A stretch of DNA of 64,000 bases from Psychrobacter sp. 5A.1. Its GTDB lineage: Bacteria; Pseudomonadota; Gammaproteobacteria; Pseudomonadales; Moraxellaceae. The translations under genes were made by a program, and so were the position numbers. Shown here piece after piece: positions 1-64,000 of this stretch. The notes under the pieces are model-generated. The model saw only the letters and a program-made list of their open reading frames with translations, searched no databases and was not told where the DNA came from. Positions within the stretch are counted from its first letter, which is position 1. Every line of letters begins with the position of its first letter. The stretch lies in assembly GCF_030407455.1 (NCBI RefSeq), contig NZ_JASDDJ010000001.1, positions 62,001 through 126,000 on the forward strand, given 5' to 3'.

Positions 1-2460
1 TTTGTCCGAGGCTTTATCCAGCTTCATCGTATCATTCTCTTGCTCGTCGTCTGCCTGAGGCTCCAAGGTCAGATGCACTACCCCGCCATTCACCAAATCA
101 CCGAATAAAATCATACTTGCCAATGGCTTTTTGATTTCATCCTGAATCAGGCGCTGCATCGGACGCGCACCCATCAGACGGTCATAGCCTTTGTCAGCCA
201 GATAATCACGCACATCATCGTCAATTTCTAACGTCACTTGCTTGTCATCAAGCTGTACTTGTAATTCAACCAAGAACTTATCAACGACCGATACGACGAC
301 TGACGTATCTAGTGGATTGAACTGAATGATGGCATCTAAGCGATTGCGGAACTCTGGCGTAAAGACGCGTTTAAGAGCCTCTGTATTATCGCGGCTATGG
401 TCTTGCTGAGTGAAGCCCATCGACGAGCGACTGATACTGTCCGCACCAACGTTGGTCGTCATAATGACAATAACCTGCTTGAAGATAGCAACGCGGCCAT
501 TATTATCAGTCAACGTACCATGATCCATTACTTGTAATAACAAGTTGAACACATCAGGATGCGCTTTTTCGATCTCATCAAGCAACAAGACACAATGCGG
601 ATGCTGATTGATTTTTTCGGTGAGCAAACCACCTTGATCATAACCGACATAACCTGGAGGCGCACCGATGAGGCGTGATGCAGTATGCGCTTCCATGTAC
701 TCTGACATATCAAAGCGTACTAACTCTACGCCTAATAAGTTGGCTAGCTGACGCGATACCTCAGTTTTACCCACACCAGTTGGGCCTGCAAACATAAACG
801 AACCAATTGGCTTGTCTGGCGCTTTTAATCCTGCACGAGACAGCTTGATCGCATCAGCAAGCGTGGCAATCGCCTCATCTTGACCAAACACTAAATGTTT
901 AAGATCACGATCTAAGTGCTGAAGAATACTCTTATCATCACTTGATACAGATTTTGGTGGAATTCGCGCCAATTTAGCAACGATGGCTTCGATATCAGCG
1001 ACATCAATTTTCATCGGTGGTTTTTGTTTTTTCGATACGGTTTCACCAGCATCTGAGTTGGCACTGTCGCTTGCCTTCGCAGTCGCGGCTTCATCTTGCA
1101 TTTCATTGTCTGCATCACTATCGATACCTTCGACATCCGCATCAATCTGTGCATCAAAATCTTGCTCTAAATCAGCAATAAAACTTTCTTCAGCTTCGAT
1201 ATCATCGACATCAGCAACCACGCCCAAGCGCTTATAGGCACCTGCTTCGTCAATCACGTCAATGGCTTTGTCAGGCAAGAAACGCTCATGAATATGCTTG
1301 GCTGATAATTGTACGGCGGTGACCAGTGCTTCATCCGTATACTCAACATTATGAAACTCTTCATAACGAGGTTTGAGGCCACGTAAGATATCGATAGTGT
1401 CATCTACGCTGGGTTCTTTAACATCGATTTTTTGGAAACGACGCGACAACGCATGGTCTTTTTCGAATACCTGACGATATTCGGTAAAGGTCGTAGAACC
1501 TATACAGCGTAGCTCACCATTGGCAAGGGCAGGCTTGATGAGGTTTGATACATCCATATTGCTGCTCATCGATGAACCCGCACCAATAATCATATGAATC
1601 TCATCGATAAATAAAATTGCATTGGGCTTGTTTTTCAGCGCATCAAGCAGTGACTTCATACGTTTTTCAAAGTCACCACGGTACTTAGTTCCAGCGATAA
1701 GCGAACCAATATCAAGGCTATAAATCACGCAACCGTTAAGTGGCTTTGGTGCTTTATCGTTAATGATTAACCATGCCAAGCCTTCAGCGATAGAGGTTTT
1801 ACCGACACCAGGCTCCCCCACCAACAATGGATTATTTTTACGGCGACGACACAATACTTGGGCGGCACGCTCAATCTCAGACGCACGACCAATCAAAGGG
1901 TCTGTTTTACCTTCAGCGGCTCGCTGATTTAGGTTGGTCGCAAACTCAACCAATGGGTCTTTGCTGGTCTTTTCAGAGGCACTACGACGCTCACCGCTTG
2001 TAGAAGCACGCGACTCAGACGGCTCTTCTTTATCTTGACCGTGTGATAAGTACTGGGTTAGCTCAAGGCGACTGATGCCTTGTTTTTTGAGCAGATACAC
2101 TGCATAAGTATCATGCTCTGAAAACATAGACACTAAAATATCGGAGCCTTCGACCAAACGACCACCACCGATAGACTGCACGTGAAAAATAGCACGTTGC
2201 AAAATACGATCAAAGCTCTGCGTTGGCTGTGGTGACTGTTCTGTATCAGCGTCGATGGTGGGCGTGTGTTTATTGATATAAACCTCAAGCTCAGTACGCA
2301 GCGCCGAGACATTAGCATTACAAGCGGTCAACGTATTGGCAGCATGAGTGTTTTCTAATAAGGCCAAAAGCAGGTGTTCAACAGTGAGATACTCATGCGA
2401 CTTTTGGCGCGCAAGCGTCATTGCTAAACGCAGAGAAACTTCAAGATGACGACTTAACAT
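1..2460 (-). CDS. clpA: ATP-dependent Clp protease ATP-binding subunit ClpA (3' end outside window)
   Basis: Hsp100 AAA+ unfoldase that feeds substrates, including ClpS-delivered N-degron proteins, to ClpP. 820 codons are visible from the ATG at 2460; the C-terminus lies beyond base 1. In order: N-terminal Clp_N repeats (about residues 1-145), first AAA module with Walker A 'GEPGVGKT' and Walker B 'ILFIDEIH', then the second module with 'GPTGVGKT' and '[14 protein letters not shown]', then the C-terminal small domain. No ClpB-type middle coiled coil is present, which supports ClpA. Odd: an Asp/Glu/Ala-rich insert of about 65 residues (about 415-480, bases 1020-1215) separates the two AAA modules where E. 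coli ClpA has a short linker. clpS lies upstream on the same strand but 784 bp away. Confidence 0.95.
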
Positions 2461-2838
2461 AACAACTTCCTACGGTTATATCTATCTTTATAATTGATAG
2501 TTTTATGAATGAGTTAGTAAGTAAATCAGGGCGATAGATGGATTGTTCAAGGGCTGTATTCGCATTATTAGAAGTCATGGATAAATGAGATGAGCCGTAG
2601 ACTGTTTGACAAACACTACAATCTACCTATCAGCCAACAGTGATTATAATAATTCATGGCCGCTTTTCTTTATATCAACACGATACTTGGACGGAGTCAA
2701 TCTATTAACGCAGACTAAAATGTATCAAAGCGTGCTGCGAGTGAGTAGCAGCAGACCTGACAGCGAATATCAAAGGTTAGAAAACTGAACAGATAGAAAA
2801 AGAAATTGATAAATGAGGAGCCAAAAAACACAAGATTT
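2461..2838. other. clpA upstream region, no gene seen
   Basis: Non-coding stretch between clpA and the repeat element at 2839. I see no convincing gene. A 60-codon open frame at 2606-2788 has no ribosome-binding site and no recognisable protein character. The clpA promoter is expected here, but I could not assign boxes with confidence. Confidence 0.4.
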
Positions 2839-3012
2839 TAGGGTGTGTTCTCATTTTTAAAATGGTGATTAAATGAGATTAATGGTGGCCAAATAAGCAA
2901 AGTAGTACAGATAATATCGAGATATTAGCAAGTCATTTGACGCAGTTTGGCAAATATTTAGCCATTTTAAGGCCACTAACTGTATTAATGTGCTAATTGA
3001 TGACACACCCTA
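2839..3012 (+). mobile_element. 174-bp MITE-like element, copy A (diverged)
   Basis: Begins TAGGGTGTGTTCTCAT and ends with the imperfect inverse ATGACACACCCTA, with TA at both ends. The internal core 'ataatatcgagatatta' and 'cagtttggca' matches the copies at 13423, 15407, 28358 and 50231, and the length is the same 174 bp. It has the most substitutions of the full-length copies, so it is probably the oldest. It has no coding capacity. It lies in the clpA-clpS gap. Confidence 0.8.
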
Positions 3013-3026
3013 GGACCTGTTGAATA
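3011..3026. repeat. Remnant end of second repeat family
   Basis: TAGGACCTGTTGAATA directly abuts copy A and shares its terminal TA. It resembles the terminus TAGGGTCTGTTGAACA of the 269-bp element at 15444. Only the end is recognisable. Confidence 0.35.
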
Positions 3027-3244
3027 GATTTAAAAAATAGGGTTGTCTGATAAGAAAAACAAGACTCTACAAGTGGTGAATATAGTGGCCAAATGGTCAT
3101 TATGTGAGGAACGTCGAATATAGCACGAGTGACGTAAAATTGACAAAGCCCACTATGTGAGTGAGCTAATGACGACTATTGGCTAAAAGCAAGACTGATA
3201 TTTTACAAGCGTAAAACAACGCTATAAACAATCGATAGAAGTCC

Positions 3245-3652
3245 CTACTCGCCTTGATGTGGTTCGATTTGGGTCAACAATGGATAACCTTCACGATGTG
3301 CCAGACTGTTCACTTTTTTGGCTTTGGTCTCAGCGATATCTTTGGGGTAAATCCCAGCAATACCTTTGCTACTATTATGAATGGTCAGCATAATCTCGAC
3401 TGCAGAATCCATGCTATGACGGAATTCTGACTGTAATATGTATACAACGAAATCCATGGGCGTGTAGTTATCGTTATACATAACCACGGCATACATGGGC
3501 GGTTTGGCTACTTCTGGTTCTTCAACCAATACATCTGCTTGAGGTGACGTTTCACCATCTGTATCGCCATCTTGGGCACGATGAGCAGGCAGATTCGGGA
3601 AATGCCAATCAGAAACAGTTGGCGTGGCTTGTGATATCATTTTTTTCATCAT
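3245..3652 (-). CDS. clpS: ATP-dependent Clp protease adaptor ClpS
   Basis: Adaptor that binds N-degron substrates and docks on the ClpA N-domain. The conserved core is clear: 'YAVVMYNDNYTPMDFVVYIL' (the N-degron pocket Asn-Asp and following helix), then 'IMLTIHNSSKGIAGIYPKDI' and 'ETKAKKVNSLAHREGYPL'. I place the start at one of the clustered ATGs at 3640-3652 (about 135 aa). The frame stays open to 3796, but that extension does not look like ClpS and has no ribosome-binding site. The first 45 residues are a polar acidic linker, longer than in E. coli ClpS. It is on the same strand as clpA but separated from it by a repeat element. Confidence 0.93.
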   Translation of the reverse strand: MMKKMISQATPTVSDWHFPNLPAHRAQDGDTDGETSPQADVLVEEPEVAKPPMYAVVMYNDNYTPMDFVVYILQSEFRHSMDSAVEIMLTIHNSSKGIAGIYPKDIAETKAKKVNSLAHREGYPLLTQIEPHQGE

Positions 3653-3835
3653 AATCAAAATATAATTATAAGGTAAGTTTAAAATAGAAGAGGTTGTCAA
3701 GGCAGGCGGTCTATCATCGTTTAAAGAAGCATAATCGCTATATAGTACCATTATGATAGCGCCATTATATTTCTTATTGGACGACACCGTCGTCATTGGG
3801 TGTTGTTTTTAGACACAGACTTTTAGACACAGGCT

Positions 3836-4738
3836 TTAAGGTATGATAGGGCTTTCATCAACTTCTGGTAAACCCAAGAGCGATGGTAACATGTTATCCA
3901 CATTGCCGCCGAGCTTCCAATCATACAGCTGCTCTACTTCCTGATCACCAGCTTGCAAAGTCAATTTAACTTGCAAAGGTCTAAAACCTGATGGCATGAT
4001 AAAACGGCCACGTATACGGACGATACCTTCGATCGCATAACTCGCAGGATCTAGGGGCACTTCTACAAGATCGTCATCATTAAGCAGCGTCAATACTGGC
4101 TTCAAGCGCTTGGCTTGACCATCACTACTGAGCATGCCAATATCAAAACCGTACTCAAACGCGTTTTCAGGCAATGGCGATATCTTTGCGCCCAATAACT
4201 GTAGAGGCATCCCACCTTTGTCCCTAATGACATCGGAATACAATTCATTGAGCTGTGACACTTGTCTGTTTTCTACTGTCAATGCTTGCTGATTTTCACG
4301 CAGCTCATTCAGATTAGCCAAACTGATGGCAAGTTCTTGTTTGGCCGTTGCTGCTTGATTGGTGGCTATCTTATTACTCAGGCGCAAATCTTCTAGCGCT
4401 TGTGTCGCCTCATTACTATCGATAATCGCTTGTTTGGCTTCCGTCTCCATTGAATGAAGGCCACGCTGGTAGCCAAGCTTGTGACCAAATATCAGACCGA
4501 CCGCTGCCGTCACTAATATAGCAACCACAAACAATGCCAATACTAGGATAGACGCCCCTCGCTGTGTATTCGCAATACTGTTTATAGCGACGTTATGATC
4601 TATAGGTGCATTAATACTTATAGGGATATGATTGCTTTTGCAGGAATGCAATTTGCACTCCAAGCTATATATAACAGAATCTTTGCACAACGGCCGTGCT
4701 GGCTGTGAAAAAAAGCGTAGTACGAGCTGAACACTCAT
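3836..4738 (-). CDS. Membrane-anchored coiled-coil protein, DUF6776-like
   Basis: 300 aa, unknown function. One transmembrane helix (about residues 63-85, 'ILVLALFVVAILVTAAVGLI') is followed by a heptad-rich coiled coil (about 95-165, many Glu/Gln/Leu/Asn). The C-terminal globular part contains 'LQVKLTLQAGDQEVEQLYDW' and resembles a conserved gammaproteobacterial inner-membrane family I recall as DUF6776; this is a recollection, not a search. The N-terminal 60 residues are poorly structured and contain cysteines, so the true start could be later. The start at 4738 has a weak AAGAGA about 10 nt upstream. It lies between clpS and argC. Confidence 0.7.
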   Translation of the reverse strand: MSVQLVLRFFSQPARPLCKDSVIYSLECKLHSCKSNHIPISINAPIDHNVAINSIANTQRGASILVLALFVVAILVTAAVGLIFGHKLGYQRGLHSMETEAKQAIIDSNEATQALEDLRLSNKIATNQAATAKQELAISLANLNELRENQQALTVENRQVSQLNELYSDVIRDKGGMPLQLLGAKISPLPENAFEYGFDIGMLSSDGQAKRLKPVLTLLNDDDLVEVPLDPASYAIEGIVRIRGRFIMPSGFRPLQVKLTLQAGDQEVEQLYDWKLGGNVDNMLPSLLGLPEVDESPIIP

Positions 4739-4841
4739 TTAGACAATATCTCTTAAGAGTAAGGACAAGTTAGTATAGCCGAATTTATAATCAATACCTA
4801 GCACCGTAAATGTGAATGATTGGAATATAAAGCTGTCGATG

Positions 4842-5909
4842 TTAAGGAACAATCGGCGCAAAGTTCAGTCCCATTGACTCATCAAACCCAAACATAACGT
4901 TCATGTTTTGCACAGCCTGCCCTGCGGCGCCTTTGACTAAGTTGTCTTGTACCACAATAACCGTCAGATCAGCGCGCTCATTATCCTGATGTATCGCAAT
5001 GCGTAAACGATTGCTGGCGCGTACACTACGTGTATCTGGATAAATCCCCTTTGGCATGACATCAATAAACAGCTCTGACGCATAGCTAGTTTCAAACGCC
5101 TGTTGCCAGTCGATAGCAGCCCCAGCATCCGTCAGTTCCATATGGATAGAGCTGAGCATGCCGCGTATCATCGGTACTAAATGCGGTAAAAAACGAATAC
5201 GATGGGTAAATTGACTGTCTAATAATTGTGCAACACCCTGCTCAATCTCAGGTAGATGACGATGCCCCTCGACGCTATAAGCTTTAAAGTTATCTGTTGA
5301 TTCAGCATAATTGAGCGCAAGCGACGCTTGGCGACCCGCTCCAGACACGCCAGACTTAGCATCAATAACAATACGGGATTCAATCAAACGTTCTGCTTGC
5401 TTATTTTGGGCGTCGATAATAGGTTTTAAACCCAAAATCGCTGTGGTCGGATAACAGCCAGGATTGCCTACCAATGAAGCATTGGCAAGCTTGTCACGAT
5501 TGATTTCTGGCAATCCATACACAGCAGTCTTTAACAGTTCAGGACACGCATGTGACTGTTTGTACCAGTGCTCAAAGTCAGACAACGACTGCAAACGAAA
5601 ATCAGCCGCCAGATCGATGACCTTAACGCCAGCTTTGGTAAGTGCCTCAGCTTGCTGCATCGCAACGCCATGCGGAGTCGCAAAAAACACGACATCACAC
5701 TCTTGTAATGCGGCAAGTGTGTTATCACCTAAGTCACTAAAAACAAGGTTAGAGATACCGCGTAGGCTTGGGAAGATTTCATCAGCACGAGTGCCAGCTT
5801 CGCTACGTGAGGTCAGTAAATCAATAGAAACCTCTGGATGAGCAGATAATAAGCGAATCAACTCAATACCCGTATAGCCTGTACCACCAACAATCGCTGC
5901 TGAAATCAT
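4842..5909 (-). CDS. argC: N-acetyl-gamma-glutamyl-phosphate reductase
   Basis: Third step of arginine synthesis: NADPH-dependent reduction of N-acetylglutamyl-5-phosphate to the semialdehyde. 355 aa from the ATG at 5909, which has AAGGG 7 nt upstream and begins directly with the nucleotide-binding motif 'IVGGTGYTGIELIRLL'. The catalytic-cysteine motif 'LVGNPGCYPTTAILGL' and 'DAKSGVSGAGR' are present, as is the 'EGHRHLPEIEQ' histidine region. The frame stays open upstream to 5975, but the upstream residues have no family counterpart. Other arg genes are not in the window. Confidence 0.96.
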   Translation of the reverse strand: MISAAIVGGTGYTGIELIRLLSAHPEVSIDLLTSRSEAGTRADEIFPSLRGISNLVFSDLGDNTLAALQECDVVFFATPHGVAMQQAEALTKAGVKVIDLAADFRLQSLSDFEHWYKQSHACPELLKTAVYGLPEINRDKLANASLVGNPGCYPTTAILGLKPIIDAQNKQAERLIESRIVIDAKSGVSGAGRQASLALNYAESTDNFKAYSVEGHRHLPEIEQGVAQLLDSQFTHRIRFLPHLVPMIRGMLSSIHMELTDAGAAIDWQQAFETSYASELFIDVMPKGIYPDTRSVRASNRLRIAIHQDNERADLTVIVVQDNLVKGAAGQAVQNMNVMFGFDESMGLNFAPIVP

Positions 5910-5981
5910 AAGACACCCTTTTTCCTTGGTAAATACTAAATATACATCGATAAATTTTGCATATGACTCATGCAATCCTGC

Positions 5982-6011
5982 AAAAATTAGAACAGCTTTT
6001 AAATGTTCTAA
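5982..6011 (-). terminator. Rho-independent terminator of hemE
   Basis: TTAGAACA (5987-5994) pairs with TGTTCTAA (6004-6011) around a 9-nt loop. Read on the minus strand, the stem is followed by five T (5982-5986). It sits 20 bp beyond the hemE stop. Confidence 0.65.
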
Positions 6012-6030
6012 CCTTTCAGTCTTCTAGCTC

Positions 6031-7167
6031 TTAAATTTTGTAGTCATGTACTGCATCAACAAATACTTTGGCATGATCAGGGTTGACCCATTGAGTGATA
6101 CCATGGCCTAGGTTTGCTATGTAACCAGTTTTTTCACCATTGGCATAAGCACGATCAAGCATCGCATTGACTTCAGAACGGATAGTCGCAGGTGAGCCAT
6201 ATAGTGTCGCAGGATCTAGATTACCCTGAATAGCCTTGCTACTTTGCAGTTTTTTATGCTGCTTGGTCAATTGACGCTGACTTTCGGTCAATACTTGACG
6301 TGCTTGATCCAACGGCATCGTCCAATCAAGACCCAGTGCATCAGCTTCGCTATCAGCCTGAGTATCAAGCCACAATCCACCACCTTTGGTAAACAACACC
6401 ACTGGTATTTGTGGATGGCGTACCTTTAATTCAGCAACAATACGCTTATTATAAACGTGTGAAAAGTCAATAAACTGACGGTGAGCAAGCGCGCCACCCC
6501 AACTATCAAATATCTGTACAATCTGAGCACCAGCTACAATTTGGGCGTCTAAATAGTCAATGACTGAAGTCGCCAATTTATCTAATAATTGATGCAAAAA
6601 GTCAGGATTGCTATACAAAAACCCTTTGGTATAACGATAATCTTTTGAGCTACCGCCTTCTATCATATAGGTGGCCAGTGTCCATGGACTGCCAGAGAAA
6701 CCAAATAACGGAACCTGACCATTCAGTGCTTTGCGAATACTGGTTACGGCGCGCATAACGTAGTCAAGAGAATCGTTAGGCTTAAGCACTGGTAATCTAT
6801 CAAGATCGGCCTGCTCACGGATAGGATATTTGAACTTAGGGCCTTCACCTGCCTCGAAGTATAAACCCAACCCCATCGCATCAGGAATGGTCAAAATATC
6901 ACTAAACAAAATAGCAGCATCTAAGTCATAGCGACGTAACGGCTGTAGAGTCACTTCAGTAGCACGGTCTGTATCTTTGCACAGACTCATAAAGTCCCCT
7001 GCTTCAGCTCGAGTTGCCTTGTACTCTGGCAAATAACGACCAGCTTGGCGCATCATCCATACTGGCGTGGTATCAATGGGCTCAAAGCGTAGTGCACGTA
7101 GTAACCTATCATTTTTTAAGGGTGCAAACTGTTGCTGAACCGAGTTACTACTGTCTGAAGCACTCAT
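6031..7167 (-). CDS. hemE: Uroporphyrinogen decarboxylase
   Basis: Cytosolic haem enzyme converting uroporphyrinogen III to coproporphyrinogen III. 378 aa from the ATG at 7167, which has GGAG 8 nt upstream; the open frame runs nine codons further up. Diagnostic motifs are '[16 protein letters not shown]' (substrate-binding Arg), '[16 protein letters not shown]' (the catalytic Asp region), '[17 protein letters not shown]' and '[12 protein letters not shown]'. Residues 1-20 are a Ser/Gln-rich leader. A terminator follows. Confidence 0.96.
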
Positions 7168-7260
7168 GTACAAATCTCCAAAACAACACACCATCCATGC
7201 TTATTGATGGACACTATGTCGGATAAAATAAGGTGGAATAAAAAATATTAAATAAAAGCG

Positions 7261-8433
7261 TTATACGGTTAGCGCAAGGTTATCTCGATGTACCATCACG
7301 ACACGCTCTTCACTACTACCAAAGATCTTGTCAAACTGTTCGGTACGCTCACGAGCCACACGGCGCGCATCATTCGATGAAAAATTCACCTGTCCAACGG
7401 CGATACGTTCGCCTGTATCTTGATGGATGATTTCTACCACATCACCCTCATCAAAGCCGCCATGTACCTCTACCACACCAACAGGTAGCAGACTTCTATT
7501 GTGTTCTGTCAATGCCTTTGCTGCACCAGCATCGACCACCAAGCTGCCTGACATACGCAGATGCGCAGCTAGCCACTGCTTGCGAGCGATGATTTTGTCT
7601 TCATCGTTGGTCGTCAGCAATGTCCCAACTGCCTCGCCTGAAACCACGCGAGTAATGACATCATCAATTGCACCGCTTACGATAACGGTTGGGCAGCCGC
7701 CCATTGCAGCAAGGCGACCAGCACGGATTTTGGTCAACATGCCGCCGCGTCCGAGCTTACCGCCGTCCCCTGCAATATCAAACAAATAATCCGCCATCGC
7801 ACGTTCTTGACGAATCATTTTTGCATTAGGATTGTCACGTGGGTTGTCTGTAAACACCCCATCTTGATCGGTGAGGATAATGTACAAGTCAGCATTGACC
7901 ATCGCCGCTGCCATTGCCCCTAAGGTATCGTTATCACCGAATTTAATCTCATCAATCGTGATGGTATCGTTTTCATTGATAACAGGTAGGACGCGCCATT
8001 CTAATAACTGCGTCAATGCACCCGTCGTATTGAGATAACGGCTACGATTGGACAAATCATCATGAGTCAGGAGCAGCTGTGAGCTTTGAATACCATGCTG
8101 AATCAATGCTGACCACCACGTTTCAATCAATCCCATTTGACCAATGGAGGCACAGGCCTGTAGTGCAGCTAATTTTTTGGGGCGCTCCTCAAGGTTCATA
8201 CGTACCACACCTTCAGCAACGGCACCTGATGATACCAGCAGCACTTCAACACCTTTTTTATGCAGCTTGGCAATCTGCTTTGCCCACTCATATATGGCAG
8301 TTCGATCCAGCCCTCGACCGTTATTGGTTAACAACGATGAGCCAATCTTGACAATAACGCGCTGGATATCAAAGTTGCGGGGCTGTTTAACAAACCTTGC
8401 TTCTTCGGTCGTCTGTGCTATGTCAGCTGCCAT
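7261..8433 (-). CDS. proB: Glutamate 5-kinase
   Basis: First committed step of proline synthesis (ATP + glutamate to gamma-glutamyl phosphate). 390 aa with AAGGAG 7 nt before the ATG at 8433. Amino-acid-kinase domain: 'VIVKIGSSLLTNNGRGLD', 'VLLVSSGAVAEGV', 'VINENDTITIDEIKFGDNDT' and 'GRGGMLTKIRAG'. A C-terminal PUA domain follows (about residues 290-375, 'LPVGVVEVHGGFDEGDVV'). It lies 78 bp downstream of obgE on the same strand, the common obg-proB arrangement. proA is not present here. Confidence 0.96.
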   Translation of the reverse strand: MAADIAQTTEEARFVKQPRNFDIQRVIVKIGSSLLTNNGRGLDRTAIYEWAKQIAKLHKKGVEVLLVSSGAVAEGVVRMNLEERPKKLAALQACASIGQMGLIETWWSALIQHGIQSSQLLLTHDDLSNRSRYLNTTGALTQLLEWRVLPVINENDTITIDEIKFGDNDTLGAMAAAMVNADLYIILTDQDGVFTDNPRDNPNAKMIRQERAMADYLFDIAGDGGKLGRGGMLTKIRAGRLAAMGGCPTVIVSGAIDDVITRVVSGEAVGTLLTTNDEDKIIARKQWLAAHLRMSGSLVVDAGAAKALTEHNRSLLPVGVVEVHGGFDEGDVVEIIHQDTGERIAVGQVNFSSNDARRVARERTEQFDKIFGSSEERVVMVHRDNLALTV

Positions 8434-8511
8434 ATAAACTCCTTTTTATCTTATGAATTGATTAGGGGATTGATTTAAAAAATTCAGGTACATCAGTTCA
8501 AGCTTGTTTAC

Positions 8512-9741
<1,230 letters not shown>

Positions 9742-9861
9742 TCACAATCCAGTCTATAAACTGGTTACAACCAACGGTTGTATTTTGGGGTTTTGCTATT
9801 TTGTTGTGGCACAACGAGCACTGTATCAATACTACTTTTACCCGGTGCCCATTATGACAAT

Positions 9862-9894
9862 AACACCCGATAATCAATCGGACTATCGGGTGTT
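9862..9894. terminator. Hairpin between gap and obgE, possible terminator
   Basis: AACACCCGATA (9862-9872) and TATCGGGTGTT (9884-9894) form a perfect 11-bp stem with an 11-nt loop. The minus-strand tail is only TATTGTC, so termination of the upstream GAPDH gene is plausible but not assured. Confidence 0.45.
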
Positions 9895-9911
9895 TAAGTA
9901 TGACAGTTAAA

Positions 9912-9993
9912 GTCATACCAAGCTATGCAAAGTAGAATCTATTACAACGCATATTTTGCGATGCTATTGCTCTACTGTACTATACTTGGTATG
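9912..9993. repeat. Inverted and direct repeats downstream of gap
   Basis: GTCATACCAAG (9912-9922) is inverted as CTTGGTATGAC (9983-9993). In addition ATTGCTCTACTGTA occurs twice in direct orientation, near 9966 and 9999. Function unknown; it may be part of the gap 3' region. Confidence 0.4.
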
Positions 9994-10021
9994 ACGTTAT
10001 TGCTCTACTGTATTCGGCGTT

Positions 10022-11455
10022 CTATGCAGGAATTTGAGTGTAGCTAATTCCGGCCATCTGTGTCGCCAGACGCAATACCTGAGTACTATAACCTACTTCG
10101 TTATCATACCAAACATACACAATGGCTTGATTACCAGTCAGAATAGTCGCTTGCGCATCGATGATACCGACATGAGTTGTGCCAACAAAATCAGTTGATA
10201 CGGCTTCTGTAGAATCTGTATAAGCAATCTGCGACTGCCAAGCGCTACTGTTAGCAATTTTACGCAAGAATTCATTCAACGCTTCAGCACTTTCTGGTGC
10301 TGTTTTAAGCGTCAAGTTCAAAATTGCTAAGCTGACATTTGGTGTCGGTACACGGATAGCGTTACCCGTTAGCTTACCACTTAATTCTGGTAATGCTTTA
10401 CCCACTGCTTTTGCTGCGCCTGTGCTCGTGATAACCATGTTCATCACTGCACTACGACCACGGCGGTCTGCTTTATGATAGTTATCAACCAAGTTTTGAT
10501 CATTGGTAAATGAGTGAATAGTCTCTACGTGACCGTTTTCGATACCGTATTCATCATTCAACACATTCAACGTTGGTGTAATAGCATTGGTCGTACAGCT
10601 GGCAGCACTAACGATAGTGTCATCACCAACCGTGTCATTGTTCACACCATAAACGACGTTTTTGATATCGCCGCCAGCAGGGGCAGTCAATAGCACTTTT
10701 TTCACACCAGTAGACTGTAAATGCTTGCCAAGGCCTGCTTCGTCTTTCCAGATACCCGTGTTATCGATAACGAGAGCATCATTGATACCATAAGCGGTGT
10801 AGTCGATTTCACTAGGGTCTTTCACATAGATAACTTGTACAAAACGGCCGTTAATAATCATGCCGTTGTTGTCATCATCGATACTAATGCCACCCAAGAA
10901 TCTACCATGGATCGAATCACGCTCAAGCAATGAGATACGCTTGGCCAAGTCGCCAGCAGCAGCTGGGCGTACAACGATGGCTTTTAGTTGCAAACCTTTT
11001 GCGCTTGACGCTTGCGACAACAATAAACGGGTCAAAATACGACCGATACGACCAAAACCGTATAACACAACATCCGTTGCGCCATTCACAGCACCAGCGT
11101 TGTTGATAGACTGTAGAGCGGCTTGTACGTCAGTGTCATTAGCAATCAATTGACCCACATCGATACGAGTGGCTTGAATGTCTTTGCTCTCTGCGATGAC
11201 TTTTACCATCGCTAAAGTATCAGCGATATCAATAGACTTAGCGCCATGGTCACGCAACGCAACTTTTTGATGCAAAGCGAGTATTTGACCAACTGAGGTA
11301 GAGTCTAGCGTTTCGCCGAACAAGGTCACTTGTACGTCTTGCGCATTATAGAGCTTATTCAATAACCCCATTAGCTCAATCGCTTGTTGCTCTTGATTGT
11401 TATAGTTGCTTAAGTGGTCTTGATGTAATTGGCGTAAGGTATCAGCGTTGCTCAC
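10022..11455 (-). CDS. gap: Glyceraldehyde-3-phosphate dehydrogenase, long form
   Basis: NAD(P)-dependent oxidation of glyceraldehyde 3-phosphate. I choose the GTG at 11455 because AAGGA lies 8 nt before it; the ATG at 11464 abuts that AAGG and is too close. This gives 477 aa, about 140 more than classical GAPDH. The extra N-terminal helical domain (residues 1-125) resembles the roughly 480-aa GAPDH-like proteins of Acinetobacter and relatives. The catalytic domain has 'VVLYGFGRIGRILTRLL' (Rossmann), 'SAASCTTNAITPTLNVL' with the active-site Cys, 'HSFTNDQNLVDN' and 'YVWYDNEVGYS'. Upstream ATGs up to 11560 have no ribosome-binding site. Confidence 0.92.
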   Translation of the reverse strand: MSNADTLRQLHQDHLSNYNNQEQQAIELMGLLNKLYNAQDVQVTLFGETLDSTSVGQILALHQKVALRDHGAKSIDIADTLAMVKVIAESKDIQATRIDVGQLIANDTDVQAALQSINNAGAVNGATDVVLYGFGRIGRILTRLLLSQASSAKGLQLKAIVVRPAAAGDLAKRISLLERDSIHGRFLGGISIDDDNNGMIINGRFVQVIYVKDPSEIDYTAYGINDALVIDNTGIWKDEAGLGKHLQSTGVKKVLLTAPAGGDIKNVVYGVNNDTVGDDTIVSAASCTTNAITPTLNVLNDEYGIENGHVETIHSFTNDQNLVDNYHKADRRGRSAVMNMVITSTGAAKAVGKALPELSGKLTGNAIRVPTPNVSLAILNLTLKTAPESAEALNEFLRKIANSSAWQSQIAYTDSTEAVSTDFVGTTHVGIIDAQATILTGNQAIVYVWYDNEVGYSTQVLRLATQMAGISYTQIPA

Positions 11456-11709
11456 GAGAAACATCCTTATGGTCAGTAATGTATGATCAATAAAATATGA
11501 AGAAGTATGAAATAGATGGGTTGTGTATGCTCTAAATGGTGACTCTAATATGATAATCAACCGCTATCAATATGGGTTATTGACACTAGAGTATTTGAAT
11601 CGCATAGATTTTAGCCTAAAACGCCTCATTTTGCCAGTAGTAACCGATTAGCTGGTGTGCATAATAGGTTTCATTCTCATATACAGACTCATATATAAAT
11701 AGGGATAAA

Positions 11710-11748
11710 AATAAAGGCAGCCATATATGCTGCCTTATTAGTTTTTTT
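11710..11748. terminator. Terminator hairpin after the lipocalin gene, T-rich on both strands
   Basis: The AAGGCAGC arm (11714-11721) pairs with GCTGCCTT (11729-11736), extended by A/T pairs. The plus side is followed by a T7 run. The minus side runs into TTTATTTTTA, suiting termination of the lipocalin gene ending at 11864. Confidence 0.65.
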
Positions 11749-11863
11749 GAATGAGAGTTACTATGACTTTTTATTCATTGAAATAACCTGATAACAACTG
11801 GTTATCAATCAGGTATACAAACTCATTCTGCAATTAAAATTTAACGTTTTATATTTACATCAA

Positions 11864-13030
11864 CTATGGCGTTAAATTTACCGTCTGATTGGTTTGCGGT
11901 GTGAGCTTAAATTCTTTTAAGTCATAACCTTGTTGTTGTGCAATCTGACGATATTTAGAATAGGTTTCTTGACTGACATTAGGCGAACGAGCCAATAGCC
12001 ATAGATAATCTTTATCAGGTGTACCAACCAATGCCGTCTTATAATCAGCATCACGTGCTAGTACCCAATAATCGGCACGACCGACTGGTAACCAACGAAT
12101 CCATGAGGGCAAGAAGGTTACTTTTAGCTTACTGCCAGTCTCATCCGCTGTCTTGGCAAGGCCTTCAGCAACAATCTCCGAGCCATCTTCGGCCATACAC
12201 TTGTTAGTGACAGTTATACCTTTTCCATCAGCTTTTTGGGCATAATTGGCGGTAACATCACCTGCGCATTTACGTTGAAAATACATCGGTAAGCGCCCTA
12301 TCTCGTACCATGTTCCAGCATATTTTTCGAGGTCGACGCTATCGACTGTCGTTGGGGTATTTGCAGACTTATGAATGATGTTACTTGGTTCGATAGACAG
12401 AGTCTCTGTTGGCGTTTTATCCATCGTTGCATTGGTAGCAGCCATAGACGCTGCATTGACTGGAGGCGTAGCAGCATAAGCTGAAAACGCAGCCAATGGT
12501 ATAATAATCGCTAAGGCAATACCTGTATGCTTAATCAGTCCATTCATAAATATGCGCTCCGGTATTTCTTTATATGATGAGTGAGTGGTATCCGATGACG
12601 AATCGGTTTCTTGTTCGAAGTCTCTATGCTCAGACGTATCTGTCGAGAGATCCGTTTGGTCATCTACAGATGCTGAGATGAGTGGCGCAGGCAGAGTCAG
12701 TCCTTGGGACTGATCAAGACTGCTCTTCAAATCATTATTTTTCGTAATGTCATTATCAGACATAGCAGACTCTTTTGCCTTTAGCAGGCTTTTGACAACG
12801 CTTTTGTACCCAAAATAGCTGTCTGGCGAAGACGTGTCTTTTACCGAATGGCTCGGATACTCATCATTCGATTCGTCATGGTTGTAGCTAGCATCATTGC
12901 TGGCATAGCCTGCCTTTCGCGCACTATCTTTATTCAGATAATAACTGCTTGACTGACTAGTCTGCTGAGATTGAGAACCAGCTTCCTGTGAATCAGACCA
13001 TCCTGACTTAGGTAACTTGTTGGTTTTCAT
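11864..13030 (-). CDS. Lipocalin family protein with long N-terminal extension
   Basis: The C-terminal 165 residues are a Blc-type lipocalin: 'EKYAGTWYEIGRLPMYFQRK' (the GxW signature), 'ANYAQKADGKGITVTNKC', 'GRADYWVLARDADYKTALVG' and 'DYLWLLARSP'. Such proteins usually sit at the outer membrane and bind lipids. Two starts are possible. The ATG at 12547 has GGAG 9 nt upstream and begins a classic signal peptide ('GLIKHTGIALAIIIPLAAFS', then Ala-Tyr-Ala), giving 227 aa. The frame is however open for 161 more codons to the ATG at 13030, coding a Ser/Asp/Gln-rich disordered segment with only a weak ribosome-binding site. If that part is translated, the hydrophobic stretch becomes an internal membrane anchor. 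No lipobox is seen. Confidence 0.75.
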   Translation of the reverse strand: MKTNKLPKSGWSDSQEAGSQSQQTSQSSSYYLNKDSARKAGYASNDASYNHDESNDEYPSHSVKDTSSPDSYFGYKSVVKSLLKAKESAMSDNDITKNNDLKSSLDQSQGLTLPAPLISASVDDQTDLSTDTSEHRDFEQETDSSSDTTHSSYKEIPERIFMNGLIKHTGIALAIIIPLAAFSAYAATPPVNAASMAATNATMDKTPTETLSIEPSNIIHKSANTPTTVDSVDLEKYAGTWYEIGRLPMYFQRKCAGDVTANYAQKADGKGITVTNKCMAEDGSEIVAEGLAKTADETGSKLKVTFLPSWIRWLPVGRADYWVLARDADYKTALVGTPDKDYLWLLARSPNVSQETYSKYRQIAQQQGYDLKEFKLTPQTNQTVNLTP

Positions 13031-13422
13031 AGAATTACCGTTATTAATAATGACTGTGAAAAATTCTTTGTGTATTTATCCACCTAGTCTAACTCTCTGA
13101 ACGTCGTCAAACTCAAAAAGCGTGTCTAACAAGTAAACCAACGCTATAGAATTTGATGTTATTACAAAGGTCAAAATATATTTTCATAGGCAATTTGCTT
13201 TTGAATAATAGGCAGCTTGCTTACGAATGATAGAGTAAACACTCTTTAATTAGGTATTCTATATTAAGGACAACTTGACTATTAAAACAGTGTCGCAATG
13301 TAGGAAAACGCAACGGTTTGTAAGTAACTATGTGGATAAGGTGTCTTATGCACACATCACAACCACATAGTTACTGTTTGGATAAATAAAATAAAAACCT
13401 GTCGTTTTTACTTACTAATTTT
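13031..13422. other. Non-coding stretch upstream of the lipocalin gene
   Basis: AT-rich, no supportable gene on either strand. The lipocalin promoter is expected here. Nothing else was recognised. Confidence 0.35.
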
Positions 13423-13596
13423 TAGGGCGTGTCCTCATTTTAAAAATGGTGATAAAAATGAGATAAATTGCAGTCAAACAAGGAAAATAGCGCAGATAAT
13501 ATCGAGATATTAGTCAGCTATTTGACGCCGTTTGGCAAGATTTAGCCATTTTTAACCCATTTAGATGACTATCGATTGAATTGAGGACACGCCCTA
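13423..13596 (+). mobile_element. 174-bp MITE-like element, copy B (intact)
   Basis: Ends TAGGGCGTGTCCTCA and, inverted, TGAGGACACGCCCTA: a perfect 15-bp terminal inverted repeat including the flanking TA. The internal perfect palindrome TAATATCGAGATATTA lies near the middle. It is nearly identical to copies C and F, which suggests recent spread. It is too short and stop-rich to encode a transposase, so it must be mobilised in trans. Confidence 0.88.
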
Positions 13597-13694
13597 ATAG
13601 GCGTTCACATTCATGCAAATGCCATTATTGACTGCAGGGGCTTTATTGGCTGCCAATGTTTCCTTGAGACTGATAGAGATTTTTTGGATGTTCT

Positions 13695-14825
13695 CTATGA
13701 TATAAACTGACGAATACCTGCCACACTGATACCGCCATACTGCAATGCTTGATTGAGCATTACAGGCTCCAAACCACCTAACCCAATGACAGGCATATCA
13801 GCTAACTCTGCTAACGCTGACCATACTTCCCAGCCAAGTGGCGGCGTATCAGGATGGGTTTTGGTCGCGAGCACAGGAGATAAAAAAGCGCCAATCACTG
13901 GTGGCAACGCTCGCTGTATCCTCATGCGGGCAAGTTTATTGGCCGCCATGATGCTAGCGACATCATGGCAGCTGACGATTAATGGATAATCACTAGGTAG
14001 CAACTGCACAGAAGCCGGCAGGTTTTCAATGTCCTCACAGCACTGAATCAATACCGAGTGTGTTAGGTGTTTGGCGACTATCTGCTGTCCAATTTTTACA
14101 TCATGAGTTGTTGGTAAATTTTCGATATTTGACGGCTGCTGCTCGTTGTCGTAGGGCAAAATCGCTAGAATATCTGGGCGTGCTGTCATCAGCTGGTCAG
14201 CAAGATGCTCTGAGTCAGAGTGCTGCAAGCGAATATATACCCACGACTCTGATGCTATGTGTTCTTGGTGATACTGTCGCCATGCCATCGCAGCATCTGT
14301 GTGGGCGCTAAAGTATGCCAAAGGGTAAGTAATGGCGATGGTGGATGGCAGCCTTAACCAATCCAGAATTGTCTTATTAGCAGCGGGCAAATGATACGCT
14401 CCTGCCAAAAGCTGAGACTGGCTTACCCAAGTTAATGCCTGCCCTTCTAAACCCTGCTCATGGTGTTTATGCTGCTCGTACTGCTCTGCTGTCAGCTCAA
14501 TCTTATAAACCTGTAAGCTAACCTGCTTATCCCCATAATCATGATGCAAGCGCCCAAGTTTAACGATGGTATTGCTGTCCATTAGGATACCTGTCTCTTC
14601 GGCCACTTCTCTGACCAATGCCTGCTCTGCTGACTCACTGGCTTCTATTTTCCCGCCTACAAACTCATAGCGGTTGCCTTGATGCTGAGTCGCGTCTCGA
14701 AACCCAAGCAAATACTTGTCGCCGTGATGAATAACAGCCACTGCAACGTTTACGATGCTTGGTTTATTAGTTTTCGTCTTGGTGTCTGTCTTAGTTTTTG
14801 ACGGTTGATTTGGCCCATTCGGCAT
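13695..14825 (-). CDS. Nudix hydrolase (MutT-like) fused to thiamine-phosphate-synthase-like domain
   Basis: 376 aa from the ATG at 14825 (GAGG 9 nt upstream). Residues about 20-150 are a MutT-type Nudix domain with the full box G-x5-E-x7-REVAEETG ('GGKIEASESAEQALVREVAE'), expected to clean 8-oxo-dGTP. After a linker, residues about 180-375 resemble ThiE/TenI TIM barrels ('LARMRIQRALPPVIGAFLSP', 'LGGLEPVMLNQALQYGGISV'). The ThiE-like half shows no obvious pyrophosphate-binding signature, so thiamine activity is doubtful. The same two-domain fusion occurs in Pseudomonas and Acinetobacter MutT proteins. It is divergent from hemP. Confidence 0.85.
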   Translation of the reverse strand: MPNGPNQPSKTKTDTKTKTNKPSIVNVAVAVIHHGDKYLLGFRDATQHQGNRYEFVGGKIEASESAEQALVREVAEETGILMDSNTIVKLGRLHHDYGDKQVSLQVYKIELTAEQYEQHKHHEQGLEGQALTWVSQSQLLAGAYHLPAANKTILDWLRLPSTIAITYPLAYFSAHTDAAMAWRQYHQEHIASESWVYIRLQHSDSEHLADQLMTARPDILAILPYDNEQQPSNIENLPTTHDVKIGQQIVAKHLTHSVLIQCCEDIENLPASVQLLPSDYPLIVSCHDVASIMAANKLARMRIQRALPPVIGAFLSPVLATKTHPDTPPLGWEVWSALAELADMPVIGLGGLEPVMLNQALQYGGISVAGIRQFIS

Positions 14826-15037
14826 GCTGATATCCTCTATTTCGGTGTTTACTCTGATTATTTTTAATAATTTTATAACATTTATAGGCCAGGTTTTTCG
14901 TTGAGACTTATCACCTAAACCATTCATTTATATAGATAAAAAATAAACTCGAGCATTTTTATGACAGTAGGCATAGATAAGTTTACATAATAACGGCAAT
15001 TTATTTTATCAATTGTCTTGCAAATTGATTCAATCTA

Positions 15038-15056
15038 AATGATAATTATTATCGTT
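15038..15056 (+). promoter_or_regulatory. Fur box upstream of hemP
   Basis: AATGATAATTATTATCGTT fits the NAT-NAT-NAT-N-ATN-ATN pattern of Fur operators. It lies 60 bp before the hemP start, so iron-dependent repression is likely. It could also affect the divergent Nudix gene 210 bp away. Confidence 0.75.
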
Positions 15057-15116
15057 AAAGCAATTACTTTATGGTTAGCCAATTTTAAAGCCACTTCTTA
15101 TCAAAAGGAATTTACT

Positions 15117-15281
15117 ATGAGCATGGTCATCTCTCGTTATTTAAACTGCCGTGAAAACCGTCTACCGACTTTACAATCACAGCATCTATTTGCCCTTACT
15201 AAAGAGGTACGTATCGAGCATGAAGGCGAAGAGTATCGACTACGCCTAACTCGCAACAATCGCTTGATTCTAACCAAATAG
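15117..15281 (+). CDS. hemP: Hemin uptake protein HemP
   Basis: 54-aa protein with the family's C-terminal signature: 'TKEVRIEHEGEEYRLRLT' followed by Asn-Arg-Leu-Ile-Leu-Thr-Lys. HemP is associated with hemin uptake loci and is typically Fur-repressed. The start at 15117 has AAGGA 9 nt upstream. An in-frame upstream start at 15039 would lie inside the Fur box and is rejected. It stands alone here: no TonB receptor or haem ABC genes adjoin it. A terminator follows. Confidence 0.88.
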   Translation: MSMVISRYLNCRENRLPTLQSQHLFALTKEVRIEHEGEEYRLRLTRNNRLILTK

Positions 15282-15302
15282 CCTCCCTTTCTATACTTTT
15301 AT

Positions 15303-15335
15303 AAAAAAACGCCTCATAACGAAGGCGTTTTTTTA
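15303..15335 (+). terminator. Rho-independent terminator of hemP
   Basis: CGCCT (15310-15314) pairs with AGGCG (15323-15327). The stem is extended by the A run before it and the T7 tail after it. It lies about 20 bp past the hemP stop. Confidence 0.8.
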
Positions 15336-15406
15336 TAGGCTATACAACTTAAAAATAATTTCAAAAGTTCTCTCAGTTGACATCAACTAGAAAGCAGTTG
15401 TCTTAC

Positions 15407-15847
15407 TAGGGCGTGTCCTCATTTTAAAAATGGTGATAAAAATTAGGGTCTGTTGAACATTCAAATATTAGGGCTGCTGATTGCTAAAATTGCACCAAAT
15501 TAGGCGCAAGCCGACGATAATGTCGAGACCTTAACTAGGATTGCAACAACGTTTGGGGTGATTTTAGCATCAGCCTTTCAGGGCAGTACTATTTTCTGCC
15601 AATATATGGCGAAATTGTTTAACCTAGAATCACTAGGCGTCAAAAATTTCACTGCATATTGTCTAAAAAATAGTGACTGCCAGCACCACATTTGAATGTT
15701 CAACAGACCCTAGATAAATCGCAGTCAAACAAGGAAAATAGCGCAGATAATATCGAGATATTAGTCAGCTATTTGACGCCGTTTGGCAAGATTTAGCCAT
15801 TTTTTACCCATTTAGATGACTATCGATTGAATTGAGGACACGCCCTA
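15407..15847 (+). mobile_element. 174-bp MITE-like element, copy C, split by a second element
   Basis: The ends TAGGGCGTGTCCTCA / TGAGGACACGCCCTA and the flanks match copy B. The interior is interrupted at 15444-15712. Removing the insert with one TA restores exactly 174 bp. The right end is 9 bp from the tamB stop codon. Confidence 0.88.
15444..15712. mobile_element. 269-bp terminal-inverted-repeat element of a second family, nested in copy C
   Basis: Perfect 23-bp terminal inverted repeats start TAGGGTCTGTTGAACATTCA at 15444 and end as the inverse at 15712. It is flanked by TA on both sides, consistent with a duplicated TA target. There is no long open frame. The interior contains 'gataatgtcgagacctta', a diverged form of the core palindrome of the host element, so the two families appear related. 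Confidence 0.85.
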
Positions 15848-15856
15848 ATAAACAAT

Positions 15857-18800
15857 TTAGAACTGCCAACTATAGACCACATCCACTGCATTTTCCGCTG
15901 CTGAGCTTGCTTCGACATAGATACGACGTGTCAGCTGATAACGAACAGACAGGCTGTTTTGGGCATTGAAAACGCCCACGCCATAGCGAATGTACAAATC
16001 AGGCGTCACGTAACCTGTGACATTGACATTGGTGTCTTCGCTGCTGCCTGAGGCATCAACTGTCAGACTCTGTAAGCCAAAAACTTGACCGATTTGATTG
16101 GTCAGGCTACGAGTGCCACTAAGACCAAAGCTCAAGCCAGCGGCAGCCAAATTATTGGTCACTTGCGACTTAAATCCTTGTTCGCTAATTTGCGTTGCAC
16201 TCTTATTATCGATGCGACCTGTCACCAAGGCGTTCATTGCTTGCTGCTGGGTCAGCCCTGCATTGTTAAAGACGACAATATTGGGGCTTTCGGTGGTTCC
16301 TTTGACACGCAGACCTACTGTCTTGCCATTAATGGTTTTGGCTGCTTCAATACTCAAGCTGGGCTTCATCACATCACCATTGAAACGCACTTGGCCATAG
16401 TTGAGCTCTAAGCTCTGACCAAAAGCATTGATGTTGGTACGACGTGAGACCTGCACAACGCCTTTGGCACGCATGATACCCGTACCACTTTGATTTATGT
16501 TAATCGCACCTGCTAATGGAATGACTGCACCAAAGCCACGGAAATTGATATCGTCACCCAAGTCGACACCAATATCAGCATTGATCGACCAAGGTTTTGA
16601 GATGGCCAATACTTCATCGATATTGCCGATCAAACGACGATCTAACACAACCACATCTTCGGTTTGAGTGATGATGTCTTCGCTGGCTTCTGGCGGACGA
16701 ATGGTGGCGGACGGCACGCTGATTGCCCCTTTTATATCGACATAACGATCACCTGGGCGCACGATGATATCGATATCAGGATCAATCTCGGCCACCAGTA
16801 GCGGTGGCTGCGTAATGACCAAACCTTCACCAACGATGCTTAATTTGGCCTGTAGTTTTTGCTGCCAATTGACCGTACCCGTTAAGGCGGCTTCCCCTTT
16901 ACCACTATTGAACGTGCCATCAATGGTCGCTTGCGTGCCGCGTATTTTGGCCTCAGCATTAACATTGGACAGATTTACTGGCAGATCGAGCATTGCGACA
17001 CGACCATCAGAGAGTTTTACGTCACCATAGAACTGGGGCTTGGTTAACGTACCGCCTAGGCCGCCTGCCATTGTGACGCTACCTCTTAGTACGCGCATAC
17101 CAGGGAAGAAAGGCTTAAATATCGCTAAATCAAGCTCGTTTAGTACCAAGGCTCCAGAGATTGGTTTAGGATCTTTATAAGGATCTACAACCACTTCAGC
17201 ATAGCCACGAGCGCCGCGTCCAGTATTGATATCAGTACGCAGCTTGATGCCCTCAGGCACAGACAGAGCAATGAGAGAGACGCGCTTGTAGGGCAAAGTC
17301 ACTGATGTGCTTTCACCATCTTGAACGAGGCCAATCTTGCCATTGTCTGAATATAGCGTGGTGTTAATGGTTGGTGGACGACCACGTTGCCATCCGACAA
17401 TGGCCTTACCATTAATCTTGCCATTCCAGTCAATATCTTTTGGCAAAAACACTGAGAATAACGATGTATCTAAATTCTGCAAGGCTACGTTGACGTCACC
17501 TTGGTCTGGCGATGCAACCAGTTTTTCACGTAGACACAGTTTGCCCGTTTGATCCGTGGCCTGCCAACAATGAGCGGCGAGCTGTACTTTTAGGTCACGG
17601 TTATTACCTTTTTGATTATTGGGCAAATCCACAACCAATTGTGCAGGTTGTAATTGATTTAAAGTGGCGTATTTGGATTTGATGCGACCTTTTCCAATGA
17701 CACCTGACCAGCTTAATCTGTCTCGATCAAAGCCACCTTTTAGCCTAGCGCCGACATCGAGTTGCTTATTGGCTACATTTAGATCGACCACATGAGATTT
17801 CTCTGTGCCATTAAAGGACGCTTTGACGCTATCAAAACTTTGACCAGCAGCATCCAAACCTTCAGCCGTCACGATTAGCTGACTGGGGCTATTGGCTAAG
17901 TTAACGAGCTTGCCGCGTACACGGCCTTGACGCAATATAAAGCCTGGTAGCGCGAGTCGCTCACCGACCAAATCAATATAAATAGTAGGCAGTGCTTGAC
18001 CAGCTGGTTGAGACAGAGTGGCCCCGCCAGTGATTTTACCAGCCAGTTGGTTAGACAGCTGATCTAGACTGGTGATATTAATTTTGGTTTGTAGCTGTTT
18101 GGCATTACCATTGGCCGTGACATAGTTGTCGCCCCAACGCAGCACCAAATTATCAGCGTTTAAGCTATCGATCAGAGCATTTACTTGCTTATATTGTGCT
18201 TGGGCATCTTGGGTCTGAAGTTGTTTGAAGTAGCTTGCTAAGTCTTTTGGCAAACGCATCTTCGCTGATAGGCTACCTTTGGCACTCAGCGTCTGTCCTT
18301 TTAACATACCCTTTAGATTGACTTGTTTAATATTGATTTGTTGCTGCGTATCACTCCAGCGGCCATCTGTATCAATCGTACCGGTGATAAGGCTTGGGGT
18401 ATCTTTTAGAAAATACCCAACATTAAAGCGATCCATCACCGCGTTGATATCCCACGCGATACCTTGGCGCACATCGACCGTTCCGCTAGCATCGATACTA
18501 CCTGCCGCGCCCACATGACGGAAACGATTGATACGTATCAGCTGACTGTCACCACTGGCTTCAATGTTCAGCTTGCCTGCTGGCAGTTGCTCGGCATCCA
18601 ATATACCGTCAAAATTTATGGCAAAGCGTTGCAAGGTACCTGCCGTGTTTTTGCTGTTCTTTGGCGCATTTTTCCATTCACCACTGGTTTTTAGATCGCC
18701 TGTGATAATCGCTGGATTGTTGGGCAAAAAATAACCCAAATTGAATTGATCAAAACGACCATCTACATTCCAGCCGATATTTTTACGTAAGTCGATGACC

Positions 18801-20851
18801 CCTTTTGCATTGACTGCACCAGCTTCACCCTTATAATTCAGCTTACGAATACTCATTAGCGTTGGCGTACCAGCTGCATCGATAGACAGCTGTCCTTTTG
18901 GTACATCTGCTGTATCAACTTGACCGTCAAAACGCGCATCAAATACCGACAGCTCACCATTTACGATATCGACACTGGCATCACCAGCACCCGTCACACC
19001 AATCGTGCGACTGTCTTGCGTGACATCGAGCTGTACTCGCATATCAGTATTATTCAAAGTAACGACGTGGCGCTGACCACTGACACCTTTTTTGGTGATA
19101 TTTAACAATCGACCACGTGCGCTTATATTACCTGTTAGGCGCTCAAGCGGTAAATCGCTTCGATACTTGTTAGGAAGTAGACCTTTGGTACTGGCATCAA
19201 TCTGCCACGTCAATGGGCGCTTCTTATTTGCTAATTGAATTTGGCCAGTACCCGATAGATCCCCTACTATGCCGTTATAGTTAAGGCGACTGACATCAAT
19301 GACGTCGCCAGCCTTACGTACACGTACATCGTAGTTACCTTTGGGAGCAACATTGAGCTCATTGATCACCGCATTGGCATCGACTGATAATCGTGAACCA
19401 CGGATGATGACATCCGCTTGCCCGCTAGGACTATTGATATTACCGACATCAGGCACATCACGGCGCACTAGGTTTTCCCATTTGGCATCAATATACCAAG
19501 GCGCGGCCTGCTTAGATTTCGCTGACGTTTTGCCACTGGCTATATTGGCATTGACATGCTCGCCATCACGCTGACGCAAGTCTGCATCAATCTGCGTATT
19601 ACCAGCGCTATTCTGCTGCTGATAACGCACTGACAGCCTACCATCGAGGTTTTGCGGGGCATAAGCTTTAAAGTCAGCATACTCATCAGGGATAGCACGG
19701 CGAATATTAAAGTTACTACCCGTCGCACGTACTGTGGCCTTAAAGCTGTCCTTCCAATCCAAAATACCTTGCAATGCCAAACGTCCAGCTGGCACGTCAG
19801 CATTTAAGCGATCTATACGCAGTTGACTGTTTGCAATGACAGCGCGGCCTTGATAATTTCCTGACGGAATGTCTTTGGCAGTCAATTCAGTATTGATACG
19901 CAACCGTATTTCAGAGATGACACCAGTGGCAGTGGCTGTACCACTTTGTAGACGAATGTTTTGGCTATCAGCATAAGGGATAAGAATATCATCCCACTGT
20001 AGTTTTGCGTCAAACGGCACACCTGCATCTAACCCTTGAACCACAAAGTCGCCCCTGACGTCATTATCATTATAACGACTACGTACTTTACCGACGGTAC
20101 GTTTTAACGTCCCTGTTGCAGAGATATTTAATGGGTCGATGTAGGCTTTTTCAAGCGCACTGACTTCCGTAATCGCACTCAAATCTAATGGATAATCGCC
20201 TTGTAAATCAATTTCACCTTTTAAAGCACTGACTTTCACGATATCAGCATACTGCAAGTCACCACGACCTACTGTGACCGTACTGCCTACCCACGTTAGA
20301 TCACGAGCGATAATATCTTGAATAATGATAGGCTCTTTAGTCACCTGCTTATAAGTAACTTTCTTGATTTTTGCTTGATCAAAACGTAGATTGACTGGCA
20401 GGCTTAAGGTTTTATAATCAAATGGCTCATCAGTGGGCGGTTCTTTATTGATAATTTCGATGGTCTGTATAGTGGCATCACTCAAATGCACTTCTTTTGC
20501 AAACACCGCGCGCCAGCCTATTTTGACATAGGCTTTGTCCACTAATATCTCAAGATCTTCAGTCGCTTCGATATCGATATCAGTGATCCAAATACCATCA
20601 CGTAAATTGCCGCGCCCGTATTTGAAATCGATACCTGTTTCAGCACTGATTTTTTCTAATATAAACTTTGTACCAGCGTCAGTGCCTGCTGCATAAAAGA
20701 ATAGGGCAAACATAATCGCCAGTACGATCAGAATCAATATTAGGAGTTTGAATAAAAAAGATAACGGGTACCAACGCCTAACGGCACGAGCATCACGCTG
20801 TGCTGGGTCTTCATCTGGTGCGTTATTAGGCGGGGTATTTTCTGTCAGCAT
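15857..20851 (-). CDS. tamB: Translocation and assembly module subunit TamB
   Basis: AsmA/VPS13-like inner-membrane-anchored bridge protein that works with TamA in outer-membrane protein or phospholipid transport. 1664 aa from the ATG at 20851; the frame also offers TTG at 20860. An N-terminal anchor (about residues 28-56, 'LSFLFKLLILILIVLAIMFA') is followed by about 1200 residues of repeating beta-rich segments. The C-terminal TamB/DUF490 domain has 'AININQSGTGIMRAKGVVQV', 'NYGQVRFNGDV', 'GLTQQQAMNALVTGR' and the terminal 'DVVYSWQF'. It lies 84 bp downstream of tamA. The expected E. coli length is about 1260 aa, so this is a long version. Confidence 0.93.
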   Translation of the reverse strand: MLTENTPPNNAPDEDPAQRDARAVRRWYPLSFLFKLLILILIVLAIMFALFFYAAGTDAGTKFILEKISAETGIDFKYGRGNLRDGIWITDIDIEATEDLEILVDKAYVKIGWRAVFAKEVHLSDATIQTIEIINKEPPTDEPFDYKTLSLPVNLRFDQAKIKKVTYKQVTKEPIIIQDIIARDLTWVGSTVTVGRGDLQYADIVKVSALKGEIDLQGDYPLDLSAITEVSALEKAYIDPLNISATGTLKRTVGKVRSRYNDNDVRGDFVVQGLDAGVPFDAKLQWDDILIPYADSQNIRLQSGTATATGVISEIRLRINTELTAKDIPSGNYQGRAVIANSQLRIDRLNADVPAGRLALQGILDWKDSFKATVRATGSNFNIRRAIPDEYADFKAYAPQNLDGRLSVRYQQQNSAGNTQIDADLRQRDGEHVNANIASGKTSAKSKQAAPWYIDAKWENLVRRDVPDVGNINSPSGQADVIIRGSRLSVDANAVINELNVAPKGNYDVRVRKAGDVIDVSRLNYNGIVGDLSGTGQIQLANKKRPLTWQIDASTKGLLPNKYRSDLPLERLTGNISARGRLLNITKKGVSGQRHVVTLNNTDMRVQLDVTQDSRTIGVTGAGDASVDIVNGELSVFDARFDGQVDTADVPKGQLSIDAAGTPTLMSIRKLNYKGEAGAVNAKGVIDLRKNIGWNVDGRFDQFNLGYFLPNNPAIITGDLKTSGEWKNAPKNSKNTAGTLQRFAINFDGILDAEQLPAGKLNIEASGDSQLIRINRFRHVGAAGSIDASGTVDVRQGIAWDINAVMDRFNVGYFLKDTPSLITGTIDTDGRWSDTQQQINIKQVNLKGMLKGQTLSAKGSLSAKMRLPKDLASYFKQLQTQDAQAQYKQVNALIDSLNADNLVLRWGDNYVTANGNAKQLQTKINITSLDQLSNQLAGKITGGATLSQPAGQALPTIYIDLVGERLALPGFILRQGRVRGKLVNLANSPSQLIVTAEGLDAAGQSFDSVKASFNGTEKSHVVDLNVANKQLDVGARLKGGFDRDRLSWSGVIGKGRIKSKYATLNQLQPAQLVVDLPNNQKGNNRDLKVQLAAHCWQATDQTGKLCLREKLVASPDQGDVNVALQNLDTSLFSVFLPKDIDWNGKINGKAIVGWQRGRPPTINTTLYSDNGKIGLVQDGESTSVTLPYKRVSLIALSVPEGIKLRTDINTGRGARGYAEVVVDPYKDPKPISGALVLNELDLAIFKPFFPGMRVLRGSVTMAGGLGGTLTKPQFYGDVKLSDGRVAMLDLPVNLSNVNAEAKIRGTQATIDGTFNSGKGEAALTGTVNWQQKLQAKLSIVGEGLVITQPPLLVAEIDPDIDIIVRPGDRYVDIKGAISVPSATIRPPEASEDIITQTEDVVVLDRRLIGNIDEVLAISKPWSINADIGVDLGDDINFRGFGAVIPLAGAININQSGTGIMRAKGVVQVSRRTNINAFGQSLELNYGQVRFNGDVMKPSLSIEAAKTINGKTVGLRVKGTTESPNIVVFNNAGLTQQQAMNALVTGRIDNKSATQISEQGFKSQVTNNLAAAGLSFGLSGTRSLTNQIGQVFGLQSLTVDASGSSEDTNVNVTGYVTPDLYIRYGVGVFNAQNSLSVRYQLTRRIYVEASSAAENAVDVVYSWQF

Positions 20852-20935
20852 GACACTCAACTACGTTAAAAAATGAAGACCAGCAATCGGTACGATAAGT
20901 CATAAAAAAACATTTGGAGCAACTACATTAAGCAA

Positions 20936-23900
20936 TTATAGCGGTGAACCAATAAAGAAATGCAGGCGTATTGGAATACTTTCCTCTGTCACGCCAGCAG
21001 CCACATCGACACGCACCATTCCTACTGGAGATGCCCAGCGAATGCCGACGCCGACACCCACTTTTGTATCAGTGTCAAAATCTTTGTCGTAGGCATTACC
21101 GACATCAGTAAAAAATGCACCGCGAAACCCTGGTTTGAATTCATAGTTGTACTCTGCACTACCGACCGCCAGCACTTGCCCACCTGTCAGATAGCCTTTG
21201 TCTAATGGCGATAAGCTCTCATAGTCATAACCACGAATACTCTGATCGCCACCTGCAAAGAAGCGCAACTTATAAGGCACATCATAAAAATCATCTGCCC
21301 AGATATAACCCGCATTCACACTACCCAGTACTTGGTGCTTTTTTTCATCGCCAAAGCTATAAATACCACTCACACCTGCACGCACAATCGCCATGTCCGT
21401 ATCGCTAAAGGCGGTATCCGTGCCCGCTTCTATTGAGTAATACTGACGAATACCACGTGTCGGGTTGGTAGCGTTGTCGGTACTTGTCTTATTCATACCA
21501 TAACCAAACAATAGCGCGCGCTGCTTGGGATTTGAGGAAGTAAAGCGTATAGGAAGATCATCCAGCGCTGCACCTTCAACACCCGTTTCAAGCTTATCCA
21601 AACGGTAACGCACAGAATAGCTGCGATTCCAGCCATTATCGCGGCGGATATTACGTGCCAAGGCCGCCTTTAGCGTCTGGGTAGACAAGTCAAAGTTACC
21701 TTTACCTTGATCGATGACCTCTTCTTCATAAGTCAGGCGCGCATCTAGCTTGTCATTGAGCGGATGTTTCCACGGCCGACTCGCATAAACGGCGACGTTC
21801 TTATTGATTCTTGAAACTTCTGTTTCTGCACCTGCTTGATAGCCTTGGCGATTGAGCAAGTTATAGTCTATTTTTGCGGTGGCGCGAACGCCCGTATCTG
21901 TCCCGTAACCAAGCCCCAATTGGGCATCGCGCGGTTTATTGGCGGATACAAAAACATACAGCGGTACTTTTTTGGTTGCGGCCACTTCCTGCGGCGTTTT
22001 ACGTCCTACTAGCGTTGGCGGTACAAAGTTTTCATCCGCAAGCAGGCTTTTTTCATCAGGGAATATTTTTTGAGCGACATTACTGATTGAGTCACTGATT
22101 TTGCCCAATAGATTTTCGGCTTCTTGATCTTTTTCATCCAACACTCGATCATTTGGCAAGCGACTTAGACGATCTGCTTTTTGTTTGACGGCCTGCAATT
22201 TATCAAGGGTGGCCTCATCAGCCTCAAACTCAATAGCAGCGATGTCGGCTTCATTGACTGTTTCTCCACTATTGGCACTCAACGCATTATCGCCCTCTCC
22301 ACCGATATCACTATTATCGCTCACCGTATCTTCTCTGCGAGCCAGCACATCAGAAGCGGCTAAGCCAGCATTGCTATCCAAGTCTGCGATGCCAGCATTA
22401 TCAACATTATTGATATCAGCATCTAGTGTGCCGTTGCCATCGGTAGCAGCATTATCAAACGCCAAGGTAGTGGCTTCACTGCTATCATTTGGCGGTAGTA
22501 TGGACTCGACGTTGACCGTGTTGAAGTAACGGGTCGCTGATAAATCATTGCTAAAATTCGTGACCGCTGGGCGATAAAAAGGATCACCTGGTGTAAAACC
22601 ATAGAGCTGTTGTAATAATGACAGCTCTACTGGTAGCTTGTCAGGATCTTGGGTCAGCGTATTGGTGTCTTTGTCATAGGTAAAAAACACCACATCATCA
22701 AACTTGTAACGATCACCTGTGTTATAAACCAATGAGACATCTGCTTTATTGTCTGGCAAGATGATATCAACGGATTTATTTAACCAATATTGATCAAAAT
22801 ACCCATAAGTATTGCTCAAAGATTCTAGGGCCGCTTTGCTGCTCTTGTAGACACGGTGATTGAAAATATCGCCTTCTTGCGGTGGTAAATCCGTCTCCAG
22901 CGTGGCAAACTCTTCTTGCTCAGCGCCTGCACCGCGAACCTCAACAATACGGCTATCTACCAGTACCGGCTCTCCCAACTCCTCAATCACCACATTAATC
23001 GTGTCAGGATCAGGCTGGGTCAAACGCAGCTCAACCTCATAATAACCAACGGCTTTAGCAGCATTCAGCGCTGTTTCACGTAGACGTGGCAGCGCGGCGG
23101 TAAAGTCAATGACCGACTGAACGTTGGTGTCTTCGAGTGCCGCTTTGATATTTTTCATCGGTTGAATATCTTGGTCGGCCTCGATGAGTTTCGCCTTACC
23201 ATTGGCAGCATCTTCAGCCGCTACTTGCTCTATATAAATGGTGGTTTCCACATTTGGCAGAGCCATCACACCGCCATCACTAAATAAGCGATTGTAGAGG
23301 CGCTTGACGATATTGCCTCGATTGCGGGCGCGCGGCTTTGGTCTGTTGGCCTGTTCGATACCTTGATTACTGGCATCCGTATCGTTCTGATAGTCGGGCA
23401 AATAATCATTAGGGTTGATAATATCTGTCGCTGTGCCCTCTGCATTGGTAGGCGCATTCGTACCGGCGACTGTTTCATCACTGACATCATCAGTCGCAGA
23501 GACAGCTTTAGTGGTCGCCTTTTTTACTGTCGTTTCACCTCTACCTAACGTATCAAGATTGCTAGGGGCTGGCAAGTTTGTGGCATCTAGCTCTACATCG
23601 AGACCGATTGGCGATGCTGTGTCATTTAATGTTGCGATTGGCGCATCAAAATCGCTGTCATTGTTGCGATTTTGATGACCATTGATACTATCAATATCTT
23701 GAGCGTTTTGCCTATCCATCGCCGCCAGCTCACGATCTATCTGCTCAGGTGTCATCATCTGATAACCCTGCTGTTGTATCGCGGCGGCTTGTTGCAACAA
23801 GTCATCGTTAGAAAGATTCGCTTGAGACTCATCTTGGGTATATGAAGTGCTTGAACTGCCGTTGAGGCCTTCTATATCTTGCGTGCTGGGATTTTTTAGG

Positions 23901-24337
23901 GTTGGTTTCTTAGAGCCAGACTTTTTTATTCCTAGGCTTTGCTCACTATAATCATCCAATACCGACTCATCAACGATACCTTGATCTACTGCTTTTTTTA
24001 GACGCAGCGCATCTAAGGCCCTATCTAACTGCGTATCATCTTCTGACAACGTGACTGCTTGCTTACTAAATGCTTGAGCATTCGCGGTTTGGTTATTAGT
24101 AATGTGGTTATTGATAGATTGATTGCTGGTATTGGTATGATTAATAGTGTCTGCCAATGCCGCAGGTGCAATACCCACTAGACTGGTGGCAAGCGCAGTA
24201 AAAAGTGCCGAACGCGTAAAATGTATACGCGGCACTGCAGTACGTGTGCGTAAAGTAGTGCTATCGTTTTGGATAATGACCGTATCACGCTGTATCATCA
24301 GTACATTTCGTGCTCGAGTTGAAGGCTGCTTTATCAT
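20936..24337 (-). CDS. tamA: Translocation and assembly module subunit TamA (Omp85 family), enlarged
   Basis: Outer-membrane Omp85 barrel with POTRA domains, partner of TamB. 1133 aa, about twice the 577 of E. coli TamA. The start at 24337 has AGGA 9 nt upstream. The signal sequence lies unusually deep (about residues 37-62, ending Ala-Leu-Ala). Residues about 63-350 are a Ser/Asp/Asn/Gln-rich linker, and POTRA-like sequence begins near 358. At about 612 ('RYFNTVNVESILPP') the third POTRA is interrupted by about 170 acidic residues and resumes at about 789 ('VPLYVFVSANKPRDAQLGLG'). The C-terminal barrel contains 'LRFFAGGDQSIRGYDYESLS' (the RGY motif) and ends 'HFFIGSPL'. Confidence 0.93.
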   Translation of the reverse strand: MIKQPSTRARNVLMIQRDTVIIQNDSTTLRTRTAVPRIHFTRSALFTALATSLVGIAPAALADTINHTNTSNQSINNHITNNQTANAQAFSKQAVTLSEDDTQLDRALDALRLKKAVDQGIVDESVLDDYSEQSLGIKKSGSKKPTLKNPSTQDIEGLNGSSSTSYTQDESQANLSNDDLLQQAAAIQQQGYQMMTPEQIDRELAAMDRQNAQDIDSINGHQNRNNDSDFDAPIATLNDTASPIGLDVELDATNLPAPSNLDTLGRGETTVKKATTKAVSATDDVSDETVAGTNAPTNAEGTATDIINPNDYLPDYQNDTDASNQGIEQANRPKPRARNRGNIVKRLYNRLFSDGGVMALPNVETTIYIEQVAAEDAANGKAKLIEADQDIQPMKNIKAALEDTNVQSVIDFTAALPRLRETALNAAKAVGYYEVELRLTQPDPDTINVVIEELGEPVLVDSRIVEVRGAGAEQEEFATLETDLPPQEGDIFNHRVYKSSKAALESLSNTYGYFDQYWLNKSVDIILPDNKADVSLVYNTGDRYKFDDVVFFTYDKDTNTLTQDPDKLPVELSLLQQLYGFTPGDPFYRPAVTNFSNDLSATRYFNTVNVESILPPNDSSEATTLAFDNAATDGNGTLDADINNVDNAGIADLDSNAGLAASDVLARREDTVSDNSDIGGEGDNALSANSGETVNEADIAAIEFEADEATLDKLQAVKQKADRLSRLPNDRVLDEKDQEAENLLGKISDSISNVAQKIFPDEKSLLADENFVPPTLVGRKTPQEVAATKKVPLYVFVSANKPRDAQLGLGYGTDTGVRATAKIDYNLLNRQGYQAGAETEVSRINKNVAVYASRPWKHPLNDKLDARLTYEEEVIDQGKGNFDLSTQTLKAALARNIRRDNGWNRSYSVRYRLDKLETGVEGAALDDLPIRFTSSNPKQRALLFGYGMNKTSTDNATNPTRGIRQYYSIEAGTDTAFSDTDMAIVRAGVSGIYSFGDEKKHQVLGSVNAGYIWADDFYDVPYKLRFFAGGDQSIRGYDYESLSPLDKGYLTGGQVLAVGSAEYNYEFKPGFRGAFFTDVGNAYDKDFDTDTKVGVGVGIRWASPVGMVRVDVAAGVTEESIPIRLHFFIGSPL

Positions 24338-24801
24338 ATTTACGTCCTATCAGCTCACGCGGCACAATCTTATCAACGATAGCAATCGCTAAGTCTGACC
24401 GGTGAATAAACTTATAGCAGTTATCTGGAATTAATGGTTTACTACTTTTGACTTTATTTGTGGTGATTTTTGTTTCTGGTGATATAGTGCAAGCGTTAGC
24501 ACCTTGTCGTCATCGTCATATAGACAGTTTTTATGGGTAGCCTTGCTTTATTTTTACTGGCGCTTATACCCTATAACGTAACCAGATAAATTTACAAATC
24601 ATAACTGAGTTAAATATCAAATCATAGCATTGACCGCATGTATTTTCACGAAAGCCTTGCTATTATACGGCTTAATATTGATAAAACCTATGCTATAGCT
24701 TGATATAGTTTTTAATAAAATTTACGATTATTGTCACACAAAAAGTGTCGTTTAACGCCTCTCTTTTCTTTATCAGTCGTGATTTATCGGTAGGAATGTC
24801 C
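24338..24801. other. Divergent intergenic region, tamA / LplT-like gene
   Basis: Non-coding. It should hold the promoters of tamA (minus) and the transporter (plus). AT-rich from 24560 onward. No repeat element or operator was recognised. Confidence 0.4.
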
Positions 24802-26133
24802 ATGTCCAATCAGTTTCAGTTATTTAAGCGTCGTCGTTTTAGCGCTATGTTTTTTACCCAGTTTTTGGGCGCATTCAATGACAATATTTTTAAACAAGCG
24901 CTCATACTGGTACTGACTTATACCGCTGCCAGCAAATTAGGGGTAGAGGTCAGCATTCTAAATAACTTGGCCGCCATGTTGTTCATACTGCCCTACTTTT
25001 TGTTTTCTGCCTTGGCAGGACAGATTGCTGATAAGTATGAAAAATCAAAGCTCACGCAGTTTATCAAACTACTCGAGCTGGTTATTATGGCGCTTGCAGC
25101 AGTGGGGTTTGTCTTTGAGTGGTATGCGCTATTGTTTGTCGCATTGTTTTTGATGGGAACACATTCGACCTTTTTTGGACCAATTAAGTACGCTTATTTG
25201 CCACAAGCAATGAAAGAAGACGAGTTGGTCGGTGCCAACGGTCTTTTTCAGATGGGCACTTCTTTGGCTATTCTCGTCGGTATGATTGTCGCTGGCATTT
25301 TGACTCAGCTATCACAATCACTGTACTGGATTAGTGCCACGGTGTTGGTCATTGCTGTTTTAGGGTACTTGGCAGCCCGTTATATCCCCAACATGCCAGC
25401 GATGCAGCCTGACCTTAAGATTAATTGGAATATTTTTACGACCAGCATCGCCACTGTACGCTACTTATATTCTCTGCCTTTTCTATTCTTTATCATTCTT
25501 GGCAACAGTTGGTTTTGGTTTTATGGGGCGACGTTTTTGACCCAAGTGCCAGAATTCAGCAAGGTGATTTTGCTCGGTGATGAGTCCGTGGTGATTTTCT
25601 TACTGACGCTGTTTTCTGTTGGGGTATCCATCGGTTCGGTACTGTGCAAGTCATTGACCAAAAACAAAGTTAGCTTGCACCTGCTACCTTTCGGTATTGC
25701 TGGTTTAAGTATCTTTGCTATTGATTTGTATTTTTCACTTTCGGGTTTAGATATAAATGTGAATAATGAGACGTTGCTTGGCATCAGTGACTTGTTTGAT
25801 ATAAATGGTAGCTGGCGCGTGTTTGTGGATTTATTTTTATTGGGATTCAGTGGCGGTCTGTATATCGTGCCTCTATATGCGTCTATGCAAGCCTACGCAC
25901 CCAAAAGTCATCGAGCACGTATTGTCGGTGCTAACAATATTTTTAATGCGATATTTATGGTCACATCGGCTATTTTTGCGATTGTTATTCTGAACACGCT
26001 TGGGTTTACGCTACCGCAGCTGTTTTTGGTAACAGGGCTATTAAATATTGCGTTTGGTGCGTTTTTATACATCAAGCTCAATAAGCATATCAAGCAGGCG
26101 GTTATCCAAACGCATGAGGAACCCTCTCCATAG
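24802..26133 (+). CDS. MFS transporter, lysophospholipid transporter LplT-like
   Basis: 443-aa, 12-helix major-facilitator protein. 'FFTQFLGAFNDNIFKQALIL' near the N-terminus and 'GPIKYAYLPQAMKEDELVGA' are hallmarks of the LplT/Aas transporter group that flips lysophospholipids across the inner membrane for re-acylation. 'PLYASMQAYAPKSHRARIVG' in the second half also fits. I take the ATG at 24802 (AGGA 6 nt upstream); earlier starts at 24745 (GTG) and 24796 lack correctly spaced signals. No acyltransferase domain is fused to the C-terminus, unlike in bifunctional relatives. Substrate is inferred from family only. Confidence 0.85.
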   Translation: MSNQFQLFKRRRFSAMFFTQFLGAFNDNIFKQALILVLTYTAASKLGVEVSILNNLAAMLFILPYFLFSALAGQIADKYEKSKLTQFIKLLELVIMALAAVGFVFEWYALLFVALFLMGTHSTFFGPIKYAYLPQAMKEDELVGANGLFQMGTSLAILVGMIVAGILTQLSQSLYWISATVLVIAVLGYLAARYIPNMPAMQPDLKINWNIFTTSIATVRYLYSLPFLFFIILGNSWFWFYGATFLTQVPEFSKVILLGDESVVIFLLTLFSVGVSIGSVLCKSLTKNKVSLHLLPFGIAGLSIFAIDLYFSLSGLDINVNNETLLGISDLFDINGSWRVFVDLFLLGFSGGLYIVPLYASMQAYAPKSHRARIVGANNIFNAIFMVTSAIFAIVILNTLGFTLPQLFLVTGLLNIAFGAFLYIKLNKHIKQAVIQTHEEPSP

Positions 26134-26219
26134 CTCAGACTCATATAACCCAAAGCTATTATTTTAAAAAACAGAAAATCTCAATTTGTTGATTGTATTT
26201 AAACCATCAGGAGTGAATG

Positions 26220-26864
26220 ATGACCCTGCGTCCTTTATCCAAAGTCGACCAATTATTACTTGGGGTTGATAAAGCATTACGAGCTATCGTGCCACATTCC
26301 AACCCTAGCACCCGTCCGTTGCCTGTCAGTTGCGACGAAATTCCTGAGCTGACCATCACCGATGCGCGGCATGTCGCAGGCCTCATGCGGATCAATCATA
26401 CAGGCGAAGTATGCGCACAGGGCCTATATCACGGACAAGCGTTTGCTGCCAAAGACAATGGTGTCAAGCAAGCCATGCAACAGTCCGCCGAAGAAGAAGT
26501 GGATCACTTAGTCTGGTGCGAGACTCGCTTGAGCGAACTTGGTAGCCATGCCAGTGTCTTTACCCCACTTTGGTATGGTATGTCCTTTGGATTGGGTGCG
26601 GTAGCAGGCGCAATCTCAAACGAGTTTAGCCTAGGATTTGTGGCAGAGACAGAAGCCCAAGTCAGTGAACATTTGCAAGATCATATCAATCAATTGCCTG
26701 AACATGATAAACGCTCAAAAGAAATACTGGCACAAATGGATCTTGAGGAGCTGCATCATCGCGAGCTAGCACTGGCCAGTGGCGGCGCGGCACTATCGCC
26801 TCCAGTACGCCACACCATGCGATGGATGGCAAATCGTATGAAAGCCACTGCTTACCACCTGTAG
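26220..26864 (+). CDS. coq7: 3-demethoxyubiquinol 3-hydroxylase (Coq7)
   Basis: Di-iron monooxygenase of ubiquinone synthesis. 214 aa; the tandem ATGs at 26217 and 26220 are preceded by AGGAG, with better spacing (6 nt) to 26220. Ferritin-like ligands are seen in 'RINHTGEVCAQGLYHGQA', 'SAEEEVDHLVWCETRLSELG', 'GFVAETEAQVSEHLQDHI' and 'LEELHHRELA'. A hydrophobic membrane-facing segment 'SFGLGAVAGAISNEFSLGF' is typical. Residues 1-45 are family-variable. This hydroxylase type is common in Moraxellaceae and Pseudomonas. Confidence 0.95.
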   Translation: MTLRPLSKVDQLLLGVDKALRAIVPHSNPSTRPLPVSCDEIPELTITDARHVAGLMRINHTGEVCAQGLYHGQAFAAKDNGVKQAMQQSAEEEVDHLVWCETRLSELGSHASVFTPLWYGMSFGLGAVAGAISNEFSLGFVAETEAQVSEHLQDHINQLPEHDKRSKEILAQMDLEELHHRELALASGGAALSPPVRHTMRWMANRMKATAYHL

Positions 26865-27023
26865 CCATCAGTATAGTTGTTTTCTATCCTAGCAACTGAG
26901 CACCGTACCATGACTGACAGGACTGGACTTACTTCGTAATAGCGATTAACAATCCTACCACAGATAGCGTGAAGCTTAATTTGCTAGGGTATTAAAAATT
27001 TGTACGATTTTGCAGCAATGACC

Positions 27024-27115
27024 TAGGGCGTGTCTTCAATTCACTCGATAGTCATCTAAACGGGCTAAAAATGGCTAAATTTTAAGCCTTACAATCTAAA
27101 TGAAGACACGCCCTA
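27024..27115 (-). mobile_element. 92-bp deletion derivative of the 174-bp element, copy D
   Basis: The ends TAGGGCGTGTCTTCA and TGAAGACACGCCCTA are perfect inverses. The left part (27024-27083) matches the right arm of copy B in reverse, and the central palindrome is missing. It therefore arose by internal deletion and lies in opposite orientation to the other copies. It ends 42 bp before the start of the next gene. Confidence 0.8.
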
Positions 27116-27156
27116 ATGAATAACAACCAAATACATTAAATAAGGTAACGATTTTT

Positions 27157-28269
27157 ATGAAAACAACCCTCTCTATTAAGTCACCAAAGTTTGCAACGTT
27201 GACCGTCATGGCCACCGCTTGTGCCATGCTGCTCTCTGCACCTGTGAACGCTGCAGAAAGTGATGCCAATGCAACGGCTGTACCTAGTGCGATAGATTCA
27301 AGCAAACGTGTGATTCGCCTTGCTCGTCCGAATGCAGCCATTAGTACAGCTCAAACCAGTGCTACTCAAACAAACGTGCCAGCAGCACCTGCTAACAACG
27401 CTCAGCCGACCAGTACTCCGCCAAATAATACGCAAACCACTCGCGCTCAACAAAACAGTACGTTTGTCACCGCCGTACAGCCCCAAACACCACAAATGAT
27501 GACACCTGCGGCAGCCCCTGTGATGAGCGGAACCACTCGCGTCTATGAGCCTGGCCCAATGACTGCCACCGGCATCGATCTGCGCAGCGGACAGCTTCCG
27601 AACATCCCCACACCGCAGGTGCAACTCTCAGATATGAGCTTTGTCAAAACCGTACTAATCCCGCAACAAAAAGGTCTGGGGACTGACAAGCTTGATGTCA
27701 GCTTACTCGATGACTTCATCGAAGATGTCTCCCCTAACGCTCGTCATTATCCACCAAACTTCCCCAATCGCACACAGCGCCATTACACGCGTGAAAAAAT
27801 CAAAGTATTGGCCGAGTGGATCGAACCCTATGCCAAATCACCGAATGCTTCTTACGATGTATTGATTCGTGCAGCCAAACTGAATGGTATGGGTCGTAAT
27901 CTAGATTTGGGCTCAGACTACACGGTACGTGGCGGGCAATATGTGGATCGCGCTATTAAGATTCAGCCTGATAGCGGTGAAGCCAACTTCCTGTATGGCT
28001 TGATGCTATCAGAGGGCGGCGGGTTCAAAGAAGGTCAAAAGTATCTAGACCGCGCTGTCGCTTTAGGGTACACCGAAGCCGAACAGAGCTTGGCACAGTC
28101 AGACTTACTCAGTGACCGCCGTACTAACGCATTGGAGCGCCTACGCCGCCTCGAAGGAAAATACCCTAGCAATACCGTCATTCCTCAACAAATCAAACTC
28201 GTTGAAGAAGGCAAATTCTATATTTGGGATATTCCTGCACCTAACATTAATGTAAAACCAGGTGCTTAG
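27157..28269 (+). CDS. Exported protein with C-terminal TPR/Sel1-like repeats
   Basis: 370 aa, not recognised as a named protein. A Sec signal peptide (about residues 1-32, 'LTVMATACAMLLSAPVNAAE') is followed by about 90 Ala/Thr/Gln/Asn/Pro-rich residues, likely a flexible periplasmic linker. From about residue 205, helix-turn-helix segments with TPR character appear ('YDVLIRAAKLNGMGRNLDLG', 'SGEANFLYGLMLSEGGGFKE', 'KYLDRAVALGYTEAEQSLAQ'). AAGG lies about 11 nt before the ATG. A periplasmic scaffolding role would be a guess. The region just upstream is the 92-bp repeat element. Confidence 0.8.
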   Translation: MKTTLSIKSPKFATLTVMATACAMLLSAPVNAAESDANATAVPSAIDSSKRVIRLARPNAAISTAQTSATQTNVPAAPANNAQPTSTPPNNTQTTRAQQNSTFVTAVQPQTPQMMTPAAAPVMSGTTRVYEPGPMTATGIDLRSGQLPNIPTPQVQLSDMSFVKTVLIPQQKGLGTDKLDVSLLDDFIEDVSPNARHYPPNFPNRTQRHYTREKIKVLAEWIEPYAKSPNASYDVLIRAAKLNGMGRNLDLGSDYTVRGGQYVDRAIKIQPDSGEANFLYGLMLSEGGGFKEGQKYLDRAVALGYTEAEQSLAQSDLLSDRRTNALERLRRLEGKYPSNTVIPQQIKLVEEGKFYIWDIPAPNINVKPGA

Positions 28270-28357
28270 ACTGGCTATATTTCTTGAGTCTAATGGGTAA
28301 CACGCTGAAGGCTTGATAAATAAGACCTTTAATTAGATAAATAAAATATTGAATGAC

Positions 28358-28531
28358 TAGGGTGTGTCCTCATTTCACAAGTGGTGATAAAAATGAGATA
28401 AATTGCCGTCAAACGAGAAAAATAGCGTCGATAATATCGAGATATTGACCAGCTATTTGACGATGTTTGGCAAAATTTAGCCATTTTTAGCCCAGTTAGA
28501 TAACTATTGTTTGAATTGAGGACATGCCCTA
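28358..28531 (+). mobile_element. 174-bp MITE-like element, copy E
   Basis: Starts TAGGGTGTGTCCTCA and ends TGAGGACATGCCCTA with a few mismatches. It has the core palindrome 'ataatatcgagatatt' and the same length as copies A, B and F. It is inserted between the secreted repeat protein gene and the hairpin at 28582. Confidence 0.85.
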
Positions 28532-28581
28532 GAAGCTTTTGTTCATAGACTCATCAATAAAAAATACAAGCTTAAAGTACC

Positions 28582-28624
28582 AAGCGCTTTTGTTTTATAT
28601 CCATAAGACAAAGGCGCTTTTTTT
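28582..28624 (+). terminator. Rho-independent terminator, displaced from its gene
   Basis: AAGCGC...TTTTGT (from 28583) pairs with GACAAAGGCGCTT and is followed by a T7 tract. It is the nearest terminator to the gene ending at 28269 but now lies 310 bp away, beyond repeat copy E. Confidence 0.7.
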
Positions 28625-28650
28625 CGACTGTCAAAATCCTACTTGGCAAA

Positions 28651-28758
28651 TATAGTCAAAGAACTCTAAAACGGCTACAAGGCAGCCGACTGCAGATTGT
28701 ACAAGTAGTACATCTAAGGAGGGTAACGCCGTAGCGGTTTAGTATTTCACCGACTATA
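28651..28758. repeat. 108-bp imperfect palindrome, possible intergenic repeat
   Basis: The outer arms TATAGTC (28651) and GACTATA (28752) are inverted. Inside them 'taaaacggctac' is inverted as 'gtagcggttta', and TGTAC-AAGTA-GTACA is another inner palindrome. There is no coding capacity. Only this copy is in the window, so repeat status is inferred from structure. Confidence 0.5.
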
Positions 28759-28874
28759 GCACGCCTTTATGGTCTGAAATAAAATAGTCTAACGCCACAA
28801 GTTGCGCTACACTCACTATCAACTGCTACTTTCATTGCTCATACTCTCATGACTACCGTTTATTGGACTGACTT

Positions 28875-31355
28875 ATGACCTTCGCTGGCCTCAGCAAACA
28901 GACAGTACTACATGCTCATAAAAGAACTCTGCCTATCACCTCGGCCATACTATTAGCGGCAGCCGCATCGCTAACAGCCTGTAGTACGGTGACAGTGAAC
29001 AAACAAGCCACTGCCAAGACTATTTCAGCGCAGCGTGGCAATATTGTCACCGACAATACGCTAAGCAGTGATACGGCATCCGCTTTATTATCGGCAGGAC
29101 TTAATGAGCAAGCCTGTATGCAACAATTTGACTTATGCTTGACTCAGCTCTCTGACAGTATATTGAATCGACATTATCGCCCTACTTTAGCGATTTTTGC
29201 AGAGTTGCATTATGCAAAAGCGCGCCAGCTTGCAGATTCTAAAAACTGTCGTAATGCGCTCGCCCGCCCACCACTTGATCCGTATTATGCCAACGCACCT
29301 TTGAGTGACGATGAGGCTAAAATGCAGCAAGTAGAGACCAATTTGTGTTTGACCGACTATCAAGAGAGACTATTTGATGCCGTAAAATACAGCTATACCT
29401 ACTTGTTTTATGACAGCCTGACCCACGATTTTGAAGACGCTGAGCAAAACAGTAGTGGCGCGCATACCCAAAACCGCATTCCAAATGACAATGACATTCA
29501 AACTCAAGACATCTACAACGCTGCCAGTAATGATGTGATTACTCAGCTTTATAGATCGACTGAAAATGCCAATAAGTTGATGGGTAGCACAGCTGTAGAG
29601 TATCTACCGATAACCTCTACCAAACGTGATAGCAGCAATGAAGCAGCGATTGCCAATCGACCACCGCTAAAAGGTAAAGCCATCGACCAGATTCAGGTCA
29701 TGAAAGTAACCGTCGATGACTACAACCTTGATATTTATTTGCCCAACGAAAACAGCTATCTGCAAAATGCTCACAAACAAGCGTCTGCACTGGCAGATTT
29801 AGTATCGACCTATGAATTGCGTCTCTCTGGCCTCAATTCTGTCAGCAAACGCGCAGGTCTAGGAATCAGTTTGGTTGCGTCATTGGATGATCGCTATACC
29901 ACCACCATTCGTCAGCTATTGGCATCGTCCCTGTCTGGTCGATTGACAAATGAGAATAACAACACCGATGACAGCAAGCCCAGCACTCGTATTTATCCGA
30001 CTGGGCACCTGTTATTGACGGGATTGATTAAGCCGAGTGGTGACAGCGTACTGGACGTACTGAGTAGTCGTCACCTTGATATCCATTTATATAACCCGTA
30101 TCGAACCGAAACCGTCAACATCTTGAACAACAACTATCCACTGGCAGCCAACTTTTCAGCAGGTTATGGCTTGTGGTTGTCAGAGAACCAATTAGATGGT
30201 GTGGGTTATTTGAACCTGATTACTCGCCAGCCAGATGCGCAGCTGCCCAAGTTATTTATGCTCGAACCTTATGATCCTGATAAGCGCGTGCTGATTATGT
30301 TGCATGGCCTGGCATCTAGTCCAGCTACTTGGGTAAATTTGACCAACGATATTTTTAATGATGACAAGCTGCGCGATAACTACCAAGTTTGGCAAATATT
30401 TTATCCAACCAATCTGCCTATTTTAGAAAACCGTTATCAAATTCAACAATTAATTAACAGCACGTATCAACAGACTGATCCCAATGGGCAAAATCGTGCC
30501 AGTAAAAACAGTGTGATTATCAGTCACAGTATGGGTGCCATCATCGCCCGTATGATGCTATCTGATGAAAATCTGGCCGATGACCTAGATAAGCTCAATG
30601 ACAAAGACATACTCTCTAGCAATGAAAAACAGCAAATTCGCCAGGTGCTCAATACGTCTTTTGGCGAAAATGAGTTAAAAGAGCGGTTTGAGCTACAAGC
30701 ATTACCACAAGTGGACACCGCTGTCTTTCTATCCGCGCCTTTTCGGGGCACGGATTATGCAGATCGCTGGTTTACCCGTGCGCTACGCCGCATCGTCTAT
30801 TTACCCGTGGGTTTGGTCAAAACGTTTACTGATAATTTGGCAACGATTGCAACGAAAGGCGATCTAACACAAAACCCATTGGGCGCGTTGTATCTCCAAA
30901 ATGGTGCCAGTCAGCTCAGTGATAAGTCTTCTTTTATAGAATTAACCAAAGACATCACCATTAATAATCGTATTACTTACCATTCCATCATTGCCAATAA
31001 CGATGCCGATATCACTAAAGGGCTGGCTCAAACGCAACCAAACGGCGCCAAGATTGATTTGTCTCAAGCGGTCGCAAAAGCGTCTACGAACGCAACTGCC
31101 AGTGTTGTCGATATCAGTGAGACAACGGAGGCATCGCAGCTACCACCTGAGCCGCTTGTCGCCGCCGTAACGGTCAACGACGATATCAGTCAAGCATTGA
31201 CCGAGCGTTTATCAGATGGCATCGTTCCCTACAATAGTGCGCATCTCGAAGGGGCAACTTCTGAGACCATTATTAATGGTGGTCATAGCATCCAGACCAA
31301 TCCGCAAACTATTTTAACCTTGCGACGAATTTTGCATAAGCAGCTACAAGAGTGA
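28875..31355 (+). CDS. Large lipoprotein with alpha/beta-hydrolase domain
   Basis: 826 aa. The N-terminus has a lipoprotein signal: hydrophobic 'ITSAILLAAAASLTACS' with lipobox LTA-C at Cys36. Residues about 60-440 are a family-specific region of unknown fold. From about 460 an alpha/beta-hydrolase fold follows: 'VLIMLHGLASSPATW' (oxyanion loop), 'VIISHSMGAIIARMM' with the nucleophile elbow S-H-S-M-G, and 'NGGHSIQTNPQTIL' as the likely catalytic His. Probably a membrane-anchored esterase or lipase; the substrate is unknown. The ribosome-binding site is weak, so the start could shift slightly. It stands alone, flanked by long non-coding stretches. Confidence 0.82.
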   Translation: MTFAGLSKQTVLHAHKRTLPITSAILLAAAASLTACSTVTVNKQATAKTISAQRGNIVTDNTLSSDTASALLSAGLNEQACMQQFDLCLTQLSDSILNRHYRPTLAIFAELHYAKARQLADSKNCRNALARPPLDPYYANAPLSDDEAKMQQVETNLCLTDYQERLFDAVKYSYTYLFYDSLTHDFEDAEQNSSGAHTQNRIPNDNDIQTQDIYNAASNDVITQLYRSTENANKLMGSTAVEYLPITSTKRDSSNEAAIANRPPLKGKAIDQIQVMKVTVDDYNLDIYLPNENSYLQNAHKQASALADLVSTYELRLSGLNSVSKRAGLGISLVASLDDRYTTTIRQLLASSLSGRLTNENNNTDDSKPSTRIYPTGHLLLTGLIKPSGDSVLDVLSSRHLDIHLYNPYRTETVNILNNNYPLAANFSAGYGLWLSENQLDGVGYLNLITRQPDAQLPKLFMLEPYDPDKRVLIMLHGLASSPATWVNLTNDIFNDDKLRDNYQVWQIFYPTNLPILENRYQIQQLINSTYQQTDPNGQNRASKNSVIISHSMGAIIARMMLSDENLADDLDKLNDKDILSSNEKQQIRQVLNTSFGENELKERFELQALPQVDTAVFLSAPFRGTDYADRWFTRALRRIVYLPVGLVKTFTDNLATIATKGDLTQNPLGALYLQNGASQLSDKSSFIELTKDITINNRITYHSIIANNDADITKGLAQTQPNGAKIDLSQAVAKASTNATASVVDISETTEASQLPPEPLVAAVTVNDDISQALTERLSDGIVPYNSAHLEGATSETIINGGHSIQTNPQTILTLRRILHKQLQE

Positions 31356-31806
31356 TGTAGGTTTTTGTTACTGAATCATGGTTTTGGCATAGAAAACGTA
31401 ATCTTCAGACAGCGATTATCGCTTTTAAAGAAAATACATAAATACACATAAATTATTGTTTTTAATGATATTAATTTTATTTTTCGAGATGTATTCACTA
31501 TGGTTTCGGTGACCGTTAGGTTTGCTACTAACAGGCGCGCTTGCTTGCGTGTATATCTAGGTAAGCGCATAATATGCCTACAGTATATGACCGTCATATG
31601 TAAATTTATAAGGACATAAATTATTCAATTCAACTAAACAGTGAATCGCAAACTTAGCCAAAATTTATGTCTAATGGTGCTAAGACCACGTCACTGAGCT
31701 ATTGCCCGTAATGCTTGCCACCTTAATCTACGGATAGTTACGGACAGTTACTTGAGCGTTGTATGGACGTCAGCGCTATTCAGCTAACAGATGAGAGTAA
31801 CCGTTT
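31356..31806. other. Upstream region of cioAB
   Basis: About 450 bp, with no gene I would support. A 73-codon minus-strand frame at 31376-31597 has no ribosome-binding site or protein-like pattern. The cioAB promoter is expected here. I looked for an FNR/ANR site (TTGAT-N4-ATCAA) and did not see a good match. Confidence 0.4.
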
Positions 31807-33315
31807 ATGTTCGCTACATTTATGATTGACCAGCTCGATGCGCTGATGCTTGCGCGTATCCAATTCGCTTTTGTTATCTCGTTTCATATTGTTTTTCCTG
31901 CCTTTTCTATCGGACTGGCCAGTTGGCTGGCAGTACTCGAATTTCGCTGGTTAAGAACGGGCAAACCTATCTATGCTGAAGTTTACAAACACTGGGTCAA
32001 GATATTTGCCGTCGTCTTTGGTCTAGGCGTGGTATCGGGCGTGGTGATGTCTTACCAATTCGGTACTAACTGGGCCGTATTCTCTGATAAAGCCGGTAAC
32101 GTTTTAGGCCCACTACTCGCCTATGAAGTATTGACCGCGTTTTTCTTAGAGGCATCCTTCTTGGGTATCATGTTGTTTGGTTGGGGACGTGTGAGCAAAC
32201 GCATGCATTTTGCCTCAACTGCCATTGTCGCGATTGGTACATTAATTTCAGGTTTTTGGATATTGGCCGCCAACAGCTTTATGCAAACCCCTCAAGGTTT
32301 TATGATGGGAGCAGATGGCCTGCTCTATCCGACCAACTGGCTAGAAATCATCTTTAACCCTTCATTCCCATATCGCTACGCTCATATGATGACAGCGGCA
32401 TTCCTAACGACAGCTTTTGTCGTTGGTGGTATCGGTGCTTACTATATCCAATCCAAAAAACATGTTAAACACCGTGAGCATGGACGCGTGATGCTAGGCA
32501 TGGCGATGATTATGGCCATCTTTGTAGCACCTGCGCAGGTATTGATTGGTGATGAGCATGGTCTAAATACACTTGAGCATCAACCTGCCAAAGTGGCTGC
32601 GATGGAAGGTATCTGGGAAGATGAACGCGGTGCGGCGCTACGCTTATTTGCGATTCCTGATCAAGAAAACCAGACCAATAAATATGAAATCGCTATCCCT
32701 TATGTCTCTGGGCTGATCCTAACTCATTCGCTAGATGGTGAAATCAAAGGCCTCAAAAACTGGGCTCCCGAAGATCAGCCACCCGTCATTATTGTGTTTT
32801 GGGCGTTTCGTATCATGGTTGCTATTGGCATGCTTATGGTGCTGGTCGGCCTATTCAGTCTATACAAGTATTTCAGAAAACAGCAATTCAATACTGACAG
32901 TGTTTGGTTCCACCGTGCGTGGATGATGATGACGCCACTTGGCTTTATCGCCTTACTATCGGGCTGGTTTGTGACCGAAACAGGGCGTCAGCCTTGGACT
33001 GTCTATGGCGTGATTCGTACCGCTGAAAGTATGTCACCGCTTGCAGCACAACAAGTAGCTACCACGTTAATTGGCTTTATTGTGCTGTATATATTTGTCT
33101 TTGGTGCCGGCAGTTTTTATATCTTGCGCTTGATTGCTCAAGGGCCGAAGCCTTACACCGATCCTTCTAAAGACAACTTCTACGAACATTCAGTGACAGA
33201 GAGCCAAGGCCGCGCATTAAGTGGTGATGGCAATTCTGACAAAAACACTGAACAAGGGATGGAAGAAGGCTTAGATACGCCTACAAACGATGTCGATGAT
33301 GGAGGATTACGCTAA
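31807..33315 (+). CDS. cioA: Cytochrome bd-type (cyanide-insensitive) quinol oxidase subunit I
   Basis: Inner-membrane terminal oxidase subunit carrying the haems and the quinol site. 502 aa. Haem-ligand His27 lies in 'FAFVISFHIVFPAF'; 'GPLLAYEVLTAFFLEASFLG' and 'WILAANSFMQTPQGF' are characteristic of the family. The Q-loop is short and 'GWFVTETGRQPWTVYG' matches the CioA subgroup better than E. coli CydA. The C-terminus ends in a polar acidic tail. The stop and the cioB start overlap as TAATG (translational coupling). Confidence 0.95.
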   Translation: MFATFMIDQLDALMLARIQFAFVISFHIVFPAFSIGLASWLAVLEFRWLRTGKPIYAEVYKHWVKIFAVVFGLGVVSGVVMSYQFGTNWAVFSDKAGNVLGPLLAYEVLTAFFLEASFLGIMLFGWGRVSKRMHFASTAIVAIGTLISGFWILAANSFMQTPQGFMMGADGLLYPTNWLEIIFNPSFPYRYAHMMTAAFLTTAFVVGGIGAYYIQSKKHVKHREHGRVMLGMAMIMAIFVAPAQVLIGDEHGLNTLEHQPAKVAAMEGIWEDERGAALRLFAIPDQENQTNKYEIAIPYVSGLILTHSLDGEIKGLKNWAPEDQPPVIIVFWAFRIMVAIGMLMVLVGLFSLYKYFRKQQFNTDSVWFHRAWMMMTPLGFIALLSGWFVTETGRQPWTVYGVIRTAESMSPLAAQQVATTLIGFIVLYIFVFGAGSFYILRLIAQGPKPYTDPSKDNFYEHSVTESQGRALSGDGNSDKNTEQGMEEGLDTPTNDVDDGGLR

Positions 33316-34331
33316 TGTTTAACTTCGGTGATGTATTAGATTTACCTCTCATTTGGGGCGGACTGATTGCTTTAGCGGTCTTTATCTATGTTCTACTTGA
33401 TGGGTTTGATTTGGGCTGCGGGATTTTGTTCCCATTTGCAGGCTCAGATAAAAACCGTAGCCGCATGATGAACTCTATTGCGCCCTTTTGGGATGGTAAC
33501 GAGACATGGCTAGTACTAGGCGGTGGTGGTCTATTCGCTGCGTTCCCAGTTGCTTACGGCATCATAATGACAGGTCTTTATCTGCCAGTGACTGCCATGC
33601 TATTCGGTCTTATCATGCGCGGCGTGGCGTTCGAGTTTCGCTTCAAGTCGTCTTCACGTCGGCATGTATGGGATACCTTTTTCTTTGTCGGCTCAGTCGT
33701 TGCGACCTTCTCTCAAGGCATCATGCTTGGGGCGTTGGTGCAAGGATTAGAAGCCAGTAACCGTCTATATACTGGTGGTCCATTTGATTGGCTCACGCCT
33801 TTCTCGATCGTCTGCGGATTTGCCATGATTATTGGCTATGCGTTACTTGGCTCTACATGGCTCATCATAAAAACAGAACACACCTTGCAAATATGGGCAC
33901 GCAAAGTATCTGGCTGGATGCTTACAGCATTAGTAGTGGCCATGATTGTGGTCACAGCATTTATGTACTTTTCAGACATTGATGCGTTAGAGGGATGGTT
34001 TAGCTTTCCAGATTTGTTGTACCTTGCTCCTATGCCTATCATTGTCATGCTCTTATTCTTTATCATGCGTAAAGACTTAAAAACTGAGCGTGAGTATCGT
34101 CCATTTTTGCTGACGGTTGCCTTGTTTTTGATGGGTTATATCGGCGTTTGTTCTGCTATCTTCCCTTACATCGTGCCGTATCAAATGACGATTTATGAAG
34201 CGGCAGCTGCCGATACTTCGTTATCATTTATGCTCATTGGCGCAGGTATTATGTTACCGATTATCTTAAGTTATACGGCTTTTGCCTATTACACGTTTAA
34301 AGGTAAATCTGATCACAATCCAATGTACTAA
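33315..34331 (+). CDS. cioB: Cytochrome bd-type quinol oxidase subunit II
   Basis: 338 aa with about eight transmembrane helices. Typical motifs are 'LLDGFDLGCGILFPF', 'PFWDGNETWLVLGGGGLFAA' and 'FEFRFKSSSRRHVWDTFFFV', with the CioB-type 'GIMLGALVQGLE'. It starts within the cioA stop codon and forms the membrane heterodimer with CioA. Its length (335-340 aa) fits CioB rather than the longer E. coli CydB. Confidence 0.95.
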   Translation: MFNFGDVLDLPLIWGGLIALAVFIYVLLDGFDLGCGILFPFAGSDKNRSRMMNSIAPFWDGNETWLVLGGGGLFAAFPVAYGIIMTGLYLPVTAMLFGLIMRGVAFEFRFKSSSRRHVWDTFFFVGSVVATFSQGIMLGALVQGLEASNRLYTGGPFDWLTPFSIVCGFAMIIGYALLGSTWLIIKTEHTLQIWARKVSGWMLTALVVAMIVVTAFMYFSDIDALEGWFSFPDLLYLAPMPIIVMLLFFIMRKDLKTEREYRPFLLTVALFLMGYIGVCSAIFPYIVPYQMTIYEAAAADTSLSFMLIGAGIMLPIILSYTAFAYYTFKGKSDHNPMY

Positions 34332-34425
34332 TCGCTGATAGCGACTGGTAATGGATCGGCTAAAAAGTGTGGTCACCATAGCTGATATATGGTGATCACA
34401 TTCATACGCTAATCAGGAGAACTCT

Positions 34426-34542
34426 ATGAAGAAACTCAGTAAAAAACAATCGCAATGGGCATGGTTCGTCGGACTATATTTGGCAGGGTTTTTGGTTGTG
34501 TTTACGATTGCTCAGCTAATTAAACTGGCCATGGGTGTTTAG
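34426..34542 (+). CDS. Small membrane protein of the bd oxidase, DUF2474-like
   Basis: 38-aa single-span protein. It starts with a basic segment (Met-Lys-Lys-Leu-Ser-Lys-Lys), followed by 'WFVGLYLAGFLVVFTIAQLI'. AGGAG lies 7 nt before the ATG. It is 94 bp downstream of cioB on the same strand. Small one-helix proteins of the CydX or DUF2474 type often follow bd oxidase operons, and the Trp plus hydrophobic pattern suits DUF2474. Assignment is by position and shape only. Confidence 0.75.
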   Translation: MKKLSKKQSQWAWFVGLYLAGFLVVFTIAQLIKLAMGV

Positions 34543-34671
34543 CATAATTGCCTAATCATACGATTGAGTGCCAGTTAGCTAATGAGTAGCTTGCTAGATG
34601 CTAAATTTGCACTTTTGTCTTGCTAATACACTTTACTTAGACATGTCGTAAAAAATATTTCTGTATGCATA

Positions 34672-34706
34672 AAAAAAGCAGCGTTGAATAATCAACGCTG
34701 CTTTTT
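34672..34706. terminator. Bidirectional terminator between cioAB unit and murU
   Basis: AAAAAGCAGCGTTGA and TCAACGCTGCTTTTT form a perfect 15-bp stem around ATAA. A/T tracts on both sides let it serve the convergent murU and cioAB units. Confidence 0.88.
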
Positions 34707-34722
34707 ATTTATCTTAAATTTA

Positions 34723-35460
34723 TCAGTTTGGTTTACCTGCATGCTCGATATCATTCTGTTCGATAAACTCATTAACCTGTGTTAAACGCTCAGGCGTGCC
34801 CACGTCTATCCAATTATCTGTCGTCACTTCAGCGGTAATCTGAAACTTTATCATGGCTTGCTTGAGTAATGGTGCCAATGCCGCAGGCTGCCCTATGACC
34901 AGTCCCTCTACCAACTTAGGTGACATCACGCTAATACCAGCGAAGGTATGCTTGTCTGCATCGCTAACCGGCTGTTCACTAGCCAGACCATTATTGATAG
35001 CGAAATCGCCCCCATTGTTATGCTCTGGATTGTCAATCAATAATAGATGCGCACGCTGATCCGCTCCCAATGTATAGCCTCGTAATTGAGAGAAGTCATA
35101 GGTAGTCCATACGTCAGAATTGACCAGAATAAACGGCTCATCTCGCAATTTGCCTGTTTGTAATGCCTGAAAAATACCGCCCGCCGTTTCAAGTGGCTCA
35201 TCACCTTCTACTGACCAATGAAGTTTTACGCCATACTGTGAACCGTCACCTAAGCTGTCCATTAGCTTATCTGCCAACCATGATGCGTTGACCGTGATAT
35301 CAGTAATACCCGCAGCTTGTAGTGCTTTAATATGCCAAACAATAAGCGGTTGACCAGCGACTTCCACCAAAGGCTTGGGTGTCTCAAGTGTTAATGGACG
35401 TAGGCGTGTGCCCTTGCCAGCCGCCAAAATCATGGCTTGTGTAATCGTAGAGGTAGACAT
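34723..35460 (-). CDS. murU: N-acetylmuramate alpha-1-phosphate uridylyltransferase
   Basis: Cell-wall recycling enzyme making UDP-MurNAc from MurNAc-1-phosphate. 245 aa with AGGAG 6 nt before the ATG. The nucleotidyltransferase signature 'MILAAGKGTRLRPLTLETP' followed by Lys-Pro-Leu is complete, with 'FILVNSDVWT' for metal binding. Substrate specificity is inferred from the adjacent amgK, the pairing known from Pseudomonas and Caulobacter recycling pathways. Confidence 0.92.
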   Translation of the reverse strand: MSTSTITQAMILAAGKGTRLRPLTLETPKPLVEVAGQPLIVWHIKALQAAGITDITVNASWLADKLMDSLGDGSQYGVKLHWSVEGDEPLETAGGIFQALQTGKLRDEPFILVNSDVWTTYDFSQLRGYTLGADQRAHLLLIDNPEHNNGGDFAINNGLASEQPVSDADKHTFAGISVMSPKLVEGLVIGQPAALAPLLKQAMIKFQITAEVTTDNWIDVGTPERLTQVNEFIEQNDIEHAGKPN

Positions 35461-35506
35461 CTGCGCTCCTATTTTTATTATTTAAATTAATGTAGCTGAG
35501 CATCAT

Positions 35507-36622
35507 CTACGCTGAAGCAAACTTCTCTTTATAAGCAGGTAGCACTGCCTCTTGTAGCCATTGGTTAAAAGGGATGATTGATTGCTTTAGTTCATCACTG
35601 CCATGTTCGGCAAGCGAGTTTAATTCAATGAGTAAGTCACGCATGACTTTAGGGATATCAGCCAAATAGCGGTCTTTGCCATCACGCTCAGACAGACGAA
35701 TAAAAATCCCTAACACTTTTAAATGACGTTGCACGCCTATGACATTCACATCATTTTCAAACTGCCCCACATTGTCAGCGGTGGTTAGCAATTTTTGTTT
35801 TTGCAGTTGCCAAAAGTCACTAATCCATGCAGTTATTTGATGCTCTGGCCATTCAACATAGGCATCACGTACTAATGACACTAAGTCATAAGCATACGAG
35901 CCGATGACGGCATCTTGAAAATCAATCACGCCCAAACGCGATTGATCGGCTTGGTCTTGCATCAGATTACGGCTGTGGTAGTCACGGTGGACGATCACTT
36001 GTGGCTGTCGCAAAATCGCGGGCATCAATGCTGTTTTTAAATTTTCCCAGACCTGCTCAGCTAGCGCTACATCGATATAAGGTATGAACCACTCACTAAA
36101 CAAGTCCATCTCGCGATTCAATAGTGCCGTATCATAATCTGGCAACTGGTGTTGAGACTTTGCTATTTCTACTGGCACCGTTTGCAGCGCCACTAATGTC
36201 TGCATTGCTAGCTGATAGTATTCGTTGATTTGATCTGCGCTGGCATCAATGAGCAAATGCGCAAACTCTACCGAGCCAAAGTCTTGTAATACCAAAAATC
36301 CTTTTTCTACATTTTGCGCCGTCAGTGTCGGCACGTTGACAGCAGATGACATCAGCTTAGCAACATTGATGAACTGCAGCATCGCGTCTTGTTCGTCAGC
36401 AGAGTCCATAACGATATAATGCTTACTGGCTGTAGTCTCTGTTTCTAATAACTCAATGCGGTGATATCGACGCGCACTAGCATCACCAGGCAGGCTATCC
36501 AAACTAAATGTTTGTTCTAAAAATACTTGCTGTAACCACTGTTCTAGTTGCTGGTGGCGGTTGTTGTTATCGTCGATCATATCAGTCTCTAAAGTCGTTT
36601 TATCAGTCATAATGGGCGTCAT
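35507..36622 (-). CDS. amgK: N-acetylmuramate/N-acetylglucosamine kinase
   Basis: 371-aa aminoglycoside-phosphotransferase-fold kinase that phosphorylates the anomeric carbon of MurNAc/GlcNAc ahead of MurU. 'PGDASARRYHRIEL' (nucleotide loop), 'VIHRDYHSRNLM' (catalytic loop) and 'LGVIDFQDAVIGSYAYDLVS' (metal-binding Asp) are clear. Candidate starts are 36622, 36610 and 36580; none has a strong ribosome-binding site. It is 46 bp upstream of murU on the same strand and divergent from lptD, as in pseudomonads. This route bypasses de novo UDP-MurNAc synthesis. Confidence 0.92.
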   Translation of the reverse strand: MTPIMTDKTTLETDMIDDNNNRHQQLEQWLQQVFLEQTFSLDSLPGDASARRYHRIELLETETTASKHYIVMDSADEQDAMLQFINVAKLMSSAVNVPTLTAQNVEKGFLVLQDFGSVEFAHLLIDASADQINEYYQLAMQTLVALQTVPVEIAKSQHQLPDYDTALLNREMDLFSEWFIPYIDVALAEQVWENLKTALMPAILRQPQVIVHRDYHSRNLMQDQADQSRLGVIDFQDAVIGSYAYDLVSLVRDAYVEWPEHQITAWISDFWQLQKQKLLTTADNVGQFENDVNVIGVQRHLKVLGIFIRLSERDGKDRYLADIPKVMRDLLIELNSLAEHGSDELKQSIIPFNQWLQEAVLPAYKEKFASA

Positions 36623-36916
36623 CGGTTAAATATAAATCACAAACAATTAAAGTAGTGATAAGTCAGGCAAAACCTTGTTAAAATAGTAGCGTCTTGCGCC
36701 AAAAAAATTGCTCTAGCAGGCGTATTATAAATTTTGCTAAATAGTGTAGCTGATTTGGTTTTTTTTGACTATGATTAGTCGTCATTATATGTAAAACACC
36801 CGAATTCTTGAGAATACATTCGTCATATTTTAGTCGCTCATTGACTACTCTATGCTGTTAAATGATATATCTGCACAATTCAGTATCGCAATCCAATAAG
36901 CTCTGCAATCATAGGT

Positions 36917-39900
36917 GTGCCCTTGTTATATTCTCCGCTTTACCAAAGCATTCGCTTGATCCTATTTGGTGCCTTAGGCTTATCCAGTCTCACGGTCAAT
37001 GCTGCCATTAGTGACGCCAACACGCAGAAAACCGAGCCATTGAGTGCTGATAGTACTGGCAGTTACGTCTCTAACGAAGCGGCTGACACCAATGATAACC
37101 GTCATATTCAAGGTAGTGATGAAGGCTATCAAGAGCCAGGGTTTTTGAATGAAGATTATCAAGAGAACTCTGACTTCTCTGATGCTGATAACGCCAATTT
37201 ATTCAATGATAATGATATAACATCAGACAATGGCGCATCTAATAGCGATGCTCTAAATATCACAGATATCAATGAAGCCACTGACAGTGACGCTTTTGAC
37301 AACCAAGTTTTTAACACTGAAACCGCTGATGCCGCCTCTCTAGATACCACGGATAGCAATCAGGCGCACAATGATTCAAGTATCAATAATACTTTTACGC
37401 CTAAAGCGATAAAGACAGATAACGGTAAGCTGGATATCAATGATGAGAGTATTCAAGCCAGCCTCATGCGCTTAGCAGAATTTTATGAGCTAGCACCAGA
37501 TACCGATACATCGGCATTGAACCGTGTCGATGACGCTATCGACGTTGAACCAAACGATACTCATGATACCGTAATGCCCGCAGCACAGACCATTCCCAAA
37601 GTGGGCAAAGACTTACGCCTTTTGCCAAACACAGTAGACAGCGCCCAACGCTGTGAAGGTCAATGGGTATATCCTCAAAGCAACCCGAATTACCAGCGGG
37701 CAGTGAATGAGGCTGGTACTGCAACTGACCGTCCAGCAGCCAATGTAGCAGGTACTCCAAACAATCAAGCCCCTTTATTTACCGAGTCAGATTACGGTTA
37801 TTACAATAACGTTAACTATGCTGAGCTGTCAGGCAATGTCAAAATAGATCAAGGCACTCAACATATCGAAGCAGAAAAAGTCATGCTTGATCTCAGTAAT
37901 GGCCTTGCTGCTGCCCAAGGCAGCGTCCTGTTTACTGATAATGCGACTGGACAGCCCATACAACGCACACGCAATGGCTCTACCAATAACAGCCAAGCCA
38001 GCTTTAATGATAAAGCAGCACAGGGTGGCCTCATTGGCGTCGCAGATAGCTTGAATTACAATACTGAAACTGGGCAATCAACGGCCAATGATGTGGCGTT
38101 TGCTAGTGTTGGACTACAGGCGCACGGCTATGCCAAACGCCTAAACAAACGCAGCGACAATGAATACGAGTTGGATCAGGTCATGTTTAGCACCTGTCCA
38201 CCCACCAACCGTAAATGGCAGTTTGAAGCCAACAGTATTGATTTAGATACTGATACTGGTCGCGGTGAAGCCTATAACACAACGTTCCGTATCGCTGACA
38301 TTCCAGTATTTTATCTCCCCTACTTTAATTTTCCGATAGACAGTCGTCGCAGTAGTGGGTTTTTATTACCCAACGCGAGCATCAGTAGTGAGAGCGGTCT
38401 TGAAGTAGATATTCCTTATTATTTCAATTTAGCACCCAATTACGATGCCACGCTTAACACGCATATTTATACTGATCGCAACCCTATGCTATCAGGCGAG
38501 TTTCGCTATTTGACTGAAAATTATGGGGAAGGTATTTTTAACGGCTCATATCTACCAAATGATAAAGAGTATGATGACGAAAATCGTACCAGCTTATTTT
38601 ATGATCACACTTGGTCGTCCAAAAGCATTCCTCGACTAAGCGGTGACGCCAAATATAGCTATGTATCGGATGCCGATTACCTTAATGATTTCGACACTTT
38701 GGGCCTATCGGACAGCACGATAAACTTGCCACGTCGTGCGCGAGTCAGCTACTACAATGATTATGTCGATGGCGAGCTAAAAGTAGAAACCTTCCAGACT
38801 TTGGAGGCTTTCACTGATAGCGGTGAGGCTTTAGAAGACAAAGACAAGCCGTATTCACGTTTGCCACAGCTCAAACTCAATTATCGACTGCCTTGGGCAG
38901 AGCGTTTCGATATTACTGGTGTGCATGACTCTGCATACTTCAAAAAATCCATCGATGATGGCTCTGAAAATGAAAAAAGCGGCGCGCGTATTTACAATAA
39001 ATTGAGTGCCGTTTATCCAATGGAAACCTCTTGGGGTTATGTCAAACCCAAGCTCAGTTTGCAGCATCTGTATACCTCTTATGATGAGGACAGCTTAGCA
39101 GATAACCAACTGAGTGAAAAAGATGGCAGTCAATCAGTATTTGTTCCGCAAGCCAGTATCGATGCGGGACTGAATTTTTATCAAGCAGGCTCACCATTCG
39201 GTGCTTTTGACGATACCATGGGCGGCTATCGCTTACTGAGCCCGCGAGTGAAATATACATATTCGCCGTATAAAAACCAAAACGACATTCCTAACTTTAA
39301 TACCCGTATCGCTTCTACTAACTACGAGCAGCTATTTTCGGACAGTTGGTTTTTAGGTCATGATCGTTTGCAAGATTTGCACTCGATTACGCCTGGCGTC
39401 AATTATCGTTACATCGATGCAACGGGTGTGACACGTTTTGATGGTAGCATTGCTGAACAGTTCTATCTAGATGATGGACGTGTAACACTTAACGATCAGC
39501 AGCCAGTATTCACATCGTCTTCTTCGGGGATGGTATGGGATACCAGTACTCAGCCTTATAATAACTTTTGGGTTGACGTTAGTGGCGCTCTGACTAGAAG
39601 CTACGACTTGAACTATATCACGACTGAGTTGCGTTATCAGCCATCAGACAATAGCCTGTTCAATGTGGGTTATGTCAAACGTCAGCGTGATGAAAACACC
39701 GAACAACTGCCACTATCTGCATTTACCGCGTCTGCAGTTTTCCCGATCAATAATAGCTGGCGTGTGCTGGCTCAAGGTCAATACGATTATAAACGTAACA
39801 AAATGCTCGATTCTCTGATCGGCGTTGATTACGAAGATTGCTGTTTTGGTTTTGCCGTTTATGGTCGCCGTTATTACAATGACTTGAATGTGAAAGACAA

Positions 39901-40027
39901 ACCGACACAAGCTATCATGGCAGAAATTAGATTGAATGGTCTTGGCAGTGGTAGCAGCCGCTTGACACGACTACTGTCTGATAAGATTTTGGGTTTTGAG
40001 CCTGTTCAAACAGCATGGAAAGATTAA
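36917..40027 (+). CDS. lptD: LPS-assembly protein LptD, with long acidic N-terminal extension
   Basis: Outer-membrane barrel that inserts LPS at the cell surface. 1036 aa from a GTG at 36917. A signal-peptide-like start ('ILFGALGLSSLTVNAAI') is followed by about 200 residues rich in Asp, Asn, Ser and Thr, then the periplasmic beta-jellyroll ('YAELSGNVKIDQGTQHIEAE'). The barrel contains 'PVFYLPYFNFPIDSRRSSGF'. Four cysteines suit the interdomain disulfides: about residues 245 ('QRCEGQW'), 426 ('FSTCPPTNR') and 974-975 ('YEDCCFGF'). It is followed by surA after a short gap, as in most gammaproteobacteria. The acidic N-terminal stretch is absent from E. coli LptD (784 aa). Confidence 0.95.
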   Translation: MPLLYSPLYQSIRLILFGALGLSSLTVNAAISDANTQKTEPLSADSTGSYVSNEAADTNDNRHIQGSDEGYQEPGFLNEDYQENSDFSDADNANLFNDNDITSDNGASNSDALNITDINEATDSDAFDNQVFNTETADAASLDTTDSNQAHNDSSINNTFTPKAIKTDNGKLDINDESIQASLMRLAEFYELAPDTDTSALNRVDDAIDVEPNDTHDTVMPAAQTIPKVGKDLRLLPNTVDSAQRCEGQWVYPQSNPNYQRAVNEAGTATDRPAANVAGTPNNQAPLFTESDYGYYNNVNYAELSGNVKIDQGTQHIEAEKVMLDLSNGLAAAQGSVLFTDNATGQPIQRTRNGSTNNSQASFNDKAAQGGLIGVADSLNYNTETGQSTANDVAFASVGLQAHGYAKRLNKRSDNEYELDQVMFSTCPPTNRKWQFEANSIDLDTDTGRGEAYNTTFRIADIPVFYLPYFNFPIDSRRSSGFLLPNASISSESGLEVDIPYYFNLAPNYDATLNTHIYTDRNPMLSGEFRYLTENYGEGIFNGSYLPNDKEYDDENRTSLFYDHTWSSKSIPRLSGDAKYSYVSDADYLNDFDTLGLSDSTINLPRRARVSYYNDYVDGELKVETFQTLEAFTDSGEALEDKDKPYSRLPQLKLNYRLPWAERFDITGVHDSAYFKKSIDDGSENEKSGARIYNKLSAVYPMETSWGYVKPKLSLQHLYTSYDEDSLADNQLSEKDGSQSVFVPQASIDAGLNFYQAGSPFGAFDDTMGGYRLLSPRVKYTYSPYKNQNDIPNFNTRIASTNYEQLFSDSWFLGHDRLQDLHSITPGVNYRYIDATGVTRFDGSIAEQFYLDDGRVTLNDQQPVFTSSSSGMVWDTSTQPYNNFWVDVSGALTRSYDLNYITTELRYQPSDNSLFNVGYVKRQRDENTEQLPLSAFTASAVFPINNSWRVLAQGQYDYKRNKMLDSLIGVDYEDCCFGFAVYGRRYYNDLNVKDKPTQAIMAEIRLNGLGSGSSRLTRLLSDKILGFEPVQTAWKD

Positions 40028-40049
40028 TCAGTCTTTTGTGCTGCGGCAT

Positions 40050-40063
40050 TAGGGTCTGTTGAC
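40050..40063. repeat. Single end of the second repeat family between lptD and surA
   Basis: TAGGGTCTGTTGAC matches the terminus of the 269-bp element at 15444. No partner end is visible nearby. Confidence 0.35.
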
Positions 40064-40136
40064 TATTTTATTATTAAGAGTATTGGATAGAGTTGACCGA
40101 CTACCATCCGATGCAATGACATTGATGAGGAGCATC

Positions 40137-41531
40137 ATGAGATTTTTTTCTTTACGCCAGACCAGCAGAGCGGTATTGCTATCTATGAGTGCTGGCCTTG
40201 CGTTTACGTTAAGTGCCCAAGCGGCTACTGTCAAACCTGCAACAGCACAAGCGTCAACCACTGCTGCGCAAAGCTCCGTTAATCGTTTGACGCCTGCCAC
40301 TAGTACAGACGGTATTATTGCCTTAGTCAATGAAAACGCTATCTTAAAGAGTGAGCTGATTGATGCTATTACGCAAACCCAAGCTCGTGCGAAAGCTGCT
40401 GGAGAGCCTATTGCAAACTCAGCACAATTACAGTCTGAAGTACTGAACGCACTTATTTTGCGTGAATTGCAGCTATCCATGGTGAAACGCACTGGCGTCT
40501 CTCCCGATGAAGCTGATATCAACCAGCGTCTAAGCCAAATTGCTCAATCTGAAGGAGTGAATAGCATCTCAGCATTGCAGCAACGTTTAGATGCAGCACG
40601 ACCTGGTAGTTACGCGACGCTACGTGCTCAGTTGATTGAAGAAGCTGCCATTCAATCGTTACAACAACGCCAAATCACTCGCCGAGTACGTATCAGCGAG
40701 CAAGATATTGATGCGTTTTTGGCATCACCTGAAGCCAAACGCCTGAATCAAAACGAATATCAAACCATTCATGTACGGGTTCCTTATATAGATGACTATA
40801 GCCGTCTGTCAGCCGCTCAGCGTGAAGAGGCATTAACAGTTGCACAGGCACTACGTACGCGCTTGCTTGCACCAAACGTCAATGTCGCTGAAGCCGTTAC
40901 TGCTAGCCAAGGTAGCTATCCTCTCCCGCTACAAGGCGGAGACATGGGCTTTCATAAAGCAGCTTCCTTGCCTACAGAATTGTCGAGTCAGATTACCAAG
41001 CTAGACGTCGGGGCAGTGAGTGACCCTGTGTTGACGCCTGAAGGTATTGATATCATTAAGCTTGCTGATAAAAAATCCAGCAACACGATGCTTATACCAC
41101 AGTGGCGTGCTCGCCATATCTTAGTAAAAGTCGATGACTTACAAACTGATGCGCTGGCTGAACAAAAAATCAACGACCTATACGAGCAACTACGTGGCGG
41201 TGCTGACTTTGCTGGTCTGGCATCGACTTATTCAGACGATCCAGGCTCAGCAGGGCGCGGTGGTGATCTTGATTGGGTCAGTGAAGAAGATATGGTTGGT
41301 CCATTTGAAGCCACGATGAAAAACACAGCGGTCGGTGACTACTCTGCACCATTTAAGACACAGTTTGGTTGGCATATCTTAAAGGTTGACGGTAAGCGTC
41401 AGCAAGATATCAGTGATCAATACCGCCGTAATATGGCGCGTCAAGCATTGTACCAACGCCTAGCACCTCAAGCCAAAGAAGACTGGTTACAAGAGCTACG
41501 TGCAGGTGCTTATATTCAAGTACTTGGCTAA
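40137..41531 (+). CDS. surA: Periplasmic chaperone / peptidyl-prolyl isomerase SurA
   Basis: Escorts unfolded outer-membrane proteins to BamA. 464 aa from the ATG at 40137, chosen because GAGGAG lies just upstream and the protein then starts with a normal signal peptide ('AVLLSMSAGLAFTLSAQAAT'); upstream in-frame starts are rejected. The SurA N-domain has 'DGIIALVNENAILKSELIDA'. The first parvulin domain (about 205-300) is degenerate. The second (about 320-420) is canonical: 'WRARHILVKVDDL', 'GGADFAGLASTYSDDPGSAG', 'FKTQFGWHILKV'. A strong terminator follows. Confidence 0.95.
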   Translation: MRFFSLRQTSRAVLLSMSAGLAFTLSAQAATVKPATAQASTTAAQSSVNRLTPATSTDGIIALVNENAILKSELIDAITQTQARAKAAGEPIANSAQLQSEVLNALILRELQLSMVKRTGVSPDEADINQRLSQIAQSEGVNSISALQQRLDAARPGSYATLRAQLIEEAAIQSLQQRQITRRVRISEQDIDAFLASPEAKRLNQNEYQTIHVRVPYIDDYSRLSAAQREEALTVAQALRTRLLAPNVNVAEAVTASQGSYPLPLQGGDMGFHKAASLPTELSSQITKLDVGAVSDPVLTPEGIDIIKLADKKSSNTMLIPQWRARHILVKVDDLQTDALAEQKINDLYEQLRGGADFAGLASTYSDDPGSAGRGGDLDWVSEEDMVGPFEATMKNTAVGDYSAPFKTQFGWHILKVDGKRQQDISDQYRRNMARQALYQRLAPQAKEDWLQELRAGAYIQVLG

Positions 41532-41600
41532 TGCCTCACCATGAGCTAATAACATGAGTGTTAATATTGATATTCGCGAAAATATTTGACAAATTAGAAT

Positions 41601-41640
41601 AAAAGAAGGGTATATGCATTGGCATATACCCTTCTTTTAT
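41601..41640 (+). terminator. Rho-independent terminator of lptD-surA
   Basis: AAAAGAAGGGTATATGC and GCATATACCCTTCTTTT form a 17-bp perfect stem with a 5-nt loop. It lies 70 bp past the surA stop. Confidence 0.85.
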
Positions 41641-41652
41641 TGGGGCAATCAA

Positions 41653-41670
41653 TAGGGTGTGTTGAAACAT
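41653..41670. repeat. MITE-like end, left
   Basis: TAGGGTGTGTTGAAACAT resembles the ends of the 174-bp family. It pairs in inverse orientation with the end at 43288-43305, 1.65 kb away. Confidence 0.45.
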
Positions 41671-41740
41671 TTAGACATTGAACTCTAGAGGTAACCAAAC
41701 ATTGAAAAACTTGATTACGTTTGTAAGCTCATGCAAATCA

Positions 41741-41785
41741 CACACAAAGAAAAGCCCCGAACCTAGGGCGATTGGTTCAGGGCTT
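41741..41785 (-). terminator. Terminator of the candidate small RNA
   Basis: Stem AAGCCCTGAACC / GGTTCGGGGCTT (41774-41785/41752-41763), one mismatch, 10-nt loop, followed on the minus strand by TTCTTTGTG. Confidence 0.7.
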
Positions 41786-41928
41786 CAATACTTCATATTA
41801 TTGTTATTATCTTTCTTCCGTGTTGACTCATCCTAAGTCATTAACAGTATCGTATAAGACAGCGGGCTGACCTGTGCTTGTATTGATACCGTCTCAACAC
41901 TACATCCTTGCGTATCCTTGTGTTGATG
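41745..41928 (-). ncRNA. Candidate RsmY/RsmZ-type CsrA-sequestering small RNA
   Basis: Minus-strand transcript predicted from 41928 to 41745. Hairpin 1 pairs TCAACAC with GTGTTGA (41894-41900/41920-41926) and carries two AAGGA motifs in its loop. Hairpin 2 pairs GACGGUAUC with GAUACUGUU (41885-41893/41843-41851). Hairpin 3 pairs GACU with AGUC (41836-41839/41825-41828) and presents UAGGAUG in the loop. A further GGA follows in an unpaired A-rich stretch. The RNA ends in an AAGCCC...GGGCTT hairpin with a T-rich tail. AGGA in stem-loops, a GacA-type box and a -10 box upstream together indicate the Csr/Rsm RNA class. No open frame is seen. Prediction only. Confidence 0.72.
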
Positions 41929-41933
41929 GCTGT

Positions 41934-41939
41934 ATTATA
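41934..41939 (-). promoter_or_regulatory. -10 box of the candidate small RNA
   Basis: A perfect TATAAT on the minus strand. The expected -35 position (about 41957-41962) reads TATCGG, not TTGACA, which fits an activator-dependent promoter. Confidence 0.6.
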
Positions 41940-41983
41940 GGCCAATGAATTTGGTGCCGATAGCAGCTAAAAACCTTATTTGA

Positions 41984-42001
41984 TGTAAGCATATGCTTAC
42001 G
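41984..42001 (-). promoter_or_regulatory. GacA-type upstream activating sequence
   Basis: The plus strand reads TGTAAGCATATGCTTACG, matching the pseudomonad GacA box TGTAAG-N6-CTTACA except for the last base. Its core is a perfect 16-bp palindrome. It lies 44 bp upstream of the -10 box of the candidate small RNA. Confidence 0.7.
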
Positions 42002-42054
42002 TCATAACCATACATTTCAGCCCGTAACCTTATCGCTTATCAACCAAAAATGCG

Positions 42055-43170
42055 CTACTCTTTTCTATGTGCCTCTGACACTTTTTCGCCTTCTTTTTTG
42101 CCTTCCTCGATTTTATGCTCTGTCTCTTGAATGTCTTTTGCTTGGGCAGTAGGCCCATTACCTTCTTGCTTGCTTGTCTCTTCTGGCTCATATTGCAAGG
42201 TAGTCATCACAGGAAAATGATCAGATCCTATGGACGGCATACGCTGGATATCAACCACCGTAAAACAAGCACTATGGAAGATATGATCCAGTGCCCAACG
42301 CAAAAAAGGGTATTTAACATGAAAGGTATTAATAAAATGTCGGCCAATACGAGGATCTAGCAGTCCAGAAATACGCTGAAAACGGCGGGTTGTTTTTGAC
42401 CATGCCACATCATTGAGATCACCTGCCAGTATCGCCGTTTGATCATTTTCCTTTATATGTTTACCAACCATTAATAGCTCGGCATCACGGGTCGTTGATT
42501 TATCGGCCTCAGTTGGGCTAGGAGGCATAGGATGCAAACAATACAGCCAAATGACTCGACCGCCTTGCAAGCGCAACTGAGTATGTATAGAAGGTATATC
42601 ATCGATCATCAAATACTTAATTTCAGGTTCTATAAGCTCAAGCTTAGAATATAGGTGCATACCATATAGATTATCGAGAGGCACTTTTACGGTATAAGGA
42701 TAATCAGATTCGATTTGATGTAATGCCCTTTCCCATTTTTTATCGCTTTCTAACGTAATCAAGATATCAGGCTGTCTTTGCTCGACTAAATCGACCAGTT
42801 TCTGCGTTTCATCATTGGGTGTCAGTACATTTGAAACCATTATTTTTAATTGATGCGTTTGCCCTTCTGGTTTATCTTTTGCTTTTTGAACTTCCTTTTT
42901 CCATAGCTTGGTATACGGCAATATCATTCTCAGCTGAAATGCTAACGTACCGCTCAGTACAGCAAACAATATCCACTGCCCTAACTCCCACTCTGAGAAA
43001 AATACTATCATGCCGACCCAAGCAATGATGCCAAGCACCATTATTTGAATACGTGGAAACTCAACGCCGCGTACCCACCAATTATCGAGAGGTAACCAGC
43101 CCCAGACTGTTACAAATGCAATGAATCCTGCTAGCCACTGTAAGGCGTAATATAATAGTGAGAGATCCAT
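42055..43170 (-). CDS. Membrane-anchored endonuclease/exonuclease/phosphatase family protein
   Basis: 371 aa. Three transmembrane helices at the N-terminus (about residues 5-90) precede an EEP domain: 'LKIMVSNVLTPN' (metal-binding Asn), 'PDILITLESDKKWERAL' (Glu ligand), 'LYCLHPMPPSP' (His), 'AILAGDLNDVAWS' (GDLND), 'LRWALDHIFHS' and 'IGSDHFPVMTTL' (catalytic SDH). The active site looks intact and would face one side of the inner membrane. Substrate (nucleic acid, lipid or phosphoester) is unknown. The C-terminal 35 residues are Glu/Lys-rich. Its stop codon is about 55 bp from the GacA box of the small RNA, which follows on the same strand. Confidence 0.87.
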   Translation of the reverse strand: MDLSLLYYALQWLAGFIAFVTVWGWLPLDNWWVRGVEFPRIQIMVLGIIAWVGMIVFFSEWELGQWILFAVLSGTLAFQLRMILPYTKLWKKEVQKAKDKPEGQTHQLKIMVSNVLTPNDETQKLVDLVEQRQPDILITLESDKKWERALHQIESDYPYTVKVPLDNLYGMHLYSKLELIEPEIKYLMIDDIPSIHTQLRLQGGRVIWLYCLHPMPPSPTEADKSTTRDAELLMVGKHIKENDQTAILAGDLNDVAWSKTTRRFQRISGLLDPRIGRHFINTFHVKYPFLRWALDHIFHSACFTVVDIQRMPSIGSDHFPVMTTLQYEPEETSKQEGNGPTAQAKDIQETEHKIEEGKKEGEKVSEAHRKE

Positions 43171-43287
43171 AGTAGCTACTAACCGTTGATTGAAATATTA
43201 ATGAGGCTCATGATGATAGACATTCAATGATTATTCGTTTAAGTCGTGTCTGATATGCGACCATGGTACTGACAGAGACTAATTGTG

Positions 43288-43305
43288 AGTGTTTAACACA
43301 CCCTA
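43288..43305. repeat. MITE-like end, right
   Basis: Reads, in reverse, TAGGGTGTGTTAAACACT. It is inverted relative to the end at 41653 and they share TAGGGTGTGTT. Confidence 0.45.
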
Positions 43306-43648
43306 ATGACAAAAGGATTTATTCAAAAACACAAAGCTTGTGACTTACTTTAGCATTTCAAAAGATACTCGCCTACTGGTGAGTATCGATTATGCGACAA
43401 CTACCATAAAACGTTACAATATTAGCTCACGCAACATAATGAGTACTTTATTAAGAAACACACATGCTTAGAGTCATCAGACATCTAAGCATTTCTCCAA
43501 TAGTAATAACTTAAAGTTATGGAGGGCATAGTTAATAGTGTATAAAAAACGACCAAATAATAGCCAAAACGCCTTGCTTTTTAGTACTATTCACGGCATT
43601 GTTATTGGTTAACGGTGCAACAAATAATTGTAAATAGGATTGAATTTC
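43306..43648. other. asd upstream region
   Basis: Non-coding, AT-rich. It must carry the asd promoter. I saw no clear hairpin or operator and no gene. Confidence 0.35.
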
Positions 43649-44782
43649 ATGAGTGATTTAACAGTAGGCTTGGTAGGCTGGCGCGGTATGGTTGGGTCAG
43701 TATTGATACAACGTATGCAGGAAGAAAATGACTTTAATGGTATCACACCCGTGTTTTTTTCAACCAGTAATGCTGGTGGTGATGCGCCAACATTTGAGGG
43801 TATTGAAACCAGCCAACTAAAAGACGCTCATGATATTGAAGCACTTGCTGCTTGTGATGTCGTTATTACTTGCCAAGGTGGTGACTATACGTCAAAAGTC
43901 CATCAACCATTACGTGATAGTGGTTGGAACGGCTATTGGATTGATGCGGCAAGTTCATTACGAATGGAGGATGACAGCATCATCATTCTTGATCCTGTCA
44001 ACCGCAGCGTGATTGATAGTGCCCTAGCCAATGGCAAAAAAGATTTTATCGGTGGCAACTGTACCGTCTCCTTGATGCTAATGGCTATCGGCGAGCTGTT
44101 TAACAAAGGCTGGGTTGAATGGGTCAGTGCCATGACTTATCAAGCCGCTAGTGGCTCTGGTGCAAATAATATGCGCGAGCTCATCAATGGTATGGGTGTG
44201 CTACGTGACGCTGTCCAAGACGAGCTGGCTGACCCTGCTAGTGCCATTCTTGAGATTGACAAAAAAATCGCTCAGACCCAGCGCTCGGATGATTTTCCAA
44301 AGCAATACTTTGGTGTGCCACTCGCTGGTAGCTTAATTCCCTATATTGATGTTCAACTAGAGAACAAACAGTCAAAAGAAGAATGGAAAGGTGGTGTTGA
44401 AACCAATAAAATCCTTGGTAATGACGCCGCCAGTACGATTCCTATCGACGGTATGTGTGTGCGCGTTGGTGCCATGCGCTGCCATGCGCAAGGCTTAACC
44501 ATTAAGCTCAAAAAAGACATTCCATTAGAAGAAATCGAAGCTGCACTCAAAAACAGTGGTAATGAGTGGTTGGACTTGGTCGAAGATGACAAAGAAGCGA
44601 CTATGAATCGTCTAACCCCAGTGGCAGTGACTGGCACATTAACCGTTGCGCTAGGTCGCTTGCGCAAGCTCAATATGGGCCCTGAATATCTAGGTGCCTT
44701 TACCGTTGGTGATCAGCTATTATGGGGTGCCGCTGAACCACTACGCCGCATGCTCAATATCATCCGTGAGCAAAACGTCTAA
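43649..44782 (+). CDS. asd: Aspartate-semialdehyde dehydrogenase
   Basis: Reduces aspartyl phosphate to the semialdehyde for lysine/diaminopimelate, threonine and methionine synthesis. 377 aa from the ATG at 43649 (AGGA 10 nt upstream). '[20 protein letters not shown]' is the NADP-binding motif of the gamma-proteobacterial enzyme and '[16 protein letters not shown]' holds the catalytic Cys. '[16 protein letters not shown]' and '[16 protein letters not shown]' are also diagnostic. Single-gene unit with a strong terminator. Confidence 0.96.
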
Positions 44783-44805
44783 CTCAGATACCTTAAATGA
44801 AGTAC

Positions 44806-44834
44806 AAAAAAGACAGCAATTGCTGTCTTTTTTT
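44806..44834. terminator. Bidirectional terminator between asd and the SOUL gene
   Basis: AAAAAAGACAGCA and TGCTGTCTTTTTTT form a self-complementary hairpin between convergent genes. Confidence 0.85.
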
Positions 44835-44846
44835 ATGAGTTCATTG

Positions 44847-45497
44847 TTATTTAGGTTGATACGCAATCATTACCTCATTGCGACGCATAAATGGTAATGT
44901 CCAAGGTGGATTATAACGTGCCAATTCAGGCTCGCCTGTAGGTGTCAGATTCTGGTTTTGCATCCATGTTTGCAACGCTTCGGTTTTCGTCGCTACTTTT
45001 TCTTCTCCTGCTAACCAAGAGAACTTAATCACACCATAAGTCTGTGCAGGCACTTCTATAATCTCAACATTTGGGTTGTTCGGCTTAGGTAACGTTTGCA
45101 TAGTGTATTGACTAGGCATAGTGAACTGCACGCGCCATTTGCCATTATCCTGCTGCATGCTCACTGGTGCCGTCATGGCAATTTTCTGTGACTCATTCCC
45201 ACTTTCTTTGCTATCAGCTTGCATCGTGACAGGCGCTGTCATACTAATTTTACTACTGCCTCCACTGGATGCTGTGTTATTACCAAAAATATAGTCCGCT
45301 AAAACCTTAAACCCTTCACGACTGGCCGAATCTTGGTCACCACTTACCCACGTTTGCGCTACTAGTTGCTCATCATAACGACGCAGCTCAAAGTCATCCA
45401 CTTGCGACAACACAGTATAATCTGGTTCTTCGGTAGCCATAGCCCCTCCTGATATCAATAATGAACCACTTAATAATAAGTAGACTGCCTTTTTCAT
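44847..45497 (-). CDS. SOUL family haem-binding protein
   Basis: 216 aa from the ATG at 45497 with GGAG 7 nt upstream. The signal peptide is 'KKAVYLLLSGSLLISGGAMA' (about residues 2-21), so the protein is exported. SOUL-domain features are 'YTVLSQVDDFELRRYDEQLV' near the N-terminus, repeated 'KISMTAPV'/'KIAMTAPV' motifs and 'PWTLPFMRRNEVMI' at the C-terminus. SOUL/HBP proteins bind haem or porphyrin in vivo in some cases; here the role is unknown. It faces asd across a shared terminator. Confidence 0.88.
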   Translation of the reverse strand: MKKAVYLLLSGSLLISGGAMATEEPDYTVLSQVDDFELRRYDEQLVAQTWVSGDQDSASREGFKVLADYIFGNNTASSGGSSKISMTAPVTMQADSKESGNESQKIAMTAPVSMQQDNGKWRVQFTMPSQYTMQTLPKPNNPNVEIIEVPAQTYGVIKFSWLAGEEKVATKTEALQTWMQNQNLTPTGEPELARYNPPWTLPFMRRNEVMIAYQPK

Positions 45498-45635
45498 AGT
45501 ATGTCTCCAATCTCTCAAATCATGGCTGGTGAGTCTTATCTCACCTGTATGACTTCTACTTTACCAACTGACCATCAGCGCTGTCTGTATCTTTTGAGGT
45601 ACTGTCTGTGTTTTTTAGTTATGGCAAAGTGACAT

Positions 45636-45650
45636 TAGGGCGTGTTGACC
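45636..45650. repeat. Single MITE-like end upstream of tgt
   Basis: TAGGGCGTGTTGACC, matching the first ten bases of the 174-bp family. No partner end is visible. Confidence 0.35.
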
Positions 45651-45709
45651 GCATCTCAATGACATTAAATATCTATGTCCAAAAAAAACGCTAACAATGC
45701 TATAATTAG

Positions 45710-46894
<1,185 letters not shown>

Positions 46895-46915
46895 TCTTTT
46901 TTAATCTTTAGCAAG

Positions 46916-46963
46916 ACACACTAAAAAGGGCTTAAGAATAATCTTAGGCCCTTTTTAGTGTGT
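46916..46963 (+). terminator. Rho-independent terminator of tgt
   Basis: ACACACTAAAAAGGGC and GCCCTTTTTAGTGTGT are inverse arms with the inner pairs CTTAAGA/TCTTAG. It may also serve the convergent transporter gene. Confidence 0.8.
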
Positions 46964-47018
46964 ACTACTTTTATCATTGAATGATTCAGACATCTAAATC
47001 ATTCAATGATGATGGATA

Positions 47019-48371
47019 CTAACCCATCAATGAAGTAACAAATACCACAACAACGGCAATCGGTGCAACAAACTTCGCCACGATTTGCCAAATCTTCCAT
47101 GCGCCATTAGATAAGCCAAGCTCTTGCTGGATACTGTTTTGATCCATTTTCCAAGCAAGGAAGACAATCGCGGCAAGACCAGTCAAAGGTAGAATGAACT
47201 TACTGGTGATTTTATCCAGTACATCAAAGATACCATTACCCATGATCGTAAAGTCAGACCATAAGTTGAACGATAACAATGCGGCGATACCTAGTAACCA
47301 AATGACAGTACTCGCAACGATAGTCGCTACCGTACGACTCATCGGAGTACGCTCTTCTAATAGCTCAACGGTAGGCTCTAGCAATGAGATAGACGAGGTA
47401 ATAGCGGCAAAAGTAATGAGTAAGAAGAACAACGTACCAATAATCGTACCGGCACCCATGCTACCGAAAGCAATCGGCAAGCTCACAAAGATAAGACCAG
47501 GGCCTGACGCAGGATCTAGACCATTGCTAAAGATGATTGGGAAAATCGCTAGGCCAGCGGCCAACGCAATAACCGTGTCCAAAATAACAACCGTACGTGC
47601 TGTTTTGAGTAGGTTCACTTCACGACCCAAGTATGAACCATAGGCAACCATGATACCCATACCAATTGATAGCGTGAAGAAAGCATGACCTAGTGCCGCC
47701 AGCATAACATCAGAAGTCAATTTGCTAAGATCTGGTGTGAACAAGTAAGCCACTGCCTCACCAAATCCGCCATTCATGACGTTATAACCAACGATAACGA
47801 AAAGAATCACACCCAATAATGGCATCAAAACTTTGGCTGTTTTTTCGATACCACTGGTCACACCGATACCAACGATGATTGCTGTCAAAATCATAAAGAC
47901 CGTGTGCCAGATCGTCAATGTACCTGCTGACGCGAGCATGGCATCAAAGGTTGCAGCGACAGAATCACTATCTTGACCTGCAAAGCTGCCTGAAGCGACT
48001 TTAGTAATATAGTTAAGCGCCCAACCACCGATGACACTATAGAACGATAGAATCAGGAAGCCACCTAAGATACCTGAAGCACCAATGATACCCCAACTAC
48101 GTGACTTACCTTCGCTGGCTGCGACATCTGCGAACGTATTGACTGGGTTCTTTTGACCACGGCGACCAATCAGCCACTCAGCAACCAATATCGGAAAACC
48201 GACCAGCGCGATACAGAATAAATAAGCGATGACGAATGCTGAACCACCGCTTTCACCAACCATATATGGGAATTTCCATATATTTCCTAAACCAACTGCT
48301 GATCCTACTGCTGCCAACACGAAGCCAAAACTTGAGCTCCACTGTGCATGTTCTTGTTTATTGATAGCCAT
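47019..48371 (-). CDS. Sodium-dependent transporter, SNF/NSS family
   Basis: 450 aa with about 12 transmembrane helices. 'GSAVGLGNIWKFPYMVGESG' is the sodium- and substrate-binding first-helix signature of the neurotransmitter:sodium symporter family. The ATG at 48371 is chosen because GAGG is 9 nt upstream; an ATG three codons earlier overlaps that signal. The substrate (probably an amino acid) cannot be told from the sequence. 'AALGHAFFTLSIGMGIMVAY' in the middle is typical of bacterial members. Confidence 0.9.
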   Translation of the reverse strand: MAINKQEHAQWSSSFGFVLAAVGSAVGLGNIWKFPYMVGESGGSAFVIAYLFCIALVGFPILVAEWLIGRRGQKNPVNTFADVAASEGKSRSWGIIGASGILGGFLILSFYSVIGGWALNYITKVASGSFAGQDSDSVAATFDAMLASAGTLTIWHTVFMILTAIIVGIGVTSGIEKTAKVLMPLLGVILFVIVGYNVMNGGFGEAVAYLFTPDLSKLTSDVMLAALGHAFFTLSIGMGIMVAYGSYLGREVNLLKTARTVVILDTVIALAAGLAIFPIIFSNGLDPASGPGLIFVSLPIAFGSMGAGTIIGTLFFLLITFAAITSSISLLEPTVELLEERTPMSRTVATIVASTVIWLLGIAALLSFNLWSDFTIMGNGIFDVLDKITSKFILPLTGLAAIVFLAWKMDQNSIQQELGLSNGAWKIWQIVAKFVAPIAVVVVFVTSLMG

Positions 48372-48564
48372 CTTATCCATCCTCGTGCTTCAATTAATGT
48401 TGCTGATAATCTTCCTTGATCAACATAAAAAGTCAGTTTTACCATGAGACTCTTTAGTAAACGCCTCGATTTGAAGCGCCCAGCAACATTAAGAAAGAAT
48501 TGTTTACAATACCATAAACGCTCAGTTTCTGCTAAGCGACCAAAAAAGTCAAGCACTCATAAAT

Positions 48565-48592
48565 ATAAAAAGCCATAACAATTGGTTATGGC
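48565..48592 (-). terminator. Likely terminator of the lpxA end of the envelope operon
   Basis: AGCCATAAC and GTTATGGCT form a 9-bp stem. Read on the minus strand, TTTTTATA follows. It lies 90 bp past the lpxA stop. Confidence 0.65.
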
Positions 48593-48681
48593 TCGTAAGA
48601 ATTTTATCTATAACTGACAAGCGTTTAGACAATTAAAACCGTAATGCTATCAATGGTTTTCAGAAAAAAACCATCCCATCT

Positions 48682-49461
48682 TTAGCGCACCACACCGCGA
48701 CGGCTCTTTTGTAAAGAGTCAATAAGCAATTGGATTTTTGGCTCTTTTGGTAATAGCTCGCTATTTAATCCCTCAAGCGCTTGCACTGTCGTTAAGCCAG
48801 ATCTAAAAATCATACGATACGCTTGACGCAACACATCAATGGTTTCTCTCGACCATCCTTTACGACGCATTCCTTCGACGTTGAGCCCATGAGTCTTTGC
48901 TGGATTGCCAGATACCATCGTAAAAGCCGCCACATCTTTTAAAATGAGACTTGCCCCACCGATCAAACTATAGTCATCTACCGTACAAAACTGATGAATG
49001 CCTGAATTACCACCGATAATGGTGTGATCACCAATGGTTACATGCCCTGCAACGCCAACATTATTGGCCAGTACATTATGATCCCCAATCACACAGTCAT
49101 GCGCTACGTGAGTATTGACCATTAACAAATTATGGCTACCGATTTTAGTCAACTCACCATCTTGAGCCGTACCACGATGTAAGCTACAAGCCTCACGAAT
49201 AGTATTATGGTCACCGATTTCCAGCCAAGTACGCTCACCTGCATACTTCAAGTCCTGCGGATCTTCACCAATACTCGAAAACTGATAAAACTCATTGTAT
49301 TGTCCAATACGAGTCAACTTAGTCACGACCACATGTCTATGCAAAACCGTATGTGCACCAATTGATACCTCGTCACCCACAATACAATAAGGCCCGATGA
49401 TGGCAGTCTCATCAATCTGTGCGGACGATGAGATGAGTGCTGTAGGATGAATCTGACTCAT
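48682..49461 (-). CDS. lpxA: UDP-N-acetylglucosamine acyltransferase
   Basis: First step of lipid A synthesis: transfers the 3-hydroxyacyl chain from ACP to UDP-GlcNAc. 259 aa with AAGGG about 9 nt before the ATG. Left-handed beta-helix hexapeptides run from residue 1 to about 185 ('IHPTALISSSAQIDETAIIG', 'VNTHVAHDCVIGDHNVLANN' with the catalytic His, 'HVTIGDHTIIGGNSGIHQFC'), followed by the C-terminal helical domain ('NVEGMRRKGWSRETIDVLRQ'). It is the last gene of the run from pyrH. Confidence 0.96.
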   Translation of the reverse strand: MSQIHPTALISSSAQIDETAIIGPYCIVGDEVSIGAHTVLHRHVVVTKLTRIGQYNEFYQFSSIGEDPQDLKYAGERTWLEIGDHNTIREACSLHRGTAQDGELTKIGSHNLLMVNTHVAHDCVIGDHNVLANNVGVAGHVTIGDHTIIGGNSGIHQFCTVDDYSLIGGASLILKDVAAFTMVSGNPAKTHGLNVEGMRRKGWSRETIDVLRQAYRMIFRSGLTTVQALEGLNSELLPKEPKIQLLIDSLQKSRRGVVR

Positions 49462-49575
49462 AAGATGGGCCCTTGTATCATTTGATGCGAGTAAATAATA
49501 AAAAAGTATCGCTATTTTAGCTTTGCTAATGACGCTAATACCCGTTGCGTGGTTACACTTAAATGTGACTGATGA

Positions 49576-49590
49576 CTAGGGCGTGTTCGA
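49576..49590. repeat. Single MITE-like end between lpxA and fabZ
   Basis: TAGGGCGTGTTCGAT, matching the terminus of the 174-bp family. No second end is recognisable. Confidence 0.35.
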
Positions 49591-49646
49591 TTTTGACATC
49601 GCTCTTTATACATTTTACCTTACTACTAATTTAAGCACTCTTAGTG

Positions 49647-50177
49647 TCATTTAGTGTCATTAATTTTTTGTTGCTCTTGACGTGCAATCATAATTTGAGC
49701 ACTAGCAGCAAGCTCATCTTCGACATGAACGGTGCAATCAAACTTGTAAATACCATGCCTTTGCATCACAGTTTTTGCACGAATAATAAGCTGATCACCA
49801 GGAATCACGCGACGTTTAAAACGCACTTTATCCACACCTGCAAACAGATATAGATAACCATCTTCTGCGGTCAGACCTGCACTAATAAAACCGAGAATTC
49901 CTGAAACTTGGGCCATTGATTCCACCATCAATACGCCTGGCATAATTGGCTCATCAGGAAAGTGACCACTGAAGAATTCTTCATTGATAGTCACGTTTTT
50001 GATACCAGTAATACATTCACCAGGTGTGCAAGCAACAATCCGATCTACCAGCATAAAAGGATAGCGATGCGGTAAATAATGCTTAATAGTATGATACGTC
50101 AATGGTAGCGTGAGACCTTGTTCCGCCAAGCTTTTGACGTCTTCATCAGTCGGGATATCTATATTGTTACTGCTCAT
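49647..50177 (-). CDS. fabZ: 3-hydroxyacyl-ACP dehydratase FabZ
   Basis: Hot-dog-fold dehydratase of fatty-acid elongation, sharing its 3-hydroxyacyl-ACP pool with LpxA and LpxD. 176 aa; GGAAG precedes the ATG at 50177. 'YLPHRYPFMLVDRI' holds the catalytic His and 'GHFPDEPIMPGVLMVESMAQ' the catalytic Glu helix. The first 28 residues are a polar extension relative to E. coli FabZ (151 aa). A 174-bp repeat element separates it from lpxD. Confidence 0.95.
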   Translation of the reverse strand: MSSNNIDIPTDEDVKSLAEQGLTLPLTYHTIKHYLPHRYPFMLVDRIVACTPGECITGIKNVTINEEFFSGHFPDEPIMPGVLMVESMAQVSGILGFISAGLTAEDGYLYLFAGVDKVRFKRRVIPGDQLIIRAKTVMQRHGIYKFDCTVHVEDELAASAQIMIARQEQQKINDTK

Positions 50178-50230
50178 AATGACGCTTCCTTGCTGTGTTT
50201 TAAATATCTGTTATTTGTTTGTGTTTGCAT

Positions 50231-50404
50231 TAGGGCGTGTCCTCATTTTAAAAATGGTGATAAAAATGAGATAAATCGCAGTCAAACAAGGAAAATAGCG
50301 CAGATAATATCGAGATATTAGTCAGCTATTTGACGCCGTTTGGCAAGATTTAGCCATTTTTAACCCATTTAGATGACTATCGATTGAATTGAGGACACGC
50401 CCTA
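50231..50404 (+). mobile_element. 174-bp MITE-like element, copy F, inside the lpxD-fabZ gap
   Basis: Perfect 15-bp ends TAGGGCGTGTCCTCA / TGAGGACACGCCCTA, nearly identical to copies B and C. The right-hand TA plus the first element base form the TAG stop codon of lpxD. Excising the element and one TA would restore a TAA stop at the same place. It accounts for 174 of the 224 bp between lpxD and fabZ. Confidence 0.9.
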
Positions 50405-51418
50405 GTTACGACCAAGCTGACGAAAACGTACAGCAGCACGTCGCCAATTGGCAGTCGGCATCGCGGCGGTGCCAGATGAATAGGAACCTGCGATTTTAAT
50501 GGATTTGGTGACCATTGTCATGCCAGATAAAACGACATCGTCTGTAATTTCGATATGACCTGTGATACCAACAGCACCGCCTATTATACAGCGCTTACCT
50601 ATCGTAGTGCTACCCGCAATAGCAGTTTGGGCAGCAATTGCTGTGCCGTCACCGATACGTACATTGTGGGCAACTTGTACTAAGTTATCAATGATCACGT
50701 GATTACCAATCACCGTGTCGTCGATGGCACCTCTATCAATGCAGGTCTGGCTACCAACACGTACATGATCACCAATAATCACACGGCCTAACTGAGCGAT
50801 GCGCTCCCAACCTGTGTCACTAGGGTCTTTGGTCGGCGCAAAACCGAACCCTTCAGAACCAATGCTCACGCCCGCATGTAATCTCACATGATTGCCAATC
50901 GCGCAATCATGCCCAATGACCACTTGTGACTTAATAACACAATCCGTACCAATATCAGTATTGGCTTCAATCACCACATGAGCCGCGAGTGAGCTGCGTG
51001 CGCCTATTTGTACATTGTCACCAATCATACAAAAAGGACCAATATTGACTTGCTCACCAATCACAGCACTATCCGCGATCACAGCGCTAGGATGAATCCC
51101 ATTAGCCAAGGATTGACGGGCGAATATTTGACTCGCACTGGCATAAGCCAAATATGGATTTGCGACGACTAGTGCGATCGATGATGCAGGCACTTGGTCA
51201 CGATATGCGGCCGTCACCAACACTGCACCTGCCTGACTATTGGCCAAACTAGAGATATAATGAGGATCTGCCAAAAAGCTTAACTGCTGATGATTGGCCG
51301 TCGTCAAACTACCGACGCTGCTGAATGGCTGGCACAATTGCTCAGTATTCATCTCAGCCTTATTGACAATAGGCTGACGCTGCTCAATTCGAGTGATAAG
51401 TTGCTCAATCGTTATCAT
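50402..51418 (-). CDS. lpxD: UDP-3-O-(3-hydroxyacyl)glucosamine N-acyltransferase
   Basis: Third step of lipid A synthesis. 338 aa. The N-terminal uridine-binding domain has 'SVGSLTTANHQQLSFLADPH'. The left-handed beta-helix (about 100-300) carries the catalytic His region 'NIGPFCMIGDNVQIGARSSL', 'VVIGHDCAIGNHVRLHAGVS', 'GSEGFGFAPTKD' and 'IAGSTTIGKRCIIGGAVGIT'. The C-terminus 'WRRAAVRFRQL' is the usual terminal helix. Its stop codon is supplied by the inserted repeat element, apparently without loss of coding sequence. Confidence 0.95.
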   Translation of the reverse strand: MITIEQLITRIEQRQPIVNKAEMNTEQLCQPFSSVGSLTTANHQQLSFLADPHYISSLANSQAGAVLVTAAYRDQVPASSIALVVANPYLAYASASQIFARQSLANGIHPSAVIADSAVIGEQVNIGPFCMIGDNVQIGARSSLAAHVVIEANTDIGTDCVIKSQVVIGHDCAIGNHVRLHAGVSIGSEGFGFAPTKDPSDTGWERIAQLGRVIIGDHVRVGSQTCIDRGAIDDTVIGNHVIIDNLVQVAHNVRIGDGTAIAAQTAIAGSTTIGKRCIIGGAVGITGHIEITDDVVLSGMTMVTKSIKIAGSYSSGTAAMPTANWRRAAVRFRQLGRN

Positions 51419-51453
51419 AATGACTATTAATAAAGTAGGGTTATAAATGAAAC

Positions 51454-51547
51454 GGTCGTCAAAATAACAATGCGTTTTGACGACCTACTAAGCTCTCATG
51501 ATGTCTCAATTTATTTGTATCAACATTTAAAGTTGCTCAAATAAATT
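51454..51547. other. Two tandem hairpins in the bamA-lpxD gap
   Basis: GGTCGTCAAAA/TTTTGACGACC (51454-51464/51475-51485) is a perfect 11-bp stem. AATTTATTTG/CAAATAAATT (51508-51517/51538-51547), with inner CAAC/GTTG, is a second. The 146-bp gap is where skp lies in related genomes. The hairpins could attenuate transcription or protect mRNA ends. Confidence 0.5.
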
Positions 51548-51564
51548 CGAGTGGTGTTGCTGAT

Positions 51565-53979
51565 TTAGAATGTGTTACCAATCTGGAATTGGACTTTTTC
51601 AGTTTCATCACCTTCTTTATCACCGAACGGTACAGCATAGCTGAGCGAGATTGGGCCAATTGGCGTATACCAAGTCACACCCGCACCCGCACTAAAGCGG
51701 AAGTCATTGTCTTGAGTCAATAGTGGCACACCTGTATCGGTCCCATTGCTAGGATTGATAAAAGTACGATCCTCTTTATTAGAAGTATCAAATACCTGAC
51801 CACCTTCGGCAAATAATACTGGACGTACTTGATCTGCCCAGTCACCTTTGAATGGCATTGGCAAAATAAGCTCACTACCGAAGCTGACTAGTGCATTACC
51901 ACCAACATCTTCATCCAAATTCTGAGTATTACCATTAATAGCATTATAGTAACTTTCTGATTTGGGCCCTAGTGTGGAAGATTCATAGCCACGTACTGAG
52001 CCGTAACCACCAGCATAGAAGTTTTCATAGAATGGTAAGTCATTACCATAGCCAAGCTTGGTATAACCACGTGCTATCCAGTCTTTATAGAGTGGATAAT
52101 ATACATTGCCGCGATAAACAAGTTTCTGATAATTGGCATCACCAAGACCAATGGTTGCATCAACTGTATGGCTCATACCTTTAGTTGGAAATACTGGGCG
52201 GTCGAGAGTACTGTAATCCCAGCCAAACAATAAGTTATAAGACTGATAGTCATTTTTGAAGCCTGTACGGCCTTCAAATTCTCCAGTAAAGTCTTCAACT
52301 GTACCGCCATCATCGATGATTTCTTGAGCATTTGATATGCCAAGGAAACGACCACCACGTACTGACGTTTTATCAACGTTTAGACCAGCACTAACGCGCT
52401 TGGTTTCGTCGACAGGGTAGCTATAGTTCAGTGTCGCACCGTAGGCATCGGTGACATAATTGCTGACGTTTCTGTCATCATATTTCGTTTCACGATAATA
52501 AGCACTAATACCTTGAGAAACACCATTCTCAGTAAAATAGGGATCGGTATACCCCAAGCTATAAGAGTCACGTGTCTCTGAACGTGACAGTGCTGCTTTG
52601 ACGCGATTACCTGTACCCATAAAGTTGTTTTGGGTCAAGTCCAACTGGAAAGTTACACCGCCACTCTGTGAGTAACCTGCTGCAATCGTTGAACTACCAG
52701 AAGGCTGCTCTTCGACGGTATAATGAACATCCACTTGATCTGGCTGGTTTGGTACTGGCTTTACATCAACGTTAACGGCTTTAAAAAAACCAGTACGCAT
52801 CAGACGTGTACGTGATAGCTGGATTTTTTCACTAGATGCAAGTGTACCCTCTAATTGACGCATTTCACGTCTCAGTACTTCATCTTGCGTTTTTAAGTTG
52901 CCAGTAAAGTTAATACGGCGAACATAAATAGGACGTGCTGGATCGATATAGTAATCAACATCGACCATTTTGGTATCATCATTGATACGCGGTACTGGTC
53001 TGATTTGCGCTAAATAATAACCTTCATTACCATAACGGCTCTTTAGCGCGGCAGTGGTTGCATCCAACTTGGCTTGCGAATATTTTTCATTGGGCGCAAA
53101 GGTGACCAATTCTTTTAATTCATCATTATCAAAAGTCGGCTTGCCTAAGAAGTTCACTTCACCAAACTGATATTGTTCGCCTTCGCTCAGACTAACTTCA
53201 ATAAACACACTGCGCTTATCTTCACTGATATTGAGCACAGCATTATCTACTGCAAAACGTATATAGCCATCATTTTGATACAGTGCTTTTAAGTTTTCTA
53301 GACTGGCGGCCAGTTTTTCTTGAGCGTATCGATCAGATTTAGATAGCAGGCGCGTCCATGAAGATTCTTTTACTGCAAAGACATCTTTAATGTCTTCATT
53401 ACTAAAGTGTTTATTACCAATGATATTGATATCGACCACTTTGGCAGGCTTGCCTTCGACAAAGCTCACATCAAGCTTGACACGATTCCCATCAAGTAGG
53501 GTTTGCTCGACTTCGATATTACTGTTGTAATAGCCTTGGCTGATATATTGTTGTTGTAGCTCATTGGCAACGCCCTGTAACGTGGCTTGTTTCAACACGT
53601 CACCGACCGACAGACCAGCATTGCCAAGCCCTTGCTCAAGCCCTTCTTTTGGAATGAGCTTGTTGCCTTCAAAGTTGACCTCAGCGATGGTTGGACGTTC
53701 TACAACGTCAAATCTTAGATTGCCACCTTCGACACGGCTTTGAATATCAGCAAAATTCTCAGTGGCATATAGCGCCTTGATGCTGGCAGCTAAGCGACTA
53801 TCATTCACCGTATCACCTACCGTAATAGGTAAGACCGGATAGAGGCTATCAGGGGTTAGGCGTTGCAGACCGTTAAAACCGATGTCCGTCACTACAAATT
53901 CTGCAGCCTGTACCGGCATACTCATCATCGCTACAACTAACGGCAACCCAGCCGCGCTCATAAATAAAGGCGTACGCAT
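51565..53979 (-). CDS. bamA: Outer-membrane protein assembly factor BamA
   Basis: Central Omp85 component of the BAM complex. 804 aa from the ATG at 53979 (GGA 8 nt upstream). The signal peptide is 'LPLVVAMMSMPVQAAE'. Five POTRA domains run from about residue 25 to 420 ('FVVTDIGFNGLQRLTPDSLY', 'PTIAEVNFEGNKLIPKEGLE', 'VVDINIIGNKHFSNEDIKDV', 'YQFGEVNFLGKPTFDNDELK', 'YVRRINFTGNLKTQDEVLRR'). The 16-strand barrel follows with 'FYAGGYGSVRGYESSTLGP' (the conserved RGY). It ends in a terminal Phe ('VQFQIGNTF'). Confidence 0.97.
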   Translation of the reverse strand: MRTPLFMSAAGLPLVVAMMSMPVQAAEFVVTDIGFNGLQRLTPDSLYPVLPITVGDTVNDSRLAASIKALYATENFADIQSRVEGGNLRFDVVERPTIAEVNFEGNKLIPKEGLEQGLGNAGLSVGDVLKQATLQGVANELQQQYISQGYYNSNIEVEQTLLDGNRVKLDVSFVEGKPAKVVDINIIGNKHFSNEDIKDVFAVKESSWTRLLSKSDRYAQEKLAASLENLKALYQNDGYIRFAVDNAVLNISEDKRSVFIEVSLSEGEQYQFGEVNFLGKPTFDNDELKELVTFAPNEKYSQAKLDATTAALKSRYGNEGYYLAQIRPVPRINDDTKMVDVDYYIDPARPIYVRRINFTGNLKTQDEVLRREMRQLEGTLASSEKIQLSRTRLMRTGFFKAVNVDVKPVPNQPDQVDVHYTVEEQPSGSSTIAAGYSQSGGVTFQLDLTQNNFMGTGNRVKAALSRSETRDSYSLGYTDPYFTENGVSQGISAYYRETKYDDRNVSNYVTDAYGATLNYSYPVDETKRVSAGLNVDKTSVRGGRFLGISNAQEIIDDGGTVEDFTGEFEGRTGFKNDYQSYNLLFGWDYSTLDRPVFPTKGMSHTVDATIGLGDANYQKLVYRGNVYYPLYKDWIARGYTKLGYGNDLPFYENFYAGGYGSVRGYESSTLGPKSESYYNAINGNTQNLDEDVGGNALVSFGSELILPMPFKGDWADQVRPVLFAEGGQVFDTSNKEDRTFINPSNGTDTGVPLLTQDNDFRFSAGAGVTWYTPIGPISLSYAVPFGDKEGDETEKVQFQIGNTF

Positions 53980-54242
53980 AAACACTATCCGTCAATAAAA
54001 AAATTGCTTAAGTTAAGTTAAAAAGCATGTATTGTCTAACCCATTTCACATGAAGTTATAAACCTATGCACAGGTAACTCAGAACACTTTATATAAATTG
54101 CATCACAAAATAAACTAAAAATTACGATTAGTACAGAGGCTACGATACAAAGTAGCGAGCTTATGATAGCAATAATCAGCCTGCAGTAGGCGTAAAACCA
54201 TTAGTACATCTTGCTTTATCAGCTATATTATCTATTAATCAA

Positions 54243-55619
54243 TCAAAACAGCCTACTAATATCATTACCAATTGCTAACACCATGAAACCTGCCAGCAAG
54301 AGTAAACCAATATTTAGACCGACCATCTGTACCCCTTCGGACAACGGCTTACCACGGATCAGCTCGATAAAATGATAAACGATATGACCACCGTCCAATA
54401 CGGGGATGGGCAAAAGATTTAGAACGGCCAGACTCAAACTGATCAAAGCGGCGGTTGATAATACCATTTGCCAACTGATATCAAAGCTCTGTTTGGCGAC
54501 TTTAGCGATCGTAATTGGCCCTGACAGGTTATCTAAACCAATCATACCTGACAGCATTTTTCCCATTGAACTGACTGTCATGATTGCAAGCTGCTCAGTT
54601 TTCTCAAATGATTTGATCAATGACTCACTAGGGCCATAGACGACCGTTGTTTTGTAATCATCAGGAATAACAATTTCAGACTGGGCCACCATCGCACCAA
54701 TTTGTCCATAATCGTTACCCAAATTGTCTTTTTTACCTTGTGGCATGATCTGAAGCTGTACAGGCTTATCCTCACGCAACACGGTAAAATTCAGTAGCGT
54801 TTCAGGATTATCACGGATGATACGCGTGGCACTGATCCAGTCTTCAATAGCGTCGTCATTGATAGCCGTAATACGATCGCCAACTTTTAATCCTTGACGG
54901 CTAGCAGCGCCATCAGCAGCCAAATCACCCACAATTGGCCTAATATGTGGCTGCCACGGTAACATGCCAAAGCTGGTCAATGCATCTTTGCCTTGCGCAT
55001 CGCCTTGCATAAACTGGGTAACGGGTGCTTGATATGTTTTGATCGCCTGATTGGTTTGGGCATCCGACTGTAGCGTGATACTCACATTGTCTGTCTCACC
55101 CATACGTCCAGCGAGGCGATAATTGATGCCTTCCCATGTTTGTACGTCATGACCATCAATCGCGACAACTTTATCACCGACTGGTAGTTGTGCCATCGCA
55201 GCAGGCGTATCTGGTAATACTTGACCAATCTTGGTGGCCAATTGCTCAGATGGGGTCATAAACAATACCCAAAATAGTGCAATAGCAATCACAAAATTCA
55301 TGAGAGGGCCAGCTGCGGCAATCGCTATCTTCTTTAGCGGATGCTGACGATTAAACGCTAGATGCTGTTCATCTTCCGCTACTTCGCCTTCACGCTCATC
55401 CAGCATTTTGACATAGCCGCCAAGCGGTAACGCTGAGATACGATAATCAATGCCGCTTTTTTTGCTGGTCCAGCCAAATAATTTGGGGCCAAAACCAATA
55501 GAATACGTGAGCACTTTGACACCGCAAAGCCGTGCCACAATGTAATGTCCCCACTCATGTAAAGCAATGAGCGGACCTAAGACAAATATTGCCGCCAACA
55601 GCGTTAATAAAAACGTCAT
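54243..55619 (-). CDS. rseP: Site-2 intramembrane zinc protease RseP
   Basis: Second protease of the sigma-E release cascade, also cleaving remnant signal peptides. 458 aa. The zinc motif H21-E22-x-x-H25 is in 'ALHEWGHYIVARLCG' in the first transmembrane helix, with the second active-site motif 'NLLPIPVLDGGHIVYH' near the C-terminus. Two PDZ-like domains lie between ('IGQVLPDTPAAMAQLPVGDK', 'AASRQGLKVGDRITAINDDA'). Located between dxr and bamA as expected. Confidence 0.95.
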   Translation of the reverse strand: MTFLLTLLAAIFVLGPLIALHEWGHYIVARLCGVKVLTYSIGFGPKLFGWTSKKSGIDYRISALPLGGYVKMLDEREGEVAEDEQHLAFNRQHPLKKIAIAAAGPLMNFVIAIALFWVLFMTPSEQLATKIGQVLPDTPAAMAQLPVGDKVVAIDGHDVQTWEGINYRLAGRMGETDNVSITLQSDAQTNQAIKTYQAPVTQFMQGDAQGKDALTSFGMLPWQPHIRPIVGDLAADGAASRQGLKVGDRITAINDDAIEDWISATRIIRDNPETLLNFTVLREDKPVQLQIMPQGKKDNLGNDYGQIGAMVAQSEIVIPDDYKTTVVYGPSESLIKSFEKTEQLAIMTVSSMGKMLSGMIGLDNLSGPITIAKVAKQSFDISWQMVLSTAALISLSLAVLNLLPIPVLDGGHIVYHFIELIRGKPLSEGVQMVGLNIGLLLLAGFMVLAIGNDISRLF

Positions 55620-55667
55620 GATCTTTTCTCAGTATGATTTTTCAGCATTTTTCAGTCACATCTTCAC

Positions 55668-55708
55668 TAGGCCGTGTCATCAGTGAGCACATTGATAACA
55701 CGCCCTGA
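55668..55708. repeat. End-only stub of the MITE-like family between dxr and rseP
   Basis: TAGGCCGTGTCATCA and, inverted, TGATAACACGCCCTGA: both ends with about 10 bp between them. Probably the collapsed remnant of a full element. Confidence 0.5.
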
Positions 55709-55724
55709 GTGATACTCACTACGA

Positions 55725-56927
55725 TTATGCCAACCTTGCCACCAGCTTGTCAGTAAGATGACGTGCAATCTTGTCAATTGCCAATATATCTTCGATGTCA
55801 GCAGTATCACTTAATGGTGGCATCTGTATGTCATTTAAGGCTTGCTCATTAATATCAGCAATATCAGTCAAGCGAATTTGCCCATTAAGAAACGCAGCCA
55901 CTGCTATTTCGTTAGCAGCATTGAGTACAATAGTCGCTTGCGTACCTGCTTGCATCGCTTGACGAGCAAGGCGCAAACACGCAAATTTTTGCAAATCAGG
56001 TTCAATAAATTCCAAGCCACTGAGTGCGTATAAATCTAATGGCTGCGAACCGCTTTCAATTCGATCGGGGTAACTGAGCGCATGGGCAATTGGGGTTTTC
56101 ATATCTGGACTGCCCAGCTGTGCCAAAAAGCTGCCATCGCTATATTCTACCATCGAGTGAATGATACTTTGCGGATGAATGACCACGTTTATCTTATCTT
56201 CAGGCAAATCAAATAAATGGCAAGCTTCTATTAGTTCAAGCCCCTTATTCATCATCGTTGCAGAGTCGACAGATATCTTTTGACCCATTGACCAGTTTGG
56301 ATGTTTGACTGCTTCGGCGACGCTTGCTTGTTGCATCTGATCAAAGGATTGTTGCAAAAATGGCCCACCAGAGGCGGTTAGCCACAGTTTGCGGACACCA
56401 TGATTTGGTTGGTGAATTTGAGTATTGTCTTGCTGAATAGCGAGGGGTAAACACTGAAAAATAGCATTGTGCTCAGAGTCAAGAGGCAGCAAGGTCGCAT
56501 GATGCGTTTTTACCGCGTCAATCATGATCTGCCCTGCCATCACCAGTGCTTCTTTGTTGGCAAGTAAAATACGCTTGCCTGCGCGTGCTGCAGCCAAAGT
56601 AGACGGCAGACCAGCTGCACCTACGATCGCTGCTACGACAGTATCCGTCTGCGAGTCAGTGGCAATATCGACCAGTCCTGCGTCGCCACCGACGACATCG
56701 ATATCAAGACCTACCGCACAGAGTCGTTTAGCAAAATCATCCACTGCTGTCATCGGCACGCTAACGCGCTTGGGCAAAAACTGCTGACAAAGCGTAAACA
56801 ACTTATCCAAACGGTGATAGCCTGACAAAGCGTAGACTTCGTAAGTATGCGGTTGCGCCGCCAATATTGCTAGCGTGCTATCGCCAATCGAGCCTGTCGC
56901 GCCTAGTACGGCGATGCGTTGCGTCAT
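55725..56927 (-). CDS. dxr: 1-deoxy-D-xylulose 5-phosphate reductoisomerase
   Basis: First committed step of MEP-pathway isoprenoid synthesis, feeding UppS. 400 aa from the ATG at 56927 (upstream alternatives at 56933 and TTG 56936). 'IAVLGATGSIGDSTLAIL' is the NADPH motif. 'LLPLDSEHNAIFQCL' and 'VDSATMMNKGLELIEA' hold the metal- and substrate-binding residues, and 'VIHPQSIIHSMVEYSDGSFL' is the flexible-loop region. Upstream of rseP in the operon. Confidence 0.95.
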   Translation of the reverse strand: MTQRIAVLGATGSIGDSTLAILAAQPHTYEVYALSGYHRLDKLFTLCQQFLPKRVSVPMTAVDDFAKRLCAVGLDIDVVGGDAGLVDIATDSQTDTVVAAIVGAAGLPSTLAAARAGKRILLANKEALVMAGQIMIDAVKTHHATLLPLDSEHNAIFQCLPLAIQQDNTQIHQPNHGVRKLWLTASGGPFLQQSFDQMQQASVAEAVKHPNWSMGQKISVDSATMMNKGLELIEACHLFDLPEDKINVVIHPQSIIHSMVEYSDGSFLAQLGSPDMKTPIAHALSYPDRIESGSQPLDLYALSGLEFIEPDLQKFACLRLARQAMQAGTQATIVLNAANEIAVAAFLNGQIRLTDIADINEQALNDIQMPPLSDTADIEDILAIDKIARHLTDKLVARLA

Positions 56928-57024
56928 AACCATCAATGCCCATGATACTTAAAAAATAAAAAAGAGAATATTGTCTGTCCACGATAAGGCCGCTACAGCA
57001 TCAACCGCGCGAACCATATTATGG

Positions 57025-57834
57025 TCAAACCACTATTAAACCAAGCTGTTGTAGCGCCCAAAAACCCAGTGCAAATATCGGGGTGGCAGACAATAGCGAA
57101 TCGATACGATCCAAGATACCACCATGGCCTGGCAAAATAGTCCCTGAATCTTTCACATCAGCACGGCGTTTGAGCATCGACTCAAACAAATCCCCAAGTA
57201 CAGAAGCAAGAATGGTCAGCGCTGATAGTGCGACAAAGGCAATCAACGGGACTCCCGTCAACTGTAGCTTAAAGACACTGATAGCACCCACAACTAGCAG
57301 CCCTGTCACGAGGCCACCAGCCAACCCTTCCATGCTCTTATTAGGTGAGACATTTGGTGCCATTTTTCGGCGGCCAAGCTTACGCCCCACAAAGTAAGCG
57401 CCACTATCTGCACACCACACTAGTAAAAATACATAGAGCAGCCACCACGCAGATAATTGCCAGAGATAAAACATAGCCGTAATCGATGCCGTCAAAATAA
57501 CAACACCCATCATCGCCAGTTGATTGCCATACCATTTCGTCTGTGTCGGAAACACTCGAACCCAAGACAATGCCATGAGCCATATTGCTAGTGAGGCCAC
57601 CCACCAGAACAGCCACGTGACCTTAAACATCAGTGATAGAACGGTTATAATCAATACCAATAGTACAAATACAGCAGGCTGGCGCCATTTTGGCATCAGC
57701 TTGGCCCATTCGTGAGCAGCGATGATGACACCAATGGCCAAAAGCGGTGCGAATAAAATGGGCGTTTGGCTCGCAAACATTGCAATACCAACGATAATAA
57801 CGAGAACAATTGCCGTCTTAATTCGTTGCCACAT
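57025..57834 (-). CDS. cdsA: Phosphatidate cytidylyltransferase
   Basis: Integral inner-membrane enzyme making CDP-diacylglycerol for all phospholipids. 269 aa, about eight transmembrane helices. The family signature is seen as 'LKRRADVKDSGTILPGHGG' followed by Ile-Leu-Asp-Arg-Ile-Asp-Ser. 'DSGAYFVGRKLGRRKMAPNV' and 'SPNKSMEGLAGG' are also characteristic. AAGG lies about 12 nt before the ATG. Confidence 0.95.
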   Translation of the reverse strand: MWQRIKTAIVLVIIVGIAMFASQTPILFAPLLAIGVIIAAHEWAKLMPKWRQPAVFVLLVLIITVLSLMFKVTWLFWWVASLAIWLMALSWVRVFPTQTKWYGNQLAMMGVVILTASITAMFYLWQLSAWWLLYVFLLVWCADSGAYFVGRKLGRRKMAPNVSPNKSMEGLAGGLVTGLLVVGAISVFKLQLTGVPLIAFVALSALTILASVLGDLFESMLKRRADVKDSGTILPGHGGILDRIDSLLSATPIFALGFWALQQLGLIVV

Positions 57835-58082
57835 ACTTACTGAGCCTTATAATAATGAATAACGTATGGTCAAAAGGTGCATTATAGCAGCTAATCTACA
57901 ATAGCCCACTAATAGCAATTGACACCAATTAAAGCGGTTTATTATTTCATAAGCAAGTAGCATTAACCACTGATAGAAGCGTATCAGCCTTTTAAGACGC
58001 AAAAAAGTCATCCCCTAAAACCTAAATGTTAAAGTTTAGGCAATAAAGCTCAGTTTTTATGGTGTGAATATAAGGGTTTACT
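57835..58082. other. uppS-cdsA gap with weak hairpin
   Basis: 248 bp, non-coding. CCTAAA/TTTAGG near 58020-58040 forms a small hairpin followed by TTTTAGGG on the minus strand, at best a weak terminator after uppS. No repeat element is seen. Confidence 0.3.
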
Positions 58083-58841
58083 TCAAAGCGATTGCTGCTC
58101 GTTGACTATCTGCTCACTGGTTTTGCCAAAGCGGCGTTGACGCTGAGCAAACTCTGTGACCATTGCAGCCAGCTCTGCTGCTGCAAAATTTGGCCATAGT
58201 GTTGGGGTAAAAAACAGCTCAGCATAGGCAGATTGCCACAATAAGAAATTAGAAATACGATACTCACCACCCGTTCGTATCAGCATATCTACCGCTGGCG
58301 CATCTGCTAGTTGTACGTGCTCACCGAGCATTTCTTTATCGATATCGTCAGCTTTTAATTCACCCGCTTGCACTTGCTTAGCCAGCTGCTTTGCTGCATG
58401 AGCGATATCCCACTGTCCGCCATAGCTAATCGCAATCACCAGTGTCATAGCATCAAACGCTGCTGTTTTTGCTTCAGCATCTGCCATCAATGCTTGCAAA
58501 TCATCACTAAGCTGACTGCGGTCACCGATAAAACGTAAGCGAATATGATACTCACTCATGCGCGGCATTTGGTCATGAATCGTCGATGCAAGTAACTGCA
58601 TTAATAGCGCCACTTCATTCGGCGGACGTTGCCAGTTTTCACTGGAAAATGCAAATACTGTCAGCACGTCGATACCAGCATCGACACAATACTCAACGAT
58701 GGGATCGAGCGCATCTTTGCCAGCCATATGCCCTTGACCTTGGCCTAAATCATTGGCCTTACCATAGCGATTGTTACCATCCATAATGATAGCAATATGA
58801 CGAGGATGTAGCGAGGGAGCCAAAACGGCTGAAGTAGACAT
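58083..58841 (-). CDS. uppS: Di-trans,poly-cis-undecaprenyl-diphosphate synthase
   Basis: Makes the C55 lipid carrier precursor for peptidoglycan and O-antigen. 252 aa. The catalytic Asp21 is in 'IAIIMDGNNRYGKANDLG'; the usual motif is MDGNGRWAK, so Gly-Arg-Trp-Ala has become Asn-Arg-Tyr-Gly here. The rest is canonical: 'VFAFSSENWQRPPNEV', 'ISYGGQWDIAHAAKQL', 'DMLIRTGGEYRISNFLLWQS' and 'AELFFTPTLWPNF'. Confidence 0.94.
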   Translation of the reverse strand: MSTSAVLAPSLHPRHIAIIMDGNNRYGKANDLGQGQGHMAGKDALDPIVEYCVDAGIDVLTVFAFSSENWQRPPNEVALLMQLLASTIHDQMPRMSEYHIRLRFIGDRSQLSDDLQALMADAEAKTAAFDAMTLVIAISYGGQWDIAHAAKQLAKQVQAGELKADDIDKEMLGEHVQLADAPAVDMLIRTGGEYRISNFLLWQSAYAELFFTPTLWPNFAAAELAAMVTEFAQRQRRFGKTSEQIVNEQQSL

Positions 58842-59074
58842 AGGCGAGCTTGCTTATTGTTAAGGTAAAATAATAGTAACGTGTACGACGGCGATTAAAA
58901 AGCACTATCCATATAATTCACGAATTTATCACAATTGAACCGTTGGTTTTTTTGTAAAGCCCAAAATATAAACGAACAAAACGTAGAGGGTTATTTCTCT
59001 GAGCAGATCAGTTGGCACAATAATAAACAGCCAATAGCAATAAAGTATTGGCTGCTAAACTACAAAGAATCAAC

Positions 59075-59100
59075 TAGGCTGTTTCTTTAAACACGCCCTA
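59075..59100. repeat. 26-bp end-only stub of the MITE-like family after frr
   Basis: TAGGCTGTTTCTTTAAACAC runs into GCCCTA: the two termini joined with almost nothing between. It ends 2 bp before the frr stop codon. Confidence 0.5.
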
Positions 59101-59102
59101 TA

Positions 59103-59657
59103 TTAAACGGCCATCAAGTCGGTTTCTTTTTTGCTTAAGCGAGCATCGATGGTTTCAATATATTTGTCAGTGATTTTTTGGATATCATCACTAGCACGGC
59201 GCTCATCATCTTCTGAAATTTCTTTTTCTTTTGCCAAATCTTTGATGTCGTTCATCATATCACGGCGAATATTACGAATAGAGACGCGGCTGCCTTCTGC
59301 TTCGCCACGCGCAAGTTTTTGCATATCGCGACGTGTTTCTTCTGTCAACGCTGGCATCGGAACACGAATCACATCAGCTGTCATTGGGTTTAGACCCAAA
59401 TCTGCTTCACGAATGGCTTTATCTACCGCTTGTACCATCGTACGGTCAAACGGCTGAACAAGTAATGTACGAGAGTCTTCAACGTTCACACTTGCTACTT
59501 GGTTCAGCGGTGTATCAGAACCGTAGTAACTGACCATCACACCTGACAGCATACCTGGATGCGCCCGACCCGTACGGACTTTACTGAAAGTGCTTTCAAG
59601 CGCTTCCAACGTTTTCTGCATGCGTGCTTCGCCGTCTTGCTTAATCTCTTTAATCAT
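59103..59657 (-). CDS. frr: Ribosome-recycling factor
   Basis: Splits post-termination ribosomes together with EF-G. 184 aa, standard length. Characteristic segments are '[20 protein letters not shown]', '[20 protein letters not shown]', '[16 protein letters not shown]'-like sequence (here '[18 protein letters not shown]') and '[17 protein letters not shown]'. It lies 104 bp downstream of pyrH, the near-universal order. Confidence 0.97.
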
Positions 59658-59761
59658 TGTGTGTCCTTATTTATCGCTACCGACAAATTCTTTATTGTTA
59701 ATAACTATTTAGGTACTAATTATTCGTTATTTACTGAAATTAGCTATCAGCGCTCTATCAA

Positions 59762-60487
59762 TTAATGAAAAACGCGAGTGCCTTCATTTTCGCCCATGAT
59801 GACATTTAATAATGCATTGGGTTTGGTCATATCAAACACTTGTAGCGGTACATTATGCTCACGGCATAAAGCAATGGCGGTTAAATCCATGACGCCAAGT
59901 TTTTGTTCCAACACTTCATCAAAGGTCAACCCATCGTACTTGACCGCATCAGCATGCAGACTTGGGTCTTTGTCATAAACGCCGTCGACTTTGGTTGCTT
60001 TTAAAATCAAGCCTGCTTCGATCTCGATACCGCGCAAACAAGCAGCGGTATCAGTGGTAAAGAACGGATTGCCCGTGCCTGCGACAAAGATACAAACTTC
60101 GCCGTTTTTGAGATAACGAATCGCATTACGGCTGCTATAGCTTTCGGTGACTTCACCAATCGGCAACGCTGACATCAAGCGCGTTTTGATATTACGACGC
60201 TCAAGCGCATCACGCATCGCAAGCCCGTTCATAACGGTCGCCAGCATGCCCATCTGATCACCAGTGACACGGCCAACCAGACCTTCTTTTTGTAATTGAG
60301 CACCGCGATATAAGTTGCCACCACCGACTACGATACCAACTTGGACACCAAGTCCACGCAAGTGAGCGATAGACAGGCTCATTTTATCGAGCACTTCGGT
60401 ATCAATACCCATGTCTTTGCTACCAGCTAAGGCTTCACCAGAGAGTTTCAGCAAGATACGAGCGTAACGCGGGTTTTTGTCAGACAT
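59762..60487 (-). CDS. pyrH: UMP kinase
   Basis: Hexameric bacterial UMP kinase of the amino-acid-kinase fold. 241 aa with AAGGTG about 6 nt before the ATG. '[20 protein letters not shown]', '[16 protein letters not shown]', '[20 protein letters not shown]' and '[20 protein letters not shown]' are diagnostic. First gene of the run pyrH-frr-uppS-cdsA-dxr-rseP-bamA-lpxD-fabZ-lpxA. Confidence 0.97.
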
Positions 60488-60659
60488 GAGGTCACCTTGT
60501 TATCATGAAATTATAAAGAAAGTTATCGGTAAAATACAAATCGAGTTTGCCCACAACGCTATACTTAAAGCTAAGCGTGTTAAAAAGGCTAAATTGCGCT
60601 AATTGTAGCAAAAACTGCCCGCCATTGGGCAATTTTCACTCGCATATCCTATCGAATAT

Positions 60660-62246
60660 CTACCCCTGATAACTGGCAAATAGATCGTATTCGCTAGCAT
60701 CATCGATAGTGACTGTTAAAAACTGCCCCACTTTGACTTGAGCATTAATGTTATCAACATAAACATGACCATCGATTTCAGGCGCATCAGCATAGCTGCG
60801 GCAAATAGCAATATTTTCATCGCTATCGATCTCATCGACCAGTACCATCAACGTTTTGCCGACTTTTTCTTGCAGTTTTTGCGCTGAGATATCTTGTTGC
60901 AGCGCCATCAAACGCTCATAGCGAGATTGTTTAACGTCTTCAGGCACATGATCAGGCAAGTCATTGGCAACCGCGCCTTCTACTTCTGAATAAGTGAATG
61001 CGCCCACACGATCAAGACGTGCTTCAACCAGCCAATCAAGCAAGCACTGAAAATCTTCTTCAGTCTCACCAGGGAAACCAACCACGAAGGTCGAACGAAT
61101 CACGATATCAGGACAAATCTCACGCCATGCTTTGATACGAGCCAAGGTGTTTTCGCTATGTGCAGGACGTTTCATCGCTTTTAGGATGCGATGACTGGCA
61201 TGCTGAAACGGAATATCTAGATAAGGCAGTAGCTTCTTTTCGCCCATCAATTCAACAACTTTGTCCACATGTGGATACGGATAGACATAATGCAAGCGCA
61301 CCCAAATGCCCAAATCGTTCAATGCTTGGCATAAGTCATAGAATTTCGACTTGAGCGGCATACCATTCCAAAAGCTGGTCTTATACTTTAGGTCAAGGCC
61401 ATAAGCTGAGGTGTCTTGCGAGATAATAAGCAACTCTTTTACGCCAGCTTTTTTTAGCGCCATTGCTTCATTCATCACGCTGTCAATCGGACGTGAGTCC
61501 AAATCACCACGCAAGCTTGGGATAATGCAGAAGGTACAACGGTGGTTACAGCCTTCAGATATTTTTAGATAAGCATAATGACTTGGGGTCAATTTGATAC
61601 CCGCCTCATTGATCAAATCTATTTTTGGATCATAGTTGGCGTCCAAGCTACGATTTGGCTTGGGTACATGCTGAGCAACTGCCGTAATGACTTCGTCATA
61701 GGCATGTGCGCCCGTCACTGCTAATACAGCTGGATGCATTTCACGGATTTTGTCCGCTTCTTTGCCCAAGCAACCAGTGACAATTACTTTACCGTTTTTG
61801 CTAATGGCCTCGCCTATCGCATCGAGTGACTCTTGTACTGCTGATTCAATAAAGCCGCAGGTATTTACCACGACCAAATCAGCACCCTCATAATCGCTGG
61901 CGACTTGATAACCATCACGGCTTAGCTCAGTGATAATACGCTCACTGTCCACCAATGCTTTTGGACAACCTAGTGACACAAAACCAATCTTGGGTGCTGC
62001 ACTCACTGGCATCGTGGCAGTGGCATTCGCAGTCGTTACATCACTGCTTTGGGCAACACTACGGTTTTGATTGTGGTTGGCTTTATGATGGCTGGCTTTG
62101 ATAGCATTCGGCTGGCTAGTATCTGCCTGATTCTGCTCTTGTACTATGGTAGGCGCAGCAGGATTAAAGACAATGGCAGTGTCTTTTACGGCTGACAGAG
62201 ATGCTGTCATTGTCGTGTTCACTGACTCGGTAGAAATTTTGGACAT
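60660..62246 (-). CDS. rimO: Ribosomal protein S12 methylthiotransferase RimO
   Basis: Radical-SAM enzyme that methylthiolates an Asp of ribosomal protein S12. I choose the ATG at 62246 (AAGG with 6-nt spacing), giving 528 aa; the frame is open to 62300. The first 85 or so residues are an Ala/Thr/Asn-rich extension absent from E. coli RimO (441 aa). Then come the UPF0004 domain ('[20 protein letters not shown]'), the radical-SAM Cys-x3-Cys-x2-Cys ('[18 protein letters not shown]') and a C-terminal TRAM domain ending '[13 protein letters not shown]'. Confidence 0.95.
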
Positions 62247-62381
62247 GGCTGACCTTGCTAGAGATAAATTGGCTGAGCGCATTGTACGTTTTTTTTGCAA
62301 AAATCACCAGTTTTGCCGCTCTATAGTCTTGATTTATGGTTAAATATTATATTAAGCATCTAACTTTTTTGGGCACTATCA

Positions 62382-63758
62382 ATGAACGCTGATTTTATCA
62401 CCACCAAAAAAAACCCTGACCTAGCATTTATATCTCAGCATTTATTCACGGCTATTTTATGGGTCAATGACGAGCTGTCGATTACGCGGGTAAATGCTCA
62501 AGCGGAGCAATTGCTCGCCATTAGTAGTGGCAGACTGATTAATCAATCCATCTTGACACTATTGGCACCCGATGAATTAAAATCAAAAGAAAGCCTATCT
62601 ATTGACAGCGATAATAATGCTGGCAGTGAGAACGAGCATTTGGATGAGCCAACCTATTCTTTGACAGAGCGTTTTAATCAAGCGCAAAACTACCAACAGC
62701 CTTTCATCGATCATGATCACATCATAAAAACACCGCTAAATGGTCATTTATCATTGTCCGTTGACTATAGCGTCACGCCTGTCATCTACGAACAGCAGCC
62801 TTATTTTATTATTGAGATGTGGGGCAAGGATCGTCAAAGCCGTATCTCTGAGGAGCAACGCCAGCAGCAGCAGTACACGGTCGCTCGTCATATGCTGCGG
62901 TCAGTCGCACACGAAATAAAAAACCCGCTGGCTGGTATTCGCGGTGCCGCCCAACTGTTGCAACGGCAATTTATTAAATTCAGTGACGTATCTACTACTA
63001 ATAGCCACTCTATCGCTGGCAACAGCTTGCCAAATCCCAGCACTGATACGCAACATGATTTGCAAAAAATGAATCAAAAGCTGCGTAATTATACCGATAT
63101 TATCATTTCGGAAACGGACCGTTTAACGCATCTTATTGGGCAGCTCCTTGGTTCCAATCAACTGCCAAACTGGCAGACGCTCAATATTCATGAACCCCTA
63201 GAGCATGTTTTAACCTTAGTGACCAATCAGTATCCGCAGGTCTGTCTCCAGCGTGATTATGATTTATCATTGCCAGAGTTGTGCGCTGACAAAGATCAGC
63301 TGATTCAAGTTTTTTTAAACCTCATCAATAATGCTTGTGAGTCAATGACTGAGCTCGAACAAACGCTGCAACAGAATAAATTCTCTGAACCTCAAGAGAC
63401 TCAAGAATCACAACAAGCGACTCTGCAAACTGATAGCCATTCTGATTATCAACCAACATTGCATATTCAAACGCGTGTTGCCTTTCAGCATACAATCGTA
63501 GGGCAGCAGCACAAGCAAGTGATGCAAATTACCATTACCGATAACGGCTCTGGCATCGATCCCGCCCTCATCGGCCAAATATTTTTTCCGATGGTCACCA
63601 GCCGTGCGGCAGGTACAGGTCTTGGACTATCCATCGTCCAAGATATTATCAGCCATCATCATGGTATGATTGATGTGAGCTCAACAGAAGCGCTAGAGGA
63701 TAAGCAAACCCGCTTTACCCTATACCTACCCTTTACTCAGCCCATCACTGACACTTAA
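62382..63758 (+). CDS. ntrB: Nitrogen regulation sensor histidine kinase NtrB
   Basis: Sensor of the NtrBC (GlnLG) two-component system. 458 aa, no transmembrane segment. The N-terminal PAS domain (about 15-155) has 'ILWVNDELSITRVNAQAEQL'. The phospho-acceptor is in 'SVAHEIKNPLAGIRGAAQLL'. The ATPase domain has 'DQLIQVFLNLINNACESM', 'ITDNGSGIDPALIGQIFFPM' and 'GTGLGLSIVQDIISHHHG'. Two Ser/Thr/Gln-rich inserts lengthen it over E. coli NtrB (349 aa): after the H-box (about 205-230) and within the ATPase domain (about 330-365). ntrC follows. Confidence 0.95.
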   Translation: MNADFITTKKNPDLAFISQHLFTAILWVNDELSITRVNAQAEQLLAISSGRLINQSILTLLAPDELKSKESLSIDSDNNAGSENEHLDEPTYSLTERFNQAQNYQQPFIDHDHIIKTPLNGHLSLSVDYSVTPVIYEQQPYFIIEMWGKDRQSRISEEQRQQQQYTVARHMLRSVAHEIKNPLAGIRGAAQLLQRQFIKFSDVSTTNSHSIAGNSLPNPSTDTQHDLQKMNQKLRNYTDIIISETDRLTHLIGQLLGSNQLPNWQTLNIHEPLEHVLTLVTNQYPQVCLQRDYDLSLPELCADKDQLIQVFLNLINNACESMTELEQTLQQNKFSEPQETQESQQATLQTDSHSDYQPTLHIQTRVAFQHTIVGQQHKQVMQITITDNGSGIDPALIGQIFFPMVTSRAAGTGLGLSIVQDIISHHHGMIDVSSTEALEDKQTRFTLYLPFTQPITDT

Positions 63759-63841
63759 GCCATATTACGGCAAAAAACAGCTGCATTGCATAATGCTCAA
63801 TCCTCAATATACCACCAATCATTGCTCATTAGGCCCAATAC

Positions 63842-64000
63842 ATGACTGAATATAGTGACAATCACCAACCTAAAAGCGAGCACTCATCCTCAATCGTAAC
63901 CGTCAATAATGCACCCAGCGACCGCCCTGCAACGCTATGGTTAATCGATGACGATGCCGCCCTACGCATGGTGTTGGCCGATACGTTTGAGGATGCTGGA
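63842..64000 (+). CDS. ntrC: Nitrogen regulation response regulator NtrC (5' end only)
   Basis: 53 codons before the window ends. A polar leader of about 30 residues precedes the receiver domain start 'LWLIDDDAALRMVLADTFED', which has the acidic Asp triplet. This sequence and the position 83 bp after ntrB identify it as NtrC. The sigma-54 AAA+ and DNA-binding domains lie beyond the edge. Confidence 0.88.
   Translation, partial: MTEYSDNHQPKSEHSSSIVTVNNAPSDRPATLWLIDDDAALRMVLADTFEDAG

Follow-up and report, generated by a model that had tools for sequence, protein, structure and literature searches.

In Gac/Rsm systems, GacA activates promoters that lack a -35 element, and the RNAs made from them sequester CsrA with loop-borne GGA motifs and free its target mRNAs. 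Psychrobacter, a genus of often cold-adapted bacteria, is related to Acinetobacter and Moraxella. The 64,000 nucleotides of Psychrobacter sp. 5A.1 analysed here (contig NZ_JASDDJ010000001.1, positions 62,001 to 126,000) are called the window, and the RNA predicted beside surA in it the window RNA.

The upstream activating sequences (UAS) of rsmY and rsmZ, given as TGTAAGCATTCTCTTACA and TGTAAGCATTCGCTTACT in an excerpt of PMC4353343, are close to the box at this locus. Rsm RNAs of Pseudomonas brassicacearum carry 6, 6, 7 and 10 GGA (excerpt of PMC7911923), against only 4 in the window RNA. Nearer to Psychrobacter, excerpted sources give Rsm RNAs predicted for Acinetobacter ADP1 (PMC5568370), bracketed entries for A. 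baumannii, which we read as predicted, in a table citing Kulkarni 2006 (PMC7366521), and A. johnsonii candidates obtained with Rfam covariance models (PMC4993456). These predictions resemble the present case in belonging to the same family, Moraxellaceae, and in the excerpts GacS/GacA and CsrA are listed with them. The preliminary description had called the occurrence in a Moraxellaceae-type genome notable; it is less so, because Acinetobacter Rsm RNAs had been predicted earlier (excerpts of PMC5568370 and PMC7366521). No description of a Gac/Rsm RNA of Psychrobacter stood among the open-access literature matches listed, as excerpted, and in the excerpt of PMC9927453 the genus appears in a reference only.

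We read the window RNA gene as a putative GacA-activated small RNA gene whose product would titrate CsrA, with a probability of about 0.92. The architecture of the locus, its conservation, the two-sided changes of paired positions, the synteny and the presence of the regulator genes were established directly.

Architecture of the locus

The features of the locus are as follows (window coordinates).

42055..43170, minus strand: upstream gene of the endonuclease/exonuclease/phosphatase family (PF03372); synteny marker
41984..42001, minus strand: GacA-box palindrome CGTAAGCATATGCTTACA, agreeing with TGTAAG-N6-CTTACA at 11 of its 12 specified positions
41940..41983, minus strand: linker of 44 nt from box to -10, majority consensus block AAATA..GTCTTTAGC.TCTAG
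41934..41939, minus strand: -10 element TATAAT, without recognisable -35
41746..41928, minus strand: predicted small RNA of about 183 nt, ends placed from the -10 and the terminator
41894..41926, minus strand: hairpin 1, stem of seven pairs (TCAACAC/GTGTTGA), two AAGGA in the loop
41917-41915 and 41907-41905, minus strand: GGA triplets in the hairpin 1 loop
41843..41893, minus strand: hairpin 2, nine outer pairs including two G-U, no GGA, loop AGGTCAGCCCGCT
41824..41840, minus strand: hairpin 3 around GACTTAGGATGAGTC, loop GGA at 41833-41831; pattern present in 30/31 aligned sequences
41817..41819, minus strand: fourth GGA (CACGGAAG), not part of any hairpin in the consensus fold
41746..41784, minus strand: intrinsic terminator hairpin and T-run (helix 5 of the consensus; terminator scan)
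40059..41531, plus strand: surA, downstream convergent gene; synteny marker

Most of the arrangement given in the preliminary description was borne out. The 44 nt between box and TATAAT are exact, and the promoter scan found no two-hexamer promoter at this -10, in line with the missing -35; the fold placed two AGGA in the hairpin 1 loop and one in hairpin 3, as described, and confirmed the nine of nine pairs of stem 2 with their two G-U pairs, and the scan returned a terminator-like hairpin with a T-run. Two points were amended. The near-perfect match of the box stands at 11/12 specified positions, while the letters quoted for it, TGTAAG-N6-CTTAC, are those of the plus and not of the minus strand (the site is palindromic and reads TGTAAGCATATGCTTACG on the plus strand). 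The fourth GGA, described as unpaired, does lie outside the consensus hairpins, but some of it pairs in the MFE structure of the single sequence.

In the window, only the box at 42001-41984 comes within one mismatch of TGTAAG-N6-CTTACA (0.20 sites expected). By itself it is weak evidence, since 20 of 100 shuffled windows hold at least one such site. Its place ahead of the promoter is fixed: the distance to the -10 was 44 nt at all 36 loci compared (31 of the same genus and five of the related genus g28). Conservation stayed below 90% at every one of the 30 positions that precede the box at these loci, and the linker itself is variable. The palindrome is kept across the genus in the alignment of loci read; at the loci of G014, G021 and G030 it matched 10-11 of 12 positions, with a spacing to the -10 within 1 nt of 44.

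The stretch 41931-41746 folds at -50.7 kcal/mol (z -3.07; 0/200 shuffles as low). GGA triplets show no enrichment in plain number (4 vs 3.5 expected from dinucleotide shuffles, P 0.49), and the longer motif ANGGAT shows a mild one (2 vs 0.29 expected, P 0.03); the significance of the GGA motifs therefore lies in their conservation and placement, mostly in hairpin loops, and not in their number. A reading of the RNA as a coding ORF was rejected, the longest closed ORF being 4-26 aa across 31 sequences. Between surA and the small RNA, a twenty-pair inverted repeat occupies 41598-41641 and is probably the terminator of surA.

Comparison with described Rsm and Csr RNAs

A check against the RsmX/Y/Z and CsrB models of Rfam, proposed in the preliminary description, gave no match to the locus: the window RNA was matched by none of the Csr/Rsm families, at the gathering threshold or at E values up to 10. 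RsmY (RF00195) had no match in the genome of Psychrobacter sp. 5A.1, so that membership by the gathering threshold is not given, and PrrB_RsmZ, RsmX, CsrB and CsrC stayed below theirs in a search with the whole Rfam library, run without a positive control for these four. Weak matches to PK-repBA and AgvB at the locus were far below the cut-offs of these families and were discarded, as were the remaining low-scoring matches, all below cut-off and none to a Csr/Rsm family.

Among the 115 genomes of the order, the RsmY model matched 24 at E <= 0.001 and exceeded its cut-off in three, all of family f21; of 14 named controls, two were matched below the cut-off and none above it. Because below-cut-off matches were so frequent, controls included, the three genomes over the cut-off were the only ones used for comparison. 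In their RsmY genes (n=3) the box ends 57, 61 and 59 nt before the start of the model, a gap of 57-61 nt as compared with 55 nt to the predicted start of the window RNA. Like the window RNA, RsmY is short, is built of GGA-bearing stem-loops and has a terminator; it differs in sequence and in its 7-8 GGA against 4. RsmX, RsmZ (PrrB_RsmZ), CsrB and CsrC are alike in having several RNAs per genome and GGA loops, through which CsrA/RsmA would be titrated in the present case as well.

The published Acinetobacter RNAs were set beside the window RNA by description. Our covariance model of the window RNA (R1; matches taken at E <= 0.001) matched a single genome, G103, of genus g36, which we guess to be Acinetobacter, and this match (L214) was rejected, being terminator-like only, without box or GGA array. 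In g36, 5 of 30 exact-box loci had at least 7 GGA on one strand within 40-260 nt downstream.

The label RsmY/RsmZ-like used in the preliminary description thus holds for the build and the probable function, but not for sequence membership in the Rfam families. Assignment of the window RNA to the Gac/Rsm type as a class of function, as distinct from sequence membership, is supported.

Conservation and covariation

The single-sequence statistics are modest; the comparison across genomes is decisive. A DNA match to the stretch was found in 34 of 57 genomes searched (own genome included), all within the 36 genomes of the same genus. Of these, 31 form alignment A1; G014, G021 and G030 gave partial matches and were left out. 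The locus of G014 (L068, minus strand) carries a shortened RNA with hairpin 1, one more GGA and the terminator, in which hairpin 2 is not recognisable.

Conservation of the four GGA in A1 is 31, 30, 31 and 30 out of 31 sequences, respectively, against a mean conservation of 0.68 for all triplets of the reference (n=171), 28 of which reach 0.96. The consensus structure has 37 pairs, with 97.0% of cells paired and two-sided changes at 18/37 pairs; none of 500 shuffles, which ignore relatedness (28 distinct rows), reached the pairing or the two-sided values, and sliding the pairing partners lowered pairing to 31-45%. As the consensus structure was derived from A1 itself and the shuffles ignore relatedness, the two-sided changes weigh most. 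Of the checks proposed for relatives, the one on conservation came out in favour of the preliminary description, palindrome and AGGA loops alike being kept within the genus (GGA in 30-31/31); the covariation that it had asked for was seen across Psychrobacter.

R1 matched 96 of 249 genomes of the family: 90 of the 91 of the own genus (own genome included), five of six of g28, and the g36 genome dealt with above. R1 also recovered G005 and G034, which the DNA search had not matched; no R1 match was obtained in G164 (own genus) and G077 (g28). Among named genomes, a degenerate-pattern scan returned 58 loci, 57 in Psychrobacter and one in Bacillus. The 58 are not independent of the other loci, since many probably repeat the same species; the Bacillus locus (L174), with neither box nor neighbour match, is read as chance (about 2 chance matches expected, by a rough estimate). 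The window RNA gene is a conserved, genus-wide candidate gene for a non-coding small RNA with a conserved secondary structure and an intrinsic terminator, very probably of a known regulator type and not listed in Rfam.

Hairpin 2 gives room for a different function, in which a Gac-activated RNA would act mainly by base-pairing with mRNAs through the hairpin 2 loop, perhaps with Hfq, and the GGA sites would serve just stability or CsrA-mediated turnover. It carries no GGA, two-sided change affects 9 of the 12 pairs that make up its helices 2 and 3, and its loop GGTCAGCCC is exact in 25/31 A1 sequences; yet the loop is inexact in the other 6/31 and was not seen in the five g28 relatives, and the GGA sites are kept better, at 30-31/31. 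We consider base-pairing as the main function very unlikely.

Regulator genes

CsrA, a GacA-like and a GacS-like protein are all encoded in the genome, CsrA alone scoring above its cut-off; the search for gacA and csrA that the preliminary description had called for was in this sense successful. The csrA gene (G000:C1:19230; E 4.3e-25) lies on the contig of the window, outside the window, beside an ORF that is presumably lysC. By our own count, 52 of CsrA residues 1-60 are identical to those of a solved CsrA. The protein (L001:1501-1746, G000:C1) is 81 aa long, and its tail past residue 60 is partly acidic; the solved CsrA has 61 aa and lacks this tail.

A LuxR-type DNA-binding domain was detected in two proteins of the genome (E <= 0.001), on contigs C24 and C73. 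The best NCBIfam match of the C24 regulator is the UvrY/SirA/GacA model (240 bits vs a cut-off of 280); the C24 protein was matched in 91/91 genomes of the genus at 81-100% identity, and at E <= 1e-30 in 245/249 genomes of the family. This gacA candidate (G000:C24) is followed by a sensor kinase-like ORF (L074:1729-3168), which is not the GacS candidate; gacA followed by a sensor kinase-like gene is reported for A. baumannii in an excerpt of PMC5295007. The GacS candidate is a hybrid kinase of 1181 aa with HisKA, HATPase_c, receiver and Hpt domains, and is best matched by BarA (523 bits vs a cut-off of 890). The BarA/GacS sensor domain of Moraxellaceae is reported to form a branch of its own (excerpt of PMC8639471), and the sub-threshold score may fit this. 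The names GacA and GacS are accordingly candidate assignments, from domains and from best matches that score below the curated cut-offs.

With two LuxR-type proteins encoded, the palindrome might be bound by another regulator, for example that on C73, and the RNA would then soak up CsrA in response to some other signal. The best match of the C73 regulator is the MadR model (128 bits, below cut-off), with the GacA model at 85 bits; the GacA model is the best match for C24 only, at 240 bits, and the box is close to the UAS of rsmY and rsmZ (excerpt of PMC4353343), both of which make a regulator other than GacA hard to credit.

Sister RNAs and genomic context

The exact box occurs twice more in the genome, on contigs C64 and C66; the reversed control pattern does not occur in the genome. 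An RNA can be predicted at each (ends guessed).

L062:2742-3018, G000:C64, minus strand: sister RNA of about 206 nt, 7 GGA, exact box TGTAAGCATATGCTTACA
L063:3009-3358, G000:C66, plus strand: sister RNA of about 278 nt, 8 GGA, exact box TGTAAGCATATGCTTACA

Both start 53-54 nt past the box and fold strongly, with most GGA unpaired. Plain GGA enrichment gave P 0.20 (C64) and P 0.03 (C66), and ANGGAT enrichment P 0.0005 and P 0.002, respectively. They share the N6 core of the box with the window RNA, their own boxes being perfect; they differ from it in having no detectable similarity (one own-genome match), another linker consensus, and 7 and 8 GGA against 4. No Rfam family reached its gathering threshold at the sister loci L062-L066. 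The -10 of the sister RNAs, located with a simple finder, stands at 41 to 46 nt without a single fixed value, so that the 44-nt rule is confined to the window RNA.

Elsewhere in the genus, too, relatives of C64 and C66 sit at boxes; 68 boxes, part of them also inspected by eye, were sorted into 38 C66-like, 22 C64-like and 8 unsorted. At least one exact box is present in 89/91 genomes of the genus, as compared with 3/91 for the reversed control. In the own genome there are three additional sites with one mismatch, and a two-mismatch search was at chance level (92 sites vs 94 of the reversed control). That one palindrome is repeatedly followed by GGA-rich RNAs unlike each other in sequence argues strongly for box and RNA forming a unit, and the window RNA is apparently one of three such RNAs in this genome. 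At L064, L065 and L066 (G034, G023 and G005), two to three boxes lie within about 1-1.5 kb, each followed by a GGA-containing stretch, an apparent tandem amplification of Gac small RNA genes.

Synteny was assessed at 91 of 94 loci with the RNA and a strict box; L144 (cut at the locus end), L178 (changed box) and L174 (chance) were taken out. The convergent surA is downstream at 74/91 loci (of the remainder, the part checked consists of loci that end earlier), and the phosphatase-family gene upstream, on the same strand, at 88/91. An origin of the RNA in the mRNA of this gene, whose 3' end it would then form as a 3'-UTR element or derived RNA instead of being a gene of its own, would agree with this synteny, with the end of the gene 53 nt ahead of the box and with the failure of the scan to find a minus-strand terminator between the two, but is most improbable in view of the box and -10 at a fixed 44 nt, which point to an own promoter, of L212 and L213, where box and RNA are kept and the upstream gene is unmatched in the stretch covered, and of the same box before two other GGA-rich RNAs that are unmatched by the window RNA.

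Proposed mechanism

For the preferred reading, that of a GacA-activated RNA titrating CsrA, we infer GacA binding, transcription, CsrA binding and titration by analogy with the described systems. A signal received by the BarA/GacS-like hybrid kinase would lead to binding of phosphorylated GacA at the palindrome, and bound GacA would recruit RNA polymerase to the promoter with its -10 and without a -35. In the transcript, of about 183 nt, hairpin loops would offer GGA in imitation of the site that CsrA recognises on its target mRNAs; dimers of CsrA would bind the RNA and leave these mRNAs, whose translational control would be lifted. In this the window RNA would act together with the box-linked RNAs of C64 and C66.

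The GGA-free hairpin 2 with its conserved loop, together with the distinct linker block, suggests a further function or input. The linker block (41940-41983, minus strand) is conserved and unlike the linker consensus of the two sister RNAs; it is possibly the site of a second factor. Taken furthest, the RNA would be dual-purpose in Psychrobacter and its near relatives, hairpins 1 and 3 titrating CsrA and hairpin 2 pairing with a target or binding a second protein, with a promoter that takes extra input and three RNAs that report different signals to one CsrA; we put this forward as a rather unlikely extension.

Implications

With the window RNA, the Gac/Csr pathway gains a candidate RNA output for Psychrobacter. 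Three candidate genes and exact boxes come with it, as does a structure backed by two-sided changes that could become an Rfam family. The pathway is also made testable in this genus, by a 44-nt promoter geometry common to two genera, and the separate Moraxellaceae branch of the GacS sensor domain (excerpt of PMC8639471) adds to this testability.
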